Below, in pieces: positions 1 through 64,000 of a stretch of 64,000 nt of DNA. The translations under genes were made by a program, and so were the position numbers. This stretch comes from Canibacter zhuwentaonis (GTDB taxonomy: Bacteria; Actinomycetota; Actinomycetes; Actinomycetales; Microbacteriaceae), in assembly GCF_018531145.1 (NCBI RefSeq), contig NZ_JAHDSZ010000001.1:248001-312000 (forward strand), in the 5' to 3' direction. The notes beneath the pieces were generated by a model that saw only the letters and a list, made by a program, of their open reading frames with translations, did no database searches and was not told the DNA's origin. Within the stretch, counting starts at the first letter, position 1. Each line of letters starts with the position of its first letter.

Positions 1-276
1 CAGCTGCTGCACTCATACGTTTATGCGTATAACGACCGCCGTAAAAACAAGGGTAATTTCCGTCGCCTCTGGATTCAGCGTATTAACGCAGGCGCACGTG
101 CAAACGGTTTGACATACAACCGGTTTATTCAGGGTCTAAGTCTGGCGGGCATTGAGGTTGATCGTCGGATGCTTGCAGAGCTTGCAACCAACGAGCCAAA
201 CACCTTTGCACAGTTGGTAAAACTGGCTAAAGAAGCGCTCCCGGCAGACACCTCTGCTCCTAAAACAGACGCTTAA
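1..276 (+). CDS. rplT: 50S ribosomal protein L20 (bL20), C-terminal part
   Basis: The gene enters from the left edge in frame 1 and ends in TAA at 274-276, giving 91 visible residues. They show the typical bL20 C-terminal half: the basic stretch [18 protein letters not shown], then [12 protein letters not shown] and [13 protein letters not shown]. bL20 binds 23S rRNA early in assembly of the large subunit. About 30-40 N-terminal residues lie outside the window. In most bacteria rplT follows infC and rpmI, which would sit just to the left. The tail after LVKLAKEAL is slightly extended and acidic, as is common in actinobacteria. Confidence 0.97.
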
Positions 277-294
277 CTATTAGGCTTAAGAGCT

Positions 295-358
295 GCTTAC
301 AGTTTTGACTGTGAGTAATCTTAAAGAGTGGCTTACGGCTTTGGCTGTGAGTCACTCT
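295..358 (+). terminator. Two tandem hairpins after rplT
   Basis: Two successive hairpins with similar sequence follow the rplT stop. The first pairs CTTACAG with CTGTGAG (about 296-315). The second pairs AGAGTGGCTTAC (325-336) with GTGAGTCACTCT (347-358), 12 pairs including two G-T wobbles. Neither has a clear T-run, so these may be Rho-independent terminators of weak type or mRNA 3'-end stabilisers for the infC-rpmI-rplT transcript. The two look like an imperfect duplication of one unit. Confidence 0.5.
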
Positions 359-478
359 GCTGTGCTAGCACGAGTATATTCCAGCAGTTTTGTCGCCCGT
401 CTCTCTCGAGCGAGGTTTAAACGGTAGTATTGCCTGCGCTAGATTTAAGATTGACTAAAACAGAGAGAGAGGTTAAGC

Positions 479-1279
479 GTGATCGACAATCCCAAAGCCG
501 AGCAGATCAGAAAAGCGCGCCAGCTACTGCGCAAAAAAGAGCGGCTACAGCAGAATAAATTCTTAGTAGAGGGTCCGCACGCCGTAACCGAACTGTTGAG
601 TGCCAGCGTGGGCGTGCCGCTGGTTATCTACATAACCCTTGCCGCGCGAGCGGCTCGTCCGCTGCTCGGCAGGCTGGCTGATAAACGCCGCGTGCGTGTT
701 GAAACGGTTACCGAGCAGGTTATAGCCGAGCTTAGCGACACAGTGACTCCGCAGGGCGTTGTTGCGATTGCAGAGATTCAAAACGCCACGCTGGCAAAAA
801 TTTTCACCCCGGCAGCGTCGCTCGTGGCGGTGCTGCACGGGGTGCAAGACCCTGGCAATGCTGGCACCGTGCTGCGGGTTGCTGATGCAAGCGGGGCGGA
901 CGGCGTGATTTTCACAGGGGCCGGAGTTGATCCGTGGCATCCGAAGGTGTTGCGCGCCACAACAGGATCTATTTTCCACCTGCCAGTTGCTGCAGTTGGC
1001 GACATTGACACTGTGCTTCACTCCGCCACGCAGGCGGGGCTAATAACGGTTGCAACCGACCTTGCGGGGGCTGATTTGAATCCGACGGATCAGCTGTTCA
1101 AAAACCCGGTGTGCTGGGTATTTGGTAATGAAGCGCAGGGGCTTGACAGATCCGCCAGAGAAAAATGCGAGACATCACGCAAGCTCCCGATATACGGCGC
1201 GGCAGAGTCGCTGAACATCGCAACCGCGGCATCGGTGTGCCTGTACATCAGCGCGTTCGGTCGTCGGAGCGGTAGCTAG
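479..1279 (+). CDS. TrmH/SpoU-family rRNA or tRNA 2'-O-methyltransferase
   Basis: A SpoU-family (SPOUT) methyltransferase of 266 residues that transfers a methyl group from SAM to a ribose 2'-OH in RNA. The N-terminal substrate-binding part carries the typical KERLQQNKFLVEGPHAV segment. The three SPOUT motifs follow in order: VQDPGNAGTVLRVADA (motif 1, near 122-137), FGNEAQGLD (motif 2, near 218) and LPIYGAAESLNIATAAS (motif 3, near 237-253), which together form the trefoil-knot SAM site. The GTG start is preceded by the purine-rich GAGAGAGAGG. Position between rplT and pheS is the usual actinobacterial place for a paralog annotated as 23S rRNA methyltransferase. The exact target nucleotide cannot be read from sequence. 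Its 3' end overlaps the convergent CopC-like gene by 32 bases. Confidence 0.93.
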   Translation: MIDNPKAEQIRKARQLLRKKERLQQNKFLVEGPHAVTELLSASVGVPLVIYITLAARAARPLLGRLADKRRVRVETVTEQVIAELSDTVTPQGVVAIAEIQNATLAKIFTPAASLVAVLHGVQDPGNAGTVLRVADASGADGVIFTGAGVDPWHPKVLRATTGSIFHLPVAAVGDIDTVLHSATQAGLITVATDLAGADLNPTDQLFKNPVCWVFGNEAQGLDRSAREKCETSRKLPIYGAAESLNIATAASVCLYISAFGRRSGS

Positions 1280-1868
1280 GGGATTGTTTCCCCTCAGCTG
1301 GGTAACTACCTGCTTTTCGGCGCAGCAGCAGAAACACCAGCGCGCCGCCGATAATGGTTGCGCAAAGAGCCATAGCTAGCGGCAGACTAAACTTTATCCA
1401 TGGCATACCTTGTGGTGGCACGGCTGCCGTCTGCTCTGCTGATTCGTGCGCAATCACGTCGCTGCTGCTAACGCTGCCAACGCCAAATTTAAATGACCCC
1501 TCGATCGGATGCCCGTCGGAGGAAACAACACGCCAGTTCACAACGTAAATGCCGTCTGCTGCGCCTTTGATCTTAGCAGCGAAATCCTGCGTTACAGTGT
1601 TGCGGTTAATTTTTGGAACACCGTTTGAAACAATCTCACCCGTGGCGTTTTTAATCTCAACTACGGTGCCCTCGTTGGTGTTAATAACATCGTTATTGAA
1701 AGTGAGCGATATTTTTTCGGGGGCTGCTGCGGCAACGCTGTTTGCAACCGGGTCTGTTACAACTAGCTTATCGTGAGAGTGCGCGGAGGTTATATTAGAG
1801 GCGAGCAAAAGCACTGTTATTGCTGCGATGGCAACTATAACGGCGGCGGATTTTTTAATTAACTGCAT
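1248..1868 (-). CDS. CopC-domain copper-binding protein, membrane anchored
   Basis: A 206-residue exported protein with an N-terminal hydrophobic segment (about residues 7-28) ending in an SA/HSHDK junction. If cleaved there, histidine would be the first mature residue, as in CopC copper sites. The CopC beta-sandwich follows, with the family signature WRVVSSDGHPIEGSFKFGVG (about 112-131), whose Asp-Gly-His is a usual copper ligand region. A C-terminal membrane helix (about 160-182) and a basic tail anchor it, as in actinobacterial YcnJ/CopC-like proteins. A CopC-family protein would handle copper outside the membrane; with aa3 oxidase genes in the same window a role in oxidase copper supply is possible but inferred. 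It is transcribed alone and converges on the methyltransferase gene. Confidence 0.85.
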   Translation of the reverse strand: MQLIKKSAAVIVAIAAITVLLLASNITSAHSHDKLVVTDPVANSVAAAAPEKISLTFNNDVINTNEGTVVEIKNATGEIVSNGVPKINRNTVTQDFAAKIKGAADGIYVVNWRVVSSDGHPIEGSFKFGVGSVSSSDVIAHESAEQTAAVPPQGMPWIKFSLPLAMALCATIIGGALVFLLLRRKAGSYPAEGKQSPSYRSDDRTR

Positions 1869-2088
1869 GATTTCCTTTAGGTTAATTTAGAGAATAAAAC
1901 GATTCAGAATCGGGGTAACGATGTAGAACCGTGATAAACGCGTTGTTGCTTGCAATGACTGCAGTGAAGCGCAAAAGCTCTTTGCACGCGCCCAATTATA
2001 GTCGCCTATTTTGTGATTGCCGTGCTTAAACTTTTAAAAGTTATCCACAATCTTTGCGGTGTTGAGCATATCGTTCCTATTCCTCGGC

Positions 2089-2105
2089 TAAAATTATTTA
2101 CTGTG
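2089..2105 (+). promoter_or_regulatory. Leaderless-type -10 element and GTG start of pheS
   Basis: TAAAAT at 2089-2094 stands 8 bases before the GTG at 2103. No Shine-Dalgarno sequence is present. This spacing would put the transcription start at or next to the start codon. A perfect but isolated DnaA-box nonamer (TTATCCACA) lies just upstream at 2041-2049. Confidence 0.45.
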
Positions 2106-3140
2106 CAAAACGAAAACCCAATTACAGAGTCTGCCGTGCAAACAGCGGTTGCTGCGGCAGTTGCTGCTTTTAGCGATGCCGCCAGTTTAGCAACCCTAAA
2201 ACTCGCGAAAGCAGAGCATCTGGGTGAGAAGAGCGTAATTGCCAAGCTCAACTCTCTGATGCGCGAGGTACCCAAGGCTGAAAAAGCCGCCACAGGCAAA
2301 CTTATGGGGCAGGCGCGTGCGCAGGTAGAAAAGGTTTATGCGGCGCGCGAGGGTGAGCTTGCGCAGGAAGCAGCCGCAGCGCAGCTTGCTGCAGAAGCCG
2401 TTGATGTGACTGCGGCACCGATCCGCCGCCAAATAGGCGGCAGGCATCCGTTGGCGCAGCTGCAGGAAGACATTGTGGATAGTTTCGTTGCGATGGGCTG
2501 GGAGGTTGCAGAAGGGCCAGAGCTTGAGCACGAGTGGTACAATTTTGACGCGCTCGGCTTTGATCAGGATCATCCGGCGCGCGCCGAAGCAGATACTTTC
2601 TATATTGCGGATGCACCGCAGCTGCTCCTGCGCACGCACACTTCACCCGTGCAGAGCCGTGCGCTTTTGAGCCGTGAGCTGCCGCTTTACATAGTCGCTC
2701 CGGGCAGGGTTTATCGCACTGACGAGCTTGACGCAACGCACACGCCCGTATTTCACCAGATCGAGGGAATTGCGGTTGATAAAGGTTTAACGATGGCGCA
2801 TCTAAAAGGCACGCTTGAGCATTTTGCGCGGCGGATGTTTGGAGACGATGCAAAAATCAGGCTGCGCCCCAATTTTTTTCCGTTCACAGAGCCGAGTGCT
2901 GAGATGGACGTGTGGTTTCCTAATGCGCGCGGCGGCGCTCGCTGGATAGAATGGGGCGGCTGTGGCATGGTTGATCCGAATGTACTGCTCGCTGCGGGGA
3001 TTGATCCCGAGGAATATCAGGGTTTTGCCTTTGGTATGGGAATTGAACGTACTCTGCAGTTTAGAAACGGCATTAACGATATGCGTGACATGGTTGAGGG
3101 CGATGTGCGGTTTAACGCACAGTTTGGAGGGCTTGTATAA
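2103..3140 (+). CDS. pheS: Phenylalanyl-tRNA synthetase alpha subunit
   Basis: Catalytic alpha chain of the (alpha-beta)2 class II synthetase that charges tRNA-Phe. I start it at GTG 2103 (VQNENPITESAV), giving 345 residues, which fits the family; an open frame extends 30 codons further upstream but does not resemble PheS. After an N-terminal coiled-coil arm come class II motif 2 (YRTDELDATHTPVFHQIEG) and motif 3 (FGMGIERTLQFRNGINDMR), and RHPLAQLQEDI at the core entry. The stop TAA shares one base with the ATG of pheT, so the subunits are translationally coupled. Confidence 0.97.
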   Translation: MQNENPITESAVQTAVAAAVAAFSDAASLATLKLAKAEHLGEKSVIAKLNSLMREVPKAEKAATGKLMGQARAQVEKVYAAREGELAQEAAAAQLAAEAVDVTAAPIRRQIGGRHPLAQLQEDIVDSFVAMGWEVAEGPELEHEWYNFDALGFDQDHPARAEADTFYIADAPQLLLRTHTSPVQSRALLSRELPLYIVAPGRVYRTDELDATHTPVFHQIEGIAVDKGLTMAHLKGTLEHFARRMFGDDAKIRLRPNFFPFTEPSAEMDVWFPNARGGARWIEWGGCGMVDPNVLLAAGIDPEEYQGFAFGMGIERTLQFRNGINDMRDMVEGDVRFNAQFGGLV

Positions 3141-5677
3141 TGCGTATCCCACTGAGCTGGTTGAATGAGCAGACACCGCTTGTGGCAGCGGATCTTAAGA
3201 GCGTGCATGCCGCTCTCGTACAAGTCGGGTTTGAAGAAGAAGCAACGCACAGCTTTGAGATAAGCGGCCCGGTTGTTGTTGGCGAGGTGCTTTCGCGCGA
3301 GCCAGAAGAGCATTCGAACGGTAAAACTATTAACTGGTGCCGGGTGCGGGTTGCGCAGCCCGGTGCGCTCGCTGCAGATGGCGGTGCCCACGAGCGTGGG
3401 ATTGTGTGCGGCGCGCACAATTTTGACGTTGGCGATAGGGTCGTTGTGGCTTTGCCCGGCGCGGTTCTGCCGGGCGGATTTGTGATTGCGGCGCGTAAAA
3501 CATACGGTCACGTGTCTGACGGTATGCTGGCGGCGGCGAGTGAGCTTGGGCTGGGCGATGTTGGCAGCGGAATTATTGTGCTGCAGCAGCTCGGTCTTAA
3601 GGCAGAGATCGGCACGGACGCGCTAGAACTGCTGGGGCTGCGTGATAGCGCTGTTGAAATTAACGTGACTCCCGACCGCGGTTACGCTTTTAGTGTGCGA
3701 GGTGTTGCTCGCGAGTATTCGCACGCAACCGGTGCGCAGTACACTGATCCGGCAATTGCCCTCACAGAGCGTGCCAGGGTCGTGCAGGCGCAAGGTCTCG
3801 AGGTGGAATTAGCGGATCAAGCTCCAATTCGCGGGCGGCGCGCTGTGAGCGGGTTTATCACAAGGCTGCTCACTAAGGTGAGAGCTGATACCCCAACTCC
3901 GCAGCTGATTTTGTCAAGGCTTGTGCTTGCCGGGCAGCGCAGCACCGGCATAGTGAGCGATTTGGCCAACTATGTGATGCTCGAACTTGGTAATCCGCTG
4001 CACACCTACGATGCCGCCAAAATTGACGGGAAGATTACGGTGCGCAGGGCTGTTGCTGGCGAAGAGCTACTGACCCTTGACGGGGTGACGCGTAAACTCC
4101 ACCCGGAGGATCTTGTAATCGCCGATAATTCCGGTGTTATTGGGCTTGCCGGAGTGATGGGCGGTGAGCGTACCAAAGTCACTGCGGCAACAACAGAGGT
4201 GCTAATTGAGGCGGCTAATTTTGATCCTGTATCAGTTGCCCGCACCGCGCGGCGGCACAAGCTGCCGAGCGAGGCTGCAAAGCGTTTTGAGCGTGGTGTT
4301 GATCCGTTTGTTGCTGAGGCGGCAGCGCAGCGTATGGCTGAGCTGCTTGTGACGCACGCGGGCGCAACGCTCACAGAGACCGGCTCCAAAGATGTTGCGG
4401 AATTTAAGCTGCGGGAGATTCTGCTGCAGCCAGGGTATATTGCAAACCTAATTGGTATTTCATACTCCGAGGAGCAGATTATTGAGTCGCTGCGGCTTAT
4501 CGGGTGTGATACGCGAGAGAGTGCGGTCGGGCTTGTTGTGACACCTCCTAGCTGGCGCAGTGATCTGAGCCGCCCGGCAGATCTTGCCGAGGAGGTGGTG
4601 CGGATCACCGGGTACGAGCATATTCCGGCAATTTTGCCGGTGGCTCCTCCCGGGCGAGGTTTAACCAGGGCGCAAAAGCTGCGCCGCACCGTGGCTCGCA
4701 CAGTAACGGCCTTTGGTTTAACAGAGGTGCAGTGTTACCCGTTTGTGAGCGCAAAACAGCTTGCCGTGTTTGATGAAACACCGTTAACGGCTGCAATTTC
4801 TGTGACCAAACCGGGCGTTGCTGTGAAGCTGGGGAATCCGCTTGACGGGCAAACTCCGTTTTTGCGCAAATCGCTGCTACCGGGCTTGGTTCTTGCCGCG
4901 CAGCGTAACAATTCACGAGGACTCACCAACCTGGCATTGGCTGAGTTTGGCAGTGTGTTTTTGCCGGCGGGCGAGGTTGTGCTGCCGCCAACTCCGCCGC
5001 TTGCAGCGCGCCCTGATGAGGCTGTTCTTAACGCCATAAAAGAGGCTATTCCAGCGCAGCCGGTGCACGCAGCGGGTCTATTTACGGGGAGTGCTGAAAC
5101 TCAGGGAGTTTGGCAGCAGGAACGTGAATACGACTGGCGCGACGCGCTCGATGCCGCCCGTGCTGCTGTTTCCGCAGTTGGCGCGCAGCTAACTGTGACG
5201 CAGGGCACACACCCCGCGTTTCACCCCGGGCGTACCGCCGTGCTCAGCGTTTCAGGAGAGCACATCGGTTTTGCGGGCGAGTTGCTGCCCGAGTTGGTTG
5301 CAGCGTCACACCTGCCGCACCGGGTGAGCGTGTTTGAGCTTGATCTGAGCCTGCTAATCAAGCTTGCGCCACGTGCGGTGACAACAGCGCAGCTGAGCAC
5401 GTATCCCGCAGCAACTCAAGACTTGACCCTGCAGGTTGCTGAGCACACACCAAGCTCTGTTGTTGAGGAGGCTGTTGCGGAGGGCGCGGGGGAGCTGCTC
5501 GAAAATATTAGACTCGTTGCAGACTACCGGGGCGCTGTTGCGCAGACGGGTAAAAAAGCGCTCACCTTTAGTCTCAGATTTAGGGCGGCGGATCGCACCC
5601 TCGAGGCCAAAGAAGCATCCGCTGCCAAAATGGAAGGTGTTGCGCGTGCACACGAGGTCACGGGCGCTACGCTGTAA
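3140..5677 (+). CDS. pheT: Phenylalanyl-tRNA synthetase beta subunit
   Basis: Beta chain of PheRS, 845 residues, close to the usual actinobacterial length. The domain order is normal: N-terminal MRIPLSWL, an EMAP-like tRNA-binding domain (about 40-170, containing ERGIVCGAHNFDVGDRVVVAL), the B3/B4 editing region (about 200-410, with ETER-like RHKLPSEAAKRFERGVDP), B5 (about 425-495), the catalytic-like core, and a C-terminal FDX-ACB anticodon-binding domain (about 750-845, beginning LSTYPAATQDLTL). It overlaps pheS by one base. A long antisense frame within it is a codon-bias shadow. Confidence 0.97.
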   Translation: MRIPLSWLNEQTPLVAADLKSVHAALVQVGFEEEATHSFEISGPVVVGEVLSREPEEHSNGKTINWCRVRVAQPGALAADGGAHERGIVCGAHNFDVGDRVVVALPGAVLPGGFVIAARKTYGHVSDGMLAAASELGLGDVGSGIIVLQQLGLKAEIGTDALELLGLRDSAVEINVTPDRGYAFSVRGVAREYSHATGAQYTDPAIALTERARVVQAQGLEVELADQAPIRGRRAVSGFITRLLTKVRADTPTPQLILSRLVLAGQRSTGIVSDLANYVMLELGNPLHTYDAAKIDGKITVRRAVAGEELLTLDGVTRKLHPEDLVIADNSGVIGLAGVMGGERTKVTAATTEVLIEAANFDPVSVARTARRHKLPSEAAKRFERGVDPFVAEAAAQRMAELLVTHAGATLTETGSKDVAEFKLREILLQPGYIANLIGISYSEEQIIESLRLIGCDTRESAVGLVVTPPSWRSDLSRPADLAEEVVRITGYEHIPAILPVAPPGRGLTRAQKLRRTVARTVTAFGLTEVQCYPFVSAKQLAVFDETPLTAAISVTKPGVAVKLGNPLDGQTPFLRKSLLPGLVLAAQRNNSRGLTNLALAEFGSVFLPAGEVVLPPTPPLAARPDEAVLNAIKEAIPAQPVHAAGLFTGSAETQGVWQQEREYDWRDALDAARAAVSAVGAQLTVTQGTHPAFHPGRTAVLSVSGEHIGFAGELLPELVAASHLPHRVSVFELDLSLLIKLAPRAVTTAQLSTYPAATQDLTLQVAEHTPSSVVEEAVAEGAGELLENIRLVADYRGAVAQTGKKALTFSLRFRAADRTLEAKEASAAKMEGVARAHEVTGATL

Positions 5678-5708
5678 CCCTGTCAACTTGTGAGGGCGGT
5701 GAACGCTG

Positions 5709-6263
5709 ATGCCACTGCAAGCGGTGCTCGCTACGCTGTTTTGTGTGTACCCGTTGCTGGTAGCTCCTGTGCTCTGGCGAATTATGATAACAGACATAGA
5801 GGAAATGCGGATTGCGAACCGTGACACCGCGCAACTGTATTTGCTCACCAGCGCCGTGGTGGCGCTGGGGGTTGTTATTGTGGGTGTTGTAGCTGGCACA
5901 AACGCGGCGGCACCTGGCGGGCAGCGCCAGACTGTGATGGTGCTTGTGGAGTCGGTTACCGTGGCGGCTGTGCTAGCTGTAGCGGTGGCGTTTTTGGGGC
6001 TCTGCGCGAGCTTTATAAGCAGAAATAAGATTGGTTTTGGCGACACCAAGCTGTTACCGCTGCTCGTATTTGTTGCGGTGTTAGTTGGCGGGGTGGAGGC
6101 TGTTTTGGTTTTTGCCGCAGTGACCGCTGTTGCGCTCGCGCTAATCCTTGTAGTGCGGGCGCAATGGGTCAAGCTTGGCGGTGTTCCTGCCGCGCCTGCG
6201 CTGGTTATTGGCTTCTGCTGTGCGTATTTTGTTGGAGGTGTGGAAAAGCTGCTGCAGTTTTAG
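5709..6263 (+). CDS. Small A24-type prepilin peptidase-like membrane protein
   Basis: A 184-residue integral membrane protein with about five or six hydrophobic helices. It has both aspartates expected of type IV prepilin peptidases (family A24): D29 in TDIEEMRIANR, resembling the D-x-R-x-x-x-I-P-N motif, and D112 in KIGFGDTKLL, matching G-x-G-D-x-K-x. It lacks the N-terminal methyltransferase domain of PilD and so resembles the short CpaA/TadV type, which cleaves leader peptides of Flp/Tad or type IV pilins. It starts 31 bases after pheT and may be cotranscribed. No pilin or secretion ATPase gene is in the window, so the substrate is unknown. Confidence 0.75.
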   Translation: MPLQAVLATLFCVYPLLVAPVLWRIMITDIEEMRIANRDTAQLYLLTSAVVALGVVIVGVVAGTNAAAPGGQRQTVMVLVESVTVAAVLAVAVAFLGLCASFISRNKIGFGDTKLLPLLVFVAVLVGGVEAVLVFAAVTAVALALILVVRAQWVKLGGVPAAPALVIGFCCAYFVGGVEKLLQF

Positions 6264-6359
6264 CTTTGCGGTGTACAATCGTAATTGTTTCAGTGTTTAG
6301 AACCGCGCTTATATCCGCCCCGTTTTGGCAGTTAAAACCCCCGACTGTAAGGAGAAAAC

Positions 6360-6677
6360 ATGACATACGTGATTGCTTTGCCGTGTGTAGATGTTAAAGA
6401 TCGCGCCTGCGTTGATGAGTGTCCGGTGGATTGCATTTACGAGGGCGAGCGGATGCTGTACATTCACCCAGACGAGTGCGTTGACTGCGGCGCGTGCGAG
6501 CCTGTGTGCCCGGTTGAAGCTATTTATTACGAAGACGACCTGCCCGATGAGTGGGAACAGTATTACAACGTAAACGTCGAGTTCTTTGACGAAATTGGCT
6601 CTCCCGGAGGCGCTGCCAAAGTCGATGCCTATGATTTTGATCATCCGCTAGTTGCGGTGCTGCCAAAACAGCAGTAG
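6360..6677 (+). CDS. fdxA: 7Fe ferredoxin (3Fe-4S/4Fe-4S)
   Basis: A 105-residue soluble ferredoxin of the actinobacterial FdxA type. Cysteines appear as CVDVKDRACVDECPVDC near the N terminus and CVDCGACEPVCPVEA in the middle, giving one 3Fe-4S and one 4Fe-4S cluster. The acidic tail with YYNVNVEFFDEIGSPGGAAK is the typical family extension. It is a small electron carrier for cytosolic redox enzymes. A good ribosome-binding site (AAGGAGAAAAC) precedes the ATG. The clusters would be supplied by the suf operon at 42.8-46.9 kb. Confidence 0.95.
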   Translation: MTYVIALPCVDVKDRACVDECPVDCIYEGERMLYIHPDECVDCGACEPVCPVEAIYYEDDLPDEWEQYYNVNVEFFDEIGSPGGAAKVDAYDFDHPLVAVLPKQQ

Positions 6678-6796
6678 CGGATAGCAGCTATTAGCCGCAA
6701 GTTTTAGATTTAACAGTTTTTTCGAGTAGGCTAGTAGCGTCCATATGTTTATATATTCTATTAGCGGTTTTTTGTGCAGGGAGGAATACAAAAACT

Positions 6797-8077
6797 ATGA
6801 CGAACTCAGCAACAGCTAAAATTCATGTAAACGGCGTGAGCGCAGAATTGCCGGTGCTGGAGGCGAGCGAGGGGCGATCCGCCATTGATATTCGCACGCT
6901 GACGCAGCAGACCGGGCTTACCGCTCTCGACTACGGTTTTGTTAACACCTCATCAACGAAATCAGCGATCACGTTTATTGACGGAGATAAGGGTATTCTG
7001 CGTTATCGCGGGTATCCGATCGAAGAACTGGCAGAGCATTCAACCTTCCTTGAGGTTGCCCAGCTGCTTATCAACGGCGAATTCCCGAGCAGCGAAGAGT
7101 TTAAAGAGTTTGATACCCGCGTGCGTAAACACACCCTCTTGCACGAGGATATGAAATACTACTTTGAAGGCCTGCCGCATACAGCACACCCAATGGCGGT
7201 TTTGGCCGGCGGTATTCAGGCGCTTTCAACATTCTACGAGGATTCACTGCACGCGGTTTCACCGCGCCTAGTTGAGGTGAACACGGTGCGGCTGCTGGCT
7301 AAACTTCCAGTTATCGCAGCCTATGCCCATAAAAAATCTATTGGACAGGCTTTCCTGTATCCGGATAACTCGCTGAATTTTGTTGAGAACTTCCTGCGGC
7401 TTAACTTTGGCAACCTTGCTGAGCCGTACGAAATCAACCCCGTGCTCGTAAAGGCTCTTGACAGGCTTTTGATCCTGCACGCCGATCACGAGCAGAACGC
7501 CTCAACGTCAACCGTGCGCCTGGTGGGCTCCACCGGGGCAAATATGTTCTCTTCTATTTCTGCCGGCATTAACGCGCTTTCTGGGTCACTGCACGGCGGC
7601 GCTAACGAGGCAGTTTTAAAGATGCTGCAGGGGATAATTGACTCCGGCGGATCGGTGCGTGACTTTGTGGAGCGCGTGAAGAATAAAGAAGCCGGGGTGC
7701 GGCTGATGGGCTTCGGGCATCGTGTCTACAAGAACTATGACCCTCGCGCTAAAATCGTTAAGCAGAGCGCCGATGAGGTGCTTGCGGCGCTCGGAATTAA
7801 TGATCCGTTGCTTGATATTGCGAAAGAACTCGAGCAGATTGCGCTTGAGGACGATTATTTCATCTCGCGCAAACTGTACCCGAACGTTGATTTTTACACG
7901 GGTGTTATTTATAAGGCGATGGGCTTCAATCCGCGTATGTTTACAGTTTTGTTTGCTATCGGTAGGCTTCCCGGGTGGATCGCGCACTGGCAAGAGGTGC
8001 AGCAGGATAGCAACTCAAAAATTGGTCGCCCACAGCAGCTGTACGTGGGTAAAACGGAGCGCCACATTGAGCGCTAG
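6797..8077 (+). CDS. gltA: Citrate synthase
   Basis: Type II citrate synthase of 426 residues that condenses oxaloacetate and acetyl-CoA at the entry of the TCA cycle. The N-terminal small beta domain (YGFVNTSSTKSAITFIDGDKG) marks the hexameric NADH-sensitive bacterial class. Active-site regions are visible: LILHADHEQNAS (about 224-235), SLHGGANEAV (catalytic His near 265), GFGHRVYKNYDPRA (about 306-319) and VDFYTGVIY with the catalytic Asp (about 363). A strong GGGAGGAA ribosome-binding site precedes the ATG. It follows fdxA by about 120 bases and probably has its own promoter. Confidence 0.97.
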   Translation: MTNSATAKIHVNGVSAELPVLEASEGRSAIDIRTLTQQTGLTALDYGFVNTSSTKSAITFIDGDKGILRYRGYPIEELAEHSTFLEVAQLLINGEFPSSEEFKEFDTRVRKHTLLHEDMKYYFEGLPHTAHPMAVLAGGIQALSTFYEDSLHAVSPRLVEVNTVRLLAKLPVIAAYAHKKSIGQAFLYPDNSLNFVENFLRLNFGNLAEPYEINPVLVKALDRLLILHADHEQNASTSTVRLVGSTGANMFSSISAGINALSGSLHGGANEAVLKMLQGIIDSGGSVRDFVERVKNKEAGVRLMGFGHRVYKNYDPRAKIVKQSADEVLAALGINDPLLDIAKELEQIALEDDYFISRKLYPNVDFYTGVIYKAMGFNPRMFTVLFAIGRLPGWIAHWQEVQQDSNSKIGRPQQLYVGKTERHIER

Positions 8078-8300
8078 GGTCTTGTTTGCATGAGTTGTGC
8101 GCGGCTAACCGCAAACTCGTTTGCGCAGGCGCTTTTAGCTGCCTATGCGTGCAGGCGCGGCTGTCTGCGCAGGTGATGCGTCGTAATTACGGTCGTTTGT
8201 GCTTAGTAGCATAGGCTTTGTGCTGATGGTTTCAGCTATTCTCCCGGTTACGGGTGTAAAATTGCTGTATTTGGTTAGCTAAACAGAGGAGGATAGGATC
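8078..8300. other. Intergenic region gltA to DUF3117 gene
   Basis: No gene is seen here. A hairpin pairing GAGTT and CGCGG (8092-8104) with CCGC and AACTC (8109-8118) may end gltA transcription. TGTAAAAT near 8260 is a possible -10 element for the DUF3117 gene, and GAGGAGGA (8286-8293) is its ribosome-binding site. Several GCGCAGG-type short repeats are present without clear structure. Confidence 0.4.
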
Positions 8301-8474
8301 ATGGCGGCAATGAAACCTCGCACCGGTGACGGTCCGATGGAGGCTGTTATTGAGGGGCGTTTAATAATTGTGAAAGTTCCTCTTGAGGGCGGCGGCAGGC
8401 TTGCGGTATCTATGAGACAAGACGAGGCCGAAGCTCTCAGTCGCGTGCTAAACGAGGTTATTAAACCCAAATAA
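8301..8474 (+). CDS. DUF3117 family small conserved protein
   Basis: A 57-residue protein beginning MAAMKPRTGDGPMEAV and containing VPLEGGGRLAVSM. This is the near-invariant DUF3117 signature found throughout actinobacteria. The function is unknown. A strong ribosome-binding site (GAGGAGGA) lies 7 bases before the ATG, and the stop is TAA at 8472-8474. It is small, slightly basic at the N terminus, has no membrane segment, and probably folds as a short beta-hairpin followed by a helix (DEAEALSRVLNEVI). In many actinobacteria it neighbours the methyltransferase/tatB block, as here. Confidence 0.92.
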   Translation: MAAMKPRTGDGPMEAVIEGRLIIVKVPLEGGGRLAVSMRQDEAEALSRVLNEVIKPK

Positions 8475-8750
8475 AAGCGCGTATCATGCTGGAAGCTACT
8501 AAACGGCGGTTAACCTTTAGCGCAGGTGTGTGCAGCTTGATCAAAGTGAGCCAAGGCGATTAAAACTGTTATCCCGGGGCGGTTTTTTATCACTCTAGCA
8601 GCTGCGTGCGTGATAGAAAGCTTAACCTTTTGAGTCGAGCAATAACCTCTGCCAGTTCGTCTGTTAGCTGATCACGCAATGCGCAAGGCTCTTAAACTTA
8701 AGCAGGGTCGGGGCGGTAGGTAGTGTCCACAATCCGTTATTCGGGCAACT
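8475..8750. other. Intergenic region with possible terminator
   Basis: No convincing gene is present. AAAACTG and CGGTTTT around 8562-8588 can pair and are followed by a T-run, giving a modest candidate terminator for the DUF3117 gene. A second inverted repeat, TATCAC with GTGATA, lies at about 8588-8617. A 25-codon frame starting at 8486 has no family resemblance I recognise. Confidence 0.35.
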
Positions 8751-9383
8751 TTACTCGGCCAGTTTCGTGATGGTTAGCAGACCGTTACCGGTTGGTGTGA
8801 GGCTTGTTGCGACTGCGGTTGATTCCACAACCGCGGCGAGCAGGTCTCTGAAGTTCGTGGTGATAGAGTCCCGCGCCGCTGGATCGGCAACCTGACCGTG
8901 CCACAGCGCGTTGGGGACGAGAATTGATCCGCCCTGGCGCACAACCAGCAGCCCGTGCTCAATGTATCCCAGCAGATTGCTGGGGTTCGCATCAATCAGG
9001 AGCAGGTCGTACGAGTTGTTCTCAAAGCGCGGCAGCATCTGAGATGCGTCCTGAGTTATGAAGCGATAGCGCGACGCGGCAATTCCCGCAGCCTGAAAAA
9101 GCGGTTTCGCCTGGTTCTGAAATTCCGACTCAATATCAACCGAGGTGAGTGTTGCCTGTGGCAGGTGGCGCAGCAGCGAAAGCCCAGAGACACCGCACCC
9201 GGTGCCGAGCTCGCAGATTTTTTTCGCGTTGGTCATAACCGCAGTGCTTGCGATCACGGCGGCGGTTGCGCGACTCACCGGTGCTATACCAAACTCCAGC
9301 GATAGCTTGCGTGCCCGCGTAATGGGCTCGGGCTCAGCATGAAAATGCTCAGTGTATTGCCAGTTACTTGATAGTTTATTCAC
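8751..9383 (-). CDS. SAM-dependent O-methyltransferase (Rv1220c type)
   Basis: A class I methyltransferase of 210 residues, of the catechol-O-methyltransferase-like branch. Motif I is KICELGTGCGVSGL (about 55-68). The acidic residue that holds the SAM ribose follows in TSVDIE, and DLLLIDANPSN (about 127-137) is the usual post-II motif. It begins with GTG after GGGGAG at a spacing of 5. The place next to tatB, divergent, is the same as for the Rv1220c protein of mycobacteria. The substrate is unknown. In mycobacteria sigE, rseA and htrA lie between this gene and tatB, and they are absent here. Confidence 0.88.
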   Translation of the reverse strand: MNKLSSNWQYTEHFHAEPEPITRARKLSLEFGIAPVSRATAAVIASTAVMTNAKKICELGTGCGVSGLSLLRHLPQATLTSVDIESEFQNQAKPLFQAAGIAASRYRFITQDASQMLPRFENNSYDLLLIDANPSNLLGYIEHGLLVVRQGGSILVPNALWHGQVADPAARDSITTNFRDLLAAVVESTAVATSLTPTGNGLLTITKLAE

Positions 9384-9447
9384 AATTCTCCCCGTCAGTA
9401 TATTGTAAAGCGTACTGCTAACAGCGCATAAAACATCTTACTATTAG

Positions 9448-9462
9448 TAAAATAATATTATG
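9448..9462 (+). promoter_or_regulatory. Leaderless-type -10 element of tatB
   Basis: TAAAAT (9448-9453) is followed by six bases and then the ATG of tatB. There is no ribosome-binding site in this AT-rich stretch, so translation most likely starts on a leaderless mRNA. Confidence 0.55.
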
Positions 9463-9879
9463 GGCTTAACGATCGAAAAGATTATGATTATCGTGGTAAT
9501 CGCGGTTATCATTCTGGGCCCTGAGAAACTCCCGGAATATGCGCAGCAGCTCGCGCAGCTCGTGAAAAACCTGCGCAGGCTAACGATGAGCGCTAAAGAG
9601 CGTATGCGCGAAGAAATGGGAGAAGAGTTCGGCTCGGTAGACTGGAAGCAGTACGATCCGCGGCAGTATGATCCGCGGAAAATCATCCGCGACGCAATAA
9701 TTCATGACGAGCAGAGCCAGGCTGTTAATAAGAAGCTGCGCGATGCCGGGTATGACGAGCAGGTGGCGGATCCGCGACGCGCTGCGGTCAGCGGTATGCT
9801 GATAGCGGATGCTGCAAAACAGCGCGAACAGGTGCTCACCAACGAGCGAACTGTGCCGTTTGACTCGGAGGCAACCTAG
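9460..9879 (+). CDS. tatB: Sec-independent (Tat) translocase protein TatB
   Basis: A 139-residue TatA/B-family protein: a short N-terminal membrane helix (IEKIMIIVVIAVIIL), the glycine-proline hinge GPEKLPEYAQQLA, an amphipathic helix and a charged cytoplasmic tail. The Glu-Lys-Leu-Pro after the hinge and the long tail fit TatB rather than TatA. TatB with TatC receives twin-arginine signal peptides; in aerobic actinobacteria the Rieske protein QcrA (58.7 kb) is a typical Tat-dependent client. A small internal duplication (QYDPRQYDPRK) is visible in the tail. The start lacks a ribosome-binding site. Confidence 0.92.
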   Translation: MGLTIEKIMIIVVIAVIILGPEKLPEYAQQLAQLVKNLRRLTMSAKERMREEMGEEFGSVDWKQYDPRQYDPRKIIRDAIIHDEQSQAVNKKLRDAGYDEQVADPRRAAVSGMLIADAAKQREQVLTNERTVPFDSEAT

Positions 9880-9982
9880 CAGGCTGTTGCAGCGGCGGAT
9901 AACCAGCGGTGCGGATGCGACCAGTACCGGGAGGCTGGTTGAGTTGGATGCTACCGACCAGTGCGACTGTGGCTAAGGCAAC
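9880..9982. repeat. Direct repeats and hairpins between tatB and mrp
   Basis: The 11-base string GGCAACCTAGC occurs at 9870-9880 (over the tatB stop) and again at 9977-9987 (over the mrp stop). Each copy can form a hairpin, most clearly GCAACC...GGTTGC at 9978-9996. ACCAG...CTGGT gives another inverted repeat near 9919-9938. These are probably back-to-back termination structures for the two convergent genes. Confidence 0.4.
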
Positions 9983-11143
9983 CTAGCGTGGTTGCAGGGG
10001 GAGTTGTTTATTGCTGAGATTGCGACCTCGCGCAACTATTTTTGAGGCGAGCTGCTTGATTGCCACGGCAGCGGGATCCGCTTGAGAATTAAACGTTGCT
10101 AAGCCTTTGTTATCGAGCGCCCGCCGGTAAGCTTCGCTAAACGGTATTTGAGTAAGCAGCCCTACGGGTGCAAACTCTGGCGATGTTTTTGCAAAGGCGC
10201 TGTTTAGATTCTGCGCAACAAGCTCGCCTCCGCCCGTGCCAAAGGGGTGAATTAGGCTGTTATCGGGCAGGCGCATACTGCTCAGGTTTTCAACAACGCC
10301 GATCACGGTTTGTCCGTTCTGATGAGCCAGCAGACCGGAGCGCACCGCAACACTCGCAGCAGACGTTTGCGGGGTAGTTACAACCAGCACCTCTGCGTGG
10401 GGCAGCAGCTGCCCAAAACTGAGCGCAATATCGCCGGTTCCCGGCGGCAAATCAACGAGCAGATAGTCAAGATCGCCGAAATAAACATCTCGCAAAAACT
10501 GTTCCAGGGTGCGGTGCAGCATCGGGCCGCGCCATGACACTGCAGTTTCCTGCGCGGCTTTATCGCCTAGAAACATACCAATTGAGATAGTGCTCACGCC
10601 GTTTGCCAGCGGGGGCATAATCATGTTGCCAACCCGGGTAGGTGAAACCGTGCGACCATCGCTGTCAACAAGTCCCATGAGAAGCGGAATAGAAAACCCA
10701 AAAATATCCGCGTCGATCAGCCCGACACGGTATCCGCTGGCGCTAAGCTCGAGCGCCAGCGATGCGGTTATTGACGATTTACCAACCCCGCCCTTGCCGC
10801 TGCTCACCGCGATTATGCGCGTGAGTGTACCCGGCGCGAACTGCATACCGCGTTGGGGACGGATCTGCTGAATTAGCCGGTTGCGCTCGTCAGGAGTCAT
10901 AACCGTGACGCTCAGCTCCAGGGAGGTAACCCCGGCAGTTTTTGTGATTGCCTCCCGCACGGCGCGCTCAATGCTTTTAGCCGCAGGGCAGCCATGTACG
11001 GTCAGTTTCAGCTGCGCGCTCACCTCGCCGGCGCTGCTGACGCTGCGCAGCTCGATCATTTCAAGATCCGTAATCGGTTTCCTGATTTCCGGATCGTGCA
11101 CAGCGCTAAGTGACTGCCAGACAAGCTCCTTAAGCATGGTCAC
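9983..11143 (-). CDS. mrp: Mrp/ApbC family Fe-S carrier P-loop ATPase
   Basis: A 386-residue scaffold/carrier ATPase of the Mrp/NBP35 group, implicated in Fe-S cluster delivery. The N-terminal MIP18-like (DUF59) domain (about 1-90) contains SAVHDPEIRKPITDLEMI and the HGCP cysteine motif. The ParA-like domain has a deviant Walker A, AVSSGKGGVGKSSI (about 111-124), Switch I VGLIDADIFGFSIP and Walker B-like LLVDLPPGTGD. I do not see the CPxxC motif that in many homologs binds the cluster near the C terminus, so cluster binding is uncertain. The start is GTG at 11143 or ATG at 11137. It is the last gene of the mgtE-like/DUF1003/mrp operon. Confidence 0.92.
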   Translation of the reverse strand: MTMLKELVWQSLSAVHDPEIRKPITDLEMIELRSVSSAGEVSAQLKLTVHGCPAAKSIERAVREAITKTAGVTSLELSVTVMTPDERNRLIQQIRPQRGMQFAPGTLTRIIAVSSGKGGVGKSSITASLALELSASGYRVGLIDADIFGFSIPLLMGLVDSDGRTVSPTRVGNMIMPPLANGVSTISIGMFLGDKAAQETAVSWRGPMLHRTLEQFLRDVYFGDLDYLLVDLPPGTGDIALSFGQLLPHAEVLVVTTPQTSAASVAVRSGLLAHQNGQTVIGVVENLSSMRLPDNSLIHPFGTGGGELVAQNLNSAFAKTSPEFAPVGLLTQIPFSEAYRRALDNKGLATFNSQADPAAVAIKQLASKIVARGRNLSNKQLPLQPR

Positions 11144-11154
11144 AAAATCCGCAG

Positions 11155-11796
11155 CTATATTTTTTCGTTAATGTTGAATCTACCAGTGAATGGGTTTTGC
11201 GTTATCGAGCTAACCTCGGTGTTTTTAATCGGGGCGCTCTGTGAGTCAGCTGCGGTGGTAGTTTGCGCTCCTGCATTGCTGCACTGCTGTGCTGTTGTTG
11301 TGGACATCTCTTCCTGTAGTTCTTCGAGCATAGTTTTTATTTCACCGCGTAACCATTCGCGGTCGGGCAGCTCTTTGAGCGCGAGCCGCAACGCCACAAC
11401 CTCACGTGCCAGAAACTCTGTGTCGGCGAGATTACGCTCGGCGCGTTGGCGATCTTGCTCGATGTGTACCCGCTCGCGATCATCCTGCCGGTTTTGAGCG
11501 AGCAGAATCATCGGGGCGGCGTATGAGGCCTGCAGCGAGAGAATCAGGGTGAGGGCTGTGAACCCGATTGCGGCGCTGTCAAAACGCATGTTTTCGGGTG
11601 CGAGCGTGTTCCAAATTATCCAGAGTGCACAAAACAGGGTCAGGATAACTAGAAAAGAAGGTGTTCCCATACCGCGCGCGATCGCCTCTGACCACTGCCC
11701 AAACTTCTCGCTGCGGCTGATTTTTTGCGAGCCGTCAAGATTTTTGGCGGATTTACGAGATGCGTTGCCAGCGTTGCTGTTGTTAGCCACTATCAC
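11155..11796 (-). CDS. DUF1003 membrane protein
   Basis: A 213-residue protein with two membrane helices (about 46-65 and 76-97) separated by the short loop TLAPENMRFD. After them comes the DUF1003 signature ASYAAPMILLAQNRQDDRER and a long charged helix (about 100-160). The C-terminal 45 residues are Ser/Thr/Gln-rich and probably disordered. The function of DUF1003 is unknown; it is often next to MgtE-type genes. A GGAGG element inside the end of the upstream gene serves it. Either the overlapping GTG (11796) or the GTG two codons later (better spacing) is the start. Confidence 0.88.
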   Translation of the reverse strand: MIVANNSNAGNASRKSAKNLDGSQKISRSEKFGQWSEAIARGMGTPSFLVILTLFCALWIIWNTLAPENMRFDSAAIGFTALTLILSLQASYAAPMILLAQNRQDDRERVHIEQDRQRAERNLADTEFLAREVVALRLALKELPDREWLRGEIKTMLEELQEEMSTTTAQQCSNAGAQTTTAADSQSAPIKNTEVSSITQNPFTGRFNINEKI

Positions 11797-13046
11797 GAGC
11801 CTCCATTTTCTGGTGTGTCGTCAGCATGACGCCAGTCATCTGGCAACAGGTGATCTAAAACATCGTCAATTGTAACAACCCCGACGAGACTGTTGTTATC
11901 GTCAACAATTGGCACCGCAACAAGGTCGTAGGTTGCGAGCCGTCGAGCAACCTCTGCCGCGCTGGCGGCAACGTGTACCGGCTCAATTTCCTCCAGCAGC
12001 GCAGAAAGTCTCTCGTGTGGCGGGAAGCGTAGCATCCGCTGAAAATGCACAATTCCCTGATATTCGCCGGTGGGTGTTTCGTAAGGGGGAAGTGTGACAT
12101 AGGCGGCGGCCGCCATTGCCGGTGGAATCTCTTGATTGCGGATCATTGCGAGCGCTGCAGCAACCGACGCCTCAGAGGAGAGCACAATTGGGCTGGGGTT
12201 CATTAGACCGCCGGCGGTATCCTGCTCGTATGCGAGAAGGCGGCGCACATCTTCGGCTTCTGCTGGCTCCATTAGATTGAGCAGTTCTTGACCGTGCCTT
12301 TCGGGCAGCGCGTAGATGAGGTCGGCGGCATCGTCTGGCTCCATGTGATCGAGCACATCAGCAGCCCGATCCGAGTCAAGCCAGGCGAGTATTTGCACCT
12401 GATCTTCTTCGTTCATCTCTTCAAGCGCATCCGCAACCATGCTATCAGACAGCGCCGCAACAACCTCGCGGCGGCGAGTGTCGGGCAGCTCTAGAAGGTT
12501 TTCGGCAAGATCGGAGGGCTTCAAATCAACCATTGTTTTGATGAGCTGCTCAGCGGATGTGCTGCCCGCGGCGTCGCTGTTGTGCTGCAACTCCTGCCAG
12601 CCGATTGTCTTGGTTTTGGCGCGCCCAAAAGCGGTCTGTGGTTTTTTTGCCTGCTTCACAAAAACATCCGCAATAACCCATTCCGACTGGCGAGTTTGCT
12701 CAATAGCGGCGTCTTCAATAAGCATTAGCTCGCCGTCGGTAACGGTTTTACGGGAGCGCCCAATAATTTCTGCGAGCACGCGATATTCACCCCCACGCTG
12801 TTTAAAACGGCGGATATTAATGCGTTCATTGGAGATAACCTGCCCTCCGGTGACGGAGATAATATCTGCTATCGGAATAAACACGCGCTTGCGCCCCGGG
12901 ATCTCTACCACCATGCCGGTAACTCGTGGCAGCTCATCCCACCGTTCGAGCACGACCACGTCACGCATTTTGCCGATACGATCGCCGTACGGGTCAAAAA
13001 CCGGGCGACCGGCTAGCCTGCTTACAAATACACGATTATCTGACAC
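11793..13046 (-). CDS. MgtE N-domain and CBS-domain protein without membrane part
   Basis: A 417-residue soluble protein. It has an N-terminal PRC-barrel-like region (about 1-95, RPVFDPYGDRIGKMRDVVV), then the superhelical MgtE intracellular N domain (about 160-285, with repeats such as ALEEMNEEDQVQILAWLD and MEPDDAADLIYALP), and a C-terminal CBS pair (about 290-400, ending VAVPIVDDNNSLVGVVTIDDVLDHL). The five-helix transport domain of MgtE is absent, so it cannot itself transport magnesium. The family may sense Mg2+ or nucleotides and regulate a partner. It heads an operon with DUF1003 and mrp and starts with GTG at what looks like a leaderless promoter inside a palindrome. Confidence 0.88.
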   Translation of the reverse strand: MSDNRVFVSRLAGRPVFDPYGDRIGKMRDVVVLERWDELPRVTGMVVEIPGRKRVFIPIADIISVTGGQVISNERINIRRFKQRGGEYRVLAEIIGRSRKTVTDGELMLIEDAAIEQTRQSEWVIADVFVKQAKKPQTAFGRAKTKTIGWQELQHNSDAAGSTSAEQLIKTMVDLKPSDLAENLLELPDTRRREVVAALSDSMVADALEEMNEEDQVQILAWLDSDRAADVLDHMEPDDAADLIYALPERHGQELLNLMEPAEAEDVRRLLAYEQDTAGGLMNPSPIVLSSEASVAAALAMIRNQEIPPAMAAAAYVTLPPYETPTGEYQGIVHFQRMLRFPPHERLSALLEEIEPVHVAASAAEVARRLATYDLVAVPIVDDNNSLVGVVTIDDVLDHLLPDDWRHADDTPENGGS

Positions 13047-13063
13047 GCACTATATAATAGTGC
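13047..13063 (-). promoter_or_regulatory. 17-bp palindrome over the -10 and start of the mgtE-like operon
   Basis: GCACTAT-ATA-ATAGTGC is a perfect inverted repeat (7-base arms, 3-base centre). On the minus strand it contains TATTAT (13059-13054), which stands 7 bases before the GTG at 13046. The repeat therefore covers the -10 element and the expected transcription start, the position expected for a repressor site. Confidence 0.5.
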
Positions 13064-13138
13064 AAACTTCTGTGTGCTCAGCTCAATTTTTAGCGGATAA
13101 ATAGGCTAATTCATAGCTAACAGTGGTTGAATAGAAAC

Positions 13139-13654
13139 ATGGCTTTTAGAAGAACGAACGGCGCAAAAATGATGCCTCCTGAGTTTTTTGAAAACCCCGG
13201 CGCGGGTGTTGTTTCAACGTACGATTCGGAGGGCGCGGCGCAGCACGCAATCGATATTTTGGTGGCGGATGGTTTTGCCGCAAACGGGCTGAGCATTATT
13301 GGCAGGGGAGTGCACAGTGTGGAAAAGGTGATCGGCAGGGTAACCTACGCAAAAGTTGCTCTCGGCGGTGTTTTCAGCGGTGTTTATCTGGGAATTGGGT
13401 TTACTCTCGTGGCGTTGCTGCTGGGGATTGTGAAAATCGAGAACGTTGGCGGCGCGTTTGGTGGAATTATGATTATTGGTATCGGCGCGGGCGTACTGCT
13501 GGCGATTCTTACGCAAACCTTTGCGGGAGCTCGTAAAAGATACACTTCTGTAACACGGATTTTGGCTGAGCGATACGAAATTGTAGCACCCGCAGCAGAT
13601 GTTACCAGGGCGCGTAGCATCTTGCAGGAGCACGCGATAAGAGAGCACAGCTAG
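13139..13654 (+). CDS. General-stress-protein-17M-like membrane protein (Rv1234 type)
   Basis: A protein of about 171 residues with a soluble N-terminal domain that starts GAGVVSTYDSEGAAQHAIDIL, the fold of general stress protein 17M-type proteins, followed by two hydrophobic segments (about 68-92 and 100-125) and a short charged end. Similar proteins sit next to the MgtE_N gene in mycobacteria (Rv1234). The function is unknown. An in-frame TTG at 13127 lies 7 bases after TAGCTA and could be a leaderless start; I prefer the ATG at 13139. Confidence 0.75.
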   Translation: MAFRRTNGAKMMPPEFFENPGAGVVSTYDSEGAAQHAIDILVADGFAANGLSIIGRGVHSVEKVIGRVTYAKVALGGVFSGVYLGIGFTLVALLLGIVKIENVGGAFGGIMIIGIGAGVLLAILTQTFAGARKRYTSVTRILAERYEIVAPAADVTRARSILQEHAIREHS

Positions 13655-13681
13655 CCGCTGCTGTTAACCGCGCTTTAGATT

Positions 13682-13717
13682 AGTATGGGTTCGGAGGTTT
13701 AACTCAGAACCCATACT
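13682..13717. terminator. Bidirectional terminator hairpin
   Basis: AGTATGGGTTC (13682-13692) pairs perfectly with GAACCCATACT (13707-13717), an 11-bp stem with a 14-base loop. It lies between the convergent stress-protein and aminopeptidase genes. Confidence 0.75.
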
Positions 13718-13724
13718 TTAATAA

Positions 13725-15203
13725 CTATTTACGCCCCGACTGCACCCAGGCTTCAACCTCGGCAACAGTGCGCGGGATGTGTGCCGAGAGGTTGCGAGAG
13801 CCATCTTCTGTGACCACAATATCATCCTCGATGCGCACTCCAATGCCCCAGAACTCTTCGGGAACTGTGAGATCTCCGGGGTGAAAGTAAAGACCTGGTT
13901 CGATTGTGAAAACCATGCCTGGTTCAAGAATTGCGTTATAGTACATCTCACGCCGAGCCTGTGCGCAGTCGTGCACATCAATACCCAGATGGTGGCAGGT
14001 GCCATGCACCATATAGCGCCTGTGATATGGCAGCTCGGGGTCTGGATTATCAGGCAGGAATCCCCACTGCTTGACCTTTTCTGCGATAACAGCCATGGCC
14101 GCGTCATGCACTTCGTGGAACTTAATACCGGGGCGGGCGACTTTGTGAGCTGCATCCGCCGCTTCCAAAACGGTTTCATAAACTTTTTTCTGAATCTCGT
14201 TAAAACGACCAGAAATTGGGACTGTGCGCGTAATATCGGCGGTGTACAGGCTCTCAACCTCAACACCGGCGTCGAGCAGCAGCAGCTCGCCCTCTTTTAC
14301 GGGGCCGTCGTTTGTTATCCAGTGCAGAGTGCAGGCGTGAGCGCCAGCTGCGGCTATTGTGTCATAACCCTCCCAGTTGCCCGCGGTGCGCGCGTGCTTG
14401 TGGAACATAACCTCAACAACCCGCTCGCCGCGCTCGGCGGTAACTGCGCTGTCGAGATTGTTAATAACCTCGTCAAAGCCCCTGCCAGTGGCGTTAACTG
14501 CGAGCTGCATTTGCGCTATCTCGTAGTCGTCTTTAACCAGGCGGAGCTCGTCTAGAAACTCTGCGAGCGCGGCGTTATCAAGGGTTACATCGTCAGCTGT
14601 GCTTTGAAACTCGGTAATTGGTTTGCAGTTAAGCCCCAGTGCGGTGCTCACCTGTTTTAGTGATGGTTTTGCGCCTATCCAAAACTCTCCAACTTCGGAG
14701 TTGTCAAAGAACTCTTTGCTGTAGCGAGTTGCGGACTCGGCAAAGTAGAGCGTAACAGTGTGCTGCATACTATCGCACTGTGCGGCTGCGCCCGCTACGT
14801 CATCAGCGGTGGTGGCTGTGTCCTCACTAATCGCACAGCTTGCAACAGGGTCGAAAACTAAAACTGCCCCCGGTGCCGCGTTCGCGCCCCAGCCGGTAAG
14901 GTGCGTAAAAGAGGTGTGCGGGCGGAACATATAAAAAGTATCGTTAGCGCGCTGTTTCATAATGCCCGCGGCGATCACAAGGCGCTTTGCGGCAAACTTG
15001 CGGCTCACCTTGGCGCGCCGCGCAGCAGCATACGGGGCAACTTCGTGTACGGTTGCAGGCTCGCTCGGCACTGCGTCCCAGTTGTTGCTCATGTATTCAA
15101 GAAACTTGCTGTCTACTGAGAGCGTTGTACGTGAAAAATTGTCAATCTTAACTTCGTGACTGGCACAAACAGAAACATTCCGGTTAGTATTTTTGTCGCT
15201 CAT
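13725..15203 (-). CDS. pepP: Xaa-Pro aminopeptidase (M24B)
   Basis: A 492-residue M24 metallopeptidase that removes an N-terminal residue preceding proline. The AMP_N domain (about 40-190) is followed by the pita-bread domain with metal ligands in LLLDAGVEVESLYTADITRT (two Asp), HGTCHHLGIDVHD (His), FTIEPGLYF (Glu) and GVRIEDDIVVTEDG (Glu). All five expected ligands are present. The N-terminal extension of about 35 residues is common in actinobacterial homologs. No clear ribosome-binding site precedes the ATG, which follows TAATAC by five bases. It is probably monocistronic. Confidence 0.95.
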   Translation of the reverse strand: MSDKNTNRNVSVCASHEVKIDNFSRTTLSVDSKFLEYMSNNWDAVPSEPATVHEVAPYAAARRAKVSRKFAAKRLVIAAGIMKQRANDTFYMFRPHTSFTHLTGWGANAAPGAVLVFDPVASCAISEDTATTADDVAGAAAQCDSMQHTVTLYFAESATRYSKEFFDNSEVGEFWIGAKPSLKQVSTALGLNCKPITEFQSTADDVTLDNAALAEFLDELRLVKDDYEIAQMQLAVNATGRGFDEVINNLDSAVTAERGERVVEVMFHKHARTAGNWEGYDTIAAAGAHACTLHWITNDGPVKEGELLLLDAGVEVESLYTADITRTVPISGRFNEIQKKVYETVLEAADAAHKVARPGIKFHEVHDAAMAVIAEKVKQWGFLPDNPDPELPYHRRYMVHGTCHHLGIDVHDCAQARREMYYNAILEPGMVFTIEPGLYFHPGDLTVPEEFWGIGVRIEDDIVVTEDGSRNLSAHIPRTVAEVEAWVQSGRK

Positions 15204-15292
15204 ATATGGTATTATTTCACATGGTTTTTAACGTATGCTTAAATCAGGTTAGTTACACGTTTAAGACATACTTAGAATTTTAAGAGAGCAAA

Positions 15293-16138
15293 ATGCACGA
15301 GCATCCGCAGTACGATCTGCACACACACTCTCACTTCTCTGACGGCACAACATCCGTTGCTGAAATTGCCGAGCTGGTTGCTGCAGCCGGGCTTGCTGGA
15401 TTCGCGCTCACAGATCACGATTCTGTGCGCGGTTGGGAAGAAGGGCGCGCCGCAGCCGCATCTTACGGGCTGGATTTCATCCCTGGAATCGAGCTGTCAA
15501 CTCGCGAAAACGGGGTCAGTTCGCACATTTTGGGTTATGGCTTTAACCCGCGCGATGAAAAACTGCTGACCGCGCTGCAGCAAATCCGGCTGATGCGAGT
15601 GCGGCGGGTGCAAGAGATAGTTGCGAAGCTGAGCTGCGATTACCAGATTTCGTGGGAGAGTGTGCAGGGCGTGAGTGCCAGCGCTGAGACAATAAGCCGC
15701 CCGCACATTGCCGACGCGCTGATTAGCTCTGGAATCGTGGCGGATCGCACAGTCGCTTTTAACACACTGCTACATCCCTCTTCTAAATACTATGTGCCGC
15801 TGCAGGAGCTGCGCACGAGCACAGCGGTGCAGCTGTTACGCAAGGCGGGCGGATGCGTTGTGCTGGCGCATCCGGCAGCTTTTAGAAATAAGACGATAGT
15901 CAGCAGGGAACAGCTGCGCAGTCTGCGCGAAGCAGGGCTTGCGGGAATAGAACTACGCCACCCGGAGAATGATCCGCAAAAACTCGCTCGCGTTTGCGAG
16001 GCTGCGACCGGGCTTGATCTGCGCATCACGGGCGCAAGCGATTTTCACGGCAGCGGCAAACCAAACAGGGTTGGATCGTACACCACAGGCGGTGACACCG
16101 TTGCAAAACTGCGCGAGCAGATGCTGCTGCCGAGCTAG
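15293..16138 (+). CDS. PHP-domain phosphoesterase (TrpH/RNase AM-like)
   Basis: A 281-residue PHP metallophosphoesterase. Metal-binding motifs are intact: DLHTHSHFSDG (about 8-18), ALTDHDSVRGWEEG, FIPGIELSTRENG, SRPHIADAL, VVLAHPAA and ITGASDFHGSGKPN. The insertion pattern fits the YciV/TrpH branch, which includes 5'-3' exoribonucleases and 3',5'-nucleotide bisphosphate phosphatases. The substrate cannot be fixed from sequence. It is divergent from pepP and begins after AAGAGAGCAAA. Confidence 0.9.
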   Translation: MHEHPQYDLHTHSHFSDGTTSVAEIAELVAAAGLAGFALTDHDSVRGWEEGRAAAASYGLDFIPGIELSTRENGVSSHILGYGFNPRDEKLLTALQQIRLMRVRRVQEIVAKLSCDYQISWESVQGVSASAETISRPHIADALISSGIVADRTVAFNTLLHPSSKYYVPLQELRTSTAVQLLRKAGGCVVLAHPAAFRNKTIVSREQLRSLREAGLAGIELRHPENDPQKLARVCEAATGLDLRITGASDFHGSGKPNRVGSYTTGGDTVAKLREQMLLPS

Positions 16139-16202
16139 TTGGGTTTTACTTATTTAATTAGGCGCTCTAAACTGTCGCAGAGCAGGTAAAACAGCGCCAC
16201 AA

Positions 16203-16242
16203 AAGCGGGTTACTAACGGTTATTACGTTAGCAAACCCGCTT
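16203..16242. terminator. Bidirectional terminator between PHP and rhlE genes
   Basis: AGCGGGTT pairs with AACCCGCT and, inside it, CTAACG (16213-16218) pairs with CGTTAG (16226-16231), around the loop GTTATTA. A-rich and T-rich ends on both sides suit termination in both directions. Confidence 0.8.
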
Positions 16243-16337
16243 GTTTGCTGCAGTGTTGAAGGCGTAGTTATTTTCGTGGCGGGGCAATTGTTTTTAGCAT
16301 CCGGGCATAGCCGCTTCGAGCGCCGGGTGCAGTCGTG

Positions 16338-17681
16338 TTATTCTTCGGAGTTAACGCGGCTGTGAGTGCGCCGCCTGCGGCGTGGTGCGCCCTCGGCTGT
16401 ACCGGTTGTACGCGCCGCGGAGGTGTTGTTATCCGCCGTGTGGCTATTGCTGTTTGTTCCGTGAGTGTTGTGCCGTGAGCTGTTGGGTTTTGCTGCGGTG
16501 GTGATCCGCCCTTTTGTGCCCTTGGGAATATCAAGGTCGCTGAACAGGTGCGGTGATGACGAGTAGGTCTCTGGAGGTTCTGGAATTTCAAGCCCGAGAG
16601 CGCTGTTAATCAGCGCCCACTTATGCATTTCGTCCCAGTCAACGAGGGTCACTGCGATGCCCGTGTTGCCTGCGCGACCTGTGCGTCCGACGCGGTGCAG
16701 GTACGTTTCAGCGTCGTCTGGGGTGTTGAAATTGATAACGTGGGTTACATCATTAACATCGATGCCGCGCGCGGCAATATCGGTTGCGAGTAGCACTTTA
16801 CGAGTGCCGTTTTTGAACTTCGCCATCTCTTTTTCGCGCTGATCCTGCCCGAGATCGCCGTGTACGGCGGCGGTCGCAAAACCCCGATGGTTAAGCTCGA
16901 GCTGCAGGTTAGCTGCTTGCCGCTTGGTGCGCGTGAAAATAACGGTTTTTGCGACGTTATTTGCCCTGAGGATCCTGCCGATCAGCTCGGTTTTGTCGAG
17001 CTGGTGTGCGCGATAGATGATGTGCCTAATATTCGCCTGGGTGCGCCCCTCGTCAGGGTCAGTAGCGCGAATATGCACCGGATTACGCATAAAACGTTTA
17101 GCTAGCGTGACGATCGCATCGGGCATCGTGGCTGAGAAAAGCATGGTGTGGCGATCCGCTGGCACTGCCGCAAATAGTTTCTCAATATCGGGCAGAAACC
17201 CGAGATCCAGCATTTTATCGGCCTCGTCGAGCACCATGTGTGCAACATCGGCCAGGCGCAGAATCTTCTTGCCAATCAGGTCGAGCAGCCTGCCAGGCGT
17301 GCCAACAACCAGGTGTGTTCCCGCGGCCAGCTCGGCAGTTTGCGACTCGTACGCTTTGCCGCCGTAGATCGCCGCGATTTTAAGTTTGCGATGCTGCGCT
17401 GCCAAAACCAGGTCTTGATACACCTGCACCGCGAGCTCGCGCGTTGGCACAACAATTAGCGCCTTGAGGGTTGGTTTTGCGCCCAGTTCGATCATTTGCA
17501 CTAGTGGCAGCCCGAAACCGTATGTTTTGCCGGTGCCCGTTTTGGCCTGCCCGATTATGTCCTGCCTGCGGATCGCGAGCGGGATGGTCTGCTCTTGAAT
17601 CGGAAAAGCGGATGTGATGCCGCTCTCAGCTAGTGCCCGCGCGATATCGGTGTCGATTCCGAGTTCTGTAAAAGTTGTCAC
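16338..17681 (-). CDS. DEAD-box RNA helicase (RhlE type)
   Basis: A 447-residue ATP-dependent RNA helicase with complete motifs: Q motif FPIQEQTIPLAI, motif I AKTGTGKT (about 46-53), Ia PTRELAVQ, Ib TPGRLLD, II VLDEADKML (about 152-160), III FSATM, IV VIFTRTKRQA, V ATDIAARGIDV and VI HRVGRTGRAG. A basic, low-complexity tail (about 395-447, RRRRRTHSRVNSEE) probably aids RNA binding. It is in the same place as Rv3211 in mycobacteria, next to the ferritin-like gene. It likely serves ribosome assembly or mRNA turnover. The GTG start follows TGAGGA. Confidence 0.95.
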   Translation of the reverse strand: MTTFTELGIDTDIARALAESGITSAFPIQEQTIPLAIRRQDIIGQAKTGTGKTYGFGLPLVQMIELGAKPTLKALIVVPTRELAVQVYQDLVLAAQHRKLKIAAIYGGKAYESQTAELAAGTHLVVGTPGRLLDLIGKKILRLADVAHMVLDEADKMLDLGFLPDIEKLFAAVPADRHTMLFSATMPDAIVTLAKRFMRNPVHIRATDPDEGRTQANIRHIIYRAHQLDKTELIGRILRANNVAKTVIFTRTKRQAANLQLELNHRGFATAAVHGDLGQDQREKEMAKFKNGTRKVLLATDIAARGIDVNDVTHVINFNTPDDAETYLHRVGRTGRAGNTGIAVTLVDWDEMHKWALINSALGLEIPEPPETYSSSPHLFSDLDIPKGTKGRITTAAKPNSSRHNTHGTNSNSHTADNNTSAARTTGTAEGAPRRRRRTHSRVNSEE

Positions 17682-17780
17682 TGTGTCCTCATATGATAGT
17701 TTTCTGCTGAAGCAGTATTGGTGCAGTGTCGTAACTGCAAAATTATTGTGTAATATTGCACGCTGTAGAGCTGAACAATG

Positions 17781-17795
17781 TAAACTGGCGATGTG
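17781..17795 (+). promoter_or_regulatory. Leaderless-type -10 element of the ferritin-like gene
   Basis: TAAACT (17781-17786) is followed by six bases and the GTG start at 17793. No ribosome-binding site is visible. Confidence 0.5.
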
Positions 17796-18509
17796 TTTAA
17801 ATGGTTACATCACTTAAAAAAGCCTACGGCATCTAAGCAAAAATTGCACGCTAAAAACTCAGAAACTTTAATTCGTGTTGAACTTTCTGACTTTGCGCCC
17901 TCAATTACAGCGTTTTTGGGACTTAACGCGCTAGCACAGCTGACTATTTTTGAGGCCGCAACGCAGGGGGTTGTGAGCGCGCCGAGTTTGCAGGCGAAGG
18001 AGGCGCTAGCGGATATTGCGGCTGTTGCGCTGCAGAAACACGACCGGTTCAGTCGCGAGATTCGCAGGCGCGAATTGGAGCCGCACCTTGTGATGCAGCC
18101 CTATGCCGATGTCGTAGGAAGGTTTCAATCTCGGCTTGCCGTTAATGATTGGCATCAGCACGTGCTGGCTGTGTGGCTTGTAGGAGGTATTTTTGAGGGG
18201 TTTTTTAGACAGCTTGCAAAGGGTGTGAAAGACTCGTATCGCAAGGAAGCGATAGTTGTGCTCGAGGAAGATTCGGGCAGGGCGGCGCTACAGGAGCTGC
18301 TCTCGTACGAGATCGCAAACGACCCCACGCTCGCTGACAAACTGGCTTTGTGGGGACGTAGGCTGGTCGGTGACACCCTTTTGCTGGCGCAGGGAATACT
18401 GAGCCTGAGCGAGCACCGGGAGTTCAACGCGAATCTGATGGAGCCGGTTTTTACTGATCTAACCTCTGAGCATATGCGCAGAATGGACTCGTTGGGGCTT
18501 ACTGCCTAG
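17793..18509 (+). CDS. Ferritin-like fold protein (Rv3210c type)
   Basis: A 238-residue mostly helical protein that matches, by neighbourhood and features such as VVGRFQSRLAVNDWHQHVLAVWLVGG, the actinobacterial ferritin-like/MiaE-like family exemplified by Rv3210c. It lies between the RhlE helicase and DUF3107 genes as in mycobacteria. Acidic and His residues that could bind metal are present (FEAATQG, EPHLVMQ, EHREFNAN), but I do not see an unambiguous E-x-x-H pair set, so a diiron centre is not proven. The function is unknown. It starts with GTG, probably on a leaderless mRNA, and converges on the DUF3107 gene. Confidence 0.75.
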   Translation: MFKWLHHLKKPTASKQKLHAKNSETLIRVELSDFAPSITAFLGLNALAQLTIFEAATQGVVSAPSLQAKEALADIAAVALQKHDRFSREIRRRELEPHLVMQPYADVVGRFQSRLAVNDWHQHVLAVWLVGGIFEGFFRQLAKGVKDSYRKEAIVVLEEDSGRAALQELLSYEIANDPTLADKLALWGRRLVGDTLLLAQGILSLSEHREFNANLMEPVFTDLTSEHMRRMDSLGLTA

Positions 18510-18552
18510 AGGATGCTAGCCGGGGTCGTGCTTGCCTGTTAGCCTGGGCGCA

Positions 18553-18716
18553 TTTTAGCTGTTGGGGGTTTGTGCTTGACCGGTTGCTCGGGTTGCGTTT
18601 GACTTGCTGATGGCTGGTGTTTGGTCTGCTGGGGTTTGCGCATGATCCGCTTGGGATTGGTGCTTGATTATTGGGTTTTGTTATTGACCCGTGCGGAGCT
18701 TGTGATTGACCGGGCT
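18553..18716 (-). repeat. Seven-unit imperfect tandem repeat, 20-23 bp period
   Basis: Between two convergent genes the plus strand is rich in G and T and carries the hexamer TTGACC or a one- to three-base variant at 18576, 18599, 18621, 18642, 18664, 18684 and 18706. The spacings are 23, 22, 21, 22, 20 and 22. On the minus strand the unit reads approximately GGTCAAnCACAAnCCCnnGCA. The period is near two DNA turns, so all units face the same side of the helix. Frames through it contain stops, so it is not a coding repeat. Confidence 0.7.
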
Positions 18717-18721
18717 AGAAG

Positions 18722-18946
18722 CTAGCCAACAAAACCAATTTTACGTGATTCAACAGCGCCCAGCTGAATATAAGCAACCGACGAGCGCGTCACAATATAG
18801 GTGTTATTTTTAGTGTCTGTAAAGGTTACGGTTTCGGAGTTATTTTTGCACGCTTCCGCAAGCTGCTCTGAAATTGAGCTGTAATCTGCATCACTCTCAA
18901 AGGTGAGTTCTTTGGGGCTGTTGGTGATTCCGATGCTGATTTGCAA
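18722..18946 (-). CDS. DUF3107 family protein (TB9.4 type)
   Basis: A 74-residue protein that matches the DUF3107 family: MQISIGITNSPKELTFES at the start and SVAYIQLGAVESRKIGFVG at the end, equivalent to Rv3208A of mycobacteria. It is predicted as a small mixed alpha/beta domain. The function is unknown. It begins with TTG after a good GAGGAGA site. It lies upstream of adnA on the opposite strand, so the two diverge, and its 3' end faces the tandem repeat. Confidence 0.9.
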   Translation of the reverse strand: MQISIGITNSPKELTFESDADYSSISEQLAEACKNNSETVTFTDTKNNTYIVTRSSVAYIQLGAVESRKIGFVG

Positions 18947-19036
18947 GGTATTCTCCTCTTCTTAAAGCGATAATTTCATATTCCATAATAAATGGTGCAG
19001 TTAAGTGCTGTATTCAGCTTAAAATCCGGGCTTAAA

Positions 19037-19053
19037 AAAAAATTAGTGTCCTA
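19037..19053 (+). promoter_or_regulatory. 17-base motif shared with the DnaQ-like promoter (copy 1)
   Basis: The string AAAAAATTAGTGTCCTA stands just before the AGGGGG ribosome-binding site of adnA. An identical 17-mer is found upstream of the DnaQ-like exonuclease gene (53957-53973, minus strand). It does not resemble the actinobacterial LexA box (GAAC-N4-GTTC). Confidence 0.45.
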
Positions 19054-19063
19054 GGGGGTATGT

Positions 19064-22000
19064 ATGATTACAAGTGTGAAAAATAAGAGTTTTTGGTTCG
19101 AAGAGTTGGAGCTCAACACTGGGCAGCACGCGGTTGTTTACGGTGCTCCCGGTAGTGGTAAAACTGAGCTGGCACTGAAGGCGGCAGCACAGTTTAATGA
19201 TGGTGCGTTGATTCTAGCAAACAGCTCGGAGCAGAAAAAAATACTGGAGCAGCGAGCAGGTTCTGTGAGGATCATCGCCTCAGCTGCGGTCGCTGTAGCA
19301 ACAGTGGGGTCTTTTGCGCTTGATATTTTGAAGCAGGAGGCCGCGATAAACGGTGATCCTGTTCCGAGTCTAATACCTGCAGCTGCTCAAGATGAGCTGA
19401 TTAAAAAAGCGGTTGCAGATTTACAGTTAGCAGAGCTTGCAGAGCTGCAGGAAAACCCAAATTTCTGCACTGAAATACGGGATGTGTGGCGGGTTCTTGA
19501 TGAACGCAATATTTTAGGCGAATTGCCCGGTGACCTGCTCGACAGTGCTAACTTTTACGCTCCGCTGTGGCGAGCCGCAACAGCGGTTGTGCAGTGTTGC
19601 AGAGAGAGATTGGCAGGCAGCGGCACGTACACAGCAGATAGCATCGCGAATCGTGCGGCGCAGCTTATAAGCGAGCATCCGATGTCGCGTTTCAAGCTGC
19701 CAAAGCTAGTTCTTGTTGACGACGCGGCGGATCTACTGCGCACAGGAGAAAACCTTCTCGTTGCGCTCGCGCATAAGGGGGTTACAGTGTGGCTTTTTGC
19801 CGATCCTGACACAGCGTCTACGGTTTATAAGGGCGGTAACTCGCAGCTTATTATTGAGGCTGACAGGCTAAATCCTGTGTCACTAACTTCTGTTATGCCG
19901 AAGATCGATCGGGTGTATCTGCCAACTGTGCACAGGCAGGGTAGTGAGTTGCGTCGGGTGTGTGAGAAAATCAGCCAGCGCATTGGCGCTAGAAGAATTA
20001 TTGATCACCGCAAAGCCCTTGCTGCTGTTGATAGAGAGTCAGTTTTTAAACTGCACTTAGCAGCTTCAGATTCTGAGCGCATAAGCGCTATTGCTTATGA
20101 GTTACGGGCGGCTCGTCTGCTCAGGAAAACGCCGCTTGAATGGTCTGACATGATGGTTATTTGTCGCACCAGAAGCGAAGTTGAGAGGCTTGCTCGCGAG
20201 CTGAAAAACCGCGAGGTGTCAACGACTACGCTTGGCGGGGGTGTGATTCTTAAAAACTCTGCTATCGTGCGTGATCTTGTGACCATTTTAGAAACTGTGC
20301 TTTCTGAGTCGCAGTTTAGCGCAGAGCAAATTATTAGGCTATTATCAGGCCCCTTGTTTGGGGTGAGTATGCCCAAGCTGCGAAATTTGCAGGCGCATAT
20401 GCTGGCTGTTTATAACGCTGTCGAAGCTGATGCCGCAGAGGTAGATGCTCCAGCTAGTGGATATGTAAAGCTTAAATACAAAAATTCTGAGAAGGTGTTT
20501 GAGAATTTTATTGCTTCTAATGATATTGCGAATGTCACCTCTAAGATGGCATTTGATAATCGCGCATATCAGGCTTTGCTGCAACTGCGCACGATAATTA
20601 CGCAGACACGCAAACAAATTCCAACCCACACGGTGAGAGAAATGCTGTGGCAGATTTGGAGCGGGGCTGGCATAGTGGAAGAGCTACGCAATATGGCGCT
20701 CGGTTCGGATGCTATAGCTGCAAAATACGGGAATGAGATGCTGGATGCTGTATGCCAGCTTTTCCATGTTTTCAAGATGAACGAAACCGAGAGCACGGCG
20801 CTATCACCGCTAGATCTCTGTGCTCAGATTTTGCGCAGTGACACTCCGCAAACTAAGTTTATAAATGCATCCGCGCAGCAGGCTGTTATCGTCACCACAG
20901 CTAACAGCGTTGCAGGGCTCGAAGCTAAACTCGTGTGCGTTACGCAGTTGCAGTCGGGGCAGTGGCCAAACCTTAAAAAACAGGGCTCGATGTTTGCCAT
21001 ATCAGAGCTTACCTCGGCACTTGACGATGAAACAGCTGATGCTGCAGAACAAGATTACAGAACACAGGTTACGCACGACGAACTACGCCTATTCCTAATC
21101 TCGTGCTCACGCGCAAGCAGTGAATTGCACCTGTTTGCGATGAGCTCTGAGAGCGAAGCGCCGAGTCAGTTCTGGAATATTTTTGGCGGAGAAGAAAACG
21201 CTGACGAAGTATCACAACAAACTACTATAAAGAATGGTTTAACACTGCGTGATCGAGTGGCTAGTTTGCGTTATCAGCTTGAGCTTGACCCTGATAATAA
21301 CGAGGTTGCAGGGCAACTAGCTAGATTTGCGCTGCAGGGTGTGCCAGGCGCAAACCCTGCGGAGTGGTACGGCTATCTGCAGCCGAGCACTGCACGGGGT
21401 GTTTTGCCGAAAGAAAACCTTAGAATACCAGGAAGTAGGCTTGACAACATTGAAAGATGCCCGCTGGAAACCGTGTTTTATATTTTAAACGGCAAAACGA
21501 CTGATAATGCCAGGCTGCACGAGAATATTATTTTGCACGATTTAGTGGGCACGAAAGAGGATGAAGATACGCTTATGTCGCTGCGTAATCAGTTTATCGA
21601 GCGGATGTTTGAAATACTCCGCAACGATATTCCCGCTATTGGTGAACTTAAACACAGGGGAGTTAAAGAAAAATTTAACGATCAAGTTTTAAGCAAGTCT
21701 GTGGAAAAATTCAAAGGTAAAATACTGGCGAGTAACGCTGAATACAATTTGAGTGTTGATGGGGTAACCGTTTATGGCAGCGTAGACCTTGTTTTGGGTG
21801 ATTCAGACAGTGCCGGGAGTTCTAAGAATCTGGAGCTTGTGGATGTCAGCTCTAAGTCGAAGATCTCAGCCAAGGACAGTTATTTTCTTACCAGTATGAT
21901 AATAGCTGCAGCGGATGGCGCAATTGAAGGTATCTCAACGGATGATAAACAAGTGAGCGCTAAGTTCTTATACATATCGAAAGGGAAACTCGCAGAGCTC

Positions 22001-22252
22001 TCTAGAGAGTCTAAGAAATCTAAGGCTGCGGGTGAGGGAGCTGCCGAAACAGCTGAAAAGAACGGCGAGAAGCATCTGCGTGATGAATTTCACGCTTTTG
22101 TGCAAGAAGCGGCGAAAGCGTTAACGTCCAGAGAGGTCAAAGCTAAAACAGTTTCACACTGCGAACTGTATAGCTCTTATGGAATACGAGAATGTCAAAA
22201 ATTACTAATACCTGCTGTGAGCTGGCAGAATGAGCAGTACGATCAAAACTGA
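19064..22252 (+). CDS. adnA: AdnA-like subunit of the AdnAB helicase-nuclease, eroded motifs
   Basis: A UvrD-like motor fused to a RecB-type nuclease, 1062 residues, in the place of Rv3202c; AdnA and AdnB together resect double-strand breaks. Walker A is intact (GAPGSGKT, 27-34). Walker B reads VLVDDAADLL (about 216-225). Later motifs have drifted: motif III reads FADPDTASTVYKGG where DPDQ-x-I-x-x-F/W-R-G is usual, and motif VI reads LISCSRASSELHL where V-A-x-T-R-A-R is usual. In the nuclease domain GSVDLV keeps an Asp, but the D-x-K motif has become LVDVSSKSK and no Q-x3-Y helix follows. The usual cysteine cluster is incomplete (RCP, then C-x2-Y-x7-C). AdnA may thus be mainly structural. A GGGGG site precedes the ATG. 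The composition is more AT-rich than in flanking genes. Confidence 0.85.
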   Translation: MITSVKNKSFWFEELELNTGQHAVVYGAPGSGKTELALKAAAQFNDGALILANSSEQKKILEQRAGSVRIIASAAVAVATVGSFALDILKQEAAINGDPVPSLIPAAAQDELIKKAVADLQLAELAELQENPNFCTEIRDVWRVLDERNILGELPGDLLDSANFYAPLWRAATAVVQCCRERLAGSGTYTADSIANRAAQLISEHPMSRFKLPKLVLVDDAADLLRTGENLLVALAHKGVTVWLFADPDTASTVYKGGNSQLIIEADRLNPVSLTSVMPKIDRVYLPTVHRQGSELRRVCEKISQRIGARRIIDHRKALAAVDRESVFKLHLAASDSERISAIAYELRAARLLRKTPLEWSDMMVICRTRSEVERLARELKNREVSTTTLGGGVILKNSAIVRDLVTILETVLSESQFSAEQIIRLLSGPLFGVSMPKLRNLQAHMLAVYNAVEADAAEVDAPASGYVKLKYKNSEKVFENFIASNDIANVTSKMAFDNRAYQALLQLRTIITQTRKQIPTHTVREMLWQIWSGAGIVEELRNMALGSDAIAAKYGNEMLDAVCQLFHVFKMNETESTALSPLDLCAQILRSDTPQTKFINASAQQAVIVTTANSVAGLEAKLVCVTQLQSGQWPNLKKQGSMFAISELTSALDDETADAAEQDYRTQVTHDELRLFLISCSRASSELHLFAMSSESEAPSQFWNIFGGEENADEVSQQTTIKNGLTLRDRVASLRYQLELDPDNNEVAGQLARFALQGVPGANPAEWYGYLQPSTARGVLPKENLRIPGSRLDNIERCPLETVFYILNGKTTDNARLHENIILHDLVGTKEDEDTLMSLRNQFIERMFEILRNDIPAIGELKHRGVKEKFNDQVLSKSVEKFKGKILASNAEYNLSVDGVTVYGSVDLVLGDSDSAGSSKNLELVDVSSKSKISAKDSYFLTSMIIAAADGAIEGISTDDKQVSAKFLYISKGKLAELSRESKKSKAAGEGAAETAEKNGEKHLRDEFHAFVQEAAKALTSREVKAKTVSHCELYSSYGIRECQKLLIPAVSWQNEQYDQN

Positions 22253-22260
22253 GGAAAACA

Positions 22261-25200
22261 ATGAGTAAAGAAATTTTCACTCCTGAACAAATTGCCGAAT
22301 TATTAGCGGTTGACGAGCAGTCTGTTAAAAAACCCTCACAAGAACAGAAAAAAATCATCACAGCAGAGCTTGGCGCGCAGTATCTTGTGATGGCTGGAGC
22401 GGGTTCCGGTAAAACCGAAACACTGTCACAGCGTGTGCTCTGGCTTGTTGTTAACGGGTATGTTAAACCCACAGAAATTTTAGGACTGACCTTTGCAAAC
22501 AAAGCAAAAAAAGAACTTAGCGAGAGGTTACAAACCAGACTCGCGTTGTTTATAACTAACGCGAGTGATCGTGCAAGCGGTCTTAACGGTGAGCAAAAGG
22601 CACGAGTTGATGAGCTAGCGAAACTAAAGTTTGCCGAAGGCTTTAACCTGCCCGATGTTTTCACCTATGATGCTTTTGCAGGGTCTCTTATATCAGAGTT
22701 CGGAGGAAACGTAGGGCTGCGCTCGAATATGAATATTATTTCAGAGTCGCAAGCGCAAATGCTCGCCTATAAAATGCTGAAAAAAATTGACCACTCTTTA
22801 CTAATAAATCTGGGTGATTCAAACACCGATGAGATTATTAAAAATATCGTCAAGCTTGAAGAAACAATGACGAATAACGATAGCGATGAGGAGATAGTTT
22901 CTGCGGAGATTACGAAGCTTGTTAAGTTACTTGAAGGTCTAACAACAGGTGCCAATACCAGGACAGCGCAAGGCAAGCGGGATGAAGTGGTTGCTGACAT
23001 TACCTATACTAAAAACCTACTTCCGCTCGTTGCTGAATACCGGGCTTTCAAACGCAAAAACAATATGTTCCGGTTCTCGGATCAGATGGCAACTGCAAAA
23101 AAGATCTTCGATAAGAGCGAACACGCCTTAAACACTATTAGGAATCGTTATCGGGTTGTTTTACTTGATGAAGTGCAAGACACCTCAGCCGGGCAGACGG
23201 AGCTCTTGTCGAAAATATTCAGCGGGCTCACTGTTATGGGTGTGGGGGATCCACACCAGTCTATTTACAGCTGGCGCGGAGCATCCGCCGATAGTATGTC
23301 CAAATTTCTGGAGCACTATCGCGGTGATAAGCAGCTGCTCGGCAAGCAGTTTAGTATTTCCACCAGCTGGCGTAACTCTGAGAAGGTTTTAGAGGTTGCT
23401 AATCTAATTGCAGCCCCTCTTAGGAAACTTGTCAATGTTAATTCTGAAATGAAAATGGACGTGAAAAAGCTTAAGGCTGCGCCAAATGCTGAAGCGGGCA
23501 GTGTTGAATGTGAAATTTACGAAACTTCTGTTGAAGATGTTCAAAACACTGCTAAAAAAATCAAAAAGTTGCGTGACCTGGCTGCTGCTGAAGGCAAAGA
23601 ACCTCCTACCATTGCAATTTTGTGCAGGAATAATGATCCGCTGCCTAACTATCAAAAGGAGTTACAAAAAATCGGAGTGCCAGCAGTGGTAGTTGGTAGC
23701 GGCGGGATGCTGGCTACTCCTGAAATCATGGACTTGCTGTCGATGCTTAGAATCCTCAGCGACTCAGATGCTAGCAGTGCGCTTATTAGAATACTAGAGG
23801 GTCCGCGCTATCGCATAGGTTTAGGTGATTTAGCAGAGCTAACTAATTTCGCCAGAGAGCTGCAAAAAGCAGATAGCAAACGCATACCGGAGAGTGTTGT
23901 AGACACTTCAAAGGAACACTATGAGCGTATTGTCACCAATGTGCTGGCACTTGACAGACTAGCTTCTTTAGATTCCGATTCCGAATTGCTGCAAGACTTT
24001 AGCGAAGAAGGGATTTTACGTTTACAACGAGCGGCGCAAGATTTCAGGGAGCTGCGGCGTTACACTACGGGATCTATTCCAGACTTAATCATGGCCTGCG
24101 TTGCGCATTTACGGCTTGATGTTGAGCTCCTGGCACACCCGAAGTTCCGGGATTTATCTACGGGGGAGGTTAAAATTGACCCACTAAGTAATATTAACGA
24201 TTTTGTGAGATTTGTTGAGGATTATTTGAGGGCGAATCCGGCTGCCGATTTAGTAGAAGTGCTACAGTGGATTGAGATTGCTCAGCGTGAAAATGATGAC
24301 CCCGACAAAAATATTGAAGTTAGTCGAGAAGCTGTGCAGCTGCTTACAGGGCATAAAGCAAAGGGACTTGAATGGGACTTCGTGTTCATGCCGGAAATGC
24401 TATATTTTGTTCCTCGGGAAACAAGCATCGGTGAATTAAAAAAAGCGAAGCTGCTACCGCAGCTTCGCAAAGACTCAGATTCAGATAGTGTGGCAGTGCC
24501 CGAGTTTAAGGGTATGAAGCGTATCGCAGATTTCATCAATTCAAATGGTTCGACAGGCAAGTATGCGGATTATATTGCCTCGGTGAAAGCAGAAAAAGTG
24601 CTAGAAAGACGTAGGCAGTTATACGTAATGATTACAAGGGCTAAAAAATCACTATTTTTATCCGGTAGTTTTTGGAAACCGGGCAGTGCCACAGCAAACA
24701 TGCGAGATAAGAAGGCTAGCCTTGCTTATCTAACCGAGATTGAAACAGTTATCGGCAATATTCAAAATAAAGAGACTAAATTAGATAAAAATCCTTTGCA
24801 TGACTCCGGTAAAGTGGTGTGGCCATTAAACCCGCTGGGATCTCGGGAAAACAAAATTAAAAAAGCCGGTGATGCAGTGGCTGAACTGTTAAACAAAGCT
24901 CGCAAGGGTTCGAGTGAGCCTCTAGCGAAGCTCAGCTTGTTAGACGAAGAGTTGCTACGCGAACACAAAGCCCGCAGCGCAGGCGTGCTTGATGTCAAGC
25001 CTCACGTTAATGCGTCGTCGTTTTATAAGCTGCAGGAGAACCCTAAAGAGTACTGGCGCAATAATCTGCGACCTGTTCCGGAAGCGCCGTCTCGCAGGGC
25101 TGATATCGGTAACAGATTCCATGAATGGGTTGAGCGGCAGTATACAACCGAGATAGGAAAGAGCCTTCAGATCTCAGGGCTTGAGACGCGAGAAGTGCCT

Positions 25201-25656
25201 CACCGTAGTGAGCTTAATTACGGCACTGAGCATCTTGAAAAGATGAAACAAAACTTTGCGGAATCAATCTGGGGCAATAAGCAGCCATTGCATCTGGAAC
25301 TGGCACTTGAGAATCCGTTTGCTGACTCATCTGTTAGATCAAGAATTGATGCGATCTACGAATGGGAAGACGATACTGAGCAAGAGAGCACAATTGAAAT
25401 TGTCGACTGGAAAACAGGTGCTTTGCCAGAAAACACTGGCAACAATATAGCCTCCGAGTTCCTGCAGCTGCAAATATATCGCCACGTGTACTCGCAGCAG
25501 TACGATGTTGCTCTTGAGCGGATTAACGCCACCCTGTTTTACGTTGCAGAAAACAGGGTCTATAAACTCAAAGACCTTCCGGCAGCAGAAATATTAAGCT
25601 TTGCAGAGCTTGAAGCTATATATTACGACCGCAGGAAGCAGGCTGCGGCAGAGTAA
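22261..25656 (+). CDS. adnB: AdnB subunit of the AdnAB helicase-nuclease
   Basis: A 1131-residue SF1A helicase plus RecB-family nuclease, partner of the gene 8 bases upstream and equivalent to Rv3201c. All helicase motifs are present: Q motif PSQEQKKII, I AGAGSGKT (about 45-52), Ia LTFANKAKKEL, II LLDEVQDTS (about 299-307), III VGDPHQSIYSWRGAS, V TGHKAKGLEWDFVF (about 696-709) and VI QLYVMITRAKKSL. The nuclease domain is also intact: GNRFHEWVERQ (about 950), RIDAIYEW, IVDWKTGALPE (about 1047) and LQLQIYRHVY. Known AdnAB complexes unwind and cut DNA ends to give single strands for strand exchange. AdnB is likely the active motor and nuclease here. The gene is AT-rich relative to its surroundings. 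Confidence 0.93.
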   Translation: MSKEIFTPEQIAELLAVDEQSVKKPSQEQKKIITAELGAQYLVMAGAGSGKTETLSQRVLWLVVNGYVKPTEILGLTFANKAKKELSERLQTRLALFITNASDRASGLNGEQKARVDELAKLKFAEGFNLPDVFTYDAFAGSLISEFGGNVGLRSNMNIISESQAQMLAYKMLKKIDHSLLINLGDSNTDEIIKNIVKLEETMTNNDSDEEIVSAEITKLVKLLEGLTTGANTRTAQGKRDEVVADITYTKNLLPLVAEYRAFKRKNNMFRFSDQMATAKKIFDKSEHALNTIRNRYRVVLLDEVQDTSAGQTELLSKIFSGLTVMGVGDPHQSIYSWRGASADSMSKFLEHYRGDKQLLGKQFSISTSWRNSEKVLEVANLIAAPLRKLVNVNSEMKMDVKKLKAAPNAEAGSVECEIYETSVEDVQNTAKKIKKLRDLAAAEGKEPPTIAILCRNNDPLPNYQKELQKIGVPAVVVGSGGMLATPEIMDLLSMLRILSDSDASSALIRILEGPRYRIGLGDLAELTNFARELQKADSKRIPESVVDTSKEHYERIVTNVLALDRLASLDSDSELLQDFSEEGILRLQRAAQDFRELRRYTTGSIPDLIMACVAHLRLDVELLAHPKFRDLSTGEVKIDPLSNINDFVRFVEDYLRANPAADLVEVLQWIEIAQRENDDPDKNIEVSREAVQLLTGHKAKGLEWDFVFMPEMLYFVPRETSIGELKKAKLLPQLRKDSDSDSVAVPEFKGMKRIADFINSNGSTGKYADYIASVKAEKVLERRRQLYVMITRAKKSLFLSGSFWKPGSATANMRDKKASLAYLTEIETVIGNIQNKETKLDKNPLHDSGKVVWPLNPLGSRENKIKKAGDAVAELLNKARKGSSEPLAKLSLLDEELLREHKARSAGVLDVKPHVNASSFYKLQENPKEYWRNNLRPVPEAPSRRADIGNRFHEWVERQYTTEIGKSLQISGLETREVPHRSELNYGTEHLEKMKQNFAESIWGNKQPLHLELALENPFADSSVRSRIDAIYEWEDDTEQESTIEIVDWKTGALPENTGNNIASEFLQLQIYRHVYSQQYDVALERINATLFYVAENRVYKLKDLPAAEILSFAELEAIYYDRRKQAAAE

Positions 25657-25701
25657 AATAAGATAGTCCGGTTACAAATTACTGCATAGCCGAGGTTGTG
25701 T

Positions 25702-26793
25702 TTAAGGTGTTGGCGTTTTATCGCTAAAATCGTCGTCAGCAGTAAACACTCGCCCCTCATCTAAACTCGAGAGAGTTTCCGTGGTGTTAAAATTCTGATG
25801 TTGGTAAATTATTTTGTCTGCATCAGACAGAATCTCGTTTACGGTTTCAGGATTATGAGCCCTGTTTGTCGTAACAGAGCTTACCGCTGCAGTAGGTGCA
25901 GTTTGCGTTACAAGGTTGTCGAGTAGATTCTCAGCGTCTGCAATAATCTCTTGATCGTGAGTGGCAAAACCGTGCAAAAGCCACTTTGCCAGTTCCAATT
26001 CGTGATAAAAACGGGCTCGTTTGATAACTCGTTCTTGTAATTCCGATTCTGCGGGATAGGCCGCTTGCAGAGCCCGTTCAAGAACTCCGCTTGAAGCACC
26101 CGCCAGCCAAGCAAAGTCGATTGCGGGGTCATCCACCGCGAGCTTACCAAAACCCACCACTCCAATAATTTTATCTGACTGTACAATAAAACTGCTGTCA
26201 GCAGCAGATCCGTGCACTGTTACGGGAGCGAAATCCCAGAGCTGATTGTTTTGCAGCACCTGATCCCAGCGGTTTTTCACCGCCACCGGCAGCACCCTGG
26301 TGTTCGAAGCGCGCTCAACCAGACGAGCGGTAGTCGCGCGAGACTCAAGAGCGGAGCGCACTGGCAAACCGCTGTTTTGCACAGTGTCTAAAGGGATTTG
26401 GTGTATCCTACGCAATGCGCCTGCAATTTCAGCAATGATACTGGAGTCAGCTTCCAGCTCGGATATAAAAAACCGTTCGCCCGCAATAAAAGTGGTTACA
26501 ACAGCGGGATAATCCTGCCACTTGGTTACACCCAAAAGGTGTGGTATCGTAAAGCTAAGCGTGCTTCTAACACCGGAGGTTAGCGCGAGCAGAGCCGTGT
26601 TTTCGCCGTTTTGATCCGCCACCGCACTATCATTCTGTGGGATTCGGATAATAACCTGTCCGAGATTACTTTTTGCCACAGCGGAGGTAAAATGATTCGC
26701 GTCGTTATAGCTGTGACTGCGAATTCCACACACCTTAATATTAGGAACCGCATCAACGGCTAGTGCTGCTAGGGTTAAACTGGAGCTGACCAT
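25702..26793 (-). CDS. APH-like phosphotransferase fold protein, probable pseudokinase
   Basis: A 363-residue protein with the aminoglycoside/macrolide phosphotransferase fold: N-lobe around VIIRIPQND, hinge VTTFIAGERF, and the C-lobe region PVTVHGSAADSSFIV...GVVGFGKLAVDDPAIDFAWL (about 190-230). In active APH enzymes the two loops read HGD-x4-N and I/V-D-W/F-x. Here the catalytic Asp is Ser (residue 196), the Asn is Ser, and the Mg-binding Asp of the second loop is Gly (residue 214). GDP-x-x-D survives as DDPAID. The enzyme is therefore probably inactive. An Ala/Thr/Asp-rich tail of about 60 residues follows. It is divergent from uvrD2 and downstream of, and facing, adnB. Confidence 0.75.
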   Translation of the reverse strand: MVSSSLTLAALAVDAVPNIKVCGIRSHSYNDANHFTSAVAKSNLGQVIIRIPQNDSAVADQNGENTALLALTSGVRSTLSFTIPHLLGVTKWQDYPAVVTTFIAGERFFISELEADSSIIAEIAGALRRIHQIPLDTVQNSGLPVRSALESRATTARLVERASNTRVLPVAVKNRWDQVLQNNQLWDFAPVTVHGSAADSSFIVQSDKIIGVVGFGKLAVDDPAIDFAWLAGASSGVLERALQAAYPAESELQERVIKRARFYHELELAKWLLHGFATHDQEIIADAENLLDNLVTQTAPTAAVSSVTTNRAHNPETVNEILSDADKIIYQHQNFNTTETLSSLDEGRVFTADDDFSDKTPTP

Positions 26794-26863
26794 ATATCAA
26801 GCGTATGCAACTGTGGGGAGTATCACAAACCGCCACGCGCAATTTAAGAAAGCAGGTTATCTT

Positions 26864-28570
26864 ATGCACTCAAAAGCTGAAAAAATACTGCTCGAGTTAG
26901 ACGACACCCAGCGTCAGGTTGCGATGTGCTTGCGCGGTCCGGTCGCGGTTTTTGCGGGTGCGGGAAGCGGTAAAACTCGCACAATAATATATCGTATAGC
27001 CTACGCCGTTGCATCTGGCGAGTTTGCTTCCGAGCAGATTCTAGCACTCACATACACGCGCAAAGCTGCCGCCGAGATGAAGACCCGGCTTGCTGTTCTC
27101 GGCATAAAAGGCGTGGAGGTCAGAACTTTTCACTCACTAGCGCTCGGGCAGTTGCAGCACTACTGGCAGAGCGTTATTGGTGGGCAAAATCCTTCCCTGG
27201 TGCGCAACACGCGCGAGATTACAGCGCGGGCGCTGGAGCGCGTTAATGTCTTTCTGAGCTCTGCAGCGCTGGCGGATCTTGACTCAGAAATAAAACTGCG
27301 AAAAACAAATATGCTGCACTACGAAACTTATGAAAAACTAATCGGAAATAAACGCAACCCGGGCGGGCTAACACCGCACCAGGTTGTAACGGTTATGAGA
27401 GAGTATGAGCGGCTCAAGCTGATCGACAAGCAAATTGACAGCGAAGACAGCATCGCGCTGATTACAGCCCTGATTAAAAGCGAAGAGTATATTGCGAGCA
27501 AGATTCACGCCGGGCATCGGTTGATAACGGTTGATGAGTACCAGGATATTTCCGCGCTGCAGCAGGCGTATCTTGACGCGCTACTCGGCAAAAACCGCAA
27601 TCTGTGTGTTGTTGGTGATGTGAGCCAGACTATTTTTAGTTTCGCCGGGGCGAAACGAGACTATTTACTAAACTTCAAACGCCGCTACCGTGATGCGAAA
27701 GTTTTCGAGCTGACGCACAGCTACCGTTCAAGCCAGCAAATTATTAGCGCGGCAAACGCCCTGATGAGCAAACAGAAGGGAAGCCTAGTTTTGCGCAGCA
27801 GGCATAAAAAGAACGCTGAAGAGGTATCCTGTGTGCAATTTGGGAACGTTGCAATCGAGTACGCTACGATCGCAAATATAATCCGCACGCAGCTGCGGGG
27901 CGAGCGCACAGCCTCGCAGATCGCAATTCTTGCGCGCAAGGGATGGCAGCTTGAAAAGATTGCCGATGTTTTGCGCGCAGCGGGTATTCCGGTGAAAGAA
28001 CGAGATAAGCTAAAGTTTTTCGAACGCCAAGAAGTTAAACGGGTGCTCTTGCACCTAGCAAGCTTAAACAATGTTGAAAAATCCTCGGTATTACCACAGT
28101 TTCAAATAGTAACTGACGTACTGCGCCGTCACGGATGGTCGCCAACCAAGCCGCAATCGGTTAGAGAGTTTGAAGAGTGGATGTACCTCAACGCTTGCAA
28201 CACGATTATCTCAAAAATGATGAGTGAGGGCGACTCGCTTGCTACAATCGTTGCAAAACTGCATGATATGGCGGCGCGCGAATACGAGCCTGAAATTGAG
28301 GCGGTGACTCTGAGTACGATCCACTCGGCAAAAGGCCTTGAGTGGGAGTGCGTATACCTGACAGGTTGCGCAGAGGGCATTCTGCCCGCGAGGCAGAGCC
28401 TTAAACACGCGCACCGTATTGACGAAGAGCGTCGCCTGGCGTACGTCGCATTCACTCGCGCTCGCACACAGCTGCGCATCTCCTTCAGCGCAGACTCTGG
28501 AGGTGACAAAGACGCGAGTGTTTCTAGGTTTATTACGGAGGCGCAAATTCCGGTGCTGGTGTCAGAATAG
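26864..28570 (+). CDS. UvrD2-like SF1 DNA helicase without HRDC domain
   Basis: A UvrD/Rep-type 3'-5' helicase of about 568 residues, placed as Rv3198c (UvrD2) is in mycobacteria. Motifs: Q motif LDDTQRQVA, I AGAGSGKTRTI, Ia LTYTRKAAAEM, II ITVDEYQDISALQ, III VVGDVSQTIFSFAGA, IV YRSSQQII, V LSTIHSAKGLEWECVYL and VI RRLAYVAFTRARTQL. It ends about 30 residues after motif VI. The tetracysteine segment and HRDC domain of UvrD2 are absent, giving a shorter protein. I chose the ATG at 26864 (after AGCAGG) over a GTG 17 codons upstream. Confidence 0.9.
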   Translation: MHSKAEKILLELDDTQRQVAMCLRGPVAVFAGAGSGKTRTIIYRIAYAVASGEFASEQILALTYTRKAAAEMKTRLAVLGIKGVEVRTFHSLALGQLQHYWQSVIGGQNPSLVRNTREITARALERVNVFLSSAALADLDSEIKLRKTNMLHYETYEKLIGNKRNPGGLTPHQVVTVMREYERLKLIDKQIDSEDSIALITALIKSEEYIASKIHAGHRLITVDEYQDISALQQAYLDALLGKNRNLCVVGDVSQTIFSFAGAKRDYLLNFKRRYRDAKVFELTHSYRSSQQIISAANALMSKQKGSLVLRSRHKKNAEEVSCVQFGNVAIEYATIANIIRTQLRGERTASQIAILARKGWQLEKIADVLRAAGIPVKERDKLKFFERQEVKRVLLHLASLNNVEKSSVLPQFQIVTDVLRRHGWSPTKPQSVREFEEWMYLNACNTIISKMMSEGDSLATIVAKLHDMAAREYEPEIEAVTLSTIHSAKGLEWECVYLTGCAEGILPARQSLKHAHRIDEERRLAYVAFTRARTQLRISFSADSGGDKDASVSRFITEAQIPVLVSE

Positions 28571-28586
28571 CAGCAATCCCCGTCTA

Positions 28587-29447
28587 TCAGCTAATATTAC
28601 CGTATCGACACGGGCATTGCGGATCACTATCAACTCTGTTCTTAAAGGGCACAATAATTCCGTCTGAGACTCTAAAAATGTATTCAAAGGGTAGCTCAAA
28701 TATTGCCTCCTGAGCTATTAGCGATAAAATCTGCGCTAGCAGGGGAGCGATCTGGGCGATGTTTGCGCGAGTTTCTGTTGGTGCCTGCTGCGCCATAAGT
28801 TGCGCGGCAAGAACTGGCAGGTTGTGGTCTGAAGCGATCCGCTGTTTTTCTACGCAAGCCGGGCAGGGATAGCCGTGCGCGCTAATAAGGGGACCAATTC
28901 GCACCTCAGAATCACTGAAAACAACAGGGATCTGTGGTATTGCAAGGCGCGTGAAGTACCCGCTGTCGGAGTGATTTATCAGAAATCTGTTTACTGTAAC
29001 AACGGCATCATACGACTGCGAGCTGAGGCGAGCACCCTGGACAATTAGCGCAGAGGCAATCGCCGCCGCGGTTATTTTTGCGTCTTTATCATTAATCAGC
29101 GGCGGTGTGACGGTGAACTCGGCTGTTTTTTGAGGCGCCGCAGTAGGCTCACCTGCGCCGGGCAGGAGCTCCAGCACGGGTGTGAGCACGCGTATCAGTT
29201 CGTCAAACTCTGCGCCGTAAATATTCATCCGCTTGGCGATTATGTCGAGCCTGGCAGGGCTGGCGCCGATAGCGAGTGCGTTAATTACGGTGTTCGCGCC
29301 GGGCGAAAGGTTTTTGAGCACTAAAACGGGCGCGCTGAAGCCAAACCTGAGTTCGTCTTCGTTCTGCCATGCCACCGCATAGCGCGGGTTGAGCCTAATA
29401 ATGCAGTCTGTTGTTTTATTATCCATAGCAGATAATATGCCAGACAT
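28587..29447 (-). CDS. Rv3196-like protein (TOMM cyclodehydratase-like fold)
   Basis: A 286-residue protein resembling actinobacterial homologs annotated as bacteriocin biosynthesis cyclodehydratase domain protein (Rv3196). Support comes from position between uvrD2 and the zincin-like gene and from the segment YPCPACVEKQRIASDHN (about 192), the usual C-x-x-C followed by a long helix. A second Cys pair ends the protein (QCPCRYGN), and the four cysteines could hold zinc. The N-terminal part resembles the leader-peptide-binding fold of azole-forming enzymes, but no YcaO, dehydrogenase or precursor peptide gene is nearby, so a RiPP role is unlikely. The start may be the ATG at 29426. Confidence 0.65.
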   Translation of the reverse strand: MSGILSAMDNKTTDCIIRLNPRYAVAWQNEDELRFGFSAPVLVLKNLSPGANTVINALAIGASPARLDIIAKRMNIYGAEFDELIRVLTPVLELLPGAGEPTAAPQKTAEFTVTPPLINDKDAKITAAAIASALIVQGARLSSQSYDAVVTVNRFLINHSDSGYFTRLAIPQIPVVFSDSEVRIGPLISAHGYPCPACVEKQRIASDHNLPVLAAQLMAQQAPTETRANIAQIAPLLAQILSLIAQEAIFELPFEYIFRVSDGIIVPFKNRVDSDPQCPCRYGNIS

Positions 29448-29486
29448 TTTTTCAACGGCGCGTTTTTATCCACAGGCGCTCGCTCG

Positions 29487-30914
29487 TTACTTTTCTGGCG
29501 GCGGATCAAACCCCGGCTGCGGCTCGGTTGCTGCGCCATCATAGCCACCGTTCAGGAGCTTCTGCAGATCTTCGTCTAGCTGCTGAGCAGACTGGGTTGC
29601 GGGGTTGTCAGATGGCGTGTCGTTAATCCTGTTTAGCAGGAGATCAAAGGCTGCAATCTCGTCTCTTGTGGGCAGTAAATCGGGGTGCTGCCAGAGAGCA
29701 TCGCGCTTTTTAACCCCTATTTCAGAGGTTAGTTTATGCCACACCTCGATTGACTTTGTGAGCTGTGCGGGCTGCAGTTCTAGCCCGATGAGGATCTTAA
29801 AAGCCTGTTCCGCAGGTCCGCTATTGGCGGCATTGCGGCGCTGCATAAGCTCTTTAATTGCGCTAGCGTTTGTAAGATGCTTTGTCGCGTTGGCGGTAAC
29901 AGCGCTGACCCATCCCTCAACCAGCGCGAGTAGGTGCTCGATCTTTTTGTGCACACGCTGCTGCGCCTCTGTTACTGGTGGTTTCAACAAATCGGCGTTT
30001 AAGATACTTTCGTGACCGTCAGCTTGATCCGCTAATTTTTCTGCGAGTTCTTCAAAATATGAGGTATCCGCGTAAAAGGCGTCAGCAGATTCTTTAATAT
30101 ACCCGATTATCTGCTGTCGCAACCACTTTGCCTGGGTGAAAAGTCGCGCGTACGCTAGCTCCCGCACTATTAGGTAGTACAGCACTTCAAGTTGCGAGTC
30201 TTCGTAGTTAGCAGCAAATTGGTGCATATTTTCTGCGATAAAACAACCGCCGCTGAAGGCTTCATCTTTGCTCAGCGGGACTCTAATATCCCCGCCGCTG
30301 AGCGCGTCTTTGGCGACGCTGCCAACCGCCGTGCCGAATTGTGTTCTAAACACTGTTTTGCTCGCGTTTTTGAAGAAGCTGGCTATGTTTTGTGCGCTCA
30401 TTTTGACGTCATCTCCGAGCTGCTCTGAAACCAGCTTGCCGGCGGTTTTCGCGGAGGCGTTGTTTACCGGTTCTGCGTACTCCATCCAGCCTTCCAGCGT
30501 GGCATCGATCCACTCTTTCCTGCTGGTTACCTGCGGCGGTTTATGGGTTGCGCTAAACGCAACGGTTTCGTCGAGCCACGAGTTTAACATGGTTATTCCG
30601 TCACGAATTTGTCCGGTAGTTTTTTGCACCTCTGGTGTGTCATACAACTGGTTGTCGTTGATGCCGGCCACCTTGTAGGCTGTGTTGCGCGCCGTTGCAG
30701 CATCAGCAGGAGCGGCATTTGCCGTCGCACCGCCGAACACAGTGAAAGATTCGTTCATCATCGCAAGCATTTCCCGTAGCTGCTCGCTGTCAATCTTCCC
30801 TGCCAGTTTGTTTATGTCGCTTAAATTGACGCCACCTTGTTCTAGCGCTTTTTGCAGCTGCGCGAAAAACTCTTCGGGTGTGAACTCATTCTCGTTATCT
30901 TCGCTGTCGCTCAA
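29487..30914 (-). CDS. Zincin-like protein (Rv3195 type) lacking HExxH
   Basis: A 475-residue soluble protein of the actinobacterial zinc-dependent metalloprotease-like family (PF10103-related), in the Rv3195 position. N-terminal acidic segment and FGGATANAAPADAA are followed by a helical body. At the spot where a zincin would carry HExxH the sequence reads VRELAYARLF (about 250-259), so both histidines are missing and protease activity is not supported. The C-terminal segment with GLELQPAQLTKSIEVWHKLTSEIGVKKRDALWQHPDLLPT is typical of this family. It starts with TTG after GGAGGT. It is divergent from the PDZ protease gene. Confidence 0.75.
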   Translation of the reverse strand: MSDSEDNENEFTPEEFFAQLQKALEQGGVNLSDINKLAGKIDSEQLREMLAMMNESFTVFGGATANAAPADAATARNTAYKVAGINDNQLYDTPEVQKTTGQIRDGITMLNSWLDETVAFSATHKPPQVTSRKEWIDATLEGWMEYAEPVNNASAKTAGKLVSEQLGDDVKMSAQNIASFFKNASKTVFRTQFGTAVGSVAKDALSGGDIRVPLSKDEAFSGGCFIAENMHQFAANYEDSQLEVLYYLIVRELAYARLFTQAKWLRQQIIGYIKESADAFYADTSYFEELAEKLADQADGHESILNADLLKPPVTEAQQRVHKKIEHLLALVEGWVSAVTANATKHLTNASAIKELMQRRNAANSGPAEQAFKILIGLELQPAQLTKSIEVWHKLTSEIGVKKRDALWQHPDLLPTRDEIAAFDLLLNRINDTPSDNPATQSAQQLDEDLQKLLNGGYDGAATEPQPGFDPPPEK

Positions 30915-30991
30915 GTTAAACCTCCGATTTGTATCCTGTGATATCTAAAATACAGGTTTTATGTATTTAATCGCTGATAAATTACCTAACT

Positions 30992-32134
30992 GTGAGATCG
31001 TTTGAACCAGCAGAAAACCGGCAGAGCACGCCCGCTACTGAGTGCCAGTTCGCCCGTACGCCCAAGCGACGCGGTGCAAAGCGCACTGTGTGGTTTAGCG
31101 TCGCAGTCGGGCTAATTATCGCGACCGCTTTTGTTGTGCCATCTCCTTATATTGTTGAGCGTCCCGGCGGAGCCATTGACACCCTCGGCGAGGTGCAGGT
31201 TAAAGAGGGCATAAAGCCAATTATCCGGGTCGATAAGGAACTCGCATCCGCCGCAGAAAACACTGGTGAGCTACGTTTCCTCACGGTGAGTGTGTCGGGC
31301 ACAAAAGAGCGCCCGCGCAGCTGGGGCTCGCTGCTGATCCCGCTGTTTAGCGAGGCAGAAGATATTATCCCCATTTCTGTGATTTATGGCAGTAACGAGA
31401 ACGACAAAGACGCTCGCATAAAACACGCTGCTGAGATGCGCCAGGCGCAGCTAAACGCAACGGCAGCGGCATCTCGCGAGCTAGGGCGTGATGTGCGCGC
31501 AAAAATTATTGTGCAGCAGTTAATTCCCGATTTTCCGGCGGCGGATCAGCTGCGCGAGGGTGACCAGATAGTTGCTATAAACGGGGCTGAGCTGCGATCC
31601 GCCGAGCAGCTTGTTGCCGCAACCACGGCGGGGCAGGGAGCTGTGGCGCAGTTGCAAGTGCGAGCTAGTGACGGGCAGACCCGCACGGTGACGCTGCAGC
31701 CTAAAAAAACCGAACACGGTTACTTTTACGGAATACAGCTGCAGACAGAATACGAAAATTTGCCGCGGGTTGATTACAGCATTGAAAACATCGGCGGTCC
31801 GAGCGCTGGTATGATGTTTGCCCTGTCAATTATTGAAAAATCTCTTGACGAGGATCTTACCGGCGGCAGGAAAATTAGCGGCACAGGAACTATTAACGGG
31901 GCTTCTGAAGTAGGGCCAATTGGCGGGCTGAAGCAGAAAATACACGCGGCGCATCAAGCGGGGAGCGAGCTGATGCTAATGCCTGTTGAAAACTGTGAGG
32001 ATATTCCAGAAAGAGTGCCAGCGGGAGTGTTTTTGCAGCCTGTAGAAAATCTCGGGGAGGCTGTGCAGGCTGTGCGTGATTTCCGGGACGGTAAAAAACT
32101 TGTGGGAACAGCCAGGTGCAAAACTGCGAAATAG
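30992..32134 (+). CDS. Lon-like PDZ serine protease, membrane anchored
   Basis: A 380-residue protein with one membrane helix (about 31-52), an extracytoplasmic PDZ domain (about 165-235, including QLREGDQIVAINGAEL) and a Lon-type S16 protease domain. The catalytic Ser is in IGGPSAGMMFAL (about 268-279) and the Lys in IGGLKQKIHAA (about 308-318), so the Ser-Lys dyad is intact. Homologs (Rv3194c, YlbL-like) act on membrane or exported proteins. The GTG start lacks a ribosome-binding site and follows TAAATT by 8 bases. UPF0182 follows, as in mycobacteria. Confidence 0.9.
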   Translation: MRSFEPAENRQSTPATECQFARTPKRRGAKRTVWFSVAVGLIIATAFVVPSPYIVERPGGAIDTLGEVQVKEGIKPIIRVDKELASAAENTGELRFLTVSVSGTKERPRSWGSLLIPLFSEAEDIIPISVIYGSNENDKDARIKHAAEMRQAQLNATAAASRELGRDVRAKIIVQQLIPDFPAADQLREGDQIVAINGAELRSAEQLVAATTAGQGAVAQLQVRASDGQTRTVTLQPKKTEHGYFYGIQLQTEYENLPRVDYSIENIGGPSAGMMFALSIIEKSLDEDLTGGRKISGTGTINGASEVGPIGGLKQKIHAAHQAGSELMLMPVENCEDIPERVPAGVFLQPVENLGEAVQAVRDFRDGKKLVGTARCKTAK

Positions 32135-32235
32135 TTCGCGCCCGCACAAATTTGCTTGCGCGGTTTTTTCAGGTTGCTAAGCTATAGTGTTTAAGCAGTT
32201 CTATAGTTAATAAAGCACTACCTTAGGAGGGGCCT

Positions 32236-35200
32236 TTGACCTCACTAAAATCGCGGCCTGCAAGCCGCCCTAAATTGTCACCGTTGTTAATAACGCTCAT
32301 TGTTATGGGTCTTTTAATCGCCGCGTTCTTCGCCGGGGCCGGCATTTATACCGATGTGCTGTGGTTTCAACAGCTTGACTATCTGCGCGTTTTCGCAACG
32401 GAAAGAATAGGTGTTGCGGCGCTGTTTGGGCTGGGGTTTGTGCTGATGTTCGCGGTAGCCTGGCTCACAATTTTTATTGTGCGCAAAAACCGCCCGGTTT
32501 ATGCCAGTGCTAATGTTTCCCGCGATTCTTTAACGACTTTAAGCAAGCCGTTGCAGTGGTTTGTGCCTGCTATTCTTGCGTTTTTTTTTGGCAACGCAAC
32601 CGCTGGATTCTGGCAGAAAGCGATGCTGTTTATTAACAGTGAGCCAACGGGCAAAACCGATCCAATTTACAATATGGATCTGCAGTTTTTTATGTTCCAG
32701 CTGCCCTTCTTTAATGGCGTTGTGGGTTTTGCGCAAACCGTAATTCTGCTCTGCCTGCTGCTCACGGTTGTTTTTGCATACGTTTATGGAGGTATCAGCG
32801 TAGTTGGTAAAGAGCTGCGGATATCAAAAGCAACTAGGGTGCAGACCGCTATTTTCGCCGGATTGTACGTGCTGAGTTTTGGGTGCTCATACTGGCTTGC
32901 GCAGTACAACAAGCTAACAGACAGCTCGGGTCTTTTCACGGGAGCTGGTTATTCTGACGTGAAGGCAGCTATTCCCGGTTTACAAATTCTCGCGGTTATT
33001 GCGATACTGATTTCGGTGATGTTTTTTGGCACCGTGTTTATTGGTAGGTGGCGGTTGCCAATAATCGGCGTTGCCGCGTTTTTGGTGTCTTCGCTGGTGC
33101 TGTCCGTTGGTTATCCTTGGAGCGTGCAGCAGTTCAAAGTTGGTCCCGATGAAAAAAGCATAGAGGCTGAGTATATTAAACACAACATTAACGCCACTCG
33201 CGACGCTTACGGTGTTGCCAACGTTGAGATGCAACGCTACGATGCGGTGACAACCGCAGAAGCTGGCGCACTGCGCAACGACGCGGTGGCAACAGCCAAC
33301 ATTAGAATTATTGATCCGGCTGTTATCGCGCCAACTTTCGCGCAGCTCGAGCAGAGCAAACAGTATTACAAGTTCCAAGAGTCTTTGAGCATTGATCGCT
33401 ACAACCTTGACGGGCGTATCGAAGACACCGTTTCAGCACCCCGCGAAATCGACGTGAGCAGCCAAAAAGGCTGGTACAACCAGTCTCTTGTTTACACTCA
33501 CGGCTACGGGCTGGTTGCTGCTTACGGCAACCAGCGCTCGCCCGGTGGTGAGCCGGTGTTTCTTGAGAATGGCATTCCAACCGCGGGCAAGCTGGGTGAT
33601 TTTGAGCCCCGCATATATTTTGGTCGGAACTCGCCTAAGTATTCGATTGTTGGCGGCGAGCGTGAGAAACCGATTGAGGTTGATTATCCGGCGGATGTTG
33701 AAAGTCCGGCAGCAGCCGCTATTACTGATGGTGAAATAAACGACAAGCAGGTTCTTGAGGGAGAACAGGCGGATACGGAAGTCACGGATGTTGCAGGTGA
33801 GCGTCAAAATCTCACAACTTTTAAGGGTGACGGTGGACCCGTTTTGCACGGTTTTTTTGAGAAGCTGCTCTACGCGTTAAAGTTCCAGGATATGGAGCTG
33901 TTGTTGTCTGACGCGGTTGTGCCCGGCTCGCAGATCCTTTACGATCGCGATCCCGTGCAGCGCGTTGCCGCAGCGGCTCCATATCTTACGCTCGACAGGC
34001 AGCCATACGCCTCGGTCGTTGACGGGCGAGTGGTGTGGATTATCGACGGTTACACAACGAGCCGTAACTATCCATACTCAAAGGTTAGCGACATGGGCTC
34101 GCTGTTATTGGACGCTGATAATAACAACCGCACCGGCGCTAAATACATTAACTATATTAGAAACTCGGTAAAAGCAACGGTTGATGCCTACAACGGTAAA
34201 GTTACCCTCTACCGGTGGGATGAAACTGATCCGGTGCTAAAAGCGTGGCAGAAAATCTACCCTGACACTCTAACCTCTGCCAGCGAGATGAGCGCTGATC
34301 TGCTCAGTCACGTCAGGTATCCAAACGATATGTTTAAGGTGCAGCGGGAGATTCTGGGTGACTATCACGTCACGGATCCGGGCGCTTTCTACTCTAAGGA
34401 GGACGCGTGGCGCACTCCGGACAACCCGGTAAGCCGCGCGCGAACCGTTAGCGAGGTTGCAGCCGATGGCATCAACTCGGCCGCTGATTCTGTGCGGACT
34501 CCGGCGCAGCCACCGTACTACCTAACGCTTTCGGCAGGTCACGATAAAGAACCAACGTTCTCAATATACTCAACGTATATCCCAAATCAAACGGGAGCTA
34601 ACACGCGAGATATTTTGACGGGTTATTTGGCAGCTGATTCCAATGCCAGCACGGGCGAAAACGGTGTTATTAACAATAACTACGGCAAACTAAGAATGCT
34701 CGTACTGCCAAAGGGAAGCGCGATTAACGGTCCCGGTCAGATGCAGAACGCCTTTAACACCGACCCTGAAGTGTCGCGAGTGCTCAACATTCTCGAGCAG
34801 GGCGAAACGAACGTTGTCCGCGGCAACCTGCTGACGCTTCCCGTTGGTGGCGGGCTACTGTACGTGCAACCGGTTTATGTTAAAGGATCATCCGGAAGGG
34901 GATTCCCGCTGCTGCAGAAGATTCTTACATCGTTTGGCGATAAAATCGCTTTTGAAAACACGCTCGACGAGGCTCTGGACAAGATTTTCCAGGGTAATTC
35001 GGGAGCACAAGCGGGCGACACAACCGCGGCAAACAGCACGGATAAGTCAGCCACCGTTCCAAAGACAGATGCTCTTGCAACTGGTAAACAGCCGGCGGGC
35101 AGTGGCGATCTAAACGTCGCGCTAGAGCAGATGCGCACCGCCTTGAAGTCACGTCAAGAAGCCCTGCAGAAGGGTGACTGGACGGCCTATGGCGAAGCGG

Positions 35201-35250
35201 ATAAACTGCTACAGCAGGCTATTGAACGCGCACTGCAGCTGCAGCAGTAA
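32236..35250 (+). CDS. UPF0182 large membrane protein
   Basis: A 1004-residue member of UPF0182 (Rv3193c type). Seven or so membrane helices fill the first 320 residues, beginning LITLIVMGLLIAAFFAGAGIY with DVLWFQQLDYLRVF after it. A large extracytoplasmic domain follows (about 320-930) with family stretches such as SEPTGKTDPIYNMDLQFFMF earlier and AAAPYLTLDRQPYASVVDG, TTSRNYPYS and VRYPNDMFKVQREIL later. An Ala/Gln-rich helical end closes it. The function is not established. TTG start after AGGAGG. It forms a likely operon with the PDZ protease, though a 101-base gap may contain another promoter. Confidence 0.92.
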   Translation: MTSLKSRPASRPKLSPLLITLIVMGLLIAAFFAGAGIYTDVLWFQQLDYLRVFATERIGVAALFGLGFVLMFAVAWLTIFIVRKNRPVYASANVSRDSLTTLSKPLQWFVPAILAFFFGNATAGFWQKAMLFINSEPTGKTDPIYNMDLQFFMFQLPFFNGVVGFAQTVILLCLLLTVVFAYVYGGISVVGKELRISKATRVQTAIFAGLYVLSFGCSYWLAQYNKLTDSSGLFTGAGYSDVKAAIPGLQILAVIAILISVMFFGTVFIGRWRLPIIGVAAFLVSSLVLSVGYPWSVQQFKVGPDEKSIEAEYIKHNINATRDAYGVANVEMQRYDAVTTAEAGALRNDAVATANIRIIDPAVIAPTFAQLEQSKQYYKFQESLSIDRYNLDGRIEDTVSAPREIDVSSQKGWYNQSLVYTHGYGLVAAYGNQRSPGGEPVFLENGIPTAGKLGDFEPRIYFGRNSPKYSIVGGEREKPIEVDYPADVESPAAAAITDGEINDKQVLEGEQADTEVTDVAGERQNLTTFKGDGGPVLHGFFEKLLYALKFQDMELLLSDAVVPGSQILYDRDPVQRVAAAAPYLTLDRQPYASVVDGRVVWIIDGYTTSRNYPYSKVSDMGSLLLDADNNNRTGAKYINYIRNSVKATVDAYNGKVTLYRWDETDPVLKAWQKIYPDTLTSASEMSADLLSHVRYPNDMFKVQREILGDYHVTDPGAFYSKEDAWRTPDNPVSRARTVSEVAADGINSAADSVRTPAQPPYYLTLSAGHDKEPTFSIYSTYIPNQTGANTRDILTGYLAADSNASTGENGVINNNYGKLRMLVLPKGSAINGPGQMQNAFNTDPEVSRVLNILEQGETNVVRGNLLTLPVGGGLLYVQPVYVKGSSGRGFPLLQKILTSFGDKIAFENTLDEALDKIFQGNSGAQAGDTTAANSTDKSATVPKTDALATGKQPAGSGDLNVALEQMRTALKSRQEALQKGDWTAYGEADKLLQQAIERALQLQQ

Positions 35251-35264
35251 AGGATTAGCGTATA

Positions 35265-35300
35265 AAACTGGCGGGGTAAAAACTTTCACCCCGCCAGTTT
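35265..35300. terminator. Strong bidirectional terminator
   Basis: AAACTGGCGGGGT (35265-35277) and ACCCCGCCAGTTT (35288-35300) form a perfect 13-bp stem with a 10-base loop. It separates the convergent UPF0182 and fadB genes. Confidence 0.92.
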
Positions 35301-35324
35301 GTTACGATGCTTTAGCCATGAACT

Positions 35325-37433
35325 TTAGCTATGAAAGCGCTTACCTGATACACTTTCAGAAGCTCCTGTGCGGTCAAGGTGTTTGGTGATACCGCCCGCG
35401 TGCAGCGGGAAGCCAGCTCCTAGCAGCAGGCACAGGTCGATATCGGCGACATCATGCACAACACCTTCCTCAAGCATTATGTTTATTTCAGACGCGAGCT
35501 CCTCGCGCACCCGGTGCAAAAGCTCCGCCTCAGTTAGCGGCGTGCTAGTTGCGGTCGTATCAACATGAGCGGCATTAGAGTCGCGGAAAGCAACAACTTT
35601 GCCGACCTCGTTTTTAACCAGCGGATCTTTAACCTCGGCTAAATTGTGCAGCGTTTCTGAGCGGTAAAACCTGTCAGGGAAGGCGTCGGCCATAATATCC
35701 TGAATGTGCGCGGCAACTTTCCACCCGATCAGGTCAATCAGCCGGAACGGCCCCATGGGCAGCCCGAGCGGATCGAGCGCTCGCTCAGTAACCCCTATAT
35801 CGGTTCCGCTGTCGAGCGCGCGGGTTGCCTCGCTGAAGATTTTTGCGAGCAGCCTGTTTACCACGAATCCCGGGCGATCCGCTGTAATAACAGCGGTTTT
35901 GCTGAGCAGTTTAGCAGTATGCAGCGCGGTTGCCAGAGTCTGTTCGTTCGTGGAATCAGTTTTTACAACCTCAATCAGTGGCATTACAGCAACCGGATTG
36001 AAGAAGTGGAAACCGAGCAGGCGCTCAGGGTTTTTAAGCGCGGTGCCAATTTCAGCAACCGAGAGTGATGAGGTGTTGGTTGCGAACACGGCAGTGTCCG
36101 AAACTATTTGCTCAAACTTTGTAAACACCTCCTGCTTCACAGACAGCTCTTCAAAAACAGCTTCAATAACCCAGTCGCAGCTGGCGTACTCGCGCGCGTC
36201 GGTTGTGCCGCGTAAAAGCGATTTAATGTGGTTGGCGTCGTCTCGGGAGAGCCTATTTTTGCTAACCAGCGAGTCTATTTCGCCGCGAATATAGGCTATA
36301 CCGTGATCAACCCTGGCCTGATCGAGATCGGTTATCAGCACCGGCACGCGCAGCTTGCTTGCAAACAAGAGCGCGAACTGGCTGGCCATAAGACCCGCGC
36401 CAATAACCCCAACGCTGTCAATTGGTTTTGCCAGTTCACTAGAGGGCGCTCCGGCAGGGTTTTTGCCCCGCTTGCGCAACAAATTAAAGGCGTAAAATGA
36501 GCTTTTAAATCGGTCATCAGCAATTAGCTCAGTGAGCGCTTCATCCTCGCGTGCAAAACCTGCGGCGCGGTCATTATCAACGGCAGCACACAGCAGCTCG
36601 AGTGCACGATACGGCGCCAGAGCAGCATTTGCTACACGGTTTTGGAGCGTCTCGCGAGCCTGCGCAACGGTGTTCTGCCAGGCTGCTTTATCGTTGTTTT
36701 TAGCTTCACGCAGGAGCTCTACTTCGCCCGTGAGAATGCGATCCGCCCACTGCAAAGAGCGTTCTAAAAAGACGGAGCTGTCTATAATCTCGTCAAAAAT
36801 ACCCAGTTGGTGGGCCTGCTTCGGATTTAGCATCCGGTTGTTTTTAAGCGGATTACTAACAACAACCTCAACGGCCTTCTCAATACCGATTAGCTGCGGC
36901 AGCAGTGTTGAGCCGCCCCAGCCTGGAATTAAGCCGAGATACACCTCGGGCAGCGCGATCAGTTTAGCGGCGCTGCTCACCGTGCGATAGTCGCAGTTAA
37001 GCGCAACCTCGAGCCCGCCCCCGAGCGCCAGCCCGTTAACAAAAGCAAAACTCGGCACGTTTATACCACCCAGTTTGCCGAGCACAAAATGCCCAAACTG
37101 TGACATCAGCATTATCTTGTCGGTGTCTTTCGTGCTGGCAAACAGCTCAAGATCAGCTCCCGCAGCAAAGCAGCCGGTTTTGCCGGTTACTGCAATGCCA
37201 TCTATTGCGCCGTCGTCAGCGCGCCGTGCCAGCTCGTCTAAAACACTGTTAAGAGCGTCTAGCGAGAGCGGCCCCAGCGTGTTTGGGCGCTTGTCGTGAT
37301 TGTCGAGGGTGATTAGCGCGATAACCTTGCCAGACGGCAAGGTCACGTCATTAACGAGTGCCCGGGTTACAACCTCATTGCTTGCGGAGCCAATAATAGG
37401 AGAGAAATCAATTGCGTCGTAGGAAGTTGCCAC
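35325..37433 (-). CDS. fadB: Fatty acid oxidation multifunctional protein (enoyl-CoA hydratase/3-hydroxyacyl-CoA dehydrogenase)
   Basis: A protein of about 702 residues from the GTG at 37433; the longer open frame runs into fadA. The N-terminal crotonase domain has the CoA pocket motif GCFAAGADLELFA and the oxyanion/Glu region NGLALGGGLEVALNCDYRT plus LPEVYLGLIPGWGGSTLLPQ. The C-terminal part is the NAD-dependent dehydrogenase: SVGVIGAGLMASQFAL (dinucleotide fold), TNTSSLSVAEI, LLGFHFFNPVAVMPLIEVV with the catalytic His, and DRPGFVVNRLL. Together these hydrate and oxidise acyl-CoA intermediates of beta-oxidation. The start is five bases after the fadA stop, so the genes are coupled. Confidence 0.95.
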   Translation of the reverse strand: MATSYDAIDFSPIIGSASNEVVTRALVNDVTLPSGKVIALITLDNHDKRPNTLGPLSLDALNSVLDELARRADDGAIDGIAVTGKTGCFAAGADLELFASTKDTDKIMLMSQFGHFVLGKLGGINVPSFAFVNGLALGGGLEVALNCDYRTVSSAAKLIALPEVYLGLIPGWGGSTLLPQLIGIEKAVEVVVSNPLKNNRMLNPKQAHQLGIFDEIIDSSVFLERSLQWADRILTGEVELLREAKNNDKAAWQNTVAQARETLQNRVANAALAPYRALELLCAAVDNDRAAGFAREDEALTELIADDRFKSSFYAFNLLRKRGKNPAGAPSSELAKPIDSVGVIGAGLMASQFALLFASKLRVPVLITDLDQARVDHGIAYIRGEIDSLVSKNRLSRDDANHIKSLLRGTTDAREYASCDWVIEAVFEELSVKQEVFTKFEQIVSDTAVFATNTSSLSVAEIGTALKNPERLLGFHFFNPVAVMPLIEVVKTDSTNEQTLATALHTAKLLSKTAVITADRPGFVVNRLLAKIFSEATRALDSGTDIGVTERALDPLGLPMGPFRLIDLIGWKVAAHIQDIMADAFPDRFYRSETLHNLAEVKDPLVKNEVGKVVAFRDSNAAHVDTTATSTPLTEAELLHRVREELASEINIMLEEGVVHDVADIDLCLLLGAGFPLHAGGITKHLDRTGASESVSGKRFHS

Positions 37434-37438
37434 CGTAG

Positions 37439-38635
37439 TTAGCCTTTCTTGCCGTTGTAGTGCGGGTTTTCCCAGATCATAGCGCCGCCCTGACCAAGCC
37501 CGACGCACATTGCCGCCATGCCGTAGCGCACATCAGGGCGCTGTTCAAACTGCTTGGCAAGCTGGATTAGTAGTCGCACACCGGAAGCGGCGAGCGGATG
37601 CCCAAGTGCAATCGCGCCACCCCACGGGTTAACACGCGGATCGTCATCGGCGATGTCGAAATGATCGGTGAATGAGAGCACCTGCACAGCAAAGGCCTCG
37701 TTCAGTTCAAACAGACCGATGTCTGAAATATCAAGCCCGGCTCGGCGCAGCGCTTTTTCAGCTGCGGGAACAGGACCAAGACCCATAACCTCAGGATCCA
37801 CTCCCGCAAAAGCATAGGTAACCAGATTCATTTTAGAGGCGAACCCGAGCTCTGCCGCCTTTTCTGAGCTAGCTAGCAGAGCAACGGTTGCGCCGTCGGT
37901 GAGCGGTGACGAGTTGCCTGCTGTAACCTTGCCGTTAACGCGGAACGGGGTTTTCAGTCCGCTCAGCCCCTCAAGCGTTGTGCTTGGGCGGCGTCCTTCG
38001 TCTTCGCTCACGAGCCGCCAGCCACCCTCATCGGTGACGGCAACAGGAACCAGATCAGCCTGAATATAACCGTTCTGATACGCAGCCTCCGCTTTAAGTT
38101 GTGAGTTTAGCGCGTACTGATCCGCCCGCTCCTTGGTTAGATGCGGAAAACGATCGTGCAATTTTTCTGCGGTGTTGCCCATATTGAGCGCTGCTTCTGA
38201 AAGTTTGTTTTCTGCGAAAAATCGCGGATTCGCATGGCTGGCAAATCGCATCGGGTGTTTGCCCATGTGCTCAACTCCGCCGGCGATTGTAAGATCCGCG
38301 TGCCCCGCAGCAATTACGCTCGCCAGCAGCGATGTTGTTGTCATTGCACCGGCGCACATTCTGTCGAGCGCGAACCCAGGCACGGTTTCAGGCAGCCCTG
38401 CGAGCATTCCCACGGTGCGTCCCAGTGTAAGCCCCTGGTCTTGCTCCTGTGTGGTTGCTGCTATCCCCACATCATCAATTTCCGCGAGCGGCAGCTCCGG
38501 ATTGCGTGCGAGCAAGCCCTGTAGTGCTTTCACCGCTAGATCATCCGCGCGAGTTTGCCAGTAAGATCCTTTATGACCTGCGCGCCCAAACGGGGTACGC
38601 ACGCCATCAATAAACGATACTTGCTTTTTAGTCAC
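37439..38635 (-). CDS. fadA: Acetyl-CoA acyltransferase (3-ketoacyl-CoA thiolase)
   Basis: A 398-residue thiolase completing each beta-oxidation cycle by CoA-dependent cleavage. The nucleophilic Cys is in DRMCAGAMTT (about 91-100). ELNEAFAVQVLSF, NPWGGAIALGHPLAASG (catalytic His) and AAMCVGLGQGGAMIWE (second Cys) are all intact. The GTG start follows a strong AGGAGG. It heads the fadA-fadB operon. Presence of this pair in a small genome indicates use of fatty acids as carbon source. Confidence 0.95.
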   Translation of the reverse strand: MTKKQVSFIDGVRTPFGRAGHKGSYWQTRADDLAVKALQGLLARNPELPLAEIDDVGIAATTQEQDQGLTLGRTVGMLAGLPETVPGFALDRMCAGAMTTTSLLASVIAAGHADLTIAGGVEHMGKHPMRFASHANPRFFAENKLSEAALNMGNTAEKLHDRFPHLTKERADQYALNSQLKAEAAYQNGYIQADLVPVAVTDEGGWRLVSEDEGRRPSTTLEGLSGLKTPFRVNGKVTAGNSSPLTDGATVALLASSEKAAELGFASKMNLVTYAFAGVDPEVMGLGPVPAAEKALRRAGLDISDIGLFELNEAFAVQVLSFTDHFDIADDDPRVNPWGGAIALGHPLAASGVRLLIQLAKQFEQRPDVRYGMAAMCVGLGQGGAMIWENPHYNGKKG

Positions 38636-38720
38636 ACTGCCTCCTATAACGTGTAACGAGTGCCAAATACACTAGATATTTTGCCAGCCGTGGCTGTGTT
38701 TTTACCGCATATTTACCAGC

Positions 38721-39923
38721 TTATGATTTTGCTTTAGGTGTTTTCTGCAGCGCATTCCATAGTGGGTCACAAATCAGTTCGCCCTGCCATTTTCGAGCTC
38801 CTGCGCGTGAGATGGCTTTTTTGAACTCATCGCGTGTTTTGCAGTCTCCGTGCGCGATCAAGATTTGCTTTAGAGTTTCGGAATTAAGTAGCACACTGCG
38901 GGGCACATTTTGGGACTGCGCAATAGCATCAAGGGTTTTAAAAGCTGCGGCTTGCTGCTGTTTCTGTGCGGTAGTTAGTTTTTCGCCGTGTTTCATAATA
39001 TCTTTGAGCTTTTCGTCCATCTCGCTGCGGCGCGCTCTAACAATGGCGCGCCAAAAACTGTCGTGATAGATTTGTGCGTATCTGCGGCGAAAACCGGGCA
39101 TTCTATTAAGCGCAGCTTGATTGCGCGGATGCGCTTCAGCAATCGCAATAATCACGCTATCGGGCAGTAGCTGGTGGGTTGGAATGTCGGTTCTCTCTGC
39201 AATAGCAAGTCTTTCTTGATACAGCGCCCGCGCAACTTTCAAAGCCCTGATATCTGATGAAATTTTGTTAATTCCAGAGAGCTTGCAGTGCCACGCCTTA
39301 GCTTTAACGGGCTGTTGCTGCCGCTGCAGCAGCGCCCGCATTTCCTGCGAGATAACATTGCTTTTCTTAGCTTCTTTAGCGAGTTTGACCTGCTGGGCTT
39401 TAATCTGGTGCAGCAGCGCCACGTCTAACGCAGCATACTGCTGCCATTTCACAGGGATTGGGCGCGTCGCCCAGTTTTCAGCAGAGTGGGTCTTGTTGAG
39501 CTTAATGCGTAACAAATTTTCAACTATTGCACCAAGACCTATCGCCTTATCGCCCAGTATTTGAGCTGCCAGCTGCGTATCCCACAGGCGCGTGGGGTGC
39601 AGCCCCAGTTCCGTCAGCTGCGGCAGATCGTTAGAGCCGGCGTGTAGAATCCACTCGCACTTGTTAATTACAGCAGCTAGCTGTGTAAGATCGTTAACAG
39701 CTATCGGGTCTATCAAAAATATTGCGCTGTTTTTTCGTTTTACTTGCACCAAATAGGCTTTTTGATTGTGTCGGTAGCCGCTAGCACGTTCTGTGTCGAT
39801 GGCGACCGGACCGCTAGCTGCGGTGAGCTGCGCAACCGCCCGGGCAAGTGCTTCCTGAGTATCAACTAGAAGCCAGCTAATATCGAGCTCGTTCTGCGGG
39901 GTGAATTTTTCGTGATTTCGCAT
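38721..39923 (-). CDS. rnd: Ribonuclease D
   Basis: A protein of about 400 residues starting at ATG 39923 (MRNHEKFTPQ). The DEDDy 3'-5' exonuclease domain shows VAIDTERASGYRH (Asp-Glu), EWILHAGSNDLPQL (Asp) and the region QYAALDVALLHQI (Tyr and Asp), followed by two HRDC domains (about 195-275 and 305-390). The enzyme trims stable RNA precursors such as tRNA 3' ends. It begins 7 bases after the DUF3000 stop, without a ribosome-binding site, so coupled translation is likely. Confidence 0.93.
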   Translation of the reverse strand: MRNHEKFTPQNELDISWLLVDTQEALARAVAQLTAASGPVAIDTERASGYRHNQKAYLVQVKRKNSAIFLIDPIAVNDLTQLAAVINKCEWILHAGSNDLPQLTELGLHPTRLWDTQLAAQILGDKAIGLGAIVENLLRIKLNKTHSAENWATRPIPVKWQQYAALDVALLHQIKAQQVKLAKEAKKSNVISQEMRALLQRQQQPVKAKAWHCKLSGINKISSDIRALKVARALYQERLAIAERTDIPTHQLLPDSVIIAIAEAHPRNQAALNRMPGFRRRYAQIYHDSFWRAIVRARRSEMDEKLKDIMKHGEKLTTAQKQQQAAAFKTLDAIAQSQNVPRSVLLNSETLKQILIAHGDCKTRDEFKKAISRAGARKWQGELICDPLWNALQKTPKAKS

Positions 39924-39930
39924 ACTGTAT

Positions 39931-40539
39931 CTAAATTTTTTGCTTATTGTATGCTGCCAGCGACGCCACGCCCGCTTCGTGATCAAGCCCCGCCAGCAGG
40001 CAGATCAGCTGTCCCCAAGCGCTGAGGTGAGCGCCCATATGCTGCGGTTCAGGTGTCCACGAGGCGCGTATCTGCAGCTGCGATCCGCTGCCAGAGCTGG
40101 CTAGCCTGCCATAGCCGGTAGAAGTCGTAACTGTGGCGGTGCCAGCAATTTCGGTGTGCCCTGCGTGCTCGCTAGCAAGCGCCGTAGCAAGCCACTGCCA
40201 CGCAACGTCTGCAATTAGCGGATCAGTGCCAAGCTCAACTTCAATATTGCTCTGCGCGTAACAGACAACTTTAAAATCACCCTGCCAGATATCGCGCTGG
40301 GCTGGATCGTAGAGCAGCGCAAACCGCCCGCAGCCCACGTTATTGTCAAGCACCGCGCCTGCGCCGCGAATCCCGCTGCCGCTGTTGTTAATAGCAGCTC
40401 CTGCGGCGTAACTGTGCGGCGCAAGCTGCTGTGGTGCGATTATTTCGCAAAAATCTAGTTCGTGCCGGAGCGTTGTCTGCCGCAACTGGGCAACCGCGAG
40501 CGCGAAAGCTTCGGGAATAAAACCTGTGTTATTGGGCAC
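39931..40539 (-). CDS. DUF3000 family protein
   Basis: A 202-residue protein of the actinobacterial DUF3000 family, which characteristically precedes RNase D, as here. Features include the N-terminal helix EAFALAVAQLRQTTLRHEL, a glycine-rich stretch GRFALLYDPAQRDIWQGDFKVV, and the end MGAHLSAWGQLICLLAGLD. The function is unknown; its linkage to RNase D suggests an RNA-related role. GTG start 6 bases after TAAACT without a ribosome-binding site, suggesting a leaderless transcript. Confidence 0.85.
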   Translation of the reverse strand: MPNNTGFIPEAFALAVAQLRQTTLRHELDFCEIIAPQQLAPHSYAAGAAINNSGSGIRGAGAVLDNNVGCGRFALLYDPAQRDIWQGDFKVVCYAQSNIEVELGTDPLIADVAWQWLATALASEHAGHTEIAGTATVTTSTGYGRLASSGSGSQLQIRASWTPEPQHMGAHLSAWGQLICLLAGLDHEAGVASLAAYNKQKI

Positions 40540-40594
40540 GGTTTAAGTTTAAAATGAGTTTTATCTGTGGGATTTAAGGCGCGCCGAAAATAGT

Positions 40595-41689
40595 GTGGCT
40601 AAAATTATGTTTGCTATGAACTTAAAAAAGCTTAAAATAGTTTCTCGCACGCCCAGAGTTAGTGGGCAGCAGATCGCCAACAATCTAGTGCCCCCGCCGC
40701 AGTTTAACTCAGCCAGTTTTGCGTCGTACATTCCTGATACGGAATATCCCTCGCAGGAACAGGCGCGAGGTTTGTTGCGTGGCTTTGTGAGTGGGGCAGC
40801 AGCTCCTGCGGGGCAGGAGACAAGCATATTTTTTGGGTTCTTGCGCAAAAAAAAGCAGCCCGCACAAGCTGCGACAGAAAGTGCTGTTGCAACGCTCCCC
40901 GCGGATAAACAGGGCGTTTATCTTGACGGTGGATTCGGCGTTGGTAAAACGCACTTGCTTGCGGCGGCGTGGCACGCGCAGCCTGGAAAAAAATATTTCG
41001 GCACTTTTATTCAGTACACCGCGCTTGTTGGAGCGCTCGGATACAACGGCGCAAGTGACATATTGCGCGGCGCAAAATTGATTTGCATTGACGAGTTTGA
41101 ACTTGATGATCCGGGTGACACAATGCTGATGACGCGGCTGATTAAAGACCTCACCGCAACGGGTTCAAAGTTTATTGCAACCAGCAACACTCCGCCTAAC
41201 GCGCTGGGTGAGGGGCGTTTTGCGGCGGCAGATTTTATGCGCGAAATTCAGGCGATGAGTGACAAGTTCACAACGATTCGGATAGAAGGTAAAGACTATA
41301 GGCAGCGCGATATTGAGGGTGTTGCCAGTGTTTGCACAGCCGCTGAGCTGGCAGATGTTGTTGTAACGGCACAGACGCGGGGTGAGAGCGTGTCACATGA
41401 TGATTTCCAGGAGCTTTTGGCGCACCTTGCCAGAGTGCACCAGGTCAGCTACGCTGAACTTATTGCGGGGCTTGATTTGATCGTGCTTAGTGACTGTGCG
41501 GAGCTAACGGATCAGTCTGCGGCGCTGCGGTTTGTGGCGTTTATTGACCGGGTCTATGACGCGCAGATTCCCGTGCGCGCCAGCGGAGTGCCGCTAAACA
41601 TGATTTTCGGCGGCGGTATGCTCGACGGCGGATACCGCAAAAAGTATCTGCGCTGTATGTCGCGCGTTAACGCGCTCTGTTCAGCCTAG
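40595..41689 (+). CDS. zapE: AFG1-like ATPase, cell division protein ZapE type
   Basis: A 364-residue AAA-like ATPase: Walker A GGFGVGKTHLLAAAWH (about 112-127), Walker B LICIDEFELDDPGDTML (about 166-182), sensor I KFIATSNTPPNALGEGRF, and the arginine-finger region DYRQRDIE. ZapE-type proteins act at the division ring in E. coli; AFG1 proteins in mitochondria handle respiratory proteins. It is divergent from DUF3000. The start could also be an ATG four codons downstream. Confidence 0.9.
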   Translation: MAKIMFAMNLKKLKIVSRTPRVSGQQIANNLVPPPQFNSASFASYIPDTEYPSQEQARGLLRGFVSGAAAPAGQETSIFFGFLRKKKQPAQAATESAVATLPADKQGVYLDGGFGVGKTHLLAAAWHAQPGKKYFGTFIQYTALVGALGYNGASDILRGAKLICIDEFELDDPGDTMLMTRLIKDLTATGSKFIATSNTPPNALGEGRFAAADFMREIQAMSDKFTTIRIEGKDYRQRDIEGVASVCTAAELADVVVTAQTRGESVSHDDFQELLAHLARVHQVSYAELIAGLDLIVLSDCAELTDQSAALRFVAFIDRVYDAQIPVRASGVPLNMIFGGGMLDGGYRKKYLRCMSRVNALCSA

Positions 41690-41695
41690 TGGCTG

Positions 41696-42613
41696 TTACC
41701 GTGCCTGGCGAGTGTTACTCAGATACGCGGGTACGGCGAGCGCCACGGTTACTGCGGCCAGCACCATGTGCGTTCCCACAAACAGCGGTGGTAACCCGGT
41801 GCGCGCCTGATACACTCCAATAACAATCTGTGCCAAAATCGTTGCTGTTAAGGCAAGCAACCAGCGCGCGGCCGCAAACTTTCGCATCATCGCGATCGTG
41901 GTTGTGAGCAGCGCCGCAGCCAACAGCATATACCCGGGCAGTGAGTGCAGGTGTGCGAGAGCTCCTGCGTCCACTCCGGAGCGAATGACGTTCTGATCAC
42001 CCGAGTGTGGACCTGCTGATGTGGTTACAACACCCGCAATAATTGTGAGCATCAAAAAGACGTTCAGCACGCCGGTTAGTAACGCAAAATAGGGCGGCAC
42101 AGTGGCAGTTTTTGTGACCCTGCAGCGGGGGAGCAGGTATACCGTCGCGGCGGTCACACCAACGAGCAGAATCGAGGCGAAATAGTGAAATCCCACAATT
42201 GTAGGGTTTAGCCCTGTATGCACTGTTATGCCGCCAACAATCGCCTGCGCAATAATACCCAAAATAACTATTACCGCGAGCTGAAACAGGTCTTTTCGCT
42301 GTTTGCGGATCGGCAGCACCAGCACCAAAACAGCCAGCGCAATAATGCCTAGTACGCCTGTCATTAGCCGGTTGCCAAACTCGATAATGCTGTGCCAGTC
42401 AAGCTCCTGAGTTGGCACGAGCGAGTCTGGCGTACACGTTGGCCAGGTGGGGCATCCCAGCCCGGAGCCGGTTAGGCGCACTGTGCCGCCGGTGCCGATA
42501 ATTGCAATATTTGCCAGCAGAGATGCCCAGCTGAACCCCTTTAGCGCTCGTGTGTGCCACACAGGAACGATGCTATCTCGTGATCCGCTTGAAATATTTG
42601 AGTGCGAGGACAT
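41696..42613 (-). CDS. ctaA: Heme A synthase (COX15/CtaA)
   Basis: A 305-residue membrane protein with eight predicted helices, converting heme O to heme A for aa3 oxidase. Signature parts are TGGTVRLTGSGLGCPTWPTC (about 41-60), EFGNRLMTGVLG, GGITVHTGLNPTIVGFHYFAS, and the second half with LHSLPGYML and HMVLAAVTVAL, which provide paired heme-ligand histidines. A Cys pair typical of the first extracytoplasmic loop (GCPTWPTC) is present. It starts after AAAGGAG and is divergent from the suf operon. Confidence 0.94.
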   Translation of the reverse strand: MSSHSNISSGSRDSIVPVWHTRALKGFSWASLLANIAIIGTGGTVRLTGSGLGCPTWPTCTPDSLVPTQELDWHSIIEFGNRLMTGVLGIIALAVLVLVLPIRKQRKDLFQLAVIVILGIIAQAIVGGITVHTGLNPTIVGFHYFASILLVGVTAATVYLLPRCRVTKTATVPPYFALLTGVLNVFLMLTIIAGVVTTSAGPHSGDQNVIRSGVDAGALAHLHSLPGYMLLAAALLTTTIAMMRKFAAARWLLALTATILAQIVIGVYQARTGLPPLFVGTHMVLAAVTVALAVPAYLSNTRQAR

Positions 42614-42697
42614 TAAACTCCTTTAGCGTAGCTTAGGCTGTAAAAACAGCGCTATCAGGTTTTTGAGCTGCAGCGTGTTAGTATCTTTTTACTGGTT

Positions 42698-42717
42698 ATT
42701 TATCTTTTAAGATAAAT
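42698..42717. promoter_or_regulatory. Palindrome in the suf control region
   Basis: ATTTATCTT-TT-AAGATAAAT is a perfect inverted repeat (9-base arms, 2-base centre) between ctaA and sufB. A TATAAA that could serve as -10 element lies about 35 bases downstream. No regulator gene such as sufR is adjacent. It is a candidate operator for Fe-S or redox control. Confidence 0.5.
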
Positions 42718-42808
42718 GATGTTACAAATTAATTTTACTTCACTGCCCCTATAAAACTCAGAGAATCTGGGCAATAAAGCGGTGTAATTAGTAAGGAAGG
42801 AAGGTGCA

Positions 42809-44227
42809 ATGACTGATATTCTCATTGATCGCCCCGAGCTGCAAGATCTTGGTAACTATGAATTTGGTTGGCACGACTCGGACTTGGCGGGCGAAAGCGC
42901 CAAAAGAGGTTTGAGCGAAGAGGTTGTGCGCAATATTTCCGAGCTTAAAAAAGAGCCGAAGTGGATGCTGCAGCGCAGGCTAAAAGCGCTGCAGCTGTTT
43001 GAGCGCAAGCCGATGCCGCAGTGGGGAGCGGATCTTTCTGAAATAGACTTCGATAAGATTAAATATTTTGTGCGCTCAACAGAACGCCAGGCGCAGAGCT
43101 GGGAAGATTTACCAGAAGATATTAAAACAACCTACGAGCGTCTGGGTATTCCTGAGGCCGAGCGGCAGCGCTTGGTCGCCGGTGTTGCAGCGCAGTACGA
43201 ATCTGAGGTTGTATACCATCAGATCCGCGAAGATCTTGAAAAGCAGGGCGTTATCTTTCTTGACACTGATACCGCGCTGCAGGAGCATCCCGAGGTTTTT
43301 CAGGAGTATTTCGGCACTGTAATTCCGTCGGGCGATAATAAGTTTGCGGCTCTTAACACGGCTGTGTGGTCTGGTGGGTCGTTTGTGTACGTTCCCAAGG
43401 GCGTGCATGTTGAGATTCCGCTGCAGGCGTATTTCCGTATTAACACGGAGAATATGGGGCAGTTTGAACGCACTCTGATTATTGCCGACGAGGGCAGCTA
43501 TGTGCACTATATTGAGGGCTGCACAGCGCCTATTTACAAGACTGACTCGCTGCACTCTGCCGTTGTTGAGATTATCGTGAAGAAGAACGCTCGCGTGCGC
43601 TACACAACGATTCAAAACTGGTCAACCAACGTTTACAACCTGGTTACCAAGCGTGCGATTGCTGAAGAGGGCGCAACCATGGAGTGGGTTGATGGCAACA
43701 TCGGCTCTAAGGTTACCATGAAGTACCCGGCGATTTATCTAACCGGGGCTTACGCAAAGGGCGAAACTCTTTCGGTGGCGTTTGCTGGTCCCGGGCAGCA
43801 CCAGGATGCTGGCGCAAAAATGATCCATATGGCACCGCACACGCAGTCGTCTATAGTTTCTAAATCAATTGCGCGCGGTGGCGGTCGTGCGGGGTATCGC
43901 GGTGAGGTGAAAATCGCTGAAAACGCGCACCACTCTGCGAATTCTGTTATCTGTGACGCGTTGCTCGTGGATCGCATTTCGCGTTCTGACACGTATCCGG
44001 CAATTGATATTCGTGTTGACGATGTGCAGCTAGGGCACGAAGCCACGGTAACCAAGGTTAGTGAGGCGCAGCTGTTCTATTTGATGAGTCGTGGGCTTGA
44101 TGAGACCGAGGCGATGAGCATGATTGTACGCGGCTTTATTGAACCGATCGCGCGCGAGCTGCCTATGGAGTATGCACTCGAGCTAAATAAACTGATTGAC
44201 ATGAGCATGGAAGGGTCAGTGGGCTAG
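42809..44227 (+). CDS. sufB: Fe-S cluster assembly protein SufB
   Basis: A 472-residue core scaffold subunit of the SufBCD complex. Family stretches include [53 protein letters not shown] (conserved Cys), [17 protein letters not shown], and near the end [30 protein letters not shown]. The first gene of the operon, preceded by a strong GGAAGGAAGG site and a long untranslated region that holds a palindrome. Confidence 0.97.
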
Positions 44228-44228
44228 T

Positions 44229-45389
44229 ATGGGCATAACGCACCAGGAAAAGTTTGTTCCTATTCAAACACGATCTGAGCGGGTTGCATCAACCAAGCTC
44301 GCTGATTTTCCGGAGGTCACAGGTCGTGAAGCACAGTGGGTTTACACTCCCGTAGCAAAACTGCAGGAGTTGCTCAACGGTCCGCTGCAACCTGCAAAAC
44401 CGAGCGTCAGCACGACCTGCGTCGCGGGAATTAAAACATCTTTTATCGCGCGCGATGACAAGCGGATCGGTTCTGTGTATAAACCAGAGGATAGAGCGGC
44501 AGCCCAGGCGTTTAACGTTTTTGAAAAGGCGCTGCTAATCGAGGTTAGCGGAGAGTCTGAAAAAGACATGGTAATTAGGCTCAGTGACTACGGCACAGAG
44601 GCGAGCGGCGGGCATATTTTTGTTGATGTTAAGCCTTATGCACGCGGTCTTGTAACCCTTATTTACAGCGGGGATGCAAAGCTTGCCGACACGATTGAAA
44701 TCCGCGTTGGCGAGGGCGCGCGCGTCACTTTTGTTAGCCTTGGCGAGTTTAGCGACAGCGCGATCCACCTTTCCCAGCATCACGCGGAGGTTGGAAAAGA
44801 CGCGTTTTTGAAGCATATTGTTGTTAACATGAGCGGCAGCGTTGTGCGCGTTAACCCCTCTGTGCAGCTTGCGCACCAGGGCGGCGACGTTGAGATGTAC
44901 GGGCTGTATTTCGCGGATCCCGGGCAGCACCTGGAGCATCAGGTGTGGGTGCATCACATCGCACCGAACTGCCGTTCTCGCGTGAACTACAAGGGAGCGC
45001 TGCAGGGTAACGGGTCTCACACCGTGTGGATCGGTGACGTGCTTATCGGTCCTAATGCGGTTGGCACTGACAGCTACGAGGAAAATCGTAACCTTGTGCT
45101 CGGTAACGGGCCAATTGCTGATTCGGTTCCAAACCTTGAGATCGAGTGCGGCGATATCGCGGGGGCCGGTCACGCATCCGCAACCGGCAGGTTTGACGAG
45201 GAGCACCTGTTCTACCTGATGGCGCGTGGTATTGATGAGCTAACCGCGCGGCGCTTGGTTGTACGTGGCTTCTTGAACGAAATTGTGCAGCAGATTGAAC
45301 ACGAAGAAATCGCTGCCGATATACAGTCGCGCCTCGATGTTGAACTGGAACGCTCCGATGCTGCGATTGTCGCAGGAATGGGGCGTTAA
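44229..45389 (+). CDS. sufD: Fe-S cluster assembly protein SufD
   Basis: A 386-residue SufB paralog that completes the SufBC2D scaffold. The beta-helix core is recognisable from LITLIYSG-like LVTLIYSGDAKLADTIEI through HHIAPNCRSRVNYKGALQG and ends in AGAGHASATGRFDEEHLFYL. The conserved His of SufD near the C terminus is present in this segment (AGHASATG). It starts one base after sufB, so translation is coupled. Confidence 0.96.
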   Translation: MGITHQEKFVPIQTRSERVASTKLADFPEVTGREAQWVYTPVAKLQELLNGPLQPAKPSVSTTCVAGIKTSFIARDDKRIGSVYKPEDRAAAQAFNVFEKALLIEVSGESEKDMVIRLSDYGTEASGGHIFVDVKPYARGLVTLIYSGDAKLADTIEIRVGEGARVTFVSLGEFSDSAIHLSQHHAEVGKDAFLKHIVVNMSGSVVRVNPSVQLAHQGGDVEMYGLYFADPGQHLEHQVWVHHIAPNCRSRVNYKGALQGNGSHTVWIGDVLIGPNAVGTDSYEENRNLVLGNGPIADSVPNLEIECGDIAGAGHASATGRFDEEHLFYLMARGIDELTARRLVVRGFLNEIVQQIEHEEIAADIQSRLDVELERSDAAIVAGMGR

Positions 45390-45390
45390 A

Positions 45391-45741
45391 TTGGGTTTTG
45401 AGCGTGTTTGTGATGCCGCCAAGGTGCAGGTTAACACACCTATGAAAGTTGAAGTTGCCGGGCAGGCAATCGCGGTTGTGCGCGATTCTGTCGGTGAGCT
45501 ATACGCAATAGGCGACACCTGCACACACGGCGATGTGTCGCTGAGCGAGGGTTTTGTTGAAGACGATACTCTCGAGTGCTGGGCGCACGGCGCGAAGTTT
45601 TCGCTCAAAATCGGTCACCCTTTAACTTTGCCGGCCTATGAGCCGGTGCCTGTTTACGCAATTAAAATTGTTGATGAACAGATTTTTATCGATCCAACTC
45701 CGATTTTTAAGGAGAATAATAATGTCCACACTAGAAATTAA
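45391..45741 (+). CDS. Rieske-type ferredoxin of the suf operon
   Basis: A 116-residue small Rieske protein from TTG 45391 (GFERVCDAAKVQVNTPMKVE). Ligands are in DTCTHGDVSLSEG (Cys-x-His) and LECWAHGAKFSLK (Cys-x2-His), the standard 2Fe-2S set. It resembles the NirD/BphF-like subunit often found between sufD and sufC in actinobacteria, where it may supply electrons for cluster assembly. Its start is two bases after the sufD stop, and its end overlaps sufC by 20 bases. An open frame extends upstream into sufD but does not match the family. Confidence 0.9.
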   Translation: MGFERVCDAAKVQVNTPMKVEVAGQAIAVVRDSVGELYAIGDTCTHGDVSLSEGFVEDDTLECWAHGAKFSLKIGHPLTLPAYEPVPVYAIKIVDEQIFIDPTPIFKENNNVHTRN

Positions 45742-46471
45742 AAACCTGCACGTTGAAATTGAGACGGATGGTGGCACCAAAGAGATTCTTAAAGGCGTTG
45801 ATTTGACGATTAACTCCGGTGAGATTCACGCAATTATGGGCCCTAACGGTTCTGGCAAATCAACACTCGCTTCAACCATTGCAGGGCATCCCAGCTACGA
45901 GGTAACAGCGGGCAGCATCACGCTTGACGGCGAAGACGTGCTCGAAATGGAAGTTGACGAGCGCGCAAAAGCTGGTCTGTTCTTGGCAATGCAGTACCCT
46001 GTGGAAATTCCCGGCGTCACAATGTCAAACTTCTTGCGCACCGCAAAAACCGCTATTGACGGAGATGCGCCAGCGATCCGCGAATGGCTTGGGAAGGTTA
46101 AAACCGCGATGTCTGATCTGCGCATGAGTCCAGAGTTTCTGGAGCGTAACGTGAACGAAGGCTTTTCCGGTGGCGAAAAAAAGCGTGCCGAAATTTTGCA
46201 GCTGGAGCTGTTGCAGCCAAAGTTCGCGCTGCTCGATGAAACCGACTCCGGGCTTGACGTTGACGCGCTGCGCGTTGTTAGCGAGGGCGTTAATCGCGCT
46301 CATAAAAACAGCGGTCTCGGCGTGCTTTTGATCACCCACTACACGCGCATTTTGCAGTACATCAAGCCGGATTTTGTGCACGTTTTTGTTGCCGGCAGAA
46401 TTGCAGAACAGGGCGGATCAGAGCTTGCTGATCGGCTCGAAGCAGAGGGTTACGACAGATTCCAAGTGTAA
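45722..46471 (+). CDS. sufC: Fe-S assembly ATPase SufC
   Basis: A 249-residue ABC-type ATPase that drives the SufBD scaffold. Walker A is MGPNGSGKSTLAST, the Q-loop is LAMQYPVEIPGV, the signature is EGFSGGEKKRAEILQ, and Walker B is KFALLDETDSGLDVDAL, with the H-loop in LLITHYTRIL. The ATG at 45722 follows AAGGAG inside the Rieske gene; an earlier in-frame ATG belongs to the overlapping gene region and is rejected. Confidence 0.97.
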   Translation: MSTLEIKNLHVEIETDGGTKEILKGVDLTINSGEIHAIMGPNGSGKSTLASTIAGHPSYEVTAGSITLDGEDVLEMEVDERAKAGLFLAMQYPVEIPGVTMSNFLRTAKTAIDGDAPAIREWLGKVKTAMSDLRMSPEFLERNVNEGFSGGEKKRAEILQLELLQPKFALLDETDSGLDVDALRVVSEGVNRAHKNSGLGVLLITHYTRILQYIKPDFVHVFVAGRIAEQGGSELADRLEAEGYDRFQV

Positions 46472-46489
46472 CCTTAACTGCTTAACTGG

Positions 46490-46521
46490 GTGTGGAGTCT
46501 GGTAAAACACAGACTCCACAC
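46490..46521 (+). terminator. Perfect 12-bp hairpin between sufC and the MIP18-type gene
   Basis: GTGTGGAGTCTG (46490-46501) pairs without mismatch to CAGACTCCACAC (46510-46521), around the loop GTAAAACA. There is no T-run. It may be a processing or stabilising element, or a partial terminator that lowers expression of the downstream genes. Confidence 0.65.
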
Positions 46522-46547
46522 TGTCGCATTTAATACGAAAGGCAACC

Positions 46548-46889
46548 ATGAGCGCTCCATCGATTAGCCCGCTTGATCCAGAGTTTAAGGAACAGGCGAT
46601 TGAGGCTCTAAAAAACGTTTCCGACCCAGAGCTCGGTGTTAACATCTACGACCTGGGGCTAATCTACGACCTTGCATATGACCACGTTAACGAGGCGCTA
46701 GTTATCAGTATGACCTTGACAAGCGCTGGGTGTCCGCTCACCGACGTGATCGAGAGTGATATCGCAGAGGCTCTGGACGGGCTTGTTACCGCTTTCAGAA
46801 TTAATTGGGTGTGGATGCCGCCGTGGACTCCGCAGCGGATCACAGATGACGGGCGAGATATGATGCGGGCCTTAGGTTTTAGCATCTAG
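46548..46889 (+). CDS. MIP18/DUF59 family Fe-S assembly protein (SufT-like)
   Basis: A 113-residue single-domain MIP18 (DUF59) protein. The family pattern is clear: ALKNVSDPELGVNIYDLGLIYDL, then MTLTSAGCPLTDVIESDI with the conserved Cys, and VWMPPWTPQRITDDGRDMM. Such proteins help mature Fe-S proteins and are usual in actinobacterial suf operons. It has a modest GAAAGG ribosome-binding site and is separated from sufC by a hairpin. Confidence 0.93.
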   Translation: MSAPSISPLDPEFKEQAIEALKNVSDPELGVNIYDLGLIYDLAYDHVNEALVISMTLTSAGCPLTDVIESDIAEALDGLVTAFRINWVWMPPWTPQRITDDGRDMMRALGFSI

Positions 46890-46891
46890 CT

Positions 46892-48490
46892 ATGATTTCA
46901 GTTACAAACCTTGCCGTTGATGTTGGTGCGCGACGGCTAATGAGTGATGTTAGTTTTACCGTAAACCCGGGGGATAAAATAGGTCTTGTCGGTCGTAACG
47001 GGGCCGGTAAAACAACCCTCACTAAAGTCTTAACGGGCGATAAACAGCCGGCGGAGGGTAACCTCAGCGTGCGCGGTAAAATAGGGTTTTTGCCGCAGGA
47101 TCCGCGCACCGCCGATCCGTCGCAAATAGCGCGTCACCGCATCCTAGACGCGCGCGGGCTTGGCACGCTGCAGGCGCAGCTCGCCGCCGCCAGCGAGAAA
47201 ATGTCCGACCCTAATCCAGCGGTTGCTGCAAAGGCGATGAAACGCTTTGGTAATTTGAGTGACCGTCTGCACGCCCTGGGCGGATACGCGGCAGAGAGCG
47301 AAGCTGCTGCAATATCTCACAACCTGGGCTTGCCCGACAGAGTGCTCGAACAGCCGCTGGGTGAGCTTTCTGGCGGTCAGCGCAGGCGTATCGAGCTGGC
47401 GCGAATCCTGTTCAGTGACGCTGACACGTTAATTCTTGACGAGCCAACCAACCACTTAGACGCCGATTCAATCGTGTGGCTGCGCACCTTTATTAGCAAC
47501 TATCGCGGTGGTGTGATTATTATCAGCCACGATGTTGAACTGGTTGGTGAAACTGTGAACCGTGTTTTTTACCTCGACGCTAACCGACAGGTAATCGACA
47601 TTTACAATATGCGCTGGCATCACTATCTAAAACAGCGCGTTGCGGATGAAGAACGCCGCCGCAAAGAGCGCAGCAACATTGAAAAGAAAGCGCAAACACT
47701 GCTCGAGCAAGCGGCACGCTTTGGTGCTAAAGCATCGAAGGCAGCGGCGGCTCACCAGATGGCGCGCCGCGCTGAAAAAATGGTTGCGCAGTTAGAGGAT
47801 GTGCGGCAGCTTGATGCGGTTGCTAAGCTGAGGTTTCCCGATCCGCAAAAATGCGGTAAAACTCCGCTGCAGGCGCGAACCATTAGCAAATCTTATGGCT
47901 CTCTGGAGATTTTTACGGGAGTTAATCTCGCCATTGACAGGGGCTCAAAAGTTGTTATTCTTGGTTTCAACGGTGCAGGTAAAACAACGCTGCTGCGTAT
48001 TCTTGCCGGTGTTGATAAGCCCGATACGGGTGAGGTTATAGCTGGCAGTGGTCTGAAGGTTGGCTACTACGCGCAGGAGCATGAAACTCTTGACGTTAAT
48101 CGCAGCGTGCTAGAGAATATGACGGCCGCTTCTGAGCATCTCACAGAGACCGAGGCTCGGCGAGTGCTCGGCTCGTTTCTGTTCAGCGGAGAAGATGTAT
48201 ACAAGCCGGCGGGCGTGCTCTCTGGCGGTGAGAAAACGCGGCTCGCGCTGGCGATCCTGGTTGTTTCAAGCGCGAATGTGCTGCTGCTCGATGAGCCAAC
48301 TAATAACCTGGATCCTGCCAGCCGCGCCGAAATTCTCGACGCTCTGGCCACGTTCATGGGCGCTGTTGTGCTTGTGAGTCACGATCTGGGAGCTGTTGCT
48401 GCGCTAAATCCGGAACGCGTTTTGATTATGCCAGACGCCACAGAAGACATCTGGAGCAGGGACTATCTGGAGCTTATCGAGCTGGCATAG
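46892..48490 (+). CDS. ABC-F family ATPase (Rv1473-like)
   Basis: A 532-residue protein with two ABC domains and no membrane helices. Domain 1: Walker A GRNGAGKTTLTKV (about 34-46), signature LSGGQRRRIELARIL, Walker B LILDEPTNHLD. The P-site linker (about 250-290, KQRVADEERRRKERSNIEKK) is long and charged. Domain 2: Walker A GFNGAGKTTLLR, signature LSGGEKTRLALAIL, Walker B LLLDEPTNNLD. ABC-F proteins bind the ribosome E site. This subgroup is sometimes named macrolide ATPase, but resistance cannot be inferred. It begins two bases after the MIP18 stop. Confidence 0.94.
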   Translation: MISVTNLAVDVGARRLMSDVSFTVNPGDKIGLVGRNGAGKTTLTKVLTGDKQPAEGNLSVRGKIGFLPQDPRTADPSQIARHRILDARGLGTLQAQLAAASEKMSDPNPAVAAKAMKRFGNLSDRLHALGGYAAESEAAAISHNLGLPDRVLEQPLGELSGGQRRRIELARILFSDADTLILDEPTNHLDADSIVWLRTFISNYRGGVIIISHDVELVGETVNRVFYLDANRQVIDIYNMRWHHYLKQRVADEERRRKERSNIEKKAQTLLEQAARFGAKASKAAAAHQMARRAEKMVAQLEDVRQLDAVAKLRFPDPQKCGKTPLQARTISKSYGSLEIFTGVNLAIDRGSKVVILGFNGAGKTTLLRILAGVDKPDTGEVIAGSGLKVGYYAQEHETLDVNRSVLENMTAASEHLTETEARRVLGSFLFSGEDVYKPAGVLSGGEKTRLALAILVVSSANVLLLDEPTNNLDPASRAEILDALATFMGAVVLVSHDLGAVAALNPERVLIMPDATEDIWSRDYLELIELA

Positions 48491-48519
48491 CGCGCTGCTA
48501 CGCGACTTTTCGCAGCGGA

Positions 48520-49407
48520 TCAGCTACGCGCGTTAAGCCAGGCGTCTTCTGCGGCTTCATCGCTCTGCGGTTTACGAGACTCGCGCAGCGCCTTCTTTGC
48601 CTGTTGCCGTCGTACTTTTTGTGAGTTCGGGTTGAAGTTTTGGAATTCTTTTTTAGCCGCGAGCGTAATTCCAGTTCCCGCAATAATGATGAACACAAGC
48701 CACTGCAGGGCATAGGAGAGGTGCGGTCCTGGGTCGAGTGCTGGCCGCGGGGCTAAGATTCCGTGCGCCTGGGCGGGGGTTTCTGAAATAAGTGCGAGGT
48801 ATCCGGCTGTGTACACAGAGTCGCTAGCTTCGTTCGTAATGCTCGCCGCTTCTGCTGGGTTAATGCTACCGATGCTGTGCGCTGTTGGGGTGCGTCCCGA
48901 GATAACAGGCTCTGCCTGTCGCAGCCGGGCAGTTAGTGTAATCTCTTGCTGTGAGGTGGCAAGCTCGAGGGAGTTTGGGTCGGGGGTTGCGCTATCCGTT
49001 ATAACCGTTGCGCTCCAGCCGCGATCAACAAAGAGCGTTATGCCCTCAGCGGTTTTGAAAGCCTGTAAAATGTGCGAGCCGGTGCCGCTGAGACCGGGGC
49101 GATTGCGCACCAGCACGAACTCTGCGGTGTATTTTCCCGTTGCCGTCACAGGGCGCCATTTTTGAGTGTCTTCGTGGAATTCTGTTAGATTTGTGACGAG
49201 GCTCTGAAAAGGAGTCGCAGGCGCGTCGTAGTTGGTAACGATCCGGTCGATTTCAGCCTGAGCCTGCGCTTTGCGCGCAAACTGCCAGTTTGAGAGCGCA
49301 ACACAGACTAGCGCAAAAACGAGCAGCATTGCGTAGTAGCCGAGCCAGCGCCTGGCATACAAAAAGCTCCAGCCGCGCCCTGATGCTTGATTCTGCGGGG
49401 CAGTCAC
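48520..49407 (-). CDS. SURF1 family cytochrome oxidase assembly protein
   Basis: A 295-residue protein with two membrane helices (about 24-44 and 235-255) flanking an extracytoplasmic domain, the SURF1 topology. Typical parts are LSNWQFARKAQA, KWRPVTATGKYTAEFVLVRNRP, GITLFVDRGWS, and the second helix following LSYALQWLVFII. SURF1 helps assemble the CuB-heme a3 site of oxidase. It would serve CtaD (62.9 kb) along with CtaA. A charged C-terminal tail with many Lys/Arg follows. Its start overlaps the upstream small gene by 4 bases. Confidence 0.93.
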   Translation of the reverse strand: MTAPQNQASGRGWSFLYARRWLGYYAMLLVFALVCVALSNWQFARKAQAQAEIDRIVTNYDAPATPFQSLVTNLTEFHEDTQKWRPVTATGKYTAEFVLVRNRPGLSGTGSHILQAFKTAEGITLFVDRGWSATVITDSATPDPNSLELATSQQEITLTARLRQAEPVISGRTPTAHSIGSINPAEAASITNEASDSVYTAGYLALISETPAQAHGILAPRPALDPGPHLSYALQWLVFIIIAGTGITLAAKKEFQNFNPNSQKVRRQQAKKALRESRKPQSDEAAEDAWLNARS

Positions 49408-49679
49408 GCGCGCCCCCGGGGCGGTAGTTCTGCGATTGGCAAAGTTTGTTTTAGAAACTGTCTGGCCGTTAAAAAATCACTGAGATAAGCCAGGTGCGCT
49501 TCGCAGCACAGCCAGATTTTGCGCCTGTTGCCGGTGTGTATTTTGGGATTGACCCACAGCAGCGCCCACTGCGCGGGAGCTGTGCAACCGGCGCGCGAGC
49601 AGATTACAGCTGAGCTTTCTTGCGCAGCTTGTGAGAATCCGCCAAAAAGATCGGCAAGATCTAGCATGTTACTCTGCAT
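49404..49679 (-). CDS. Small conserved actinobacterial protein with zinc-type cysteines
   Basis: A 91-residue soluble protein between DUF3099 and SURF1 genes. It contains CSRAGCTAPAQWALLWVNPK (two Cys four apart) and RRKIWLCCEAHLAYLSDFL (Cys and His), a likely zinc-binding arrangement. The layout C-x4-C...WRNP-x-IH...R-K-W-x-x-C-x-x-H is one I recognise from small actinobacterial proteins in this gene context, of unknown function. The start may be the ATG at 49679 or the ATG at 49667, one base after the DUF3099 stop. Confidence 0.75.
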   Translation of the reverse strand: MQSNMLDLADLFGGFSQAAQESSAVICSRAGCTAPAQWALLWVNPKIHTGNRRKIWLCCEAHLAYLSDFLTARQFLKQTLPIAELPPRGRA

Positions 49680-50016
49680 CTGACTGTTTTGCGGGCTTGT
49701 ATTTCGGGGCTGCTATGATAATAACCTCAGGGCTCGCGCTCTTCTGCAGCGAGTCTGGCAGTGACAGCGGAGTAACCGTGCTGTGCTGCTTTTTATCAAC
49801 AACGGGGGCGATATTATTGGCGACCATAACCGCGAAGAACGGCAGCAGGGCAGCCCCTAGAATTGGCAGAATCGCCCACCAGCCGGGGGTGAACAGCAGA
49901 CACAGCACGCACGCCACACGGATACTCATAGAAATTACGTAAACGCGAGTGCGTTGGTTGCGATTTGCAACCGGATCCACGCCCGCGCCCGTAACTTCGT
50001 AAGTTTGATTAGTCAT
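49669..50016 (-). CDS. DUF3099 membrane protein
   Basis: A 115-residue protein with two close membrane helices (about 27-42 and 45-66, split by TPGWW), characteristic of DUF3099. It ends in a charged tail (PEVIIIAAPKYKPAKQSD). The function is unknown. It is divergent from fabG; the same DUF3099-fabG divergence is common in Microbacteriaceae. The ATG follows AAAAAGGAAG. Confidence 0.85.
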   Translation of the reverse strand: MTNQTYEVTGAGVDPVANRNQRTRVYVISMSIRVACVLCLLFTPGWWAILPILGAALLPFFAVMVANNIAPVVDKKQHSTVTPLSLPDSLQKSASPEVIIIAAPKYKPAKQSDAE

Positions 50017-50102
50017 ATTAGTTTCTTCCTTTTTCCAGTCTACGCGGTTATGCTGACGGTAAAATTAATAACAGTTTTTAAACACAGAAAATGAGGTAGA
50101 TA

Positions 50103-50816
50103 ATGACTTTTGTTCCCCGCACCGTTCTAATCACAGGAGGCAACCGTGGTATTGGACGTGCAATCGCTGAGCGGATGGTTGCCGACGGTCATCGAGTTGC
50201 GGTCACCGCGCGATCTGGCGAAGGACCAGCTGGTACGCTCACTGTGAAAGCGGATGTGACAGATGCTGCCAGCATCGACACCGCTTTTAGTGAGGTTGAG
50301 GCGCAACTCGGGTCGATTGAGGTGTTGGTTGCAAACGCTGGGATTACAAAAGATATGCTGCTCTTGCGCATGAGCGAGCAGGATTTCACCGAGGTTATTG
50401 ACACAAACCTAACGGGAGTTTTCCGGGTTGTAAAGCGCGCGCTTAAAGGCTTTGTGAAACAGCGTTTTGGGCGGGTTATTATGATCTCGAGCGTTGTTGG
50501 TCTTTACGGATCTCCCGGGCAGATCAACTACTCAGCTTCTAAGGCGGCGCTTGTTGGTTTTGCGCGCTCGCTAACACGCGAGCTGGGGCAGCGCGGAATC
50601 ACCGCTAACGTGGTTGCGCCAGGGTTTATTGAAACGGATATGACGGCAGTTCTGCCAGAGGCGCAGCAGCAGGACTACGTGAAAGCAATTCCGGTCGCGC
50701 GTGCCGGGCAGGCGAGCGAGATTGCGGGCGCAATAGCGTTTTTAGCAGGGCCGGATGCGGCTTACATCTCGGGCGCTGTTATTCCGGTTGATGGCGGATT
50801 AGGAATGGGGCACTAA
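50103..50816 (+). CDS. fabG: 3-oxoacyl-ACP reductase
   Basis: A 237-residue SDR enzyme reducing 3-oxoacyl-ACP with NADPH in fatty acid synthesis. The cofactor loop TGGNRGIGRAIAERM (about 11-25), VLVANAGITKD, catalytic Ser in MISSVVGLYG, YSASKAAL with Tyr and Lys (about 146-153), and VVAPGFIETDM are all present. The ATG follows ATGAGGT. It is probably the essential FabG of FAS II, although related SDR functions cannot be ruled out. Confidence 0.92.
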   Translation: MTFVPRTVLITGGNRGIGRAIAERMVADGHRVAVTARSGEGPAGTLTVKADVTDAASIDTAFSEVEAQLGSIEVLVANAGITKDMLLLRMSEQDFTEVIDTNLTGVFRVVKRALKGFVKQRFGRVIMISSVVGLYGSPGQINYSASKAALVGFARSLTRELGQRGITANVVAPGFIETDMTAVLPEAQQQDYVKAIPVARAGQASEIAGAIAFLAGPDAAYISGAVIPVDGGLGMGH

Positions 50817-50828
50817 TCGCGGGTCTTA

Positions 50829-50945
50829 ATGGTCGCTATTTTGCAAGCCGCAGATTCTAGCGACCGCGAGCTTAAGCTGATACAGCAGGACTCGTGGTCG
50901 TTTTTTGGTCGCGGACCGGGCAGCTGCGCTGCTGGATTTGGTTAA
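50829..50945 (+). CDS. Possible 38-residue small protein after fabG
   Basis: An open frame starts with ATG 12 bases after the fabG stop and encodes MVAILQAADSSDRELKLIQQ followed by DSWSFFGRGPGSCAAGFG, ending TAA two or three bases before the 3' end of serB. Its charged helix followed by a Phe-Gly-rich end looks protein-like, and it fills the interval exactly. There is no strong ribosome-binding site. I do not recognise a family. It could equally be chance. Confidence 0.3.
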   Translation: MVAILQAADSSDRELKLIQQDSWSFFGRGPGSCAAGFG

Positions 50946-50948
50946 AGG

Positions 50949-51593
50949 CTAGCTCTTGAGGCGGCTAAACAACTCGGTCACAGGGTCGAGCGAATCGCTG
51001 AGAGAGTAGTCTGCTGCGCGCTGCACAACCGGTTTTGCGTTAAACGCAACTGACAGCCCGGCAACCTTCATCATTTCAAGATCGTTCGCGCCATCGCCGA
51101 CGGCAATCGTGTGGTGCATAGGAATACTAAACTCAGCGGCCCAGCGAGCAAGCATTTCAGCTTTTGTCTGGGCGGTCACGGGATTTCCCAGAATCTGCCC
51201 GGTCAGCTGCTCATCTTTCACAACAAGCCTGTTAGCGTGCCAGCGATCCACCATTTTCGGCGGCAGAATTATGTCTAGTATCTCCATAAATCCTCCAGAA
51301 ACAACGCATACTTTGCCGTCCGTCGCGTGAGTGAGCCCGATCAGCTTTTCAAACCCGGCAGAGAATGTGATCTGCCGGGCAACATCCCGCAGACTCTTCG
51401 TGCTTAACCCGGCAAGCATCGCAATTCGCGCTGTTAGGCTCTCTGTGAAGTCGTACTCGCCGCGCATTGCAGCCTCGGTAATTGCGCTAACCTCTGTTGC
51501 TTTGCCTACTCTGGCGGCGATGAGGTCAATTACTTCTTGCGTAATCGCGGTTGAATCGCAGTCGAGTACCACCAGCGGAGATATTTTTGTCAT
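50949..51593 (-). CDS. serB: Phosphoserine phosphatase
   Basis: A protein of about 214 residues from the ATG at 51593. HAD motif I is VVLDCDSTAI (nucleophile Asp near residue 11, acid/base Asp two further on), motif II is VVSGGF, and motif III/IV is KAEMLARW...TIAVGDGANDLEMMKVAG. The cap region RAIMRGEYDFTESL-like (ITEAAMRGEYDFTESLTARI) is typical of SerB. It lacks the N-terminal ACT domain found in longer SerB forms. It would make L-serine from phosphoserine. Confidence 0.92.
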   Translation of the reverse strand: MTKISPLVVLDCDSTAITQEVIDLIAARVGKATEVSAITEAAMRGEYDFTESLTARIAMLAGLSTKSLRDVARQITFSAGFEKLIGLTHATDGKVCVVSGGFMEILDIILPPKMVDRWHANRLVVKDEQLTGQILGNPVTAQTKAEMLARWAAEFSIPMHHTIAVGDGANDLEMMKVAGLSVAFNAKPVVQRAADYSLSDSLDPVTELFSRLKS

Positions 51594-51600
51594 ATCTAAT

Positions 51601-51664
51601 AGTTTAAGCCTAATCGACAATTTAGGTGAGTTTTAACGTTTTATAGGCGGTTTTAGGTTAAAGT
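51601..51664. promoter_or_regulatory. Divergent leaderless promoters of serB and the ABC ATPase gene
   Basis: On the minus strand TAAACT (51606-51601) stands 7 bases before the serB ATG. On the plus strand TAAAGT (51659-51664) stands 7 bases before the ABC gene ATG at 51672. Neither gene has a ribosome-binding site, so both probably give leaderless mRNA from this short shared region. Confidence 0.5.
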
Positions 51665-51671
51665 AAAAACT

Positions 51672-52460
51672 ATGACAAAGGTAATTGATTTTCAGAATGT
51701 TAGTTTTGTGCGCGGCGGCAACAGTATTCTGCATGAGCTCAGCTGGGGGGTTGAAGCCGGTCAAAAATGGGTTATTCTGGGTCCTAACGGAGCTGGCAAA
51801 ACAACGCTCATTAAGCTTGTTAGCACGGCAGAACATCCGTCGAGCGGAACCGTTGATATTCTGGGGAACAGGCTGGGCGCGGTGGATATTTTCGAGCTTC
51901 GGTCGAGTATCGGGGTTGTTACAAGAGCGCAGGAAAAACAAATTCCCGAGTCTGAAAAAGTTATTGATGTTGTGCTCACCGCCGCCTACTCAATCGCTGG
52001 CAGATGGCGCGAACAGTACGACGCTGAAGATGTGCAGCACGCGATGAACGTGCTCACCGGGTGGCAGCTGGCGCACCTTACCGAGCGCCGTTTTGGGTCG
52101 CTCAGTGACGGGGAGCGAAAGCGTGTTTTGCTTGCGCGCGCGGTGATGGCGGATCCGGAATTGCTGCTTTTGGACGAGCCGGCGGCGAGCGTTGATCTCG
52201 GCGGGCGTGAGTTTATTCTGCAGGCTCTTGGAATGTTTGCAACGGCTGCAGATGCGCCGGCGATTGTGATGGTAACTCACCATGTTGAAGAGATTCCGGC
52301 GGGTTTTACGCATATGCTGCTGCTTGACGCGCAGGGGCAGGTTGCGGCAAGTGGCGAGCTGGGTGAGGTTTTAACCGGTGAAAACCTGTCACGGGTGTTT
52401 GGCATTGAGCTTGAGCTAACGCAGAGTTTCGGGCGTTATTCTGCGCGGGCTAAGTTCTAG
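51672..52460 (+). CDS. Stand-alone ABC transporter-type ATPase
   Basis: A 262-residue ABC ATPase: Walker A LGPNGAGKTTLIKL (about 36-49), Q-loop IGVVTRAQEKQIPES, signature LSDGERKRVLLARAV, Walker B LLLLDEPAASVDLGG and H-loop VMVTHHVEEI. The signature is LSDGE, a variation on LSGGQ also found in molybdate- and iron-type groups (ModF/YlmA-like). No permease or binding-protein gene is nearby. This gene is often opposite serB in Microbacteriaceae; its substrate is not known. Confidence 0.88.
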   Translation: MTKVIDFQNVSFVRGGNSILHELSWGVEAGQKWVILGPNGAGKTTLIKLVSTAEHPSSGTVDILGNRLGAVDIFELRSSIGVVTRAQEKQIPESEKVIDVVLTAAYSIAGRWREQYDAEDVQHAMNVLTGWQLAHLTERRFGSLSDGERKRVLLARAVMADPELLLLDEPAASVDLGGREFILQALGMFATAADAPAIVMVTHHVEEIPAGFTHMLLLDAQGQVAASGELGEVLTGENLSRVFGIELELTQSFGRYSARAKF

Positions 52461-52522
52461 AATCCGAGGTTAAAACCGTGCGCAACGCGGCTTAGCTGTG
52501 TGGCTGGGTTTCGTTTTTCTGA

Positions 52523-52561
52523 TAGAATCATTAGTCGTATGTCTTTGACATAAAGACTTTT
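52523..52561 (+). promoter_or_regulatory. rpmE2 promoter and leader hairpin
   Basis: TAGAAT (52523-52528) is a likely -10 element. Twelve bases downstream the leader can form a hairpin GTCTTT (52541-52546) with AAAGAC (52552-52557), followed by four T. A second small hairpin (GGCA/TGCC, about 52565-52575) follows. The leader of about 75 bases is long for a small ribosomal protein gene and may carry attenuation control. Confidence 0.4.
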
Positions 52562-52609
52562 CAGGGCACACTGCCTTGGAGGGATACTTTTTATTTATAA
52601 GGATCAACT

Positions 52610-52858
52610 ATGAAGACTGAAATACACCCTGAGTACGCGCCAATTGTTTTCCGTGATCTTGCATCAGGCGAGACTTTCCTAACTCGTTCAACGCTTACCA
52701 GTGACAAAACAATTGAGCTTAACGGTCAAACATACCCCGTTATAGATGTTGAAATTTCGAGCGCTTCGCACCCTTTCTACACGGGTAAGCAGCGCATTCT
52801 TGACTCAGCAGGTCGTGTTGAGAAGTTCAACCAGCGTTTTGCAGGGTTCGGAAAATAA
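52610..52858 (+). CDS. rpmE2: 50S ribosomal protein L31 type B (bL31B)
   Basis: An 82-residue bL31 of the zinc-free type [17 protein letters not shown] and [24 protein letters not shown] are characteristic; the four cysteines of zinc-binding type A are absent. In bacteria with both forms type B replaces type A under zinc starvation; whether this organism has a type A copy is not visible here. The ribosome-binding site is TAAGGAT. Confidence 0.96.
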
Positions 52859-53199
52859 ATTATTTACGGGCACTAAGGGTTTTCTTAGTGCCCTAATGCT
52901 TAGCAACACGAATTAGGCGGCGAATGCACTACACGCTTCAAGCACTCTAAATATCAAGAAGCTGCCGGTCTAGGCTAAAAGTTACGCGTTATTAAGCGAA
53001 GCACAAAGTGGCTACAGAATATAGCACAGCTAATCCCGGGGCTAAGTTTTATCAGGTCTCGCTAGCTAAATGCGAAATACTTGCTGTTCTCTTTTAACGC
53101 GGCAAGCGCTCTGATTGAAACCGGATATGTGCCTGAGTGTTCCGGGGCAGCCCAGGGGTGTCTTTCTCGCGCAGAAGCTCCGGGCGGTCTTAGCCTTCC
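52859..53199. other. 341-bp interval between rpmE2 and the exonuclease gene
   Basis: Apart from the rpmE2 terminator (52868-52893) I recognise no gene. There are no ORFs with family resemblance, and the sequence does not match tRNA, tmRNA, SRP RNA or RNase P RNA signatures as far as I can judge by eye. The right part (about 53130-53190) is GC-rich with related blocks such as TTCCGGGGC and CTCCGGGC, which would be consistent with a structured RNA or gene remnant. Confidence 0.4.
52868..52893 (+). terminator. rpmE2 terminator hairpin
   Basis: GGGCACTAAG (52868-52877) pairs perfectly with CTTAGTGCCC (52884-52893), around the loop GGTTTT. The tail is TAATGCT, not a T-run. Confidence 0.7.
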
Positions 53200-53934
53200 T
53201 TAGCTTACCTGAAGACGGGTTGGCCAGCCGGGTGTTATGTGCTCAAACTCCAGGTTATTCTTCCTCAGGTATTCCTTGAGGCTAAGAGTTAGCTCTTCCT
53301 CCCAGGCAATTTGCTTGTTGTGCATTATAAAAACATCGTGATCTAGCACGTCGGGTATGTGCGCTAGCGCGCGCACAAGCGCACCTGCTGCTAGCGCGTC
53401 AGAGCCGGAGTCATGTGCGTTTGTGAGCGTCACGCCGTGCATCGCACAAACGGCAGAGAGAGTGCGTTTACCCCTGCGGTAGCGGTCGCAGAAGCGATCT
53501 ATAATCCAGGGGTCAATAACGGGTTTTAATTCCGGGAAGTTTGTAACACCGTGACGCTGCGCCTCCGCTTTTAAAATACTGCAGTCGTATGACGCGTTAA
53601 ACGCAACAAGGGCGTATCCGCTCTGGAGAGCACGAGCGATAGTCTCTGTTATTTCGGCAATGCCATCTTTCGGCGGCATACCCTGAGCCTGAGCGATTTC
53701 ATCCGTTATTTTATGCACCGCGGTTGCGCCGGGAGGAATGGGCACACCAGGGTTAATAATCCAGTCGTAGCGGGTTGTTACCTGACCGTTGTCGAGCAGT
53801 GCTATTGTGGCCATCACGATCCTGTCACTGGTAACATCAACCCCCGTTGTTTCAGTATCAAAAACCACTAGTTTATTAACCCACGGAGCAGTGGTGACCT
53901 GTCCGGTTACATTCTCATTCGCATTCATGTGCAT
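53200..53934 (-). CDS. DnaQ-like DEDDh exonuclease
   Basis: A 244-residue 3'-5' exonuclease of the DNA polymerase III epsilon-like family. The motifs are VVFDTETTGVDV (Asp-x-Glu), ALVAFNASYDCSIL (Asp) and TLTNAHDSGSDALAAG (His and Asp). The fold ends with a charged C-terminal helix region. It is too short to carry a fused GIY-YIG or other domain. It may be the proofreading subunit or an RNA/DNA-processing homolog. The ATG is preceded by TAGAAT at 7 bases and no ribosome-binding site. The upstream region shares a 17-base motif with adnA. Confidence 0.9.
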   Translation of the reverse strand: MHMNANENVTGQVTTAPWVNKLVVFDTETTGVDVTSDRIVMATIALLDNGQVTTRYDWIINPGVPIPPGATAVHKITDEIAQAQGMPPKDGIAEITETIARALQSGYALVAFNASYDCSILKAEAQRHGVTNFPELKPVIDPWIIDRFCDRYRRGKRTLSAVCAMHGVTLTNAHDSGSDALAAGALVRALAHIPDVLDHDVFIMHNKQIAWEEELTLSLKEYLRKNNLEFEHITPGWPTRLQVS

Positions 53935-53956
53935 ATGTACAATTCTACTTAGGGGT

Positions 53957-53973
53957 TAGGACACTAATTTTTT
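53957..53973 (-). promoter_or_regulatory. 17-base motif shared with the adnA promoter (copy 2)
   Basis: On the minus strand AAAAAATTAGTGTCCTA lies 9 bases before the -10 element (TAGAAT) of the DnaQ-like gene. A partial second copy, ATTAGTG, lies 19 bases further upstream. The identical 17-mer occurs at 19037-19053 before adnA. Confidence 0.45.
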
Positions 53974-54023
53974 ATTTTCACTAATCGGGCACTTTTTAAG
54001 CTCTGCAGAATAGACTCACAGGC

Positions 54024-54911
54024 GTGAAGCCTCCAATTACCATCGAGACTGAATTCGCAAACGTCACAACGCGCGTTTGGCAGTACGGCAGCACACATGA
54101 GAGTGCCAAAAAAATAATTCTGGTGCATGGTTTTCGCGGCGACCATCACGGATTAGAGCCGCTGGCGCAGTCGCTGCTCGAGTTGCTCAACAGTGATGCA
54201 TACGGCGAGGTGACACTGATGGTGCCAGATCTGCCAGGTTTCGGAGCCAGCGGTGAGTTCGCGGGTGGGCACAGCTTATCGGCGTATGGCTTCTGGCTGA
54301 AAGAGTTCGCGCAAACAGTAGCTCCCAGGGGCAGCTTGCTAGTTGCGCACTCGTTCGGCACTCTCGTGACTGCCCAGGCGATTTTTCACGGGTATGATCC
54401 GCTGGCTACCGCACTTATCAACCCGATCAGTGCAAACGCTCTTAGTGGTTCGAAAGTTGTGCTCACGAAGTTGGTTCTTGCATACTACCGGGCGGGGCGG
54501 ATATTACCCAAAAATCTCGCCAATGCACTGCTCGCAAACGGGCTGATTGTCAGGTTTATGAGCGAAATTATGACCAAAACGCGCAATCGGCAGCTGCGCA
54601 GCTGGATTCACGAACAGCACAGTATGTATTTCAGCGGATACACGAGCCGCAGGTCACTGAGTGAAGCCTTTGCTGCGAGCGTTAGCCGTACTGTAACAGA
54701 TTTTAGCGGTTTAATGACACAGGAAACCGCTGTTATTGCCGGTGATCTTGACGATATAACCCCCGTGCACAAGCAGTTAGAACTCGCAAAGAAATTGCGA
54801 CGCGGTAGTTTTTATCTGGTTGGCGGGGCGGGTCATCTGATACACTATGAAGCTCCCGCTGAAGCGGCAGAAATTATTGTGCGTCATTTTCAGCAGCATT
54901 TGCGAGCCTAG
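54024..54911 (+). CDS. Alpha/beta hydrolase
   Basis: A 295-residue alpha/beta-hydrolase-fold protein. The oxyanion region is ILVHGFRGDHHGLEPL (about 33-48), the nucleophile elbow is LLVAHSFGTLVT (Ser near 108), the acid is in VIAGDLDDITPV and the His in VGGAGHLIHYEAP. A catalytic triad is therefore complete. The substrate is unknown. It is divergent from the exonuclease gene. GTG start 7 bases after TAGACT (54011-54016) with no ribosome-binding site. PAP2 gene follows after 35 bases. Confidence 0.85.
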   Translation: MKPPITIETEFANVTTRVWQYGSTHESAKKIILVHGFRGDHHGLEPLAQSLLELLNSDAYGEVTLMVPDLPGFGASGEFAGGHSLSAYGFWLKEFAQTVAPRGSLLVAHSFGTLVTAQAIFHGYDPLATALINPISANALSGSKVVLTKLVLAYYRAGRILPKNLANALLANGLIVRFMSEIMTKTRNRQLRSWIHEQHSMYFSGYTSRRSLSEAFAASVSRTVTDFSGLMTQETAVIAGDLDDITPVHKQLELAKKLRRGSFYLVGGAGHLIHYEAPAEAAEIIVRHFQQHLRA

Positions 54912-54946
54912 GCACATACTCTTCATCTAACAATTTATTACTGGAA

Positions 54947-55747
54947 ATGGGGATAACTTTGTCCGACCGAACCCACAGAGCACGCTGGAAAAGCTTTTTC
55001 ATCACGGTTTTTGCCTGCGCTCTGGGTGTGCTCGCCTTTGTTTTTGGAGTGCAGAGCACAACCGGGCAGTTTGCGGAGGCAAAGGCTCTGGCGGCGAGCA
55101 CGTTAAACTATCATCCCGGACCGCCGTTGTCGCTGCTCTCGCCAGCGTTTGTTTTCGTAACCGTTGCAATTCTGGTGCTGCTCGCAGCCGCGCTCTGGGG
55201 ATTCGGGCGCGCCGTAGTAATAGGGAGCGCTTCTTTTGTTGCGGTGGTGGTGTCGCAGCTGCTGAAGCTGGTGGTGCTGGAGCGCCCGTCGCTCTGGGAG
55301 TTTGACGCGCACAACACTTTTCCAAGCGGGCACATGACGGCGTTTACGGTTCTGGCGCTGGGCGTGATAATGGTTGTTCCAAAACACGTGCGCGCAATTA
55401 TGTCAGTTTGCATGGCGGCGCTGCTGTGCTACGTTGCAATGCAGCTGTTAAGCGCGGGCTGGCACCGTCCAAGCGATGTAATTGGCGGATCGATGCTCGC
55501 CTTGGCAAGCTACGGGGTTTTCTTTGTTTTACTGCCGCCCAATAAAAAAACAGGCGGACCTGGCGAAAGTTTAGTCAGCTGGCTGCTTAGTATGCTGACC
55601 TTGGTGTTAATTGCGGCCGGAACTATCTGCGCTGCAATTGCCTGGTTTGGCGCTGACGACAGCAAAGTTTTAGTTTCCGCGGTGTTGTATGCTGCAGCCG
55701 TTGCGGTAATAAGCTGCCGGGCTGGTTTGGCTTTGGCGCGAGGCTAG
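54947..55747 (+). CDS. PAP2-family membrane phosphatase
   Basis: A 266-residue integral membrane protein with six or more helices and the three PAP2 motifs: KLVVLERPS (K-x6-R-P), FPSGHMTAF (PSGH) and GWHRPSDVIGG (R/H-x5-D). Such enzymes dephosphorylate lipid phosphates, for example undecaprenyl pyrophosphate or phosphatidic acid. Two extra helices lie at the C terminus. ATG 54947 and TTG 54959 are both possible starts; AATGGGGA favours the TTG. It is probably cotranscribed with the upstream hydrolase. Confidence 0.85.
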   Translation: MGITLSDRTHRARWKSFFITVFACALGVLAFVFGVQSTTGQFAEAKALAASTLNYHPGPPLSLLSPAFVFVTVAILVLLAAALWGFGRAVVIGSASFVAVVVSQLLKLVVLERPSLWEFDAHNTFPSGHMTAFTVLALGVIMVVPKHVRAIMSVCMAALLCYVAMQLLSAGWHRPSDVIGGSMLALASYGVFFVLLPPNKKTGGPGESLVSWLLSMLTLVLIAAGTICAAIAWFGADDSKVLVSAVLYAAAVAVISCRAGLALARG

Positions 55748-55875
55748 CCGCTGCTATTAAAAGATTGATAATATATATTATGTCAGTTTATGCGAGATTG
55801 ACTCATAACTTGGGTGTTGCCGTTTTAAACAGCTCCCCGCGAGGATTTCGCCGAGTTAGCGACCCGTCGCCCTGG

Positions 55876-56949
55876 TTACGCGCCCGCAGCCGCAGCTTGT
55901 GTTGCCTGAACCCAGTTTGTGAGCGTGCGCAGCGCCGATCCGCTGGTAATTGACTCGTTTGCTTTTTGAAGCGCTGCGGCAAAGCGATCGTAAATATCGG
56001 CATCCCGCAGAGCTGCGTCTAGCGCGAGCTCGTATGCGACAAGACCGGCGGCCGCGTTCAGCACGATAATATCCCGCGCCGCACCAAGCTCTGCGCCCGC
56101 TAAAACGTCCTTTATTGTCTGCGCGTTTTGCTCGGGTGCGCCGCCGCGCAACTGCGCGAGAGTTGCGCGCTGCACTCCTAGCCGCTTCGGATCAAAGTCA
56201 TATTTGCGAGTTCTCCCCGCAACAACCTGCCACAGCTCTGATTTGCCGGTTGTTGTGAGTTCGTCCATACCATCGCTGCCGTGAGCGATCAGCGCAGCCC
56301 CCTCACGCCTGGCAAGAACCTGTGCCATTAACTCAGCATTGCGGGTGCTCGTAACTCCGAGAGCGGTTGCCAGTGGGCGCGCCGGATTGCACAGTGGACC
56401 GAGAATGTTGAAAATCGTGGCAACTCCCAGTTCTTTGCGCACCGCTGCAATATTGGCAAAGCCCGGATGCATTTTTGCAGCGTGTAAAAAAACCACGCCT
56501 GTGTTTGCGAAAATTTGCTGCTGGCTGACCACTGAAATATCGTGCGCAGCGCCGAGCGCTGCCATCACATCTGAGGCACCAGAAAGACTGCTTGCTGCCT
56601 TGTTGCCGTGTTTAATAACCGGCACCCCTGCCCCGGCGATAACCATTGCCGCCGCGGAAGAAACGTTAATCGTGTGCAGCCTGTCGCCACCCGTGCCAAC
56701 AATATCAACAGCCTCGCGCGGCAGCTCGATTGCAGTCGCATGAGCGGCGGCAGCTGCGCTGCAGCCCGTTATTTCGTCGCAGCTTGCTCCCTTTGCGTTA
56801 AGCGCTATTAGAAACCCTGCCATTTGAGCCGGTGTTGCCGCTTTTGTGATGCACTGTTCCATCGCCCACTCAGCCTGTGACACGCTGAGGTCTTTTTTGT
56901 CGAGGAGCTGGCTGATAAGCTCTGCCCAAGTCTGGTTTGTTTGGTTCAT
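55876..56949 (-). CDS. trpD: Anthranilate phosphoribosyltransferase
   Basis: A 357-residue enzyme joining anthranilate to PRPP in tryptophan synthesis. The glycine-rich PRPP loop is DIVGTGGDRLHTINVSSAAA (about 83-102), followed by IKHGNKAASSLSGASDVMAALG (about 111-132), HPGFANIAAVRKELG, RTIFNILGPL-like ATIFNILGPLCNPA and AHGSDGMDELTTTG. All are as in active TrpD. No other trp gene lies nearby; in actinobacteria trpD is ancestrally opposite ctaE (Rv2192c/Rv2193). It is divergent from ctaE across a region with a 16-bp palindrome. Confidence 0.94.
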   Translation of the reverse strand: MNQTNQTWAELISQLLDKKDLSVSQAEWAMEQCITKAATPAQMAGFLIALNAKGASCDEITGCSAAAAAHATAIELPREAVDIVGTGGDRLHTINVSSAAAMVIAGAGVPVIKHGNKAASSLSGASDVMAALGAAHDISVVSQQQIFANTGVVFLHAAKMHPGFANIAAVRKELGVATIFNILGPLCNPARPLATALGVTSTRNAELMAQVLARREGAALIAHGSDGMDELTTTGKSELWQVVAGRTRKYDFDPKRLGVQRATLAQLRGGAPEQNAQTIKDVLAGAELGAARDIIVLNAAAGLVAYELALDAALRDADIYDRFAAALQKANESITSGSALRTLTNWVQATQAAAAGA

Positions 56950-57004
56950 AGTTAAGAAATTCTAGCTGTTTATTTGAGGTGGATGCCTGTTTTTGTCATT
57001 TTAG

Positions 57005-57020
57005 AAGGTAATATTACCTT
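57005..57020. promoter_or_regulatory. 16-bp perfect palindrome between trpD and ctaE
   Basis: AAGGTAATATTACCTT is fully self-complementary and lies in the shared upstream region. A related half site, AGGTAAGATTAACAT, begins at 57081. The pair could be sites of a dimeric regulator of the bc1-aa3 genes. Confidence 0.55.
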
Positions 57021-57174
57021 AACATCAGATGAATAACAAGTGAAAAAAGGCTCAAATCGCACTATTCTCACTTAAATATCAGGTAAGATTAACATAGACG
57101 TTGAGTTAGGCATTATTGCGCCCGTTACACTCGAGCGCAGGTATCTGACCATAGTGAGAGGTGAATCTTTTAGG

Positions 57175-57795
57175 ATGAGTACCACAGCAGCCGTGTCGGC
57201 GGTAAAACGACCAAACATTGTCGCTACCGGCACAATTATTTGGCTGGGCAGCGAAGTTATGTTCTTTGCCGGGCTTTTTGCAATTTATTTCACGCTGCGC
57301 GCGATGGCTCCTGAGCAGTGGGCGCACGAGGCTGAAAAGCACAATCTTGCGTTCTCCGCGATTAACACCACTATTCTGGTGCTCTCCTCTGTAACCTGTC
57401 AGATGGGTGTGTTTGCTGCAGAGCGGATGCAACCAAAGCGCGCCGGTTCGCTGTTCAAGCTAAAAAGCTGGGGCACGGTGGAATGGTTTTACCTTACATT
57501 CTTCATGGGCGCGGTTTTCGTTGCTGGTCAGGTTTACGAGTACGCCACCTTCGTGTCGCACGGAGTTGCGTTAGATACTAACGCGTACGGCGCTTCTTTC
57601 TATCTCGCAACAGGATTCCACGGGTTGCACGTGACAGTAGGTCTGGTCGCATTTTTGCTTGTTATCGGGCGGATCTATGCCGTTAAAAATTTCACCCACA
57701 AAGAGGCAACCAGCGCCGTTGTTGTGTCATACTACTGGCACTTCGTTGATGCGGTGTGGCTTGTGCTCTTCTGGATTGTTTACATTCTTAAATAA
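57175..57795 (+). CDS. ctaE: Cytochrome c oxidase subunit III
   Basis: A protein of about 206 residues from ATG 57175. Five membrane helices are recognisable. Subunit III signatures are [28 protein letters not shown]-like [36 protein letters not shown] and [19 protein letters not shown]. It supports the aa3 oxidase core. First gene of ctaE-qcrC-qcrA-qcrB. An in-frame GTG at 57154 is an alternative start. Confidence 0.95.
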
Positions 57796-57815
57796 GGGCT
57801 GGAGGAGAATACAAA

Positions 57816-58619
57816 TTGCATATTAAGAACACTAAAAAGCTCCGCAAATCTGGTCGACGGCATCCGCTAGCAACAGTTGCTTTAATCGCCTTTGGTCTGT
57901 TTACAACGGGTCTTGCATACACCGGATTTACGCAGACTTCCGCCAGCGCAGAGGTTGACATGAACTCCCCCGCGGCTATTTCCGAAGGGCAGAAACTGTT
58001 TGCTGCTAACTGCGCAACCTGCCACGGTCTAAATGCCGAGGGTAGCCCCGACGGTCCGAGCCTGATCGGTGTTGGCGCAGCATCTGTGCATTTTCAGGTT
58101 GGCACGGGTCGTATGCCCCTCGCCTACCAGGGTCCGCAGGGCATGATTAAACCGGTGCAGTTTACTGAAGAACAAATTTTACAGATGTCCGCTTATGTTG
58201 CTTCACTGGCTCCGGGGCCTGAGATTCCAAAAGCGCAGTATTTGCGTGCGGATGGTGACGCTGCCCGCGGCAGTGAGCTGTTCCGCATCAACTGTGCAAT
58301 GTGCCACAACGTTGCCGCCGCCGGTGGCGCACTCACTCAGGGTAAATACGCTCCGAAACTCACCGGAGTTGATTCTTCCCACATTTACGAAGCCATGATC
58401 ACGGGTCCGCAAAATATGCCAGTTTTTTCTGATGCTAACCTAACACCGCAAGATAAAGCGGATATTATTACGTATCTTAAATATCTCGAGAACGAGCCAA
58501 AAGTTGGCGGTTTAGGGCTGGGATCACTGGGACCGGTTGCTGAGGGTCTTTTCATCTGGGTTATTGGTTTGGGCGCTATTGTTGCTCTCACCGTATGGGT
58601 GACCGCAAAGTCTAACTAG
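57816..58619 (+). CDS. qcrC: Cytochrome bc1 diheme cytochrome c subunit
   Basis: A 267-residue protein with an N-terminal membrane helix (about 18-40), two c-type domains with heme motifs NCATCHGL (about 65-72) and NCAMCHNV (about 159-166), and a C-terminal membrane helix (about 243-262). This tandem form is the actinobacterial QcrC that passes electrons directly to the oxidase without soluble cytochrome c. TTG start after GGAGGAG. Confidence 0.96.
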   Translation: MHIKNTKKLRKSGRRHPLATVALIAFGLFTTGLAYTGFTQTSASAEVDMNSPAAISEGQKLFAANCATCHGLNAEGSPDGPSLIGVGAASVHFQVGTGRMPLAYQGPQGMIKPVQFTEEQILQMSAYVASLAPGPEIPKAQYLRADGDAARGSELFRINCAMCHNVAAAGGALTQGKYAPKLTGVDSSHIYEAMITGPQNMPVFSDANLTPQDKADIITYLKYLENEPKVGGLGLGSLGPVAEGLFIWVIGLGAIVALTVWVTAKSN

Positions 58620-58654
58620 TTTCGGTACTAGATATTTCATTAAGTAGGAGAAAA

Positions 58655-59731
58655 ATGACACAGGAAACGAACGAGGAGCATTCCGGAGTCGTTGCCACAG
58701 GTCAGAATCATAGTATTGTTTCTACCTCATCTGTTGGCACAGCGGTGATTTCTAGCGATGCCGTGCAGAACCCTGGTTTTCCAGAGCACCGCAAGCGTGT
58801 TACTGACCTTGACAGCAAAAAAGAGAAATCTGCTGAGCGGGTTGTTTATACTCTCTTTTACATTTCTATCGCCGGAAGTCTAGGAGCGGTTTTAGCGTAT
58901 ATGCTGTTGCCTATCGAGTCTGGTGAGCTGGGTGCGATCCGCTTGCACACCCTCTTTGTGGGTCTGGGCATGGCTCTTGGGTTGTTTGGAATCGGTATCG
59001 GCGCAGTGCACTGGGGTAAGGCTTTGATGTACGACGGCGAGGTAATTGACTACCGCCACCCCGTTGCCAGCGATGATGCAGTGCGTGAAAGCGCAGCCGA
59101 GGTTTTTGCTCTGGCTGATAAGGAGTCAGGCTTTACCCGCCGCACGCTTGTGCGCAACAGCCTGATAGGCGCGCTTATTGCCTTCCCGCTGCCCGGCATT
59201 ACCCTGCTGCGCAGCCTTGCGCCGCAGGAGCACGACCCGATTGAGCTGCTGCGTCATACGATGTGGGATAAGGGCGTGCGCCTTGCGCGCGATCCGTCCG
59301 GTGTGCCAATTAAAGCCAGCGAGGTTACTATCGGCTCTGTTTTCCACGTTATTCCGGAGAACCTACACGAAGCTGAGCATATGCTCGATGAAAAAGCGAA
59401 AGCTGTTGTTTTGCTTGTGCGCTTGAATCAGGCAGAGCTGAAAGAGCCAGCAGAGCGCAAAAGCTGGTCATACGACGGCATTGTTGCGTACTCTAAGGTT
59501 TGCACACATGTGGGGTGTCCCGTTGCGCTTTACGAGCAGCACACGCACCACCTCCTGTGCCCTTGTCATCAGTCACAGTTCGATGTTTCCGATCAGGCCA
59601 AGGTTGTTTTCGGACCGGCAAAGCGTCCGCTACCGCAGCTGCCTATTACAGTTGATGATGAGGGTTACCTGATCGCGCAAAGTGACTTCCTTGAACCTGT
59701 TGGACCTAGCTACTGGGAGCGTCTGAAGTGA
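58655..59731 (+). CDS. qcrA: Rieske iron-sulfur subunit of cytochrome bc1
   Basis: A 358-residue QcrA with three membrane helices (about 65-88, 95-118, 168-188), unlike the single helix of proteobacterial Rieske proteins. The 2Fe-2S ligands are CTHVGC (about 282-287) and CPCHQSQFD (about 301-309), followed by GPAKRPLPQLPI. It receives electrons from menaquinol. A Tat signal is not obvious at the N terminus, but the third helix is preceded by FTRRTLVRNSLIG, a Tat-type arginine pair. ATG after AGGAG. Confidence 0.96.
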   Translation: MTQETNEEHSGVVATGQNHSIVSTSSVGTAVISSDAVQNPGFPEHRKRVTDLDSKKEKSAERVVYTLFYISIAGSLGAVLAYMLLPIESGELGAIRLHTLFVGLGMALGLFGIGIGAVHWGKALMYDGEVIDYRHPVASDDAVRESAAEVFALADKESGFTRRTLVRNSLIGALIAFPLPGITLLRSLAPQEHDPIELLRHTMWDKGVRLARDPSGVPIKASEVTIGSVFHVIPENLHEAEHMLDEKAKAVVLLVRLNQAELKEPAERKSWSYDGIVAYSKVCTHVGCPVALYEQHTHHLLCPCHQSQFDVSDQAKVVFGPAKRPLPQLPITVDDEGYLIAQSDFLEPVGPSYWERLK

Positions 59732-61338
59732 GTAACAATATGACGATTGAAACCAAAACAGCAAGCGGTGGATTCACTGCAAAAGCTGCGAACTATCTTG
59801 ATGAGCGCACCAAAATAGGTGTTGTGGTTAAGGAATTTGGGCGTAAAGTATTTCCAGATCACTGGTCATTCTTACTCGGCGAGGTTGCTCTTTACAGCTT
59901 TGTTGTAATTTTGCTTTCGGGCACTTTCCTAACACTGTTCTTCCAGGCGGCAATGACTGAAACCCACTGGGACGGTCCTTTCGCGCCGATGAAGGGCGTT
60001 GAGATGAGTGCTGCCATGGCCTCAACTCTGGATATTAGTTTTTCTGTTCGCGGTGGTCTTTTGATCCGCCAGATTCACCACTGGGCGGCGCTGCTGTTTG
60101 TTGCCTCGATCGGTTTGCATATGCTGCGGGTGTTTTTCACCGGCGCTTTCCGCAAGCCGCGTGAACTGAACTGGGTTGTTGGCTTTGTGCTGTTCGTGCT
60201 TGCGATGGCGGAGGGTTTTACAGGCTATTCCCTGCCTGACGATGTGCTCTCGGGTAACGGTCTGCGCATTATTGATGGCATTATTAAATCTATTCCGGTT
60301 GTTGGCACCTGGCTGAGCTACTTTTTCTTTGGTGGTGAGTTCCCGGGCACTGATATTGTCGGTAGGCTTTATATGCTGCACATTATGGTGCTCCCCGCTA
60401 TGGTTATCCTGTTTGTTGCGCTGCATCTGACTTTTGTTGTTATCCACAAGCACACGCAGTACCCCGGTCCAGGTCGCACACAGCAGAATGTTGTGGGATT
60501 CCCGGTCTTACCTGTGTACGCGGCTAAAGCCGGCGGCTTCTTCTTCATTGTGTTTGGTGTGATCGTGCTGATCGCAGCTAACTTCACGATTAACCCTATT
60601 TGGAACTATGGACCTTACGATCCGTCCCCGGTTTCGGCTGGTACTCAGCCTGACTGGTACATCGGTTTTGCTGACGGTATGCTTCGCCTAATTCCGCCTG
60701 GGCTTGAGACTGAATGGTTTGGTTACACCTGGTCTTGGAATATGCTAATTCCGCTGGGTGTTATCGGTGTGTTCTTGATTCTGGTCGCTGCCTATCCATT
60801 TATCGAAGCCTGGGTTACAGGAGATAAGCGTGAGCATCACTTGCTTGACAGGCCGCGTAACGCCCCTACTCGTACCGCTATAGGCGCTGCCGGTGTTACC
60901 TTCTACGGTGTTATGTGGGCTGGTGCTAGCTCTGACCTGATGGCAACACATTTCCAGCAGTCACTCGAGTTTATGATTCACGCGTTGCAGTTCTCGTTGG
61001 TTTTCGGTCCGATTATTGCGTTTATCGTTACCAAGCGGGTGTGTATTGCGCTGCAGAAGAAAGATCGCAGCATCGCCCTGCACGGTTACGAATCGGCGCG
61101 TATTGTGCGCTTGCCTGGCGGTAAGTTTACTGAAGTGCATGAGCCGCTTGACGAGTACGAACGTTGGGAGCTTGTGAGCTACAATGATTATGCTCCGCTT
61201 ATGCTGCGCCCTGACAGTAACGGAAAAATATCTGTTGGTCAGAAAGTACGCGCCGCTGTGAGCCGCTTTTTCTTTGAGGATCGGATTGTGCCGCCGACAC
61301 AGGCAGAGATTGAAAAGTCTAAGCACCACGACAACTAG
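59728..61338 (+). CDS. qcrB: Cytochrome b subunit of cytochrome bc1
   Basis: A 536-residue QcrB. The heme-ligand histidines are in LIRQIHHWAALLFVASIGLHMLRVF-like helices B (split here: IRQIHHWAALLFVAS, GLHMLRVFF) and D (LHIMVLPAMVILFVALH, HLTFVVIHKH). The PEWY-equivalent quinol-site region reads QPDWYIGF. A cytoplasmic C-terminal extension of over 100 residues is typical of actinobacteria. GTG start overlaps the qcrA stop by 4 bases. Confidence 0.96.
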   Translation: MSNNMTIETKTASGGFTAKAANYLDERTKIGVVVKEFGRKVFPDHWSFLLGEVALYSFVVILLSGTFLTLFFQAAMTETHWDGPFAPMKGVEMSAAMASTLDISFSVRGGLLIRQIHHWAALLFVASIGLHMLRVFFTGAFRKPRELNWVVGFVLFVLAMAEGFTGYSLPDDVLSGNGLRIIDGIIKSIPVVGTWLSYFFFGGEFPGTDIVGRLYMLHIMVLPAMVILFVALHLTFVVIHKHTQYPGPGRTQQNVVGFPVLPVYAAKAGGFFFIVFGVIVLIAANFTINPIWNYGPYDPSPVSAGTQPDWYIGFADGMLRLIPPGLETEWFGYTWSWNMLIPLGVIGVFLILVAAYPFIEAWVTGDKREHHLLDRPRNAPTRTAIGAAGVTFYGVMWAGASSDLMATHFQQSLEFMIHALQFSLVFGPIIAFIVTKRVCIALQKKDRSIALHGYESARIVRLPGGKFTEVHEPLDEYERWELVSYNDYAPLMLRPDSNGKISVGQKVRAAVSRFFFEDRIVPPTQAEIEKSKHHDN

Positions 61339-61350
61339 AAAAGCTAGTCT

Positions 61351-61394
61351 AAAAGTGCTCCCCTTAAATTCATCTCGGGGGGGGGGCACTTTTT
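61351..61394 (+). terminator. qcr operon terminator with G10 tract
   Basis: AAAAGTGC (61351-61358) pairs with GCACTTTT (61386-61393), extended by CCCC against a run of ten G (61377-61386), and followed by T. It is a typical strong terminator just after qcrB. Confidence 0.85.
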
Positions 61395-61523
61395 ACCACT
61401 CATAGCAGGCACAGTCTGTGTGCGTTAACTCCATCAATGTAAGTGTGCCTGAGATTGATTGTGTGCTCAAATAGTAGTTGCAGAATTTATTTTTCACGGG
61501 TAATTCTTCCTTATATACTGTCG

Positions 61524-61560
61524 AAAGAGTGGTGCTTTTTAGTTAAGGCATCACTCTTTA
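61524..61560. terminator. Hairpin within the qcrB-GNAT interval
   Basis: AAAGAGTGGTG (61524-61534) pairs with CATCACTCTTT (61549-61559) with one G-T wobble, followed by ATTATT. It would terminate or stabilise an RNA that starts near TATATACT (about 61513). Confidence 0.6.
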
Positions 61561-61887
61561 TTATTACGCTCCTTGATTCTATATTGATTCAGTTTTATGT
61601 ATGAGTTATACCTATGGCGGATAATTTGTTTTCATTGCAAACTATCCATTTACAATGGATGATTGAGGGGTGTTTTAGTTAAATCGTTTCTCAATTTTGT
61701 TGTTAGGCATTTATTGAAGCGTACCATTCTATGCAGGAAATGCTTAAAGCAAAGCGAGATGCTCTCAACAGAAGCTGCAAATTTACCGCACCAGAACCTC
61801 TGATTCCCCCTTACCTTGACTGCAATTATGCATAAGGCTAATTCTGTGATAGAATTTTACTAGTTTCCTTAAGTATTCCTTTCATTT

Positions 61888-61921
61888 TTAAGGGGCACTT
61901 TTCAACTAAAGTGCCCCTTAA
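61888..61921. terminator. Perfect 14-bp bidirectional terminator
   Basis: TTAAGGGGCACTTT (61888-61901) pairs without mismatch to AAAGTGCCCCTTAA (61908-61921), around the loop TCAACT. T-runs flank it on both sides. The right arm resembles the left arm of the qcr terminator at 61351. Confidence 0.9.
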
Positions 61922-62022
61922 TTTGTATGACCAGTTTTACTGCTTGGGTGGACGATTCATCTACGGCAAATCTTGCGATAGCTTGTTTGAGGGCACAAAA
62001 AATGACTGGGTGGCAGCGCCAT

Positions 62023-62466
62023 TTAGCCAATCTCTAAGATCTTGCGATAGTGCTGCCCGATTGGTTGAAAGTCTCTGCCGTTGTAAAAGTTCCCGATGTG
62101 CGATGTCATCGCGGAAATTTGCCGTACTCCACGACCCATACAGTAGTGTTCGTTAGCCTCCATCAGGCGCTCGCCTATTCCCTGTTTGCGATGCTTCTCG
62201 TCAACGACTATTTCCTGCAGGTGAGCGGTCAGACCCGGTGCGTGCAGAAGTCTCGACACTGTGAGCAGAGAATATCCCACAACCTCGCCTAACAGCTCTG
62301 CAACAAAGAGCACATTAGCCTCCTGCTCGCGATAGCGTAAGATGTTGTCTAGGGCGATAGTAAACTCGTCGCGGGTGATAGATTCGCGACCTGTAACATA
62401 CTGTGAAGCTAATCTGAAAAGAATTTTAGCATCTTCAGACTGACCTCGCCTAATTGAAATCTTCAT
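62023..62466 (-). CDS. GNAT family N-acetyltransferase
   Basis: A 147-residue GNAT domain: VLFVAELLGEVVGYSLLTV (beta4), then the acetyl-CoA loop EIVVDEKHRKQGIGERLMEA with the Q/R-x-x-G-x-G/A pattern (KQGIGE), and a C-terminal HIGNFYNGRDFQPIGQHYRK. The substrate is unknown. It lies 18 bases downstream of ctaF on the same strand and may be in the ctaD-ctaF operon. Its codon use is more AT-leaning than that of the oxidase genes. Confidence 0.85.
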   Translation of the reverse strand: MKISIRRGQSEDAKILFRLASQYVTGRESITRDEFTIALDNILRYREQEANVLFVAELLGEVVGYSLLTVSRLLHAPGLTAHLQEIVVDEKHRKQGIGERLMEANEHYCMGRGVRQISAMTSHIGNFYNGRDFQPIGQHYRKILEIG

Positions 62467-62484
62467 AAAACCAGTTTAGCAGTT

Positions 62485-62910
62485 TTAGCGAGCGAAGTTA
62501 CCCCTGTAGTATTCGTAGATAAGACCCATAACACTAACTAGAACAACGGGTAAACCGTAAAATGAAAGCCAAAAGTTCTTGCCGATGCACAGCCCCAGAG
62601 TCACAATCGCAATTCCAAAACCGAGCACAAGCGGCCACCAGCTCCAGGGGCTGAATTCACCGATCTCCGGGTCTGCGTCATCAATGTCAGAGTGCTCTTG
62701 ATCTTCAAGCAACACACCTCCCTGATTCTTTTTAGTTAGTACTAGCCAGGTTACGAATAAAGCACTGAGCACACTGCCGCCGAGCATTGCAAGGGTGCCA
62801 GCCCATTCAACCTCTCCATCATAGGTTATTATGCACCAGAAAGTGTAAACCCCCGAGATGATGAAAAAATAGACCGCAATTATTGAGTAAAGAACAATAT
62901 TGGTTTTCAT
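62485..62910 (-). CDS. ctaF: Cytochrome c oxidase subunit IV, actinobacterial type
   Basis: A 141-residue membrane protein with four helices in two pairs (about 6-27, 38-60 and 94-110, 113-133) separated by an acidic loop (LLEDQEHSDIDDADPEIG). Features FSPWSWWPLVLGFG and the C-terminal tail are typical of the actinobacteria-specific CtaF. It stabilises the aa3 oxidase in the bc1-aa3 supercomplex. It is 14 bases after ctaD. Confidence 0.93.
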   Translation of the reverse strand: MKTNIVLYSIIAVYFFIISGVYTFWCIITYDGEVEWAGTLAMLGGSVLSALFVTWLVLTKKNQGGVLLEDQEHSDIDDADPEIGEFSPWSWWPLVLGFGIAIVTLGLCIGKNFWLSFYGLPVVLVSVMGLIYEYYRGNFAR

Positions 62911-62924
62911 GTGTTATCTATCCC

Positions 62925-64000
62925 CTAGTGAGTTAGAGATGCGGTAGATGCAGCAGAAGCTGTAACAGGTTTAGGCTGCTCAACACCGCTTATTTCTGGG
63001 TGATGTAGGTCAAACGCTGGAGACTCGCTGCGAATCCGAGGAATTGAGTTAAAGTTATGACGAGGTGGTGGGCAGCTTGTAGCCCACTCAAGAGAACGAC
63101 CATAACCCCACGGATCATCAACCTCAACCTTAACTCCTGAGCGCCATGTCACATAAACGTTCAGCAGGAACGGTAGCATTGAAACAGCGAGCATAAACGC
63201 GCCAACAGTTGACAGCTGGTTCATCCAGGTTACTCCGTCTTCTGGAAGGTACGAGTAGTAGCGACGTGGCAGTGATTTAACACCGATCCAGTGCTGTACT
63301 AAGAAGGTTGTGTGGAAGCCCACGAAAAGAATCCAGAAGTGGATCTTACCGAGTCTCTCGTTGAGGCGTTTGCCTGTGAACTTTGGCCACCAGAAATAGA
63401 AGCCAGAGAACATCGCAAACACTACCGTTCCAAAGATAACGTAGTGGAAGTGAGCAACCACGAAGTAAGAGTCTGAAAGATGGAAGTCGAGCGTTGGAGA
63501 GGCCAGAATAACACCGGTTAGACCACCGAAGATAAAGGTTACAATGAAGCCCAGAGCCCATAGCATCGGGGTTTCAAAGGTGATCGATCCGCGCCACATA
63601 GTGCCAATCCAGTTAAAGATTTTAACACCGGTTGGCACCGCGATCAGCATTGTCATCAGGGCGAAGAAAGGCAGCAGAACAGAACCCGTTACAAACATAT
63701 GGTGCGCCCACACAGTGCTTGACAGCGCAGAAATCGAGATTGTCGCGTAAATAAGCGTTTTATAGCCGAAGATAGGCTTCCGGCTAAACACCGGAAAAAC
63801 CTCGGATACGATACCAAAGAAGGGCAGCGCAATAACGTAAACCTCGGGGTGTCCGAAGAACCAGAACAGGTGCTGCCAAAGAATTGGTCCGCCAGTGGCT
63901 ACATCATAAACGTGTGAGCCGAAAATACGATCGGATGCCAGTGCCAGCATAGCTGCTGCAAGCACAGGGAAGATCAGTAGAATCAAAATTGAGGTGATAA
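62925..64000 (-). CDS. ctaD: Cytochrome c oxidase subunit I, C-terminal part
   Basis: The gene leaves the right edge; about 358 of some 570 residues are visible and the start is outside. Key residues of the heme-copper centre are present: [13 protein letters not shown] (His-Tyr pair), [11 protein letters not shown] (two CuB His), the K-channel stretch ending [15 protein letters not shown], and [10 protein letters not shown] (heme a3 and heme a His). An apparent start at 63986 is an internal TTG; the frame continues open ([10 protein letters not shown]). It is the catalytic subunit reducing oxygen. The tail after [33 protein letters not shown] is as in actinobacterial CtaD. Confidence 0.96.

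Follow-up and report, generated by a model that had tools for sequence, protein, structure and literature searches.

The adnA-adnB pair of Canibacter zhuwentaonis appears to encode an orthodox AdnAB complex in which the nuclease site of AdnA has been mostly lost in the lineage of this one species, leaving one motor, one nuclease and an AdnA with a structural role; we give this reading a probability of about 60%. Descriptions of AdnAB present it as a dual-nuclease machine, and a natural one-nuclease complex would amount to evolution's own test of AdnA cutting in repair. The reach of a lineage-specific loss, seen in one species and in a well-known enzyme, is modest.

The adnA-adnB locus and its motor subunits

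The DNA analysed is a window of 64,000 nucleotides from contig NZ_JAHDSZ010000001.1 of C. zhuwentaonis, a member of the family Microbacteriaceae with a genome of 1.41 Mb, whose named relatives include Leucobacter, Leifsonia, and Microbacterium. All positions are given within this window, and the features of adnA and adnB lie on the forward (+) strand. An intact adnA ORF of 1062 amino acids (19064 to 22252) is followed after a gap of 8 bases by an adnB ORF of 1131 amino acids (22261 to 25656). The Pfam domains UvrD-helicase and UvrD_C were found in AdnA above the cut-off, and UvrD-helicase, UvrD_C, and PDDEXK_1 in AdnB. The best PDB relatives of AdnA are the M. smegmatis AdnA chains 7sjr_A and 6ppj_A, which match it over the full length in both sequence and fold. 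The genome search found adnA as a single copy and thereby ruled out a second AdnA elsewhere. The domains, the matches to M. smegmatis AdnA and the single copy together identify the pair as adnA-adnB. The layout is that of an AdnA subunit, with a UvrD-like motor and then a RecB-like domain in about 1050 residues, beside adnB; the motor domain covers residues 1-770 (19064 to 21373) and the nuclease-like domain residues 784-1062 (21413 to 22249). Third-position GC content is about 0.43-0.50 in adnA and adnB (19064 to 25656) and 0.56-0.62 in the neighbouring genes. A gene for a 585-residue UvrD/PcrA-like helicase lies at 26813 to 28570, beyond the divergent gene that follows adnAB.

The residue-by-residue reading covers 117 AdnAs, namely that of C. 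zhuwentaonis and 116 others, of which 76 come from named loci and 40 from genomes belonging to its genus, family, or order, while 400 Microbacteriaceae genomes were covered by a scan for AdnA nuclease matches. The species is represented by one genome, and its relatives are only about 30% identical to it.

The Walker A motif of AdnA, GAPGSGKT (residues 27-34; 19142 to 19165), aligns with its Lys33 intact, as a preliminary description of this DNA had said, and with Arg291 of motif IV and Arg683 of motif VI also in place, AdnA has the residues looked for in an AdnA motor. Motif II reads VDDA (Asp219-Asp220; 19718 to 19723), and its second acid is likewise Asp in 102 of 111 other AdnAs. Motif III, DPDTASTVYKGG (19802 to 19837), had been described as lacking the usual Gln and Arg, and the alignment does place Thr250 and Lys256 at these positions; however, no more than 17 of 111 other AdnAs have the Gln, so that its absence here means nothing, and the Arg, found in 97 of 111 others, is gone from all five members of the genus (which have K, H, N, Y, and Q). 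The same description had motif VI without its T-R-A-R. The sequence SCSRASSEL is indeed there, but the loss was over-called, since the key Arg683 (21110 to 21112) is kept, as it is in 105 of 114 others, and the last Arg of TRAR is found in only 66 of 114.

Over the whole motor, 46 of 56 near-invariant AdnA positions are kept, which is inside the range of the relatives. This value and the counts for motifs II, III, and VI indicate that a non-canonical AdnA motor is the norm of the family. The proposal of a single-motor machine is thus right about the state of the AdnA motor and wrong if taken as a new event; a motor-specific loss of that kind was rejected because the changes are family-wide or genus-wide in the table of 117 AdnAs. 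Sinha et al. are said to have found in 2009 that mutations of the AdnA motor have little effect in mycobacteria. One congener (G002, locus L033) has the opposite pattern, with an eroded AdnA motor (Asp-Asn in motif II and DEAAETTPANG as motif III) and intact nuclease residues.

AdnB has all the motor motifs and nuclease residues of its subunit type: Lys51, Asp303-Glu304, Gln333, Arg339, Arg371, and Arg793 are intact in the motor, and His954, Asp1030, Asp1049, Lys1051, Gln1069, and Tyr1073 in the nuclease. The view that AdnB keeps every motif that AdnA has lost therefore stands for the catalytic residues but not for the cysteine cluster, which is absent, the cysteines of AdnB being at 417, 455, and 613 only.

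Residue losses in the AdnA nuclease domain

Of the 22 near-invariant nuclease positions, 15 are lost and 7 remain in the nuclease-like domain of AdnA, whereas ten other AdnAs tested have kept 14-22. The metal-binding His and two Asp are among the residues that remain: His825 of the GxxxH motif (21536 to 21538), Asp908 of the GxxD motif (21785 to 21787) and, in the DxK motif (21842 to 21850), Asp927. The Lys of DxK has become Ser929, and in the Q-x3-Y helix (21884 to 21898), placed by alignment and structure models, Gln has become Phe941 and Tyr has become Met945. Among the other AdnAs, the lysine is found in 115 of 115, and Gln and Tyr each in 115 of 116. Every complete one, all four congeners included, retains the lysine of DxK together with the Gln and Tyr of the helix; a loss common to the genus was rejected on account of these congeners. 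The AdnA of C. zhuwentaonis thus lacks the lysine and the helix pair of a catalytic PD-(D/E)xK site. It has further lost the TG that follows DxK, Arg909 (the residue next to Asp908, now Leu909), Glu911, and Glu891.

Pfam finds two PDDEXK_1 modules in each of the four congeners and one, that of AdnB, in C. zhuwentaonis; when the AdnA nuclease domains are searched in isolation, the relatives score 84-172 bits against PDDEXK_1 and C. zhuwentaonis gives no match. In the scan of 400 Microbacteriaceae genomes, it has the weakest nuclease match of any full AdnA (5.3e-21, the next being 8.5e-38), and anything weaker than this comes from AdnB frames or from fragments in genomes that are incomplete; of the three weakest, two are AdnB-type frames (G209 and G411) and one is a short match (G315). 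No further clear loss was found among the other low-scoring Microbacteriaceae AdnAs that were read, several of which have plain DLKTG or DFKTG motifs. On this sequence evidence, the loss of the AdnA nuclease is real and, in our sample, unique to C. zhuwentaonis.

A separate observation from the same scan concerns five small-genome Microbacteriaceae without an AdnA nuclease match, three of one genus (G107, G169, and G221) and two of another (G272 and G397). The completeness of G272 is 99%, and all five are candidates for complete loss of AdnAB.

It had been suggested that the D-x-K of the nuclease is displaced (VDVSSKSK) and that the Q-x3-Y helix is missing. The first sequence is present as given; its lysine, however, is lost and not displaced, as Asp927 is in place and is followed by Ser929, while the downstream KSK (Lys931 and Lys933) aligns with the lysines that come after the TG in a congener (DLKTGKSKVS in G004). 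The Gln and Tyr of the helix are gone, but the helix itself is predicted at residues 940-950 in both structure models. AlphaFold keeps the PD-(D/E)xK fold (pLDDT 83.4 and pTM 0.82 for the 279-residue model, the models having drawn on an alignment of intact relatives), and the top PDB matches of the nuclease-domain model are AdnA nuclease domains. In the models, Ser929 ends the third strand (922-929), and the loop from there to helix 940-950 contains Lys931 and Lys933. Catalytic residues at shifted positions, which would have spoken for an intact site, were not seen in these predicted structures, and no lysine appears to be displaced into the site.

The cysteine cluster is less telling. Cys1033 and Cys1044 (22160 to 22195) make up, with Cys799 (21458 to 21460), a three-cysteine state that is common in Microbacteriaceae. 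The cluster is incomplete, as had been pointed out, and the four cysteines of an iron-sulfur cluster are not all there; as a sign of special loss this fails, because the same state is found in 48 of 117 AdnAs. Being the commonest in the sample, it makes an incomplete cluster ordinary. AdnAs without a cluster number 32-40 of 117 and those with four cysteines 22-27 of 117, the latter mainly outside Microbacteriaceae, and within the family the presence of four cysteines does not discriminate. In Microbacteriaceae AdnAs, the iron-sulfur cluster has seemingly been lost stepwise (four, three, and zero cysteines) with the nuclease residues intact, which casts doubt on whether the cluster is needed.

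The AdnA nuclease domain has evolved about twice as fast as its own motor predicts. With a fixed topology, the branches leading to C. zhuwentaonis measure 1.99 substitutions per site for the AdnA nuclease, 1.08 for the AdnA motor, 1.02 for the AdnB motor, and 0.83 for the AdnB nuclease. Among 25 taxa, C. zhuwentaonis has the largest nuclease/motor ratio for AdnA (1.85). In a site bootstrap of 60 replicates this amounts to 1.92 times the median of the remaining taxa, with a 5-95% range of 1.44-2.84. Fast evolution of the whole genome was rejected as the cause, because neither its own motor nor AdnB is accelerated alike and because the more divergent G002, whose overall branch is longer, is intact and keeps K, Q, and Y.

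Predicted working of the complex and rival explanations

The residue losses, the 15 of 22 positions and the domain-specific acceleration support the earlier proposal of a single-nuclease machine, and from them we infer the lost activity. The nuclease activity of AdnA would be absent or very weak; some residual activity may persist, as His825, Asp908, and Asp927 remain. In E. coli, recB K1082Q is Exo+ rec- and D1080A is exo- rec- (PMC9635670), and the first of these indicates that loss of the lysine need not abolish exonuclease activity.

In the one-motor, one-nuclease complex that we favour, AdnB would be the sole motor, tracking 3'-5', and the sole competent nuclease. AdnA would be the structural subunit that holds the complex together, with its fold and the path of the strand preserved and perhaps still able to bind ATP. 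The 5' strand, which is assigned to the AdnA nuclease from mycobacterial structures, would be carried by AdnA and would presumably exit either uncut or cut by AdnB alone. Repair would then proceed via unwinding, followed by SSB, RecO, and RecA loading. RecA and RecO are present; neither RecJ nor Ku was detected in the genus, and RecJ was accordingly rejected as a substitute 5' nuclease.

Experimental work on related enzymes suggests that such a complex could be viable. The nucleases of B. subtilis AddAB are dispensable for recombinational repair while its helicase is required (PMC12748557), and the mycobacterial studies, as cited in that paper, point the same way for AdnAB, in which recombination needs the helicase and not the nucleases. 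The loss of the AdnA nuclease should therefore be tolerable in principle, and these laboratory mutants suggest that AdnA cutting is unneeded for break repair. In M. tuberculosis, AdnA D935N is a nuclease-dead subunit within a stable, DNA-binding complex (PMC13309787). In the literature searched we found no paper describing the loss of the AdnA nuclease, although one may exist.

The suggestion that AdnA serves as a DNA-guiding scaffold is plausible by analogy, since the ORF, the fold, the cysteines, and the C-terminus persist and RecC offers a precedent. A stronger version, in which AdnA has independently become RecC-like, non-catalytic and strand-guiding at a stage before the loss of its metal-binding residues, with AdnB alone resecting, is tentative, with odds nearer one in three than one in two: the fold is kept, as in RecC, but His825, Asp908, and Asp927 are still there.

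A serious rival to the scaffold role, though we hold it to be somewhat unlikely, is decay of the nuclease domain in a reduced genome as selection on it relaxes, whereby the domain would have no role beyond attachment and the AdnAB motor would carry the function. The genome of 1.41 Mb, the roughly twofold rate of the nuclease domain relative to the motor, the dispensability of the nucleases for recombination in AddAB and AdnAB, and the small-genome Microbacteriaceae that lack any AdnA nuclease match are all consistent with it. What it explains less well is that the frame is open to a normal C-terminus (no stops over the 279 codons of the nuclease domain, where a shuffle would give about 19), with three cysteines and an IPAVSWQ tail shared with a congener (G001), that a PD-(D/E)xK fold is still predicted, and that AdnB has not decayed.

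It is improbable, in our estimation, that AdnA is still a nuclease whose active site has been remodelled, with another residue replacing the lysine. The metal-binding His825, Asp908, and Asp927 are kept, Lys931 and Lys933 lie just downstream and the E. coli recB K1082Q mutant retains exonuclease; against this, the helix Gln and Tyr, the TG after DxK, Arg909, Glu911, and Glu891 have been lost as well, and Lys931 and Lys933, in the loop after strand 922-929, are the ordinary post-motif lysines of the congeners. That the loss merely reflects errors of sequencing or assembly, paired frameshifts for example, is very improbable even though the species has a single assembly, since no DLKTG or QL-x2-YQ was found in the other reading frames, so that a frameshift is not the cause, the substitutions at 15 of 22 positions are scattered over the domain with no single shifted block, and the contig that surrounds the domain is 477 kb long.

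Comparison with known systems

In mycobacterial AdnAB, both nucleases are active. The complex of C. zhuwentaonis resembles that of mycobacteria (M. smegmatis, 6PPJ and 7SJR, and M. tuberculosis) in being built of two subunits that each combine a UvrD-like motor with a RecB-like nuclease domain, and in that adnA adjoins adnB. It differs in AdnA, as mycobacterial AdnA keeps D934-L-K and Q-x3-Y, whereas that of C. zhuwentaonis has D-V-S, Phe, and Met. The counterpart of AdnA in AddAB is AddB, which has an inactive motor that serves to scan for Chi (PMC4824097); the nuclease of AddB is active, however, and that of the AdnA studied here is degenerate.

The closest likeness in outcome is to RecC, in which a motor fold and a nuclease-like domain, both inactive, guide single strands (the strand hoop) while the partner holds the only nuclease (PMC1185551). 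C. zhuwentaonis AdnA would similarly have a non-cutting nuclease-like domain and would leave cutting to its partner. In contrast to RecC, which has no metal-binding acids, carries a separate pin domain and belongs to a different protein branch, it retains the acids and the AdnA layout, and it may illustrate an early stage in a loss of catalytic sites such as RecC went through.
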